The notes under the pieces were generated by a model. It worked only from the letters and a program-made list of their open reading frames with translations, was not told the origin of the DNA and did no database searches. A stretch of 33,698 nucleotides of DNA. Source: Patescibacteria group bacterium (GTDB lineage: Bacteria; Patescibacteriota; Minisyncoccia; Moranbacterales; SCTJ01). Location: NCBI GenBank assembly GCA_004297805.1, contig SCTJ01000023.1, positions 1 through 33,698 of the forward strand, read 5' to 3'. Of the stretch, positions 1-33,698 are shown piece by piece; position 1 is the stretch's first letter, and each line of letters opens with the position of its first letter. The position numbers and the translations under genes are program-made.

Positions 1-1
1 C

Positions 2-901
2 AAGGAGGAAATTTTTTGTAGCGACAAAATTTCTCGTGGAGAGGTCATCCGGAAAATAAAATCAGAAACTATTCTGGTGAACAATCAAGGCGTCAAACCA
101 AGCTATGTTTTGAAAGTGGGCGATGTGATTGTCATAGAGCCGCAGGAGAAACAAGTGGCCAAGAAAGGGCCAGTGCCCAATTCAAAGATCAAGATAAAAG
201 TTATCAGTAACAATGATAATTTCTTGGTTATTAATAAACCAGCGGGAATTCAGGTTCACCCAGATGCTCATGAAAAGAACAGAACAGTGGTTAATTGGCT
301 CATGGCCAAATATCCGAAAACTAGGGATGTTCATGATGGGTCGCGAGAGGCCGAGCTGCGTCCGGGGATTGTGCATCGACTGGACAAGGACACAAGCGGT
401 GTGATGGTGATTGCCAAAAATCAGAAAACTTTCAAAGCCCTAAAAAAGTTGTTTCAGTCGCGCCAGGTTAGAAAAATTTATCTGGCAATAGTTCACGGCC
501 AATTAGAGAAGAAAGCGGGATTGATCGAAAAGCCGTTAGCCAAAGCCGCTAGCTATAAGAAGCAGACAATTGCCTCGAGTCGAACGAAAACCAAGGTTAG
601 GTCGGCAGTCACGGAATATCGAGTGATGAATGCAACAAAGGATTATTCTTTGTTGGAGGTTTATCCCAAAACTGGCCGGACACATCAGATTAGGGTCCAT
701 CTAACCTCAATCGGACATCCAATTATGGGCGACGCGCTATATAAGGGAAAGGGCACCATAACCGCCTCTGGGCCGCTGCCCGAGCGACATCTGCTGCATG
801 CTAGCCAATTGGAGTTCTCGCTGGCGGGGAAAAAATATACCTTTCGGACTGCTCTGCCGGATGAGTTTTTTGGATACTTTCCGATGGAGGTCAAACATTG
901 A
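2..901 (+). CDS. RluA-family 23S rRNA pseudouridine synthase (S4 domain + catalytic domain), 5' truncated by window edge
   Basis: Frame is open from base 2 (KEEIFCSDKISRGEVIRKIKSETILVNNQGVKPSYVLKVGDVI = S4-like). Catalytic motif RPGIVHRLDKDTSGVMVIAK and GRTHQIRVHL present. The ORF-track start at 77 (GTG) is internal. Confidence 0.95.
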   Translation, partial: KEEIFCSDKISRGEVIRKIKSETILVNNQGVKPSYVLKVGDVIVIEPQEKQVAKKGPVPNSKIKIKVISNNDNFLVINKPAGIQVHPDAHEKNRTVVNWLMAKYPKTRDVHDGSREAELRPGIVHRLDKDTSGVMVIAKNQKTFKALKKLFQSRQVRKIYLAIVHGQLEKKAGLIEKPLAKAASYKKQTIASSRTKTKVRSAVTEYRVMNATKDYSLLEVYPKTGRTHQIRVHLTSIGHPIMGDALYKGKGTITASGPLPERHLLHASQLEFSLAGKKYTFRTALPDEFFGYFPMEVKH

Positions 902-1168
902 CGAAAAAGAGGTTTGTCGGTATGATGAAAAAGCTTATAATTCCCAGTGAATCCGCAAGATAAAGTTTACTTTCTCTTGGGATGAGCGACGGAATTTCAA
1001 GCGCCTATAACAGCGCTTATTTTTATTAGAAAGTTCCAAAATCAAAGACCAAAATCCAGTTGATTCCCGTTGTCCTGATCCAGTTATGCAGCATTATTTG
1101 TTGGTTGGGTTTTGGCGCTAGCGGAAATTCTGGTTATTGGTGTTTCGGAGTTGGATTTTAAAATCACT

Positions 1169-1585
1169 ATGCACAAGAAAATCATCGAGTTCAACAAGGC
1201 ACTTCGCACCAAGGAAATGCCTGAGATCAAATCGGGAGACGTGGTGAAGGTTCGCCGACGTTTTGTTGACGGCGGAAAGGAAACAACCCAGCTTTTTGAA
1301 GGGATTGTCATTGCGGTGAAAGGTCGACAGAGCTCATCGCCAACCATTACTGTTCGTAAGGTTTCTCATGGGGTGGGAGTTGAGTTGGTGTTGCCGATAT
1401 TCTCTCCGTTGGTCAAAAGTGTTGAGGTGGTGAAGCGAGCCAAGGTTCGTCGCTCCAAGCTTTATTACATTCGCGAGAAATCAGCCAAATCTTTGAAAAT
1501 GAAATATAAGGAGCTCTCTTCATTGATTGCTAAGGAAGAAGAGGAGAAGCCAGCGGCTAAAGAGGAAGCTGCCAAGGCAGAATAG
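1169..1585 (+). CDS. rplS: 50S ribosomal protein L19
   Basis: MHKKIIEFNKALRTKEMPEIKSGDVVKVRRRF...GIVIAVKGRQSSSPTITVRKVSHGVGVELVLPIFSP...KVRRSKLYYIR is typical L19. ATG at 1169 preferred over the track start at 1112. Confidence 0.95.
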   Translation: MHKKIIEFNKALRTKEMPEIKSGDVVKVRRRFVDGGKETTQLFEGIVIAVKGRQSSSPTITVRKVSHGVGVELVLPIFSPLVKSVEVVKRAKVRRSKLYYIREKSAKSLKMKYKELSSLIAKEEEEKPAAKEEAAKAE

Positions 1586-1604
1586 CCTTGCCTGCATTTC
1601 CGCT

Positions 1605-1685
1605 GGGGATATGGTGGAATTGGTATACACACACGTTTGAGGGGCGTGGCCGCAAGGCGTGAGGGTTCGAGTCCCTCTATCCCCA
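1605..1685 (+). tRNA. tRNA-Leu (anticodon GAG)
   Basis: GGGGATA/TATCCCC acceptor, anticodon stem CACGT/GCGTG with loop TTGAGGG, long variable arm GCCGCAAGGC, T arm GAGGGTTCGAGTCCCTC. Confidence 0.93.
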
Positions 1686-1821
1686 CTCCATTTGATAGAC
1701 GAGAACGGGAAGGGGTCGGGAAACGGGAGTTTCCTGATGGCGGAAGTATTGAAACCGCTGGGTTTCAAAGAGCGGAGCGAGTGAGATTGTCCCTCTATCC
1801 CCACAATATCCTCACCCTCTT

Positions 1822-1895
1822 GCGCGCTTAGCTCAGTTGGTTAGAGCATCTCATTTACACTGAGAGGGTCGGGGGTTCGAATCCCTCAGCGCGCA
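1822..1895 (+). tRNA. tRNA-Val (anticodon UAC)
   Basis: GCGCGCT/AGCGCGC acceptor, D arm GCTCAGTTGGTTAGAGC, anticodon loop TTTACAC, T arm GGGGGTTCGAATCCCTC. Confidence 0.93.
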
Positions 1896-1900
1896 CCGTC

Positions 1901-1923
1901 GTCGAGGTGGCTCAGTGGTAGAG
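1901..1923 (+). pseudogene. Truncated tRNA fragment (5' acceptor strand + D arm only)
   Basis: GTCGAGGTGGCTCAGTGGTAGAG matches the first 23 nt of the adjacent tRNA-Phe (GCCGAGGTAGCTCAGTGGTAGAG) at 21 of 23 positions, then runs into tcctgcacaaatttttaga with no T arm. Confidence 0.75.
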
Positions 1924-1942
1924 TCCTGCACAAATTTTTAGA

Positions 1943-2017
1943 GCCGAGGTAGCTCAGTGGTAGAGCGAAGGACTGAAAATCCTTGCGTCGGCAGTTCAAT
2001 TCTGCCCCTCGGCACCA
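1943..2017 (+). tRNA. tRNA-Phe (anticodon GAA), CCA encoded
   Basis: GCCGAGG/CCTCGGC acceptor, anticodon arm AAGGA-CTGAAAA-TCCTT, followed by A-CCA. Confidence 0.94.
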
Positions 2018-2045
2018 AAAAATAGGAAGGAGTTGCATGGCCGCC

Positions 2046-2118
2046 GGGACTGTAGCTCAGCGGTTAGAGCGGGCGACTCATAATCGCTTGGTCGCTGGTT
2101 CGATTCCAGCCAGTCCCA
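2046..2118 (+). tRNA. tRNA with CAU anticodon, probably tRNA-Ile2 (lysidine-modified)
   Basis: GGGACTG/CAGTCCC acceptor. Anticodon/variable/T region GGCGACTCATAATCGCTTGGTCGCTGGTTC closely resembles E. coli tRNA-Ile2 as I remember it. Not initiator-like (no GGG/CCC anticodon stem). Confidence 0.85.
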
Positions 2119-2181
2119 CTCGACAAGTAGATTTAGAACAGTCTGTATAGTTTACAAAAGATTAGCTAAAGTTATGATTAA

Positions 2182-2215
2182 GCGGGCTTGCCCGCCGAAG
2201 CGTAGCGTAGGCGGG
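2182..2215 (+). repeat. GC-rich interspersed-type palindromic element abutting tRNA-Gly
   Basis: GCGGGCTTGCCCGC (2182-2195) and CCCGCC-gaagcgtagcgta-GGCGGG (2191-2215). The final GCGGG is the 5' acceptor strand of the tRNA. Confidence 0.6.
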
Positions 2216-2282
2216 TATCGTATAGTGGCTATTATGCGTCCTTGCCAAGGACGAGATGGGGGTTCGATTCCCCCTACCCGCT
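2211..2282 (+). tRNA. tRNA-Gly (anticodon GCC)
   Basis: GCGGGTA/TACCCGC acceptor, anticodon arm CGTCC-TTGCCAA-GGACG, T arm GGGGGTTCGATTCCCCC. Confidence 0.94.
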
Positions 2283-2285
2283 CAA

Positions 2286-2326
2286 AAAACTAAAAAGATC
2301 CAGTTTGACTGGGTCTTTTTAGTTTT
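2286..2326. terminator. Bidirectional intrinsic terminator
   Basis: AAAACTAAAAAGATCCAGT-TTG-ACTGGGTCTTTTTAGTTTT: 19-nt arms, A-tract and T-tract on both sides, between tRNA-Gly (+) and the TrmB-like gene (-). Confidence 0.85.
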
Positions 2327-2349
2327 ACGGACGGAAAGATAACCTTGCG

Positions 2350-3108
2350 CTACTTTTTTCTGGCCGCCTTCCAAAGAATATCGAACTGCATTTGTTGGAG
2401 AGCGACAAACTCAGTGCTTTCAACAATGAACCCGAAAGATTCCTTTTGAGAACTAATGAAGGCGACTTTATTTTCATAGATCACATAGCCCATGGGCGAT
2501 GGCTGTTGGCTCTCGAGAATTCGTCGCTCTACGTCTGGTCCATCATCAATAAAAATATTCTTGGTTACTTTCTTCGGGCGAGCTCCCCAAATAGTTTGGA
2601 TAGAGATACCGTGCGCTGCCCGTCGAGCACTGAACCACAGTAGAAATTCTTTGCCGAGAAAATTCAACATCTGTTCGTATGGCCAATAGATATGGAGCGC
2701 GATGTCGTCATACCAAAGCAGATCTTTGAGGAGTTGCCTCACTCCTTCCTGGCCTTCAAAAAATCTCACCTTAGGCTGGGCGGACCGGGTCTTTTGAGCC
2801 AGGCTGCTCAGGTTTTGGGAGAGGAATTTTTTTTGAACGGTCAGTTTCTCAAGCTGTTCGTCGAGCAGGGCTGAAAGTTGGCGAACGTCGCTCGCTTCAA
2901 AAAAAGTTTTTCCTTCCACTGAGAGCTCCGTGACGAGGCCTTTGTCGCGGAGGATTTTGACTTGATCATAAATGGACGTTCGCGTGATGCCGGTGCGAAG
3001 GGCCAATGTGCGAGCAGTCGCCCTCCCTTTTTCCAGGAGAGAAACATAGATCGCTTGGGCGGGAACGGGAATATTAATGGCGGCCAGAATTCTTTTGACG
3101 TTTTCCAT
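2350..3108 (-). CDS. TrmB-family / sugar-sensing-type HTH transcriptional regulator
   Basis: N-terminal wHTH (MENVKRILAAINIPVPAQAIYVSLLEKGRATARTLALRTGITRTSIYDQVKILRDKGLV), coiled region, effector-like C-terminal domain. MENVKR start (3108) preferred over 3150. Confidence 0.8.
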   Translation of the reverse strand: MENVKRILAAINIPVPAQAIYVSLLEKGRATARTLALRTGITRTSIYDQVKILRDKGLVTELSVEGKTFFEASDVRQLSALLDEQLEKLTVQKKFLSQNLSSLAQKTRSAQPKVRFFEGQEGVRQLLKDLLWYDDIALHIYWPYEQMLNFLGKEFLLWFSARRAAHGISIQTIWGARPKKVTKNIFIDDGPDVERRILESQQPSPMGYVIYENKVAFISSQKESFGFIVESTEFVALQQMQFDILWKAARKK

Positions 3109-3228
3109 AGAGTTGAGCTTATTTGTCGAGTGTCGACGACATATTAACACATTGGGGGGTTTCGCGCTAGAGTGTCCTCAGTTCATTGAGAGACGAAATC
3201 AAACAACGGGGAAAATCCCCAGGAGGAA

Positions 3229-3768
3229 GTGAAAATGGAAAAGAACGTCACCCGTATCAAGAAGTCCCTGACCTTCGTTCCCCGGTCGCTCTCACAGGCC
3301 AATACCCTGCTTGGCGAGTTGGGGGCGACCCAGGACACGATCAACGAGATCGAAAAGGCTCTGGCCGACGAGATCCGTGCGATCAAGGCCAAGGTGGCCA
3401 AAAAGCTTGGGAGCCTGGTGGTCATCCGCGACACTCAGCTCAATTCCCTCTTTGCCTATGCCAACCAGAACAAGGGCGTTCTGACTGAGGACCGTCGGAG
3501 CATCCAGCTCACTTCCGGAACGTTTGGCTGGCGCTGGTCGACTCCGCGGGTCGAGATCGATGGCACCGATGCGGAAACCATCGAGATGCTCAAGGAGACC
3601 GACAACGAGCGGTACATCCGGATCATCGAAGAAGTCAATCGTCAGCTTCTCCTTGAGGAGAAGCCGGCGATCGATGGCATTTCCTATGAGCAGGATGAGG
3701 AATTCTTCGCCGTTCCGAAGCAGAAGGGCAAGAAGGCCAAGACCCTGACTCACGCCATCGACCGTTAG
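3229..3768 (+). CDS. Mu Gam-like host-nuclease inhibitor / DNA-end-binding protein
   Basis: Coiled N-terminus plus SGTFGWRWSTPRVEIDGTDAETIEMLKETDNERYIRIIEEVNRQLLLE...GISYEQDEEFFAVPKQKG, which parallels the Mu Gam pattern (TGDVSWR..P.V.I.GMDAVMETLE..GLQRFIR.K.EINKEAIL..PKAV..V.GI....EDFSI.P). Good SD (aggagg) before MKMEKN. Confidence 0.85.
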   Translation: MKMEKNVTRIKKSLTFVPRSLSQANTLLGELGATQDTINEIEKALADEIRAIKAKVAKKLGSLVVIRDTQLNSLFAYANQNKGVLTEDRRSIQLTSGTFGWRWSTPRVEIDGTDAETIEMLKETDNERYIRIIEEVNRQLLLEEKPAIDGISYEQDEEFFAVPKQKGKKAKTLTHAIDR

Positions 3769-3788
3769 GTCGGGCAGTTCCCTCTCAC

Positions 3789-3826
3789 AAGCGGTGAGGC
3801 TCATCGAGCCAATACCCGCTTTTTTA
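3789..3826 (+). terminator. Intrinsic terminator downstream of gam-like gene
   Basis: AAGCGG...GGCTC-atc-GAGCC...CCGCTTTTTT nested hairpin with T-run. Confidence 0.7.
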
Positions 3827-4161
3827 ATTTCCGGCGATCTTGTGATTTCATTCCGACCTGGAGTTTTGAGTTTATCTGCCAGGAGGAATTTAAATAAAGT
3901 ACTTTTATTTGAACCAAGCTAGAATATTATGTGATCAAGATGATCGGAAATACCCAAAGCAAGGTGTTTTTAGTTAGGCTTTTCACTAGTACTTTGTTTT
4001 AGCCATTTATCGTCCGGGCAGTCTTGACAAAATGGATATTTTTGGTATATTACTCTGTCGTGGTTTTTTGACATTCTGTGATAAACAAAACAATCGGGGA
4101 GCATTCGAAAATGTTCCCTCTAAAACTAACGACGGCAATCTAACCTGGGAGGGTGTGGGAC

Positions 4162-5943
4162 ATGATGCTTCATGAGATCGGGGTCGTTTTTGTGGCTGCA
4201 GCCCTGATGGGGCTGCTCTTCTACAGATTCAAACAACCGCTGATCCCTGCCTTCGTGTTGGCAGGCGTTCTCGTCGGGCCGTTAGTCCTGAACTGGGTTC
4301 ACAACGCCAAGACTATCTCCGAGCTGGCCGAGGTCTCAGTGGCCATGCTGCTGTTCCTCATCGGGACGGAGATGGATTTGTCGAGGCTCAAGGAGCAGGG
4401 GCTGATCGTAATTCTGGGTGGCACACTCCAAGTGGCTGTGACCTTCGCAGTTGGCTTTGGGGTTGCCATCCTGTTCGGCTTCAGCAGTGTGGCAGCGTGT
4501 TACCTGGGGTTTGTCTTGGCCTTCAGCTCCACCATGCTGGTGGTCAAAATCCTGGGTGATCGGGGAAAGCTGAGTACTGTCTTTGGACGGATCACTGTCG
4601 GCATCCTGGTGATCCAGGACATCTACGCCATCTTTGCCCTGTCTCTGTTGGGTATGGCGGGCAAGGTGTCCCTGAACTCGGTACTGGTGACCCTTACAGC
4701 AACAGCTGGGACAATTCTGATTATCGTCCTGCTAGCCGGAAGACTCGGTTTTCCTAGGCTGCTGAGGTTTGTGTCTCTGGAGAAGGAGTTGCTGATCCTC
4801 ACGATCTTGGGATCGATATTCGTCGGTGGTTTTTACGCCGAGAGTGTCCAGCTCTCTCTGGGTATCGGCGCCTTCCTGGTCGGACTGGCCCTGTCGAACC
4901 TCATATACACAAATGAGATCGTCGGGGACCTCAAGCCGCTCAAGGCGTTCTTTACCCCGCTATTCTTCGCCTCTTTGGGGCTGATGATAGCGCCAGAAAC
5001 CGCAAGTCCAGGACCCGATCTCCTGATCTTGCTGTCGAAAAACATCGGGCTCATTGTTGTCTTCAGCGTACTGGCGCTGGTCGTCAAGCCGCTGTCGATT
5101 ATGGGCCTGGTGGGCATGTTCGGCTATACGCGTAATGACTCCTTTGGTACCGGCGTCTCCTTGGGTCAGTTGTCCGAGTTCGGACTGATCCTGGTGGCGC
5201 ATGGCATCGCAGTCAAACACCTGGAGGCCGAGCTGCTGCCGGTTATGGTCATCGTGGTAGTGGGCAGCATGGCTGCCTCCTCCTACGTGATCAAATATAG
5301 CAGCGGATTGTTCTACCACTTAAAGGGCCTTTGGGGATGGACCGAGCGCCTTAGTCTTGTCAAGAAAGGCGAGAACGGTGTTAGTACTCAGGTCGAGAAG
5401 TTCAGTCCTGAGTTTGTCTTAGTGGGCTGTGACCGGTTGGGCGGTGGCATCGAAGCAGCCCTGAGGGAATCCGGATTCTCCTACGCGGTTTTCGATTCTG
5501 ATCCGGCCATCTTCGAGAAGCTGGTCGCGAAGGGGGTCAGGTGCTACTTCGGGGACGTGGAAAACGAAGAGGTTCTGGAGAGTGTGGGCTGGAAGAACGT
5601 GAAAGCCGTTTTCTCCTCGGCCCCTGGACACCACATCAACGAGGTGCTGGCTGCCTTCCTACATCGAGTTGCACCGGAGACCAACCTAGTGCCGATCGTC
5701 AGGAGAGAGTCTCTCGTCAAAATCCTCTACGACAAGGGGGCTCACCTGGTCCTGCATGTCGACGCATTGGCTGCGTTTGGGCTGATGAACGAATCAGGAC
5801 CAGTTACTCTCGCAAACATTCTCAATAATCCAGAGAAGATCCGGGAGTTGGGGAAGGAGCTGCGGGAAAAGGATACGTCGGTGGCCAGTATCCTCGGCAA
5901 GAACTTGAATGGCCGCCATCAGTGCAACGCATCGGAAGCATGA
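4162..5943 (+). CDS. CPA2/Kef-type monovalent cation:proton antiporter with C-terminal RCK_N (TrkA-N-like) domain
   Basis: Multi-span N-terminus (GVVFVAAALMGLLFYRFKQPLIPAFVLAGVLVGPLVL...LLFLIGTEMDLSRL...FSSTMLVVKIL.DRGKLSTVFGRITVGILVIQDI) and Rossmann-like FVLVGCDRLGGGIEAALRESGFSYAVFDSDPAIFEKLVAKGVRCYFGDVENEEVL. ATG 4162 follows gggagggtgt. Confidence 0.92.
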   Translation: MMLHEIGVVFVAAALMGLLFYRFKQPLIPAFVLAGVLVGPLVLNWVHNAKTISELAEVSVAMLLFLIGTEMDLSRLKEQGLIVILGGTLQVAVTFAVGFGVAILFGFSSVAACYLGFVLAFSSTMLVVKILGDRGKLSTVFGRITVGILVIQDIYAIFALSLLGMAGKVSLNSVLVTLTATAGTILIIVLLAGRLGFPRLLRFVSLEKELLILTILGSIFVGGFYAESVQLSLGIGAFLVGLALSNLIYTNEIVGDLKPLKAFFTPLFFASLGLMIAPETASPGPDLLILLSKNIGLIVVFSVLALVVKPLSIMGLVGMFGYTRNDSFGTGVSLGQLSEFGLILVAHGIAVKHLEAELLPVMVIVVVGSMAASSYVIKYSSGLFYHLKGLWGWTERLSLVKKGENGVSTQVEKFSPEFVLVGCDRLGGGIEAALRESGFSYAVFDSDPAIFEKLVAKGVRCYFGDVENEEVLESVGWKNVKAVFSSAPGHHINEVLAAFLHRVAPETNLVPIVRRESLVKILYDKGAHLVLHVDALAAFGLMNESGPVTLANILNNPEKIRELGKELREKDTSVASILGKNLNGRHQCNASEA

Positions 5944-5961
5944 GGGGGGTGAGATAATGAC

Positions 5962-5991
5962 GGGGGCGAGGAAGAATTCTTTCTCGCCCCC
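5962..5991. terminator. Strong hairpin after antiporter gene
   Basis: GGGGGCGAGgAAGAA/TTCTTtCTCGCCCCC near-perfect 15-nt arms. No long T-tract, so its termination role is uncertain. Confidence 0.5.
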
Positions 5992-6076
5992 CTCAAGATT
6001 AATTTGCAATAGCGCATGCACAAAAGATTTCATCAAAAAGTATATTTGAAATGTATCGAAGGTTGGTAGGAAATGA

Positions 6077-6152
6077 TAGACAAAAGTATATTTTCATGCT
6101 ATAATTGATTTACAGTGATAAAAGATGTTTCAACGGGTGTGCCCCGTTTTTT
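6077..6152 (+). promoter_or_regulatory. sigma70-like promoter plus leader hairpin/U-tract
   Basis: TAGACA (6077-6082) - N17 - TATAAT (6100-6105); AACGGG-TGTGC-CCCGTT-TTTT hairpin at 6132-6152. Confidence 0.65.
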
Positions 6153-6168
6153 GTTTTATATAGGAACT

Positions 6169-6780
6169 ATGCGACGAAGAGCCTTGAGAAAAATTAAGAG
6201 TTGTAGAAAGGTTACAGCCAAGGTGCTGAAGAAAATACCGCTGCCAAAATTGGAGAGCGCTCTTTTTGCATTGTTGATTGTCTTCTCTATTTCTTTTGGC
6301 TTGCTGCTCTTTGCTTCTGAGTTGCAAATCAGGAATGAAAAAACCGTGACGGATGTTCCACCTCGGTTTGTGATTGATCCGCAGTTGAAGGAAATGGTAA
6401 CTGGATACCCAATGGAAAAAATGTTGCCGCAACTTTCCAAACTGGATAAAGAAACGGCGGCCTATTTGGTGGCGATTGCTAAGAAGGAAAGTAACTGGGG
6501 AAAACACTCTCCCAAGAAAAATGGGATCGAGTGCTACAACTATTGGGGATTCCGCGGAACTTATAACCAGACTCTTTCTGGGTACAGTTGTTTTGATTCT
6601 CCGGCCCAAGCCGTGCGCGTGGTTGGCAGGAGAATTGCCGAGTTGGTGAGCCAGGGTATTAATACCCCCGAAGAGATGGTAGTGTGGAAATGCGGCAGCA
6701 CTTGCGCGGGACACGATCCGGGAGCGGTTCGGAAGTGGATTCAGGATGTGCAGTATTACCATCATCAGATGTTCAACTAG
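6169..6780 (+). CDS. Membrane-anchored glucosaminidase/lysozyme-like cell-wall hydrolase
   Basis: One TM segment (ALFALLIVFSISFGLLLFASEL), then AAYLVAIAKKESNWGKHSPKKNGIECYNYWGFRGTYN....GYSCFDSPAQAVRVVGRRI, a lysozyme-fold/glucosaminidase pattern. ATG 6169 chosen because the track start (6115) reads through the leader hairpin. Confidence 0.7.
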   Translation: MRRRALRKIKSCRKVTAKVLKKIPLPKLESALFALLIVFSISFGLLLFASELQIRNEKTVTDVPPRFVIDPQLKEMVTGYPMEKMLPQLSKLDKETAAYLVAIAKKESNWGKHSPKKNGIECYNYWGFRGTYNQTLSGYSCFDSPAQAVRVVGRRIAELVSQGINTPEEMVVWKCGSTCAGHDPGAVRKWIQDVQYYHHQMFN

Positions 6781-6805
6781 AAACTACAAATTGTATCGGC
6801 AAAAA

Positions 6806-6830
6806 TCTCCATCTCGGTGGGGTTTTTTGT
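6806..6830 (+). terminator. Intrinsic terminator
   Basis: CTCCA-tctcgg-TGGGG-TTTTTTG. Confidence 0.6.
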
Positions 6831-6907
6831 TTGGGCGACTAGTTCAAAATTGTGGTAGAATATGACCATCAATCGGTTCAGATGAGTGAGAAATAAAAAT
6901 TCCAAAA

Positions 6908-9457
6908 ATGAAAGAAAATAGTTTGGAAATAGAGGAGTGCTCAGGACTCCCATCGGCTGAAGCCAGGAGAATCCTGCATGAAGACGGGCCGAACAAGCTG
7001 CCTTCCCAGAAGAAAAAGAATACGCTGCTGATTTTGTTACATGTGGTTTCGGAGCCCATGCTGGTCTTGCTACTGGGTAGCTGGGTGATTTATGTTGTTC
7101 TCGGATCGATGGATGATGCCATGACGCTAGGACTTTTTGTAGCTTTTATCATTGGTATCACCCTTTATCAAGAAAGGAAAACCGAACGCACCCTGGAGAG
7201 ATTGAAAGAACTGGCTCATCCGCGCGCCTTGGTTGTTCGCGACGGAAAAAGGAAAAAAATCAGAGGTATGGGTTTGGTCCGGGGAGATGTGGTAATTATT
7301 CAAGAGGGAGACCGCATCCCAGCCGACGGATGTTTGCTTTCTTCGACCAACTTGCTAGTGGACGAATCTTTTTTGACCGGCGAATCTTTGCCAGTGCAAA
7401 AATTTCTGCAACGAGATTTGAGTAAGACAAACATCGCTGTCAATAAACATAATCCCGGGGTTGTTTACTCGGGCTCAATGGTGATTGCGGGCCGAGGGAT
7501 AATGAAAATAACCGCAACCGGAATCAGGACAGAAGTAGGCAAGATTAGTAAGTCGATTCAGAATATTAAAGATGAAGACACCTTACTCCATCGAGAAACC
7601 AGAAAGCTGGTTAACTATTTTACACTAATCGGTGGATTGGTCTGCGTGGCTTTCGTCGTGATTTACATGTCGTTTGTGGGTGGTTTTCTAGATGGCATGC
7701 TGGCCGGGCTGACATTAGGCATGTCGATGTTGCCAGAAGAATTTCCGGTAACTCTGACTATTTTTTTAGCGCTGGGAGCTTGGCGTATTTCCAAGAGTCA
7801 CGTGTTGGCTCGTCGTCCAGCGACAATTGAGACTCTGGGGGCGGCCACAGTTTTGTGTGTGGATAAAACTGGAACGCTCACTCTCAACATAACCAAACTT
7901 TCGGAATTATATATCCCAACGGTTTCTGAAGCAGTGGATGTTGGCGCGGAAGCACCGGTGCCGGAAGAGCTCAAAGAATTGCTGCGCATTGGATTTCTGG
8001 CTAGTCGGCGTGATTCAAACGATCCAATTGAAAACGAAATTATCAGACGAGGCGAGCTGCATCTGGATGAAGGTGAGAGCGTTCATCTTTCCTGGAAATT
8101 GGTTCGGGAATATCCATTCAGCAGTGAGGGTCGTTCCAATTCTCACGTGTGGAAAATAAAAGATAGTGATAAATATGTGGTAGCAGCCAAAGGGACTCCG
8201 GAAGAGATATTGAAATTGTGTCGCCTACCCCAGCTTAAGCAGAAAAAAATTATAGAGCGGATAAGAGAAATGTCTGATCGTGGCTTACGCGTTTTGGGTG
8301 TGGCCAAATCAATCCATACCAAAGAAAAATTCCCGAACAAACAGTCAGAATTCGAATTTGAATTCGTGGGGCTCCTGGGCTTTTCTGATCCGGTTCGACC
8401 GCAAGTAGCCAAATCGTTGGCCGAGGCCTATGGTGCCGGGATCAGAGTCATTATGGTAACCGGAGATTATCCTGGGACAGCGGTGGCGGTCGCGCAAAAA
8501 ATTGGGCTACGCGATCACGCGGAATATCTGACTGGAGAAGATTTGGAAAAAATGAACCATCTCGAGTTGCGTGAAAAAATCCGGAACATTAATATTTTTG
8601 CGCGGGTCCTGCCGGAGCAAAAGCTGGCCATCGTTAATGCCCTGAAAGCCAATGGAGAAATAGTAGCCATGACTGGGGATGGGATCAATGACGCTCCATC
8701 GCTGAAAGCCGCGCACATCGGCATCGCCATGGGTGAGCGCGGAACGGATGTGGCTAGAGAGGCGGCTTCCATGGTCCTGATGGATGATGATTTTTCTTCG
8801 ATTGTTTCGGCGGTCAGATTGGGCAGGAGAATTTTTACAAATCTAAAAAAAGCCATGGGCTATATTGTGGCCGTGCACATTCCAATTGCTGGGATGGCGC
8901 TCTTTCCAATTTCGCTCGGCTTTCCAATTTTATTTTTGCCGGCGCATATTGCGTTTCTGGAGCTCATCATTGACCCAGCTTGTTCGACTGCCTTTGAGGC
9001 TGAGGTGGAGGAACGGGACATAATGAAAAAATCACCCCGTAAGCTTTCCCAGTCGATCTTAGACAAACGCACACTACTGTTTAGTATCACCCAGGGTTTA
9101 GTAGTTTTATTTTTGGTTCTAGGATATTTTCTGCTGCTTTCGGGAACGAACAGGAGTATCTTGGAAATCAGGTCGCTGACTTTTATTGTCTTTGTCTTGG
9201 CCAACCTGGCACTGATCGTGACAAATTTGGCGGGAACATACGGGTTGGCTAAAAACTCAAAGTGGCGGAACGTGGCCCTGCGTATGATTGTCGGTGGAGC
9301 TATAATGGCGCTGCTACTGGTTTTCTCCATTACGCCGATACGCTCGGTGTTTCATTTCAGCTTGGTCGGACTAGTCGATTTGGCATGGGCAATCTTGACT
9401 GGGTTTTTAATTTGGGCAATTCTAGAATTTATCAAGTGGAAAGCCAAACAGGTCTAG
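6908..9457 (+). CDS. P-type (P2-like) cation-transporting ATPase
   Basis: DKTGTLTLN phosphorylation motif, TGES (FLTGESLPVQ), MVTGDYPGTA, MTGDGINDAPSLKAAHIGIAMG, multiple TM segments. Confidence 0.95.
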   Translation: MKENSLEIEECSGLPSAEARRILHEDGPNKLPSQKKKNTLLILLHVVSEPMLVLLLGSWVIYVVLGSMDDAMTLGLFVAFIIGITLYQERKTERTLERLKELAHPRALVVRDGKRKKIRGMGLVRGDVVIIQEGDRIPADGCLLSSTNLLVDESFLTGESLPVQKFLQRDLSKTNIAVNKHNPGVVYSGSMVIAGRGIMKITATGIRTEVGKISKSIQNIKDEDTLLHRETRKLVNYFTLIGGLVCVAFVVIYMSFVGGFLDGMLAGLTLGMSMLPEEFPVTLTIFLALGAWRISKSHVLARRPATIETLGAATVLCVDKTGTLTLNITKLSELYIPTVSEAVDVGAEAPVPEELKELLRIGFLASRRDSNDPIENEIIRRGELHLDEGESVHLSWKLVREYPFSSEGRSNSHVWKIKDSDKYVVAAKGTPEEILKLCRLPQLKQKKIIERIREMSDRGLRVLGVAKSIHTKEKFPNKQSEFEFEFVGLLGFSDPVRPQVAKSLAEAYGAGIRVIMVTGDYPGTAVAVAQKIGLRDHAEYLTGEDLEKMNHLELREKIRNINIFARVLPEQKLAIVNALKANGEIVAMTGDGINDAPSLKAAHIGIAMGERGTDVAREAASMVLMDDDFSSIVSAVRLGRRIFTNLKKAMGYIVAVHIPIAGMALFPISLGFPILFLPAHIAFLELIIDPACSTAFEAEVEERDIMKKSPRKLSQSILDKRTLLFSITQGLVVLFLVLGYFLLLSGTNRSILEIRSLTFIVFVLANLALIVTNLAGTYGLAKNSKWRNVALRMIVGGAIMALLLVFSITPIRSVFHFSLVGLVDLAWAILTGFLIWAILEFIKWKAKQV

Positions 9458-9557
9458 GCAGAATCTAAACAGCGCGGCTTTCGTCCAGAAAGAGCGCAGC
9501 TTGATTGTAGATAATTATGAGGTTTGGTCATATAATAAGTCTATAATTCTTAGAGCT

Positions 9558-9974
9558 ATGGTTATGGAAAATATTCCGATTAGCTTTGACTTTTCAAAAG
9601 CGGAAGAGCAAAAAAGATTCGATAGGTTGCCACAGAACCTGAAGGATATGATCATTGCCAAGGCGCATGACATGGCTAACCAGATGCAAGAGTTGATAGC
9701 CACTGGAAAAGCAAAAAATTATGCTGAAGCCTTAAAGCAAGTTCGGCTGGTAGAATCCGAACAACATACGGCCGCAATTATTATTGAATCGAGCGGAGAC
9801 GTGTATTTGGATGCGGGCAACGGAGGATCATTGATGGGGAATATATATGAAGGTGCTAGAGGGTCTGGGAGCAATGATTCGTCTGTGGTTAATGATTCCA
9901 TAGTTAATGAGAATCTGGCTAGGATTTTAGCTGATATATATCAACTAACTAATGCTCCGGCAGGCCATGCTTAG
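9558..9974 (+). CDS. Hypothetical protein
   Basis: Open frame with neighbour-like composition. ATG 9558 (MVMENIPISF) preferred; track start 9501 lies in AT-rich promoter-like sequence. No recognised domain. Confidence 0.6.
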   Translation: MVMENIPISFDFSKAEEQKRFDRLPQNLKDMIIAKAHDMANQMQELIATGKAKNYAEALKQVRLVESEQHTAAIIIESSGDVYLDAGNGGSLMGNIYEGARGSGSNDSSVVNDSIVNENLARILADIYQLTNAPAGHA

Positions 9975-10084
9975 ATAAGATAATGGCGAAAGAGTAGTTG
10001 ACAATGACTAGTTAGGCACTAGACTGGAATGAAGTTTTGGGGAGGAGCAATTTAGGCAACCATTCTCTATCCAGGGGGTTCAGC

Positions 10085-10513
10085 GTGGCGAAGACATTTG
10101 GTCAGGCACTGATGGTGGCAGTCGCGGTGGCGTTGTTCATTCGGTTTGATGTGATTGAGGAGCTTCGCTCCATGATCGATCCACACTACGCGGCCTATCA
10201 ACAGAGCCTCGAAGTGGAGCAACTCTCCCAGGAAATTGGAGAGGAGCTCATCGCGCAGCTTGGAAGCGAACCGATGTTCCAGCGCGAGTATGATGCCTTG
10301 GTGGGTGAGCTGTGGCGGGCTCAGCAACTCATCGAAGAGGGCCGGTTGATACTAGATAACCGTCAATCGGAGCAGCTGCTACAGCGAGTTAGACGGGCGA
10401 GGCAACGCTTTTTACAGGCGGCCACCGTCAATCGCCAGGTTCTGGCGAGAATCAGGGAGGTTTTACAGCATCGAATGAGGATCGAACGGCCCAATGGGTC
10501 AATCAGCGCCTGA
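10085..10513 (+). CDS. Hypothetical membrane-anchored coiled-coil protein
   Basis: GTG start after cagggggttcagc; MAKTFGQALMVAVAVALFIRFDV (TM), then helical Gln/Glu/Arg-rich tail. GC-rich codon usage resembling the gam-like gene. Confidence 0.6.
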   Translation: MAKTFGQALMVAVAVALFIRFDVIEELRSMIDPHYAAYQQSLEVEQLSQEIGEELIAQLGSEPMFQREYDALVGELWRAQQLIEEGRLILDNRQSEQLLQRVRRARQRFLQAATVNRQVLARIREVLQHRMRIERPNGSISA

Positions 10514-10526
10514 GGAGGGGCGCACG

Positions 10527-10560
10527 GGGGTCTTGGCCAGCTGGTCGAGACCCCTTCTTC
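10527..10560 (+). terminator. Probable intrinsic terminator
   Basis: GGGGTCT...CCAGCTGG...AGACCCC followed by TTCTTC. Confidence 0.5.
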
Positions 10561-10602
10561 GTCTAAAAAAGCTTTATTACGGCCAAAAACTGCTGCCAGT
10601 GA

Positions 10603-10659
10603 TTGACTAAAGTCATTTTTTGTGCTAGCATTGTCGGTTGGCTCGAGGAGTAGCTTCTC
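10603..10659 (+). promoter_or_regulatory. sigma70-like promoter plus leader hairpin
   Basis: TTGACT (10603-10608) - N17 - TAGCAT (10626-10631); GAGGAG-TAG-CTTCTC hairpin at 10645-10659. Confidence 0.5.
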
Positions 10660-10686
10660 AGTCAGCCCAGTAGCTTTACACGGTGT

Positions 10687-11274
10687 TTGAGCTATTTGGA
10701 TAAGCATTATGGTAACAGAATGCGTATCCTCAGCCTATTTGCAGTTTTGCCGGTGTTGATGGCGGTTTTCGCCCAGCCGGTGATAGCAAGTGAAGCGGAG
10801 AGTGCGAACACCAAAATCGAAACACAACTAGTTAGCTTGGAAACAACCATCACCCTCGATGGCGACAATGCGATTACTTTGTCGTCCGAAGCTATGCCAG
10901 ACGAGACTTTCCTAAGTCCGGAAGACATGGCGCGTGAGCAAAAGTTGTCCAGGTGGAAAGCCAAGCAGGCACATCTTAATCCTCCAAAAGGTAAGTTTGT
11001 GATTAATGCTTCAGCCTACACGGCGGCAGCTGATGAGTGTGGCAAGAGTGATGGAATTACTTCGAGTGGTGTCAAGGTAAAGAAGGAACGGACATTGGCT
11101 TGTCCTCCAAACTTCGCCTTTGGTACCAAGATCCAAATCGAAGGCGTGGGAGTCAGGGTGTGTGAAGATCGCGGGGGAGCGATCAAGGGTAACCACATTG
11201 ATATCTATGTGGAAACCAAAAAAGAGGCCTTCGCCTTTGGGCGACGGAACCTGAATGCCCAGGTAATTGAGTAA
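10687..11274 (+). CDS. Secreted 3D-domain / RlpA-like double-psi beta-barrel protein
   Basis: Signal peptide (MRILSLFAVLPVLMAVFAQPVIASEA from ATG 10720), C-terminal FVINASAYTAAADECGKSDGITSSGVKV...FGTKIQIEGVGVRVCEDRGGAIKGNHIDIYVETKKEAFAFGRR. The actual start may be 10720. Confidence 0.8.
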   Translation: MSYLDKHYGNRMRILSLFAVLPVLMAVFAQPVIASEAESANTKIETQLVSLETTITLDGDNAITLSSEAMPDETFLSPEDMAREQKLSRWKAKQAHLNPPKGKFVINASAYTAAADECGKSDGITSSGVKVKKERTLACPPNFAFGTKIQIEGVGVRVCEDRGGAIKGNHIDIYVETKKEAFAFGRRNLNAQVIE

Positions 11275-11340
11275 AAAGAAAACTTCAATATTTATCCCGT
11301 ACCCAGAATGCTCTGAGCGTAAGGTTGTGGATGCGGGGTT

Positions 11341-11378
11341 TGCATAAAGGCCGCTCCTTCAGGGGCGGCCTTTTGCAT
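11341..11378 (+). terminator. Strong intrinsic terminator
   Basis: AAAGGCCGCTCC-TTCA-GGGGCGGCCTTTT. Confidence 0.85.
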
Positions 11379-11468
11379 GGGCTAGACAAATCGAGCTCAG
11401 TCTCTATAATTACTTTATGCATTTTTTGCTAGGTCGAGAGAAGGTTTGTTCGTTGCAATACAATACAG

Positions 11469-11540
11469 GCGGGTATCGTATAGTGGTTATTATATCAGTT
11501 TTCCAAACTGAGGAGAGGAGTTCGATTCTCCTTACCCGCT
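11469..11540 (+). tRNA. tRNA-Gly (anticodon UCC)
   Basis: GCGGGTA/TACCCGC acceptor, anticodon arm TCAGT-TTTCCAA-ACTGA, T arm GAGAGGAGTTCGATTCTCCT. Confidence 0.92.
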
Positions 11541-11573
11541 CAAAAATTTTTGTGGATACAGAACAAAACACTC

Positions 11574-12158
11574 ATGAGGCATCTTTCTAAAAAAAATGAT
11601 CCGGCCCGAAAATGGCGGTCGTTCAGGAAACACGCGATGCTTATTTTGGAGCCGCTTGTCTTGGCCGTGATGTTTGTAAAATTATGGCAGCTATTGCGGC
11701 ATCTTGGTTTGTATCTTTCAGATGAAGATGAACTGAGTCTCACGAGCTCTGTCATTACTACGCTTGCGGTTGCTTTCAGTATCATGGCGACTCTAATGTT
11801 CAATACGGTCTGGGAGAAATATCGCCAAGTCGTTATTTTTGTGCTCAAGGGTGATAAGGAGGGTTTTCTTGTTCTACGCGATGAGCGGATGCCAATGGTG
11901 TTGCACATTTTCATTGCAGCCCTCTCTGTTCTTTTCTTGGGAATGGTAATGCTCCTTAATTATCGACAAGAATGGAGCGGAATTGCCGCCGTATTCTCCT
12001 TGTCATTTGTTGTTGCACTCTATTGGATTGTCATTCCGCAACTTGAGAACCCAGCGAAGAGTCCCTGGTTTGCGGAACGCATTCCCAAAGAATGGCTCGA
12101 ACTGGATGTCGATGAGTTTTTCAAGTTAGAAAAGGAAAGAAATGGCCAGAAGAAATAG
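11574..12158 (+). CDS. Hypothetical multi-span membrane protein
   Basis: About four hydrophobic segments; VITTLAVAFSIMATLMFNTVWEKYRQV. No confident family. ATG 11574 preferred over 11550. Confidence 0.65.
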   Translation: MRHLSKKNDPARKWRSFRKHAMLILEPLVLAVMFVKLWQLLRHLGLYLSDEDELSLTSSVITTLAVAFSIMATLMFNTVWEKYRQVVIFVLKGDKEGFLVLRDERMPMVLHIFIAALSVLFLGMVMLLNYRQEWSGIAAVFSLSFVVALYWIVIPQLENPAKSPWFAERIPKEWLELDVDEFFKLEKERNGQKK

Positions 12159-12289
12159 GGGGAGTAGCTGGCTAGGCGGGAGGCACTTTTAATAATATAC
12201 GTTAAGTCGAAATTGGTCCCAGCTCAAGGGGGCTGTTTTTATATCTAAACAAAGGTAGCAAATATGCTAGAATAGACTCATAGATAATT

Positions 12290-13099
12290 ATGTTGAAAAA
12301 TATGGGAATAGATCAAAGAAAAGTTAACTTAACTCCTATTGATAGGGAGGTCAATCCAGAAAGGGCCGTGCCGGATCAAGAAAAACCGAGTCCTCAAATG
12401 GCGGAGGTTCCGGATAAGGGAGCCGGGATAGTAGAGCGGGAGGATCAAATCGACAGGTTAGCAATGGAAGTCGCATCAATTAGAAACTGTATAAAAAATG
12501 CAGAGGCAATTGGAATCTCGAGTCCTGACCTGTCCGACAGGCAGGAGAAATTAATATCCAAGATTGAGTCTTTAGAGGATGAGAAATCCGCGTGGTTAGA
12601 AGAAAATGGAAAGAAGGACTTGCCGGAAGGAGTCAATGTCTCCGAGGGTCAGGACGGTTGGGGCACAAAACTGAATTTGGATCGTGATCAGGCAGAAAGG
12701 ATGCCCAAGGAACAACGGCGTAGTTTTGTAGATGAATGGGAAAAAAGAGCGGTATTGATATTCACTAATCATCTAAAATCAAATTGGCGCTGCAAGGATG
12801 CCATCAATCTCTCAATGGCGATGGAGATTGTTAAAAATAATGTGCCCCTGGCCATCGAAAAGCGTTCAAAGAAGTTTTTGACGGGTGAGAGTAATGCCTT
12901 GCCAGAATTGGTGATTATGAATGTTAAAGCCAATTCCCTGCTGGATAATTTGCGGGGTAAGCCGAATATGATTCGGGAGTTGAAAATAGATTTCTCAGGA
13001 GAGAGTGAAATATTGGCCGGTGAAGAGGAGCTGGTCAAGCAGGAGCAGTTTCAAGAGAATAATTCCGTTGAGCAGTTAGATCTAAAAAAAGCGGCTTGA
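12290..13099 (+). CDS. Hypothetical charged helical protein
   Basis: 269-aa ORF with SD-like/AT-rich upstream region and coherent composition; no recognised domain. Confidence 0.65.
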   Translation: MLKNMGIDQRKVNLTPIDREVNPERAVPDQEKPSPQMAEVPDKGAGIVEREDQIDRLAMEVASIRNCIKNAEAIGISSPDLSDRQEKLISKIESLEDEKSAWLEENGKKDLPEGVNVSEGQDGWGTKLNLDRDQAERMPKEQRRSFVDEWEKRAVLIFTNHLKSNWRCKDAINLSMAMEIVKNNVPLAIEKRSKKFLTGESNALPELVIMNVKANSLLDNLRGKPNMIRELKIDFSGESEILAGEEELVKQEQFQENNSVEQLDLKKAA

Positions 13100-13200
13100 A
13101 TGTTTCGAATAACAGCGAGTGATCTGGAAACGTGTTGGGTGTTGCGGAACGGGCATAGCTTATTGGTTCAATTGGGATAATCATAATTTAACATTGATGC

Positions 13201-13755
13201 ATGGCCGAAAGAATCAACATTAAAAATTTCAGTCTCAAATTTATCGACATTATGATTGGGGTCATTTTGGGATTGGGATTCCAGTGGTGGACAGATCTGC
13301 GAGAGCCTTGGCAATTTGTGGCCTTTGCCTTTGTCTATTTGGACATCGTTGATTTTTGGATTGACTATGGTCCGGCGCTCAAGAAATTTCCACCCAAGAA
13401 AGAAATCGATATCTTTTTAGACTTAGCGATTTGTTTCGCAATGTTTCTCTATATCTATTCAACTCAATACTCGGTCATTTACTTTATCATGGCTTTCACC
13501 CTGCTTAAAATTATTGATTTTTTATGGTTGCTCAGTTCCAAGTTGGAATATCAGCCGACAGGATTTGATAAGAAATATGTGGACACCTGGATGCTGGCTA
13601 ATGGATTGGAGATTATCTTGGCGGCAGTCATCATTTTGTTAGCCTCGATTTTTAATTTCAGTTCCCTGGTGATACTAGCGATATTTATTATTATGCGGGT
13701 GGGAATACGTATTTTTGCCAGCTACAGCTACAAAAAAGTATACCTTTCAAATTAA
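13201..13755 (+). CDS. Hypothetical multi-span membrane protein
   Basis: 184-aa ORF with several hydrophobic helices. Confidence 0.65.
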   Translation: MAERINIKNFSLKFIDIMIGVILGLGFQWWTDLREPWQFVAFAFVYLDIVDFWIDYGPALKKFPPKKEIDIFLDLAICFAMFLYIYSTQYSVIYFIMAFTLLKIIDFLWLLSSKLEYQPTGFDKKYVDTWMLANGLEIILAAVIILLASIFNFSSLVILAIFIIMRVGIRIFASYSYKKVYLSN

Positions 13756-13785
13756 GGCGCACCCGCCGATAGTTTTAAAAATACT

Positions 13786-14361
13786 ATGCGCTCCAAAGAA
13801 GTAATCAAACCCAATGAGAGTATCGCCCAGCAGATTGATAGATTGATTAGCGCAGTCAAGCACAGCTTGTCTTTCCAAGGCGACGGAGATTTAATAATTT
13901 TTCTCTCCGAAAACAAATCAGTGCTGAGATCGAAAGCCCGTGACTTAGCTGATAAATTTTTTAGCCGGGAGATAGAAAGTAGCAGTCTCAATCAGGAGCA
14001 ACTGAAAAAAATATGTGAAGGATTTGTAGAAGGAATCCCGCTTCTCATTAACGAGATGCAAAGAGAAACTGAAGAAAACGTAGTTAAACGTTTCATATCA
14101 TTTTATTACGAGCCGGATTATTCCGGGACAAGTAAGCGCAAATTAATTCTCACCGAACCGAGCGCTGATAGAATCAGAAGAGGCGCCAAGGATGAGATTG
14201 TATTCGAAATTATGCAAGGTCTTTTGGGCAGAAGCCCTGCAGGTGCTAATGTATACAATTTTAGTGCTAGAAATCTAGAGTTTTTGCGTCCCCGAGTAAT
14301 TGAGTTGGTCGAGCAGCTGTTGTCCGATTATAAAGCTCAAACGGATTTGCGGTCAGCGTGA
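13786..14361 (+). CDS. Hypothetical protein
   Basis: 191-aa ORF, no recognised domain, close to the preceding gene. Confidence 0.6.
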   Translation: MRSKEVIKPNESIAQQIDRLISAVKHSLSFQGDGDLIIFLSENKSVLRSKARDLADKFFSREIESSSLNQEQLKKICEGFVEGIPLLINEMQRETEENVVKRFISFYYEPDYSGTSKRKLILTEPSADRIRRGAKDEIVFEIMQGLLGRSPAGANVYNFSARNLEFLRPRVIELVEQLLSDYKAQTDLRSA

Positions 14362-14400
14362 TTCAAACCAGGCGGATCGTCATGGGTAAAGCAATTCTTC

Positions 14401-15627
14401 TTGCGTCTGATGGAATGCTCGCAGCGTACTAACAGCAAGCAGAAGGCAGGCGATTCCATTGCGGGAAAGATCCGAGGATACGTAGATAAGGCTATTATTA
14501 AATTCAATGTGCTAACTCTTATGATAGCGCTGTTCCTAGTCACCATGTTGCTGGTTTTGTTCGGGGCCCATTGGCTGGTGTATTTTTCACTCACCAGATT
14601 TTTTTCAATGACCGGCGCAGCGGAACGTTATTGGCTAATGTTCGGCTTGGCTGTATTGGCGGTGAGTTTTTTTTCGAGTTCTGCGCTGGCGCATTTTGCT
14701 AACAATTGGGCAACTCGCTCATTTTATTTCGCTTCCAGCACTTGGTTAGGCATACTGACCAATTTGGTTTTGACTTTCGGTATGGCGTGGATCGTAATAA
14801 TAATTGGCAAATCGCTGGCGTTTCAAATTTCGCTCCCATTTTTGGGTAGAAGCGCGATGCTGCTAGCCGTGTTGCTCTCGGGCTGGGGAATGTGGAATGC
14901 TTTTCATCCGCAAATTAAAAGAATAGAAGTTACTATCCCGAATTTGCCCGAGGCATGGAAGGGCAGACACATTGTGCAATTGTCAGATGTGCACATTGGG
15001 CATGTTCATGGACAGGAATTTTTGCAGAAGGTGGTAAGCATGACCAACGAACTGCAGCCCGATGCGGTGATGATCACTGGAGATCTATTTGATGGGATGG
15101 ACGGCCAGCTGAATTCACTGACGGGTCCTTTAATCAATCTCACAGCTCCTCACGGTGTCTACTTCATTACTGGAAATCACGAGACCTATCTAGGTGTCAA
15201 AAAGACCCTGGCGGTTTTGGAACAGTATCCACAAATTCAGATTCTCCAAGATCGACTAATTCGAGAAGACGGACTGCAGATAATAGGACTAGATTATCCG
15301 GAACGTGGGAGCACAAAGAATGTCGAGGCGTCGCTAGCTGGAATTTCAGACTTTTCCAAAACTGAACCGAGCATTTTGCTCCACCACTCTCCAACTGGGA
15401 TGGATGAGGCAAAGCAAAATGGAGTTGGCTTACAACTGTCGGGACACACCCATCGCGGTCAACTTTTCCCTTTCAACTTTATTACGGCGCTTATCTACCA
15501 TGGGTACGACGCGGGTCTGCACCAACAGGAAGGTTTCTCAGAATATACTTCAGTGGGCGTGGGAACCTGGGGTCCGCCCATGCGTACCAGTAGCCGTCCA
15601 GAAATAACCTTAATAGAGCTCCATTAA
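14401..15627 (+). CDS. Membrane-anchored calcineurin-like metallophosphoesterase (YaeI-like)
   Basis: N-terminal TM segments, then HIVQLSDVHIGHVHG...MITGDLFDG...ITGNHETY...ILLHHSP...LQLSGHTHRGQLFP. Confidence 0.93.
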   Translation: MRLMECSQRTNSKQKAGDSIAGKIRGYVDKAIIKFNVLTLMIALFLVTMLLVLFGAHWLVYFSLTRFFSMTGAAERYWLMFGLAVLAVSFFSSSALAHFANNWATRSFYFASSTWLGILTNLVLTFGMAWIVIIIGKSLAFQISLPFLGRSAMLLAVLLSGWGMWNAFHPQIKRIEVTIPNLPEAWKGRHIVQLSDVHIGHVHGQEFLQKVVSMTNELQPDAVMITGDLFDGMDGQLNSLTGPLINLTAPHGVYFITGNHETYLGVKKTLAVLEQYPQIQILQDRLIREDGLQIIGLDYPERGSTKNVEASLAGISDFSKTEPSILLHHSPTGMDEAKQNGVGLQLSGHTHRGQLFPFNFITALIYHGYDAGLHQQEGFSEYTSVGVGTWGPPMRTSSRPEITLIELH

Positions 15628-15649
15628 ATTGGGAGCTTTATCGTTTTTC
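15615..15649 (+). terminator. Intrinsic terminator overlapping the 3' end of the metallophosphoesterase gene
   Basis: AGAGCTCC-attaaatt-GGGAGCTTT...cgttttt; the stop codon lies in the hairpin loop. Confidence 0.6.
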
Positions 15650-15703
15650 CAAAATAATGTATACTAGTCGGTGCTCTACTTGTAATACATAGCGGAACAC
15701 TAT

Positions 15704-16039
15704 ATGAAAAATCCAATTACCAAGGTATTTGTGGCTTTAACCGGTGTTTTGGGCACGTTTGTGGCTGTCTTGTTTTTCAAGATGCAGCGGGATGAGGTGG
15801 CGCTGCAGAAGATTCAGGAAGCTTTAGCCACACAAGCGGACAATAATGCTCAGTCGTTAGAATTGCTGGCAACGCAAAAACAAATTCAGGATGCTAATCA
15901 GCAGAAGTTGGATAGGGTCGCTCAAGCCACGGTTGGTCAGAAAAGTGTAATCTCCACTCAAACGACCGTGATTCCAGGGAAAACTGTAAAACAAACCAAG
16001 CAGGTGCCGGTTACACAGCAGACCACGCGCTCATCCTAA
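15704..16039 (+). CDS. Small membrane-anchored hypothetical protein (ApbE/FRD cluster gene 1)
   Basis: MKNPITKVFVALTGVLGTFVAVLFFKM anchor, helical Gln-rich region, Thr-rich tail TQTTVIPGKTVKQTKQVPVTQQTT. Confidence 0.65.
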   Translation: MKNPITKVFVALTGVLGTFVAVLFFKMQRDEVALQKIQEALATQADNNAQSLELLATQKQIQDANQQKLDRVAQATVGQKSVISTQTTVIPGKTVKQTKQVPVTQQTTRSS

Positions 16040-16058
16040 TTATTTTTTAATCAGCAGT

Positions 16059-16454
16059 ATGTATTCTCGACGTACAATTTTTTTCAGTATATTTTTGGTG
16101 AGCGCATTGACCGTAGGTATCGTCAAATTTTTGCCGCAGGGTCAGCGTATCAGGAGCTTGTTGATTAGCGTGGTATCAGCGGAGGATGAAGGAGAGGAGG
16201 AAGAAGAAGACGACGAGGATGAAGGTGGAGGCAGCCAAACAACGAGCAAAACTGAAATGAAGACCGTCACTACTTACGTTAAGCTGCCAGACCAGATAGT
16301 TAAAAAACAAATCGTGACGACCATCTATGACAGTGATGGCGATGGGGTATTTGATGATACGGATCCAACCCCAACCATTAATGATAATCTGATCGTGGAA
16401 GATAATAATCAAGATGGCATTGTCGATGCATACGAACAATATCAAAAAAAGTAA
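16059..16454 (+). CDS. Secreted/anchored acidic protein with Ca-binding (TSP3/EF-hand-like) repeats
   Basis: N-terminal hydrophobic segment, EDEGEEEEEDDEDEGGG, DSDGDGVFDDTDPTP and DNNQDGIVDAYE. Confidence 0.7.
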   Translation: MYSRRTIFFSIFLVSALTVGIVKFLPQGQRIRSLLISVVSAEDEGEEEEEDDEDEGGGSQTTSKTEMKTVTTYVKLPDQIVKKQIVTTIYDSDGDGVFDDTDPTPTINDNLIVEDNNQDGIVDAYEQYQKK

Positions 16455-17385
16455 TCGACCAGTTTATGGGCGAACGTTTCGAGTGATGGGAACTGATGTG
16501 ACGGCGGAGATCGTGCTGGATGAATTTGTGACACCGAAAATGGCCGAGCAGCATGTTGCGGAAGTCGAGAATATTTTTCGTCAGCATGAAACCATTTTTA
16601 GTCGATTTGACGAAAAGAGTGAGTTAACAAGAATCAATAGCCATTTGAATGAAAAAGTCCCAGTCTCATCGGCGATGCTAGAAGTGCTGGAGCTTTGTCA
16701 AAAATTTCACGAGCTGACCGAGGGATACTTCGATCCGAGGATAATCGGTAATCTGGAAAGGATTGGTTATGACCGTGATTTTCGTAGTCACGACCTGAGC
16801 ACTGAAACGGTTGGCCTGGCTGAACCAGAAATTATTCAAGGAAATTTGGCAGATGATCTAAAGATCGACAAACTGGCAGGAATGGTATTGGTCAAGAAGC
16901 GCATCGACACCACGGGGATTGTGAAAGGCTATACGGTTGACCAGGCGGCTGAATATCTACGGCGGAGCGAAGTCAAAAATTTTGTGGTTGACGCTGGCGG
17001 TGACATGCAGGCGTCCGGAAGAAACGCGGATGGACAACTCTGGGGTATTGGCATTGAGGGCCTAGCGGGTGATGCAGTGGCACTGAAATTACAGGACGAA
17101 GGAATTGCCACTTCAGGGATTAGTCGTAAACGTTGGACAGTGGGCAATCAGAAAGTGCATCATCTGATTAATCCCAAGGATCCAGGCTCGTTCTCACATA
17201 ATCTCAAGACAGTCACGGTCATTGCCGAAAAAACAGTGGAAGCGGACGGACGAGCCAAGGCGCTGTTTCTCATGGGGAAAGAAAATGGCCTCAAATTTGC
17301 CGAAGCAAACGATATTAAAGGGCTTTTTTTGGATTATCAAAACAATGTTTATGTCTCCCAATCGATCAAAGAAAATATGGTTTAG
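16426..17385 (+). CDS. apbE: FAD:protein FMN transferase (ApbE family)
   Basis: FRVMGTDVTAEIVLDE...IFRQHETIFSRFDEKSELTRIN...GYFDPRI...RIDTTGIVKGYTVDQAAEYL...NFVVDAGGDMQASGRNADGQLWGIGIE...ATSGISRKRW...HHLINPKDP. Overlaps the end of the preceding gene; exact start uncertain (16414/16426). Confidence 0.93.
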   Translation: MHTNNIKKSNRPVYGRTFRVMGTDVTAEIVLDEFVTPKMAEQHVAEVENIFRQHETIFSRFDEKSELTRINSHLNEKVPVSSAMLEVLELCQKFHELTEGYFDPRIIGNLERIGYDRDFRSHDLSTETVGLAEPEIIQGNLADDLKIDKLAGMVLVKKRIDTTGIVKGYTVDQAAEYLRRSEVKNFVVDAGGDMQASGRNADGQLWGIGIEGLAGDAVALKLQDEGIATSGISRKRWTVGNQKVHHLINPKDPGSFSHNLKTVTVIAEKTVEADGRAKALFLMGKENGLKFAEANDIKGLFLDYQNNVYVSQSIKENMV

Positions 17386-18313
17386 TCTGGCTGGCTTCTT
17401 GATCCTGGCGTTGTTGGCCGGAGGCCTATTGGCAATGCAGTCAGATCCAGGAAAGGCAACCGAAGTCCAGTTGACCCAGGTTGACTATCAAAAGGGTACG
17501 ATTATAGACTCGGACTTTGATGGCCTGACTGACCAAGGAGAAGTGCAATTATTTGGCACCGATCCGAAAAGTGTGGATACCGATGGCGATGGTTTTTCGG
17601 ATGGAGTGGAACAATTGCGCGGAACCAATCCCAACGATTCGAGTGATCCAATTTTGCCAATGAATGGTGCAGAGCTGGCGTCTAGCTTCTCCAACGAAAC
17701 GCCCTGGGTGTGGTATCTCACTCGCTCGGCGGCTCTCATGGGCTTTGTTTTTCTATGGCTGACGGTGTTTTTGGGACTAGCGATTCGCAACCCACTGCTC
17801 AAAAAAATTATCGAGCCAGTCTATAGTTTTGATTTTCATTGTTTCTTGGCCAGCGCTGCACTCTTTTGGGCACTCATTCATAGCGGAAGCCTACTTTGGG
17901 AAAAAGTTTTTCCAATGGGTATCAAAGACATAGTGGTTCCCTTCTTTTTTCGTTATCCCCGCTTTGTATTCAACGGTGTCGACTATTTAGCCCTGGGGAT
18001 TGTGGCTTTATATTTGATGGTGATATTGGTGGTTACTTCCTATGCCCGTTGCTGGATGAGTCAGCGCTTCTGGCGCGTACTGCACTTTTTGAATCCGTTG
18101 GCTTTTCTTTTCGTGGTAGCTCACGGCGTGATGATCGGGACTGACTTGCAGGCCAATATTCCGCGTCTGATTTTTCTGGCGGCTTCTGGACTATTAATAT
18201 TACTAGCGTTACCTAATATTTGGATGGGCATACGCAGCTTGTTCGGCGCAGCTCTACTTGGCGATGAACCTGGGGAGGAAGGGCAGACCTGTGAGCCATC
18301 GACAAGGGACTAA
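17345..18313 (+). CDS. Ferric-reductase-like (FRD/MsrQ-type) heme b transmembrane protein with N-terminal TSP3/EF-hand-like extracellular repeats
   Basis: DSDFDGLTDQGEVQLFGTDPKSVDTDGDGFSDGVEQLRGTNPNDSSDP then TM helices with HCFLASAALFWALIH and HFLNPLAFLFVVAH (two H-x12/13-H pairs). ATG 17345 chosen because the track start (17222) overlaps apbE extensively. Confidence 0.85.
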   Translation: MFMSPNRSKKIWFSLAGFLILALLAGGLLAMQSDPGKATEVQLTQVDYQKGTIIDSDFDGLTDQGEVQLFGTDPKSVDTDGDGFSDGVEQLRGTNPNDSSDPILPMNGAELASSFSNETPWVWYLTRSAALMGFVFLWLTVFLGLAIRNPLLKKIIEPVYSFDFHCFLASAALFWALIHSGSLLWEKVFPMGIKDIVVPFFFRYPRFVFNGVDYLALGIVALYLMVILVVTSYARCWMSQRFWRVLHFLNPLAFLFVVAHGVMIGTDLQANIPRLIFLAASGLLILLALPNIWMGIRSLFGAALLGDEPGEEGQTCEPSTRD

Positions 18314-18404
18314 AAGTGTGCTATAATTGAAGATAATGGAAACGGGCTCGCCTCGATGAGACGAGGGAGAAGTTTGAGTCGAAGCGGGTGCAGCCCGTTT
18401 TTTG
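18299..18404 (+). promoter_or_regulatory. sigma70-like promoter plus structured leader with terminal hairpin/U-tract
   Basis: TCGACA (18299-18304) - N17 - TATAAT (18322-18327); AACGGGCT (18341-18348)...AGCCCGTT (18392-18399) then TTTTGTTTT; internal CCTCG/CGAGG; alternative CGGG-tgcag-CCCG. Confidence 0.65.
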
Positions 18405-18418
18405 TTTTGTTCAGGCCA

Positions 18419-18688
18419 ATGCACATTACGATTTATCTCAAAACTGGCGAAATCACCCTGGAACTGCGGTCTGGCAAAAAGATCGTGGATCGAGTTATAT
18501 TCCCGGAAGATCGGAGCGTTTCTGAACAGCTGCTGCCACAGCTGGATAAGTTGCTAAAAAAGAATAAGTTGGAGGCGCAAGATGTCGAGAAATTTGCCTT
18601 GCAATCTGAGATTCCAGAATCATATACGACTTATAGAGTTGCTAAGGCGATAGTTGAAGGAATCAACATCGCCAAAAGATTAAGCTGA
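18419..18688 (+). CDS. Short TsaB-like (ASKHA N-terminal lobe-like) protein
   Basis: SVSEQLLPQLDKLLKKNKLEAQDVEKFALQSEIPESYTTYRVAKAIVEGINIAKRLS parallels the TsaB N-terminal pattern (HSEQLLP.ID.LL...GL...D...IAV..GPGSFTGLR.G...AKGLA..L). ATG 18419 lies after the leader hairpin. Confidence 0.6.
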   Translation: MHITIYLKTGEITLELRSGKKIVDRVIFPEDRSVSEQLLPQLDKLLKKNKLEAQDVEKFALQSEIPESYTTYRVAKAIVEGINIAKRLS

Positions 18689-18702
18689 TTACTTGTTGAG
18701 AG

Positions 18703-18730
18703 AGCGAAGGCTAGTCCTTCGCTTTTTTTG
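18703..18730. terminator. Intrinsic terminator between convergent genes
   Basis: AGCGAAGG-CTAGT-CCTTCGCT-TTTTTT. Confidence 0.8.
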
Positions 18731-19640
18731 ATCGTCGGCTGTGGAAGGCTTGGTGCACTTCGCGCAGTTGTTGATTGGTGACGTGAGTGTAAATTTGAGT
18801 GGTGGTGATGGAAGAATGACCCAACATGGCTTGGACGCTGCGAATGTCTGCGCCGTTGACCAAGAGGTCGGTAGCAAAGCTGTGGCGCAAGGTGTGCGGA
18901 TGGACATCTTTGACGAGTCCAGCTTTGGCGGCATAATACTTCACGATTCTTTGCACGCTGCGGGGCGTGAGGCGCAGACCCTTGGTGGAGTGGAGCTGCT
19001 GGGTGTTGCGGGGAATGCGGACAAAGAGGGCGGGATCAATGTCATTCCGTTTCCTGAGATAATCTTCAATGGCCTGCTTGGCGGTGCCGGAGATGAAAAC
19101 GACTCGGACTTTTCCTCCTTTACCGCGAACACTGAATTCTTGGGTTTTGAGATTAAGTTGATCGCGGTTGATACTAGTCAGTTCAGAAACGCGGAGGCCG
19201 GCCGAAAATAACATTTCCAGCACTGCCCGATCGCGGAGGGCTCTGAGGCTAGTGCCGGAGGCACTTTCGAGCAAGCGGTCAAGTTCTCCGGCGTCGAGAA
19301 ATTCGACAGTATAAGTGGGGTTTTTGCCCACTTCCAGCTTTTCAGCCTGGAGGCTTGGAACGTCACGTTTGGCCAGGTATTTGAGGAAGTTACGCAGGGC
19401 AATAATATGGTAATTTTGAGTGACTCGACTGAGAGGCTTGCCATTTTCCTCTCCCAGGCGGTTTAGGAGCAGGCGGAAGCGGCGGACGGACTCGGCGGTA
19501 ATATCCTCAGGGCGCTTGGCCGGGGCCATGGTCAAAAACCGCTCAAGGTAATGGCGGTAGTTTTCAATAGTTTTCTTGGAGCGGTTGCGTTCGATCTCCA
19601 AATAGTCTAAAAATTCCTGGACGAGTGATTTTGTATCCAT
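18711..19640 (-). CDS. Tyrosine recombinase, XerC/XerD-like
   Basis: SAM-like N-terminal domain (LVQEFLDYLEIERNRSKKTIENYRHYLERFL), catalytic LFSAGLRVSELTSI, HTLRHSFATDLLVNGADIRSVQAMLGHSSITTTQIYTHV. Confidence 0.93.
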   Translation of the reverse strand: MDTKSLVQEFLDYLEIERNRSKKTIENYRHYLERFLTMAPAKRPEDITAESVRRFRLLLNRLGEENGKPLSRVTQNYHIIALRNFLKYLAKRDVPSLQAEKLEVGKNPTYTVEFLDAGELDRLLESASGTSLRALRDRAVLEMLFSAGLRVSELTSINRDQLNLKTQEFSVRGKGGKVRVVFISGTAKQAIEDYLRKRNDIDPALFVRIPRNTQQLHSTKGLRLTPRSVQRIVKYYAAKAGLVKDVHPHTLRHSFATDLLVNGADIRSVQAMLGHSSITTTQIYTHVTNQQLREVHQAFHSRRSKKAKD

Positions 19641-19771
19641 ATTTTTTCCTTCCGTCCTTCATTGTACTCAAAGCTGGGCCAAAAAGGAAATGGCCAGGGA
19701 AAAGGGCCAGGGACGATTGTGATGGGATGGCTCTTTTAAGCCAAAAAATCATGATTTTGGCTGAAAACCGG

Positions 19772-19860
19772 TTGACAGGCGAGGCCCCAAGGCGTATACT
19801 ACGGCGGTATTAAAAAGTAGGGTTTTGATTAATGGAACGGGCGGGAGCTGTTCTTTTTTG
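19772..19860 (+). promoter_or_regulatory. Consensus sigma70-like promoter plus leader hairpin/U-tract
   Basis: TTGACA (19772-19777) - N17 - TATACT (19795-19800); GAACGG-gcgggag-CTGTTC (19835-19853) then TTTTTTG. Confidence 0.7.
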
Positions 19861-21105
19861 TTCCCCTTCCTAGGTCAAGACCAAACTGAAAGGATCGATT
19901 CTATTAGTGAAAAATTACGGAAACTGCTTCGGGCAGTCATCCCAACAAGTGAAGCCATCGAACGATTCAAACTACGTATCTACACGCAGCAGCGGACAGT
20001 TGTCGAATTCATTAAACGACACCAAACCGTCAAGCTGATTCATCTTCTTCGTAACTACTCAGCCATGGCAGTAGTTGTTTCCAGTTCCTTGCTGGTTTCG
20101 GCCACTAATGTGGCGGCTGATAAGGGTGGGGACAGCTTTGCGTTCGGTTATTGGGGTCCAGATTCAGAAAGTACCTTTACCCAGAAGACCGAGGGACGTG
20201 GATCAATGCTAATGTCTAAGCCACGTGATTTGGCTTTGGCACCCGTGCCAATGGCTAGCTCAGCGGTCAACCCGAGTGAGGAAGCGGATGACTCGTTTTT
20301 AAGCGCGGCTTCTTCTCAGCCGGGAGGGTTAGTGTACAGCTCTAGTGTGTCCCTCAAAGATCCGGAGGAGGATGGCGGCGTTAAGGTCTATGAGGTGAGA
20401 CAGGGTGATACGGTTAGCTCAATCGCCGCGGCCAATAAAATTACGATCAACACGATCTTGTGGGCTAACGATATTGAAAATGTGGATTCAATCATGCCCG
20501 GGGACAAGATTTTCATTTTGCCGGTGGCGGGACTTAACTATAAAGTCAAAAGTGGTGATAATATTGATTCAATTGCCTCGAGTTTCAAGGCTAATCGGGA
20601 AAAGATAATTTCTTTCAATGACTTGCCGGCCGATGGTCGACTGGAAGCCGGTCAGGAGATTATTATTCCGGATGGGAGAAAAGAGGTGCCTAGTCAAACG
20701 ACGACTGCAGCGCCTCTGATTGCGCGACGTCAATACACCAATGCGTCAGGTGGGGCGCCAACTATTTCCGGTTGGAAAAAATTAGAGGGCAAAGCCGGTT
20801 CTGGACACAGATTTCCTTATGGCTACTGCACTTGGTATGTAGCCCAGCGACGATTTGTGCCCTGGGGTGGCAATGCTGGAACATGGTTGTATCATGCCAA
20901 GTCTTTAGGCTACAAGACGGGCAAAACTCCTCAAGTGGGTGCTATTATGGTTTCCTCGGAATCTTGGTGGGGGCATGTGGCAGTGGTGGAAAGTGTCAGT
21001 GGTGATTCTTTCACGGTTTCTGAGATGAACTACAAGGGCTTTGCCAAGAAAAGTACTCGGGTAGTTTCCAAAGGCAACCGGGTCATTAAGGGTTTCATTT
21101 ACTAA
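19825..21105 (+). CDS. LysM x2 + CHAP-domain peptidoglycan hydrolase
   Basis: VYEVRQGDTVSSIAAANKITINTILWAND...PGDKIFILP and YKVKSGDNIDSIASSFKANREKIISFNDL...AGQEIIIPDG (LysM), then YGYCTWYVAQRRFVPWGGNA...VGAIMVSSESWWGHVAVVESV (CHAP Cys/His). Start codon uncertain: the TTG at 19825 lies before the leader hairpin. Confidence 0.88.
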   Translation: MINGTGGSCSFLFPFLGQDQTERIDSISEKLRKLLRAVIPTSEAIERFKLRIYTQQRTVVEFIKRHQTVKLIHLLRNYSAMAVVVSSSLLVSATNVAADKGGDSFAFGYWGPDSESTFTQKTEGRGSMLMSKPRDLALAPVPMASSAVNPSEEADDSFLSAASSQPGGLVYSSSVSLKDPEEDGGVKVYEVRQGDTVSSIAAANKITINTILWANDIENVDSIMPGDKIFILPVAGLNYKVKSGDNIDSIASSFKANREKIISFNDLPADGRLEAGQEIIIPDGRKEVPSQTTTAAPLIARRQYTNASGGAPTISGWKKLEGKAGSGHRFPYGYCTWYVAQRRFVPWGGNAGTWLYHAKSLGYKTGKTPQVGAIMVSSESWWGHVAVVESVSGDSFTVSEMNYKGFAKKSTRVVSKGNRVIKGFIY

Positions 21106-21128
21106 GCTATATTAGCGATCTATTTTAG

Positions 21129-21153
21129 GTCCTGCCCAGTCGGCGGGACTTTT
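21129..21153 (+). terminator. Intrinsic terminator
   Basis: GTCCTGCC-cagtc-GGCGGGAC-TTTT. Confidence 0.75.
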
Positions 21154-21189
21154 GCTTGTATATTTTTCCTGTTCCCCTAAAATGAATCT

Positions 21190-21813
21190 ATGGATGCAAC
21201 TGGCCAACATATTTTTCAATTTCTCTCACAATACGGATATTGGATAATGCTGCCCATCATGATTGTGGAGGGTCCGGTAGTGACGATTATCGCGGCCATG
21301 CTGTCGCGATTGGGAGCTTTCAATGTGGGGATAGTTTTCATGCTTTCGGTCCTGGGAGACATGATTGGAGACGTGATTTTGTACGGACTAGGTCGGCGTT
21401 TCGGTCTGGGCTTTGTGAGGCATGCGGGAAAATATGTGGGGATTACCGAGAGTTTAGTGCAGCGCATGGAAAGATACTTTGTGCGGCATGGGGGCGCGAC
21501 AATCTTCACGGTGAAATCAACCACGGGACTCTGCTGGGCAACATTTGTGGCAGCCGGTATCGTGAAAATGGATTTTCGCAAATTTGTGCGGTACTCTTTT
21601 TTGGGAGGGCTGGTTTGGAGCGGCTTCCTGGTGGGCATGGGATACTTCTATGGTTACCTCTGGAAAACAATCCGAGTGTATATTAGTTGGGTGGGCTGGG
21701 TAATTTTTGGTCTGGCTATTATTTCTTTTGGAATAATTACGCTATATAAGCGGCGTAAGGGTCGGGAGGTGCTTAATGAGTCTTTAGAAAATAATAACGG
21801 TACGGTGGCATGA
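21190..21813 (+). CDS. DedA-family membrane protein
   Basis: IVEGPVVTIIAAMLSRLGAFN...LGDMIGDVILYGLGRRFG...YFVRHGGATIFTVKSTTGL...FRKFVRYSFLGGLVWSGFLVGMGYF. Confidence 0.88.
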   Translation: MDATGQHIFQFLSQYGYWIMLPIMIVEGPVVTIIAAMLSRLGAFNVGIVFMLSVLGDMIGDVILYGLGRRFGLGFVRHAGKYVGITESLVQRMERYFVRHGGATIFTVKSTTGLCWATFVAAGIVKMDFRKFVRYSFLGGLVWSGFLVGMGYFYGYLWKTIRVYISWVGWVIFGLAIISFGIITLYKRRKGREVLNESLENNNGTVA

Positions 21814-22640
21814 CCGAGCGGGTGAAAAAAATACTCAGATCTATCGGCAGCATTCTGCGTTCTGATCCGCAGAAGCTTTTTCGTTTCGAACGGCACTTGG
21901 TTAACCAACCTTTCTTTTTTCAAGGTACTAATGGTCGGGCGGTTATTTTAGCGCACGGATGGTCATCGACGCCCTATGAAGTTAGGCGTTTGGGAAAGTA
22001 TTTGAATGAAAATGGCTATACAGTTTCTGGTCCGATGCTTCGAGGGCATGGCACGGTGCCTAAAGATCTGGAGGGGGTAAAATGGCAGGACTGGCTAAAT
22101 GATCTTGATGCGGAATACGAGCGATTGCATGCCACTCATGACAAGATATATCTAGCCGGAACTTCGATTGGTTCCAGTCTGTCGTTGCTTTTAGCTCAGC
22201 GGAAACCGGAGATTGGTGCATTGGTGCTGATGGCTACCCCATTCCATATCCGTTTTGAAAGGCAAGTAATCTGGATTCTTCGAGCCACTAGGTTTTTCAA
22301 AAAATATCGGCGCAAATTTTATCCGCCTACTTTTGGTTCGGCGAGAACAATTACGCGACTCATATCATATCAAACCTATCCGATCGATAGCGTTTTGGAA
22401 ATTTATCCCCTGATTGAAGAAGTGCGCCATATCCTGCCTCAGATAAAGGCTCCGTGCCTTATTATTCAGTCTAGTAGCGACCACATTGTTTCGCGAGGCA
22501 GTCTCGAGAAAATTTATGCTCAGATCGGATCGGTCACAAAACAGAAAAGATATATTCATCGGGCCTACCACACTTTTATTTCAGACATCAAAAACGAACA
22601 TGTCTTCGAGGACATTCTAAACTTTCTGAATGAGAATTAA
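21810..22640 (+). CDS. Alpha/beta hydrolase (carboxylesterase / monoacylglycerol-lipase-like)
   Basis: AVILAHGWSSTPYEVRRLGKYLNENGYTVSGPMLRGHGT...YLAGTSIGSSLSLLLA (GxSxG-like), C-terminal APCLIIQSSSDHIVS...HTFISD. Overlaps the preceding stop (ATGA). Confidence 0.88.
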   Translation: MTERVKKILRSIGSILRSDPQKLFRFERHLVNQPFFFQGTNGRAVILAHGWSSTPYEVRRLGKYLNENGYTVSGPMLRGHGTVPKDLEGVKWQDWLNDLDAEYERLHATHDKIYLAGTSIGSSLSLLLAQRKPEIGALVLMATPFHIRFERQVIWILRATRFFKKYRRKFYPPTFGSARTITRLISYQTYPIDSVLEIYPLIEEVRHILPQIKAPCLIIQSSSDHIVSRGSLEKIYAQIGSVTKQKRYIHRAYHTFISDIKNEHVFEDILNFLNEN

Positions 22641-22651
22641 CTTGGGCGGAA

Positions 22652-23809
22652 ATGAGAATCGGTATTTTTACCAACAACTATTTGCCTAATCCATATGGCG
22701 TGACAGCGTCGATTGAGAGTTTTCGGCATGAGCTGGAAAGGTGCGGCCATGAGGTGTTCGTTTTTGCTCCACGATATCCAGATTATCAAGATTGTGGCCG
22801 ACACGTTTTCCGTTATCCGGCACTCGACGTGAAAGTTAAATTTCGCTTTCCCTTGCCCATTCATTTTTCTCCAAAGATGAGTCGGATATTGGAATCACTA
22901 GAGCTGGATATTATTCATTCGCAACATCCAAATTTGCTGGGCTCAGCGGCTAAAAGTTGGGCGCGAAAAAAGCAGATCCCGCTGGTGTTTACCTGGCACA
23001 CTTTGTATGATCGGTATGTGCATTTCGTGCCATTCGTTCCGCGCCGCTTGGCGGCCTGGTGGGTGATTCGCCAGGCGGTGAAATATGCCAATCAAAGCGA
23101 GGCAGTCATTGTTCCCACCGTCTCGGCCGAAAAAATAATTAGAGGTTGGGGATTGAAAAATGGATACATGGCAGTGTTGGCTACGGGAGTAGAAAACGTT
23201 TTTCAGGGTGCCGACGGGACAGTGGTGAGAAGGCGTTTTGAAATTGCAAATGATGCACCGGTGCTGTTCACGGTTTGTCGTCTGACGAGCGAAAAAAATG
23301 TGGAATACTTGTTTCGAGAAGTTTTCAGCGTGCTGCAGATGAACGAACAGGCAATTTTTTTGGTGGTGGGCGATGGAAATTTGGGGCCGCGCCTGAGGCA
23401 ACTGGCAACTGCAGCCGGAGTAGCGGAGCGAGTGATCTTGGCGGGCGAAGTACCGAAAGAAAAAATCAAAGATTATTATGCAGCGGGGAATATCTTTGTC
23501 TATGCCTCCAAGTCTGAGACGCAAGGGGTGATTATTGCCGAAGCCATGTACTCGGGTTTGCCAGTGGTAGCGGTCCGTGCCACAGGCGTGGAAGATTATG
23601 TGCAAGATGGTCAAACTGGTTTCCTGGTCAATGGACAGGCGGGCGATCTGGCGCATGCCACGCAGCGGCTTCTAGACGACTCGCCACTCAGAGAAAATTT
23701 TTCAGTTGCAGCGAAAAAGATTGCCACAGAGCATTACACCGCAGCTGTGGCCACGGAAAAATTGTTAGCGGTTTATGCCGACGCTATCGCCAGAAAGAAA
23801 AGAGATTAG
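22652..23809 (+). CDS. Glycosyltransferase family 4 (GT-B)
   Basis: MRIGIFTNNYLPNPYGVTASIESFRHELERCGHEVFVFAPRYP...IIHSQHPNLLGSAA...FTVCRLTSEKNVEYLFRE...FVYASKSETQGVIIAEAMYSGLPVVAVRATGVEDYV. Confidence 0.93.
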   Translation: MRIGIFTNNYLPNPYGVTASIESFRHELERCGHEVFVFAPRYPDYQDCGRHVFRYPALDVKVKFRFPLPIHFSPKMSRILESLELDIIHSQHPNLLGSAAKSWARKKQIPLVFTWHTLYDRYVHFVPFVPRRLAAWWVIRQAVKYANQSEAVIVPTVSAEKIIRGWGLKNGYMAVLATGVENVFQGADGTVVRRRFEIANDAPVLFTVCRLTSEKNVEYLFREVFSVLQMNEQAIFLVVGDGNLGPRLRQLATAAGVAERVILAGEVPKEKIKDYYAAGNIFVYASKSETQGVIIAEAMYSGLPVVAVRATGVEDYVQDGQTGFLVNGQAGDLAHATQRLLDDSPLRENFSVAAKKIATEHYTAAVATEKLLAVYADAIARKKRD

Positions 23810-23812
23810 GGA

Positions 23813-24571
23813 TTATTTTTTCACTTTGTTCCACTCAAAATTCCACGGGTCAGTTTTGCGTCCGGGCGCAATGTCGGCATGACCCAGAATATATTTGATG
23901 CGGTAGCTGTTTTTAAATGAAGTTAAAAGTTTATTTAGCGTCGCATATTGTTCGTTAGTCGGTCGGTCATCCTTGGTCGTCATGATCTCAATGCCTAGAG
24001 AAAAATTGTTGACGCCCTGGCGTCCATCGGGCACCTGGCCTTCGCCGGCATGGTAGGCGATATTTTTGTCAGCCACCAGTCGGAAAATCTTGCCTTGGCG
24101 ATCAATGAGATAGTGGGGCGCCACTCCATAGTCTTGGTATTCCTCCAGGAGTCGATCAAAATTGTAGACATCTCCGCCAAGAGCGTTGTAGGAAGAATGA
24201 ATAATAATAGTGTCGATAGTGCGGTTGGAGGCCTTGGCATGACCCCAGGAGACTAGGTGCTGGGCGATGTTTGGCTGGTCAGTCACGGTGGTTGGTTTTG
24301 TGTCAGGGGTCTCCAGAACTGTTTGAGCCGGCTTGGGTTTGTCGGGAGCAGTCTCCGCCGGTGTGTCTTGAGATGTTGCAGCCGAACTATCAGGATCTTG
24401 AGAGATCACGATTGACTGGTCAGGCGTAATGTTTAGATTTTCATCATGGTCGGTCGATGGTTCATTGGTCACGGTGATTTTTTCTCCACTCTTGGTTGAA
24501 CGCAGAAAATACAAGGCACTGGTGGCCAAGGCGATTAGGACTAGCAGGGCAATAATTATTTTACGCAGCAT
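23813..24571 (-). CDS. Membrane-anchored N-acetylmuramoyl-L-alanine amidase (Amidase_2/PGRP-like)
   Basis: N-terminal TM anchor, Pro/Thr linker, IDTIIIHSSYNALGGDVYNFDRLLEEYQDYGVAPHYLIDRQGKIFRLVADKNIAYHAGEG...SLGIEIMTT...YILGHADIAPGRKTDPWNFEW. Confidence 0.9.
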   Translation of the reverse strand: MLRKIIIALLVLIALATSALYFLRSTKSGEKITVTNEPSTDHDENLNITPDQSIVISQDPDSSAATSQDTPAETAPDKPKPAQTVLETPDTKPTTVTDQPNIAQHLVSWGHAKASNRTIDTIIIHSSYNALGGDVYNFDRLLEEYQDYGVAPHYLIDRQGKIFRLVADKNIAYHAGEGQVPDGRQGVNNFSLGIEIMTTKDDRPTNEQYATLNKLLTSFKNSYRIKYILGHADIAPGRKTDPWNFEWNKVKK

Positions 24572-24696
24572 AGGGCTATTATAGTACCATCGGTCTCGTC
24601 CTTCAATCCGGCTGTACTTTCGGGATAGTTGGTATATAATAGTGAGCGTAATATGTAATGCGATTTTGGAGCCGCAGGGCTCGAAATCAAAATATT

Positions 24697-25248
24697 ATGG
24701 GAATCGGATTAATTCTATTGGTACTTATCGGGATGGCGGTGGTTTGGCTTATTGCTGTTTACAACGGTCTGATTCAGCTCAAGAATCGAGTGGATGAAGC
24801 CTGGAGCGACATTGATGTTCAGCTCAAACGACGCTACGACCTCATCCCCAATTTGGTGAACACGGTCAAGGGTTATGCGGCGCATGAGAAGCAAGTGTTT
24901 GAAAATGTGACGGAAGCGCGTAGTCGAGCCATGGGAGCCGGGACGGCAGCCGGCAAGGCTGAAGCTGAGAACATGCTTTCCGGAGCGCTCAAATCGCTCT
25001 TCGCGATTGCGGAAAACTATCCTGACCTCAAAGCTAATCAGAACTTTCTGGAATTGCAGCGTGAGTTGACTGACACGGAAGACAAGATTCAAGCTTCGCG
25101 TCGATTTTACAATGGCAACGTGCGGGACTTCAACACCAAAATTCAAGTTTTCCCGAACAATATGATTGCGGGAATGCTTAACTTTACGCGGCGCGAATTC
25201 TTCGAAGCTGCCGCTGGAGAAAAAGAGAATGTCAAAGTAGCATTCTAG
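24697..25248 (+). CDS. lemA: LemA family protein
   Basis: [57 protein letters not shown]...[44 protein letters not shown]. Confidence 0.95.
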
Positions 25249-25261
25249 TCCCAAGGAAATT

Positions 25262-25747
25262 ATGGCCAGAGGGCAGTATTTCGAGGGCAAGCTGGGAAAA
25301 TGTCGCGGAGTCAACTGCGATAATTGTTGCTGCGATGATGATCAGGTTGAAGAATGGATTGTTGAATATTTTGCTTTTCACGAAAGGATAAAGGACTATC
25401 TGAAGTCTATTGGTATCGGGATAAACTATAAGGGCGATCGAGTCGAATTCAAGAATTGTTCTGACGGTAAGGATTGCAAATTTTTGAAGCACTCTTTGAA
25501 CAAGGATTTTGATCCCAGGCCGATTGACTGCAAAATATACCCGTTCGTAGTCGATTGGGATTCGATTGATTTTGACAAAAAAATAGTCAGTCTCTATTAC
25601 TGGGATGACACTTGCCCCCTGATCACAGAGGAGTCGATTACTGCAGAATTCAAAAAAGAAGTCGAAGATATCATCAAAAGAGATTTCTCCGCTCTGTTCT
25701 ATGGGGCTATCTTCTCGGTAAAGTTTATGGATAAAATCAAGAAATGA
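25262..25747 (+). CDS. YkgJ-like Cys-cluster (Zn/Fe-chelating) domain protein
   Basis: GKCRGVNCDNCCCDDD...NCSDGKDCKFLKH...RPIDCKIYPFVVDW...DDTCPLI: multi-cysteine pattern with CxIYPF typical of this family. Confidence 0.7.
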   Translation: MARGQYFEGKLGKCRGVNCDNCCCDDDQVEEWIVEYFAFHERIKDYLKSIGIGINYKGDRVEFKNCSDGKDCKFLKHSLNKDFDPRPIDCKIYPFVVDWDSIDFDKKIVSLYYWDDTCPLITEESITAEFKKEVEDIIKRDFSALFYGAIFSVKFMDKIKK

Positions 25748-26628
25748 CTCTCTACACTCAATCGGATCGCAATACTCGTCTAACCTGGCTATACATCAGT
25801 GGCTTTCTGATCTTCGTGATTGGGGTGGGTTACATTTTTGCCGGGGCCATGCGCAATAGCGCGATCCTCTATGGCGCGGTAATATTTTCGGTGGCGATGA
25901 GTTTTGGTTCCTATTGGTGGAGCGACAAAATTGTCTTGGCCATGAGTGGAGCTAAAGAAGTGACGCATGATAATGGGCGGGAAATCTATCATTTGGTCGA
26001 GAATTTGTGCATTACAGCTGGTTTACCGGTGCCCAAAATCTATATTATCGAAGATACGGCGCCCAATGCCTTTGCCACGGGGCGCGATCCGCAGCACGGA
26101 GTAATTTGTCTCACAACCGGAATTTTACAGAAACTCGAAAAGGTTGAATTGGAAGGGGTGATTGCGCACGAACTTTCGCATATTGGCAATCGAGATATCC
26201 TGCTGTCCACGGTGGTCGTGGTGCTGGTGGGATTTGTGACGCTCCTCGCGGATTGGTTTCGCCATTTTGCCTTCCGCGGTCGACGCAGTGACAATGAGGG
26301 TGGCGGCCAAGCCATCTTCGTGATTTTGGCGATTGTCCTTTCAATCCTGGCGCCGATTGCGGCCACTTTGATGCAATTGGCCATTTCACGCAAGCGGGAA
26401 TTTCTGGCCGATTCTTCGGGCGCTTTGCTCACACGCTATCCGGAAGGTCTGGCGCGAGCGTTGGAAAAAATCTCTGGCGACCAAGAACCATTGGAAGCAG
26501 CCAATCGCGCCACGGCTCATCTTTTCATTGTCAATCCATTCAAAGGTAAAAAAATGGCCAAGATGTTTATGACCCATCCGCCGATTGAAGAACGAGTAGC
26601 AGCCTTGCGGGGTCTGGACATTTCATAA
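25744..26628 (+). CDS. htpX: M48 family zinc metalloprotease HtpX
   Basis: VIAHELSHIGNRD (HExxH), TM segments, REFLADSSGALLTRYPEGLARALEKI, MTHPPIEERVAAL. Confidence 0.95.
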   Translation: MTLYTQSDRNTRLTWLYISGFLIFVIGVGYIFAGAMRNSAILYGAVIFSVAMSFGSYWWSDKIVLAMSGAKEVTHDNGREIYHLVENLCITAGLPVPKIYIIEDTAPNAFATGRDPQHGVICLTTGILQKLEKVELEGVIAHELSHIGNRDILLSTVVVVLVGFVTLLADWFRHFAFRGRRSDNEGGGQAIFVILAIVLSILAPIAATLMQLAISRKREFLADSSGALLTRYPEGLARALEKISGDQEPLEAANRATAHLFIVNPFKGKKMAKMFMTHPPIEERVAALRGLDIS

Positions 26629-26642
26629 TATATCAAGCTTCT

Positions 26643-27041
26643 ATGTTGCGCTTAGCTTTGGGGCATATCTTCACTCAGCATGCGCTGTTCAAGATGCAGC
26701 AGTATGGCCTGTCGGAGCAGCGCGTGAGAAGAGTGATTCGCGCTCCTCAAAGACTGGAGGAGGGTATCGTGAAAAATACTATCGCGGTCATGCAGCCAGT
26801 TTCAGAGAAGCGGGTAGATGGCAAAATGGTTTGGAAACAGGAGATCTGGGTAATGTACATACTGGCGAAGCACAAAGCTCAAAGCGCAAAACGCGAACAA
26901 AACACAAACAAGGCATCGAAAACTGACAAGATAGGACTTAGGCAACTAAAAATCATCAGTGCTTGGCGCTATCCGGGAGTCAGTCCCAAGCGGAACCCCA
27001 TTCCCGAGGAAATTTTACGGGAGCTGGCGAGTCTGAGATAG
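26643..27041 (+). CDS. DUF4258-like small protein
   Basis: FTQHALFKMQQYGLSEQRVRRVIRAPQRLEEGIVKNTIAVMQP resembles DUF4258 (HA..RM..R.I....V..vi..p). Confidence 0.5.
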   Translation: MLRLALGHIFTQHALFKMQQYGLSEQRVRRVIRAPQRLEEGIVKNTIAVMQPVSEKRVDGKMVWKQEIWVMYILAKHKAQSAKREQNTNKASKTDKIGLRQLKIISAWRYPGVSPKRNPIPEEILRELASLR

Positions 27042-27147
27042 CCGTGTGGACAAGTTTGGGCGCGACGTTTTGTGGATTCAGGGTTTTTGTGGTAATATCA
27101 GCGCAGTGGAAGAAACGGCTAAAGCCTAAAAACAGAAATTGACCTAC

Positions 27148-29121
27148 ATGTTCGTCAGTCAATATTTGGAGCAAAAAAAAGTTTCGCTCAGTGAAGAGAA
27201 TCAGCACAAACCAGCCCTCAAACGCAAGGGATTGGTTTTTTTGATTTCGTTTTTGTTGCTGTTGCTAATACCTTTTGCTAAGGCTAAAGCGGTGGCTCCA
27301 CTGGTTGCGATTATATTGGGCGCTGTTGTTATTGGAACCATCGTTTTTTCTCAAGGTTCAGTTAATCCTTTGTTGGCGCCAATCAATATTGCTCTGTATG
27401 CCGTGCTAGCCGTAATGGTGCTACTGATAAATATTGCCGGTGCAATTCTAGACGTAGCAGTAAACTCTCAAGCATATAGTCAGCTCCTGGCACATGAGTC
27501 GGTGGTTTCAATGTGGGGGTTCATCAGAGATTTCCTTAACATGCTTTTTATTTTCGCCCTGCTTTTCTCGGCCTTTTGCACTATCTATCAGGTTTCTAAA
27601 TATCATCTCAAAAATGTGGTGCTATGGGTGGTTCTGATGGCGCTGTTGGTCAATTTTAGCTATCCGATCACACGATTTGTTATAGATGCAGCCAACATAC
27701 CGATGTTCTATTTTCTGAATGAAGGTCTGACACCCAACAAAAATGGTCAGATCTCGCCTTATTTCTCTCCGATGACAAACATCGGTCTATTGACTGAGAA
27801 AGCTCTTTCGCCAGGAATAGCCAGTAGTATGAGTTCTGATACAACATTAAATCTAATTTTTGCAATTATATTCCTATTTATATTCATGGTGACATTGATG
27901 GGATTTGCCATTACATTATTAGTTCGCATGCTCATCTTGGTAATTCTTCTGATTCTTTCCCCGGCCGGTTTTACTCTATACGCTTTCCCGTCGACCAAAC
28001 ATTACGCAGGTCAATGGTGGGATAAACTCATGAAAACGGCTTTTCAGGGGCCAGTCCTGGCATTTTTTCTTTATCTGGCGATTAGTATGTTTACCATGCA
28101 GAGCGCTGATCTCGATGAATTCAAAGAAGGAATAAAGGCAAGCGGTGGCAATGTTGAGCAGTTGGTTATCCTGGGAGTTTATTTTTCAGTCCCAATAGCG
28201 TTGCTTTGGATTGGGCTGAGTATGAGTAGCACTATGGGTGCGGCCGGATCTGGTATGGCGATGAGTTGGGCCAAGTCAGCCGGAAACAAGGTGAGGGGGT
28301 TGGGCAAGGTTGCTTGGACTGGAACGGGCGTGCCTGGTGCAGCTAGCAAGTCATGGGAAGGATTCAAGAAATCCGGCAAATTGTTTGGCAAGCTGCCAAT
28401 AATGGAGGGATCTGCCGCACGTGGTGATCGAGAAAGTCGTTGGGCTGCGAGAATTACGGGTGGTCGTGGAGCAGCTGCAGCTGAACGCGAAGCCGCACTT
28501 AATAGGCGGGCCAGGGAACGTGCCGACGAACACAAGAAATTTGGAACTGACACCGCTTCTCTTCATCAAGCACTGGGTAGTAATGATGCAGTTGAGCGGC
28601 GTGCGGCCTTGATGGCTAGTATGGACGGCAATAAGTGGCAAAACGCCGCACACCTTCAGGCTGCGCTGGCTGCTGCCAAGAAGTCAGACGGCAGAACCAC
28701 TGACACTGAGCTGCAGAAACAGGTAATAGACAAGCTCAAGGCAGACGAAATGCATAATCTGGTCACGAATTATGACGAGCTGAGAGATGTGATGGCTGCT
28801 GCTGGCAATCCGGATGTTAAGAGCGCTATGACTGCCAAAATGCGAGATCAAAATGCTAAAACGCTCATTGAATACGAGGCTAATAATGGTGTTCGAAGCG
28901 CCGAAGAATCAGTTCGCGAGCATCTAGGTAAAATGAAGGCTGGAAAATTGGCTGATCAGAGGGGGATGCACGAAACAGGATTTCTGGAAGGCAATACTGC
29001 CGTTGGCAACGCAGTCGGGGCGCATTTGCATGGAAAAAATGCTGAGTATAAGCAAAAAATGTTAGAAGAAGGTCAAGATTCGGCTATAAGGGCCTGGCGT
29101 AGTGCCGGAATCGTTGATTAG
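27148..29121 (+). CDS. VirB6/TrbL-like polytopic membrane protein of a T4SS-like apparatus, with large Ala/Lys-rich C-terminal region
   Basis: Many TM segments (FVSQ..., LIPFAKAKAVAPLVAIILGAVVIG, LLINIAGAILDVAVNSQAYSQLLAHESVVSMWGFIRDFLNMLFIFALLFSAFCTIYQVSKYHLKNVVLWVVLMALLVNFSYPITRFVIDAANI, LLVRMLILVILLILSPAGFTLYAFPSTKHYAGQWWDKLMKTAFQGPVLAFFLYLAI), then soluble Ala-rich tail. Confidence 0.65.
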   Translation: MFVSQYLEQKKVSLSEENQHKPALKRKGLVFLISFLLLLLIPFAKAKAVAPLVAIILGAVVIGTIVFSQGSVNPLLAPINIALYAVLAVMVLLINIAGAILDVAVNSQAYSQLLAHESVVSMWGFIRDFLNMLFIFALLFSAFCTIYQVSKYHLKNVVLWVVLMALLVNFSYPITRFVIDAANIPMFYFLNEGLTPNKNGQISPYFSPMTNIGLLTEKALSPGIASSMSSDTTLNLIFAIIFLFIFMVTLMGFAITLLVRMLILVILLILSPAGFTLYAFPSTKHYAGQWWDKLMKTAFQGPVLAFFLYLAISMFTMQSADLDEFKEGIKASGGNVEQLVILGVYFSVPIALLWIGLSMSSTMGAAGSGMAMSWAKSAGNKVRGLGKVAWTGTGVPGAASKSWEGFKKSGKLFGKLPIMEGSAARGDRESRWAARITGGRGAAAAEREAALNRRARERADEHKKFGTDTASLHQALGSNDAVERRAALMASMDGNKWQNAAHLQAALAAAKKSDGRTTDTELQKQVIDKLKADEMHNLVTNYDELRDVMAAAGNPDVKSAMTAKMRDQNAKTLIEYEANNGVRSAEESVREHLGKMKAGKLADQRGMHETGFLEGNTAVGNAVGAHLHGKNAEYKQKMLEEGQDSAIRAWRSAGIVD

Positions 29122-29163
29122 AAATATTTTCAGAAAAAGTTAACAAAGGAGCAGAACTGTCAT

Positions 29164-30033
29164 ATGGAAGAATCGAAACTCGAAGCTTATTATTATCCCA
29201 TGTTGGTGTCGGCTGTTTCTGGTAGGCCAAACACGGCGGAGGAGCTTGTCGCGAGGTGGAAATTTTTCAAGAGTCTGCCTCAAATTTTTCGAGACATTCT
29301 CATGTCTCAAGAGGTTCCTCTGGCTGTAAAATATATCTCAGAACAATATACACTAGGCGAGGCAAGAACGACCGAGCTTTCTCGGATCATAAGAGGGGTA
29401 TTTTTTGGAGAATTAACCAAAGAGCAATTGTCACAGGCAGTGGCGCAACGCCTGGGTATTCAGGAGCAGCGGGCAGCTCAAGAAATTGCTAAACTGATTG
29501 ACACACGGATACTCTCAATTACTCCCAAGCCGGAAGAGCCGGATCTTAGCGGACTGAATCAATTGTCGATCTCTGAGGCAATCCGGAGATATAAAGGTGT
29601 TGGCGAGCAATTGGTTAGTGCCAATCCTCTGAAACTTCGTATTTTTCCTTCGCCCGTTAAACCTTCCATCAAGAATTGGATCGCTGACTATCAAGATAAT
29701 CTTGGAGTACAAAAGCACGAGATGATGGAGCGCGGAAATTACTTGTTCCACAGCGAGAATACTAAAAGACTTACCGCTGGGGAGCGTCAGAAACTGGGGA
29801 TCGTGCTGAAGTCGTTGGATGACAATTCACCCGTGTTGGTCAATCCGGAATTGCAGGAAATAGTGTTTCCGCGGATGGAAGGCGGGGCACAGATGGAAAC
29901 CCCAGTAAGCCAGGGTCCTGCTCAATCCCAAGGCGGAGTGAGGTTTTCTTCCTCGCAAACTTTGCCGGCTGAACGGGGTGCTGCGCCACAGCGCCCGTCA
30001 CTCGGTAATCGCCCGGGCGGAGGGATGGTATAA
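29164..30033 (+). CDS. Hypothetical protein of the T4SS-like locus
   Basis: 289-aa ORF, helical N-terminal half and Pro/Gln/Gly-rich C-terminus; directly downstream of the VirB6-like gene. Confidence 0.65.
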   Translation: MEESKLEAYYYPMLVSAVSGRPNTAEELVARWKFFKSLPQIFRDILMSQEVPLAVKYISEQYTLGEARTTELSRIIRGVFFGELTKEQLSQAVAQRLGIQEQRAAQEIAKLIDTRILSITPKPEEPDLSGLNQLSISEAIRRYKGVGEQLVSANPLKLRIFPSPVKPSIKNWIADYQDNLGVQKHEMMERGNYLFHSENTKRLTAGERQKLGIVLKSLDDNSPVLVNPELQEIVFPRMEGGAQMETPVSQGPAQSQGGVRFSSSQTLPAERGAAPQRPSLGNRPGGGMV

Positions 30034-30076
30034 AAATAGTGGTCTACCTGAGTTCATATCTAATTATTCCAAGAGT

Positions 30077-30136
30077 GTCATGCTGAACCTCAGGCTGGAA
30101 GTATAATCGAATCGGTCTCGGCATCTAAGATGACAT
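30077..30136. repeat. Imperfect inverted repeat of TGTCATGCTGAAC... type
   Basis: TGTCATGCTGAACC...GGTCTCGGCATCTAAGATGACA: termini TGTCAT/ATGACA with imperfectly complementary inner arms. Confidence 0.5.
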
Positions 30137-30165
30137 TTTTCACTGATTTTTTGGCTCTATATAGT

Positions 30166-30492
30166 GTGAAAAAGCTATTATCAATTTTCAAACTATCATT
30201 TTTCATTTTGAGTTTTGCATTTTTAACTTGCACAGCTGTGCACGCTGGCGTTATCGACGACGCTCCCAAAATTACCACTATTCTCTATAGTGCGCTGGAA
30301 TCGCTCTTGTCATTCTTCGGAATTATTGGTATAATAGGCACAGTGATAGCTGGAATCCTGTATTTGGTGTCATCCGGGGATGAGCATCTAGCTGAAATGG
30401 CCAAGCGAGCCATCACCTATTCAGTAATCGGGACAGTAGTGGCCTTCGGGAGTCTAATTGTCGTTCAGACTTTGAGTGCATTTTTCAAATAA
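30166..30492 (+). CDS. T4SS pilin-like protein (VirB2-like) 1
   Basis: GTG start gives signal peptide MKKLLSIFKLSFFILSFAFLTCTAVHAG; two TM segments flanking GILYLVSSGDEHLAEMAKRAITYS. Confidence 0.75.
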   Translation: MKKLLSIFKLSFFILSFAFLTCTAVHAGVIDDAPKITTILYSALESLLSFFGIIGIIGTVIAGILYLVSSGDEHLAEMAKRAITYSVIGTVVAFGSLIVVQTLSAFFK

Positions 30493-30511
30493 TGACGGTG
30501 GAAAATATCCT

Positions 30512-30835
30512 ATGAAGCGAATTCTTCCGTTTCTCAGTGGGGCTCTGATGTTTCCCGGTTTAGCGTCGGCAGCCGATATAATTGTGAAAAATACTCCGAC
30601 TGATGACTACTACCGCACGATTGGCAATGTCCTTACCTATTTTCTGGCAGTGATTGGAATTGTGTCGGTGATTGGGATTGCAGTTTCGGGCGTGCTCTAT
30701 CTCACGGCCGGCGGGGATGAAAAGCGAGTGGAACGAGCTAAGAGTTGGATTGTCTACACGGTGGCGGCACTGGTAGTAACACTGATCGGATATGTGATTT
30801 TAAAATTAGTGAGCCGTTCGATTATAAATAGTTAA
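30512..30835 (+). CDS. T4SS pilin-like protein (VirB2-like) 2
   Basis: MKRILPFLSGALMFPGLASAAD signal peptide; two TMs flanking GVLYLTAGGDEKRVERAKSWIVYT. Confidence 0.8.
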   Translation: MKRILPFLSGALMFPGLASAADIIVKNTPTDDYYRTIGNVLTYFLAVIGIVSVIGIAVSGVLYLTAGGDEKRVERAKSWIVYTVAALVVTLIGYVILKLVSRSIINS

Positions 30836-30866
30836 TTTTTTACAAAGTAAATAACTAAAATAAAAA

Positions 30867-30913
30867 CTGGGTAGTCGGAGCGAGAAAAGCTCAGGTTTTC
30901 CCAGAAAAGGAGG
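30867..30913 (+). promoter_or_regulatory. Leader hairpin and strong Shine-Dalgarno of pilin 3
   Basis: CTGGG(30867)...GAGC-gagaaaa-GCTC...CCCAG(30904), followed by AAAAGGAGGTGACACT-ATG. Confidence 0.6.
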
Positions 30914-30920
30914 TGACACT

Positions 30921-31292
30921 ATGAGAAACAAATTTAAAAAAGTAGCCTATGTCGTGTCATCGTCTGCGATTCTGGGAGCACTCTCAGTCGTGGCGGTGCA
31001 TGCAGCGGGACTGGATGTTCCAGTGCAGGACTCAATGGCTAAAGCTGGGTTCTACACCCTGTTGCAGTATGTTCTGAATTTTATTCTGGCGGTGTTGGGC
31101 GTGCTGGGTATCGTGGGCATTGCCGTGTCTGGTGTGCTCTATATCACTTCCGGTGGCGACGAGAAGCGGACCGAGATGGCCAAGGAATGGATGCTCTATT
31201 CAATCATGGGCTTGGTCATTGCTTTGCTCGGCTACACAATCGTGAAATCGATTGCTAACCTTTTGGGCGGTACCGACGCAGCCAAGTTCTAG
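30921..31292 (+). CDS. T4SS pilin-like protein (VirB2-like) 3
   Basis: Signal peptide MRNKFKKVAYVVSSSAILGALSVVAVHAAG; two TMs flanking GVLYITSGGDEKRTEMAKEWMLYS. Near-ideal SD. Confidence 0.85.
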   Translation: MRNKFKKVAYVVSSSAILGALSVVAVHAAGLDVPVQDSMAKAGFYTLLQYVLNFILAVLGVLGIVGIAVSGVLYITSGGDEKRTEMAKEWMLYSIMGLVIALLGYTIVKSIANLLGGTDAAKF

Positions 31293-31315
31293 CGGTAGAA
31301 AAAAAGACTTTCCTA

Positions 31316-31346
31316 ACAGAGGCACCCTAGGGTGCCTCTGTTTTTT
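31316..31346 (+). terminator. Strong intrinsic terminator
   Basis: ACAGAGGCACC-CTAG-GGTGCCTCTGTTTTTTG. Confidence 0.9.
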
Positions 31347-31350
31347 GTCA

Positions 31351-31379
31351 TAGACGGCATAGGCATGTTCGTGTATAAT
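31351..31379 (+). promoter_or_regulatory. sigma70-like promoter for pilin 4
   Basis: TAGACG - N17 - TATAAT (31374-31379). Confidence 0.55.
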
Positions 31380-31405
31380 GGAAGCAAATATAAATACAAA
31401 TACCT

Positions 31406-31819
31406 ATGAAACAATTTTTCCAGCAAACCATGATTGTTAGTGTTCTGGCCACTCTTTTCGTTTGGGTTGTAGCATTGCCGGCGAAGGTGCAAGCGACGGC
31501 TAATTGTGACAGTGGCTTTGAGGAGATGTCAGGCGTGTGTGTTCCGACTGATACGGGACTTTCAGACAAGACAGTGGGCGAAGTGTTGCAAGTGGCGCTG
31601 GACTGGCTCTTGGCCACGATCGGGGTCTTTGCGATCCTAATGATTGCAATAGCTGGAGTGATGTATATTACCTCGGGCGGTAATGAGAAAAATGTAGAGA
31701 AGGCCAAAAACATGCTGACCTGGGCGATTGCCGGCCTGGCGGTAGCCCTCTTGGGTTATGCCATTGTGGCCACAGTTAATGGAATTTTGCAGGGGGATGA
31801 TGTGTCGAAAGATTTTTAA
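31406..31819 (+). CDS. T4SS pilin-like protein (VirB2-like) 4
   Basis: Signal peptide; CDSGFEEMSGVCV Cys pair; two TMs flanking GVMYITSGGNEKNVEKAKNMLTWA. Confidence 0.8.
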   Translation: MKQFFQQTMIVSVLATLFVWVVALPAKVQATANCDSGFEEMSGVCVPTDTGLSDKTVGEVLQVALDWLLATIGVFAILMIAIAGVMYITSGGNEKNVEKAKNMLTWAIAGLAVALLGYAIVATVNGILQGDDVSKDF

Positions 31820-31841
31820 CAACCAAACAAGTTGCCGGTTA

Positions 31842-31922
31842 TTGACAACGAGATAATCCTCGTGTATAATGGAGCCTGGAGATTGATGAGTGTGAAAGTT
31901 CGCGACAGGCGAACTTTTATTG
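31842..31922 (+). promoter_or_regulatory. Consensus promoter plus terminator-like leader hairpin upstream of nusA
   Basis: TTGACA (31842-31847) - N17 - TATAAT (31865-31870); AAAGTTCGC-GACAG-GCGAACTTT (31895-31917), then TTATTGTT. Confidence 0.75.
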
Positions 31923-31969
31923 TTAATAAGCCTAGAGGTTGAATAATAACCCGTTTAACTATTGCAAGT

Positions 31970-33244
31970 ATGGCACGCAAGAAAACAGTAGCGTCAGACG
32001 AGAGTCAAACTGGCCGACTCGGCGAGTTTGGCAGTGCGATTGCACAAATTGCTGACGAAAAAGGAATTTCCAAAGACAAGGTGATTGAGACTATTGAAGC
32101 CGCCCTGGCTGCCGCTTACAAAAAAGACTATGGCAAGAAGGGTCAGCATATTCGGGCTGAGTTTGGTGAAGTAGTCGGTGACACCAAATTTTTCAAAGTA
32201 CTAGAGGTGGTTGATGAAACCACTCGCGAGTTTCCCACTCCCGAGGAGATGGAGGCCGAGCCAGTCGAGCCGAAAGAAAAGAGATCCCGTCGGGATGAAG
32301 CAGAAGAGTCAGCGGGTATCGAAGGAGAAGTACGAATTCCGCGGTTTAATCCGGAGCGGGATATTTTGGTGGCGGATGCCAACAAAATTAAAAAAGGATC
32401 CAAGGTCGGAGATGTCTTGGAAATCGAACTTGAATCCAAAAAGGATTATGGTCGGATTGCCGCCCAAACGGCCAAGCAAGTTATTATCCAAAAGATTCGT
32501 GAAGCTGAGCGCGATGCTATGTTTAAGGAGTACAAGGAGAAGGAAGGGGAAGTGTTGAATGGCGTGGTGCAGCGTATTGAGGGACGCAATGTTTTTGTGG
32601 ATCTGGGCAAATCAGTCGGCATTCTCTTCCCATCGGAGCAAATCGAATCAGAGCGGTATAACATTGGTCAGCGCATCAAGGTATTTTTGGCTCGAGTGGA
32701 AGCCGATCCTAAAGGTCCCGGTATTACCCTAAGCCGGACGCATCCAGACATTGTGCGCAAACTATTTGAATTAGAAGTGCCGGAAATTTTTGCGGGCACG
32801 GTTGAAATTAAGAGTCTGGCTCGAGAGGCTGGATCGCGTACCAAGATCGCCGTGACCTCCAAAGAAGAGGGCATCGATCCAATTGGCTCCTGTGTGGGTC
32901 AAAAGGGAACACGTGTTCAGGCCGTGATCGATGAGTTGGGTGGTGAGAAAATTGACATTATTGAATGGAATGAAGACGCCCGGCGCTTTATTGGTTCGGC
33001 TTTGAGTCCGGCCAAGGTTTTGAGTGTAGAATTGGATGAAGCCCAGCAGCGCTCTACGGTAAAAGTTCCAGAAGACCAACTTTCGTTGGCTATCGGACGC
33101 CAAGGACAGAACGTGCGTTTGGCGGCCAAGCTGACTGGTTGGAAGATTGACGTGGTGGGAGACAAGGTGATGGGCAGTAAAGAAGAGGTAGTAGTTGAGT
33201 CAGCCACGGAGGAAGGGGCTGTCCCGGAAAAAACTGAAGCTTAA
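31970..33244 (+). CDS. nusA: Transcription termination/antitermination factor NusA
   Basis: GEVLNGVVQRIEGRNVFVDLGKSVGILFPSEQI (S1), LSRTHPDIVRKLFELEVPEIFAGTVEIKSLAREAGSRTKIAV, DPIGSCVGQKGTRVQAVIDELGGEKIDIIEW (KH1), QLSLAIGRQGQNVRLAAKLTGWKIDV (KH2). Confidence 0.96.
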   Translation: MARKKTVASDESQTGRLGEFGSAIAQIADEKGISKDKVIETIEAALAAAYKKDYGKKGQHIRAEFGEVVGDTKFFKVLEVVDETTREFPTPEEMEAEPVEPKEKRSRRDEAEESAGIEGEVRIPRFNPERDILVADANKIKKGSKVGDVLEIELESKKDYGRIAAQTAKQVIIQKIREAERDAMFKEYKEKEGEVLNGVVQRIEGRNVFVDLGKSVGILFPSEQIESERYNIGQRIKVFLARVEADPKGPGITLSRTHPDIVRKLFELEVPEIFAGTVEIKSLAREAGSRTKIAVTSKEEGIDPIGSCVGQKGTRVQAVIDELGGEKIDIIEWNEDARRFIGSALSPAKVLSVELDEAQQRSTVKVPEDQLSLAIGRQGQNVRLAAKLTGWKIDVVGDKVMGSKEEVVVESATEEGAVPEKTEA

Positions 33245-33337
33245 TCTTGTGTAATAAATAAGTGAAAGCTGAATTGCCAAATTTATTAAGCTACCGAAAA
33301 CGCAGCTTAATGAATCAGCAGTTTAACTAACAAACAA

Positions 33338-33698
33338 ATGAATTTGTGGCATGACATTTCAGCGGGTGACAACGCCCCAGAAATCGTAAACGTGATCATT
33401 GAGAATGCGAAAGGATCCAAAAATAAATACGAGATCGACAAGAAGACTGGATTACTCAAGTTGGATCGCGCCATGAAGACATCCCAGGACTTCCCGTTTG
33501 ACTATGGTTTTGTCCCACGGACGCTTTGGGAAGACGGAGACGCCCTGGATGTGGTGGTGCTTTCTACCTATCCGCTTAACCCAGGCATTTTGGTGGAAGT
33601 TCGACCAGTGGGTGTGGCCAAAATGATCGATTCGGGCGAAAGCGACTACAAGATTATTTCGGTGCCGAAGCATGATCCGCGTTGGGAACAGGTCAAAG
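33338..33698 (+). CDS. ppa: Inorganic pyrophosphatase, 3' truncated by window edge
   Basis: ATG 33338: MNLWHDISAGDNAPEIVNVIIENAKGSKNKYEIDKKTGLLKLDRAMKTSQDFPFDYGFVPRTLWEDGDALDVVVLSTYPLNPGILVEVRPVGVAKMIDSGESDYKIISVPKHDPRWEQVK. Absent from the ORF track because no stop occurs in the window. Confidence 0.94.
   Translation, partial: MNLWHDISAGDNAPEIVNVIIENAKGSKNKYEIDKKTGLLKLDRAMKTSQDFPFDYGFVPRTLWEDGDALDVVVLSTYPLNPGILVEVRPVGVAKMIDSGESDYKIISVPKHDPRWEQVK

Follow-up and report, generated by a model that had tools for sequence, protein, structure and literature searches.

The locus described here raises the question of whether a VirB6-like gene followed by four related pilin genes, with no ATPase gene at hand, encodes an unusual secretion apparatus of its own or belongs to a larger type IV secretion system (T4SS), and whether its four pilins are different parts or alternative copies of the same part. 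It lies in the window, the whole stretch of 33,698 nucleotides that was analysed (contig SCTJ01000023.1 of assembly GCA_004297805.1). The genome belongs to the Moranbacteria/Moraniibacteriota (CPR), and its relatives carry the names Candidatus Moranbacteria / Moraniibacteriota and Parcubacteria.

Gene products of the locus

All six open reading frames of the original prediction (one encoding a large polytopic protein, one a soluble protein and four small proteins) were found on the + strand, and the next gene after the last of them is nusA. The first (27139 (TTG) or 27148 (ATG)..29121, 660 aa) encodes a polytopic membrane protein whose C-terminal tail is long and soluble. No Pfam match was obtained with the untrimmed protein, and its membrane part alone scores below the cut-off for PF04610 (TrbL/VirB6; E 0.0085), but 13 of 43 homologues match this family (best 1e-8). 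Homologues are present in 84 of 96 relatives, in most of which the gene adjoins those for VirB3/VirB4, which is not the case in this genome. When the AlphaFold model (pLDDT 80) was compared with the PDB using Foldseek, R388 TrwI/VirB6 chains ranked first, second and fourth, although these matches are non-significant (probability 0.80-0.93, E 0.38-0.71; TM 0.26-0.35 by query). We therefore designate the product VirB6-like, as originally predicted, on the basis of the homologue matches, the gene order in relatives, which is the strongest of these arguments, and the non-significant fold match.

The four small proteins, encoded at 30130..30492 (pilin 1, 120 aa), 30512..30835 (pilin 2, from an ATG, 107 aa), 30921..31292 (pilin 3, 123 aa) and 31406..31819 (pilin 4, 137 aa), all on the + strand, had been taken for VirB2-like pilins. 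Rather than falling into an unrelated family, all four pass the curated cut-off of the T4SS_pilin family PF18895, with 38.2, 35.7, 39.2 and 35.4 bits respectively against 26.6, and the same four were recovered when the whole genome was searched. They score below the cut-off of the TrbC/VirB2 family PF04956 (17.4-25.5 bits against 27.9), which is passed by a two-domain pilin encoded at the motor locus described below (36.6 bits). Each window pilin has a hydrophobic N-terminal segment and two more hydrophobic helices flanking a G-[DN]-E loop.

Between the VirB6-like gene and the pilins lies a gene for a conserved soluble protein (29164..30033, + strand, 289 aa), here termed protein X. Of 75 loci, 69 have X as the first recognised gene behind VirB6, and after X comes PrgI (52 loci), pilins (12) or nusA (5). 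Its model is confident (pLDDT 87) and mostly helical, and no credible match was found in Pfam, NCBIfam, PHROGs or a plasmid tblastn search, nor any significant match in the PDB by sequence or by fold. A profile of X matched 36 of 192 genomes of the phylum (this one included), with only partial, weak matches outside the order, so that X may be order-specific or very diverged. We take X to be an undescribed, conserved T4SS-associated protein, and its gene is a candidate for a missing T4SS component.

Location of the motor module

No ATPase gene precedes nusA in the window, and in this respect the original prediction, which placed the motor outside the window or considered it absent, stands; its second option does not, as VirB4, PrgI and TrsD are encoded on other contigs. 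A genome search for VirB4 recovered two pieces: one end of contig C213 carries the genes for PrgI and TrsD and an N-terminal fragment of VirB4, and the C-terminal fragment, with the ATPase, sits at an end of contig C166. These pieces are 66% (N-terminal) and 74% (C-terminal) identical to the VirB4 of a relative, with a gap of about 20 residues between them, as expected from an assembly break. VirB4 matches PF19044 (2.5e-22) as well as VirB4 families of NCBIfam, PrgI/VirB3 scores above the cut-off of PF12666 and TrsD matches NF041427 with E 4e-9, below that family's cut-off; the PrgI gene (on C213) and the TrsD gene both adjoin that of VirB4. This second locus also holds a Cys-rich pilin and the two-domain pilin. 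There are two AAA_10 matches in the genome, one of which is the VirB4 C-terminus on C166; the other, a 766-aa open reading frame on contig C12 between LexA-like and recA-like genes, looks FtsK/SpoIIIE-type. No VirD4 gene (PF02534) was found in the genome, although two TraG-D_C proteins are encoded on other contigs, and VirB8 (PF04335) was matched neither here nor in the controls. Relaxases are rare in the phylum according to a recent survey (PMC12102498).

Gene order in relatives indicates how the two loci belong together. In 29 of 40 fetched relatives PrgI (VirB3) comes after VirB6-X, TrsD and VirB4 being present with it in nearly every case; the order VirB6-X-pilins-nusA occurs in eight, VirB6-X-nusA without pilins in two, and neither in one. 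In the overlapping set of 80 named loci 56 are intact (including a few without X), 10 have pilins and nusA, five lack pilins and nine are undecided. Every one of the 18 genomes tested, of which most are split or nusA-linked, retains VirB4. The motor locus of split relatives has the order SBP-pilin(s)-PrgI-TrsD-VirB4, in most cases with a ComM-like gene next. Several contigs carry this locus some 11-32 kb upstream of the VirB6 gene, which is on the same strand. Intact relatives have their pilins in an array of its own. The usual order there, subject to variation, is solute-binding protein-Cys pilin-p1-p2-(p3)-p4-double pilin, and about half of the 20 such arrays that were fetched have nusA no more than a few kb away. 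The absence of the paralogs beside VirB6 in relatives, which had been named as grounds for abandoning the T4SS reading, does hold for most of them, but it does not refute that reading because these relatives carry the same classes of pilin in an array elsewhere, in many cases close to nusA. Since relatives join VirB6-X to PrgI-TrsD-VirB4 and the motor of this genome is on other contigs, the window locus appears to be one half of a single chromosomal T4SS whose modules have been rearranged. The presence of pilins 1-4 behind VirB6-X, where other lineages have PrgI-TrsD-VirB4, is most simply accounted for by a rearrangement between the two loci.

Pilin classes follow array position

Phylogenetic analysis of 48 pilins from 12 four-gene arrays (about 90 aligned residues each) revealed grouping by array position. 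The position label changes five times on the tree (minimum 3; mean 27.1 with shuffled labels, none of 200 shuffles being as low) and the genome label 42 times. Sorting by position rather than by genome is better explained by distinct subunits than by alternative or phase-variable copies. Position-1 pilins, including that of the window, form one group (support 99/93), and the motif AG[VT]Ix[DE]A, which appears in pilin 1 as AGVIxDAP after the signal peptide, is found in all 12 of them and at no other position. Likewise, a C-GF-GVC pattern is present in nine of the 12 position-4 pilins and at no other position; in relatives, position-4 proteins (about 134-528 aa) carry a Cys-rich ectodomain of very variable length. 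A C-terminal Phe terminates 35 of the 36 pilins of positions 2-4, compared with five of 454 recognised non-pilin open reading frames in the same loci and 37 of 712 long open reading frames of any kind. Intact relatives have colinear Cys-p1-p2-p4-Dpil arrays.

The pilins of the window fit these classes to differing degrees. Pilin 1 belongs to class p1. Pilin 2, which lacks the C-terminal Phe, scores best with the class HMM for p2, and pilin 3, which has this residue, contains a p2-like core (p2 87.9, p3 71.8). Pilin 4, with a Cys pair (CDSGFEEMSGVC), is assigned to p4 (102.5, next best 66.9). In the tree, pilins 2-4 cluster with one another (97/90) and not with the positional classes; together with the HMM calls of p2, p2 and p4, this makes re-duplication, gene conversion or a long-branch effect possible in this lineage. 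From their sequences, the four pilins would seem to be set components that differ from one another, not interchangeable copies. Of the two options in the original prediction, a heteropolymeric or an alternately expressed pilus, stable distinct subunits thus fit better, and alternate expression is disfavoured, as the pilins sort by position.

Proposed mechanism and alternatives

With a probability of about 0.78, we consider the locus to be half of a single chromosomal T4SS of the monoderm (MPF-FATA-like) type, whose four pilins are co-produced and take different places in one pilus or conduit. By analogy with VirB2/VirB4/VirB6 biology, Sec would insert each pilin as a hairpin of two helices whose charged G-D-E-K loop lies in the cytoplasm, and VirB4, anchored by VirB3/PrgI, would pull them out onto the VirB6 platform. 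The co-produced pilins may then fill separate places (bulk, base, tip or adaptor) of one short pilus or conduit, position 4 providing a Cys-rich, length-variable surface domain for putative contact with the host cell. A strong Shine-Dalgarno sequence (AAGGAGGTGA, 30907..30916, + strand) precedes pilin 3, and this one feature, the ribosome-binding site, makes pilin 3 a candidate major pilin. A heteromeric pilus is our best inference from the sequences. We propose more tentatively, as a possibility short of even odds, a single obligatorily heteromeric tubular pilus built from at least six conserved classes (Cys, p1, p2, p3, p4 and two-domain), each with its own place, and including X as a core component. 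We know of no comparable division of labour among pilins in any other T4SS pilus.

It is unlikely, though worth weighing, that no extracellular pilus is made, the hairpin proteins serving instead as a short conduit in the membrane or cell wall, or remaining pooled in the membrane around the VirB6 pore. According to PMC12102498, MPF-FATA conjugation systems lack a VirB2 pilus; the literature examined contains no report of a CPR T4SS filament, and the outer-membrane core gene TrbI/VirB10 (PF03743) is absent from this genome, whereas the controls do match. On the other hand, these proteins have in common with VirB2 pilins the signal peptide, the pair of helices and the charged loop, and the archaeal CedA1/TedC pili demonstrate a filament made from a monoderm VirB2/VirB6/VirB4 set (PMC9905601).

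A further view, which we regard as improbable, treats the four pilins as antigenic or otherwise alternative variants, of which one at a time is expressed or swapped in to match the host strain. Such use has been proposed for the repeated VirB2 genes of Bartonella and Anaplasma, and PMC12102498 suggests it for CPR arrays; it would be in keeping with the divergence of the window pilins (31-45% pairwise identity), the clustering of pilins 2-4 and the variable length of the position-4 ectodomain in relatives. Pilin 4 is also preceded by an intrinsic terminator (31315..31342, + strand; a perfect 14-bp stem, 100% complementary, then a T run) and by its own promoter-like site (31351..31379, + strand, 10/12 match), which has a 14-mer (TCGTGTATAATGGA) in common with the nusA promoter (31842..31870, + strand; TTGACA-17-TATAAT consensus, 12/12 match), so that this gene may be separately controlled in the window. 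However, both the set of pilin classes and its order are maintained from family to family. In addition, the genes of positions 3 and 4 overlap or lie very close together in several relatives (L087, -1 nt; L089, 9 nt; L131, 11 nt), which suggests co-transcription there, with gaps of up to 481 nt in others. No invertible promoter repeats were seen around the window pilin genes, so phase variation through an inverted promoter was rejected, and at the DNA level the only long identity between pilin copies is a 55-nt stretch of pilins 2 and 3 (78%).

Finally, the window lacks an ATPase and VirB4 is intact on no contig of the assembly, but a separate motorless apparatus is contradicted by the VirB4, PrgI and TrsD genes elsewhere in the genome, and a decaying remnant is scarcely credible given that only contig ends interrupt VirB4, every gene is open and relatives keep all the modules.

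Relationship to known systems

The system found here is of a kind already known. Multi-pilin VirB2 arrays of CPR T4SSs have already been described (PMC12102498; PMC10633639). PF18895 pilins occur in 188 of 192 sampled genomes of the phylum and in 95 of 96 relatives, nearly all with several, and Quinonero-Coronel 2025 (PMC12102498), which describes T4SSs across Patescibacteria, documents 441 VirB2 arrays of 2-11 genes from 383 assemblies, with 25% average identity, and proposes a role in host adaptation. The original description of the multi-pilin arrangement as unusual hence fails within the phylum. The systems of that study resemble ours in their chromosomal VirB4, TrsD, PrgI/VirB3, VirB6 and divergent VirB2-like arrays, and mostly in lacking an outer-membrane core. 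They differ in that VirB6, X and pilins 1-4 stand apart from the motor module in our genome, and no mention of protein X or of positional pilin classes was found in the portion of the paper available.

In Southlakia epibionticum, the only species in which this has been tested for a CPR T4SS, the system with its pilin series is essential (Wang 2023, PMC10633639). A FEMS review puts the number of divergent pilins in this species at six and considers, speculatively, a pilus-like conduit (PMC12857230). Its strain ML1 likewise has its divergent pilin series within a T4SS gene cluster, but belongs to the Saccharimonadia and has a single continuous cluster (SEML1_0006-0019) in place of two loci (PMC10633639). 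Archaeal Ced/Ted DNA-import pili share the minimal monoderm VirB2/VirB6/VirB4 set, although those solved are described as single-pilin, with no four-class array (PMC9905601). Tandem divergent VirB2 genes are also found in Bartonella and Anaplasma (cited in PMC12102498), but these are diderms in which the variation is attributed to host or immune interaction, whereas the classes of the present array are conserved by position. The nearest NCBIfam relative of the window pilins is NF045849, the Mycoplasma pilin-like Mbov_0395 (score below its cut-off), though this belongs to an ICE-borne conjugative element.

What is new is the sorting of pilins by position, the conserved T4SS-linked protein X and the C-terminal Phe in 35/36 pilins of positions 2-4. 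Searches confined to the neighbourhood of virB4 miss the pore and pilin genes in lineages with a split locus, and with position-conserved classes the "variable array" of the literature becomes a list of parts, which can be tested subunit by subunit.

Features of the pilin arrays

The last residue is Phe in 35 of the 36 pilins occupying positions 2-4 of the 12 arrays compared (the window and 11 others), pilins 3 and 4 of the window among them, and in only one of the 12 position-1 pilins from the same arrays. An identical 14-mer, TCGTGTATAATGGA, occurs twice in the window, at 31369-31382 in the promoter-like site of pilin 4 and at 31860-31873 in the predicted nusA promoter.

Gene neighbourhoods in relatives and elsewhere in the genome

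Among relatives, nusA lies directly 3' of the VirB6-like gene and the gene for the conserved soluble protein X in loci L094, L106, L119, L144 and L146, with no recognisable pilins between VirB6-X and nusA; pilins are present elsewhere in G020 and G026, the searched genomes of this type. In one family of the order, several VirB6-like genes surround X and PrgI (three in L078 of G059, two in L079 of G013). Upstream of VirB6, the window encodes a small DUF4258-like protein (26643-27041), a homologue of which is located near VirB6 in G001 (L047) in the opposite orientation.

In most genomes, those of relatives included, a family 1 solute-binding lipoprotein gene such as L012:4172-5584 heads the pilin array or the motor (PrgI-TrsD-VirB4) array. 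A 478-residue Cys-rich protein (L012:5599-7035) is conserved across motor loci; its N-terminus is pilin-like and Pfam gave no pilin match for it.

On contig C11 of the same assembly, an SLT_3 lysozyme-like domain is joined to a pilin, the protein matching both PF18895 and PF18896 (L013:7056-7928, minus strand). Contig C225 carries what seems to be a recent duplicate, a near-identical pilin part lacking the lysozyme domain (L014:7763-8236). The C11 fusion is of the VirB2-VirB1 type.
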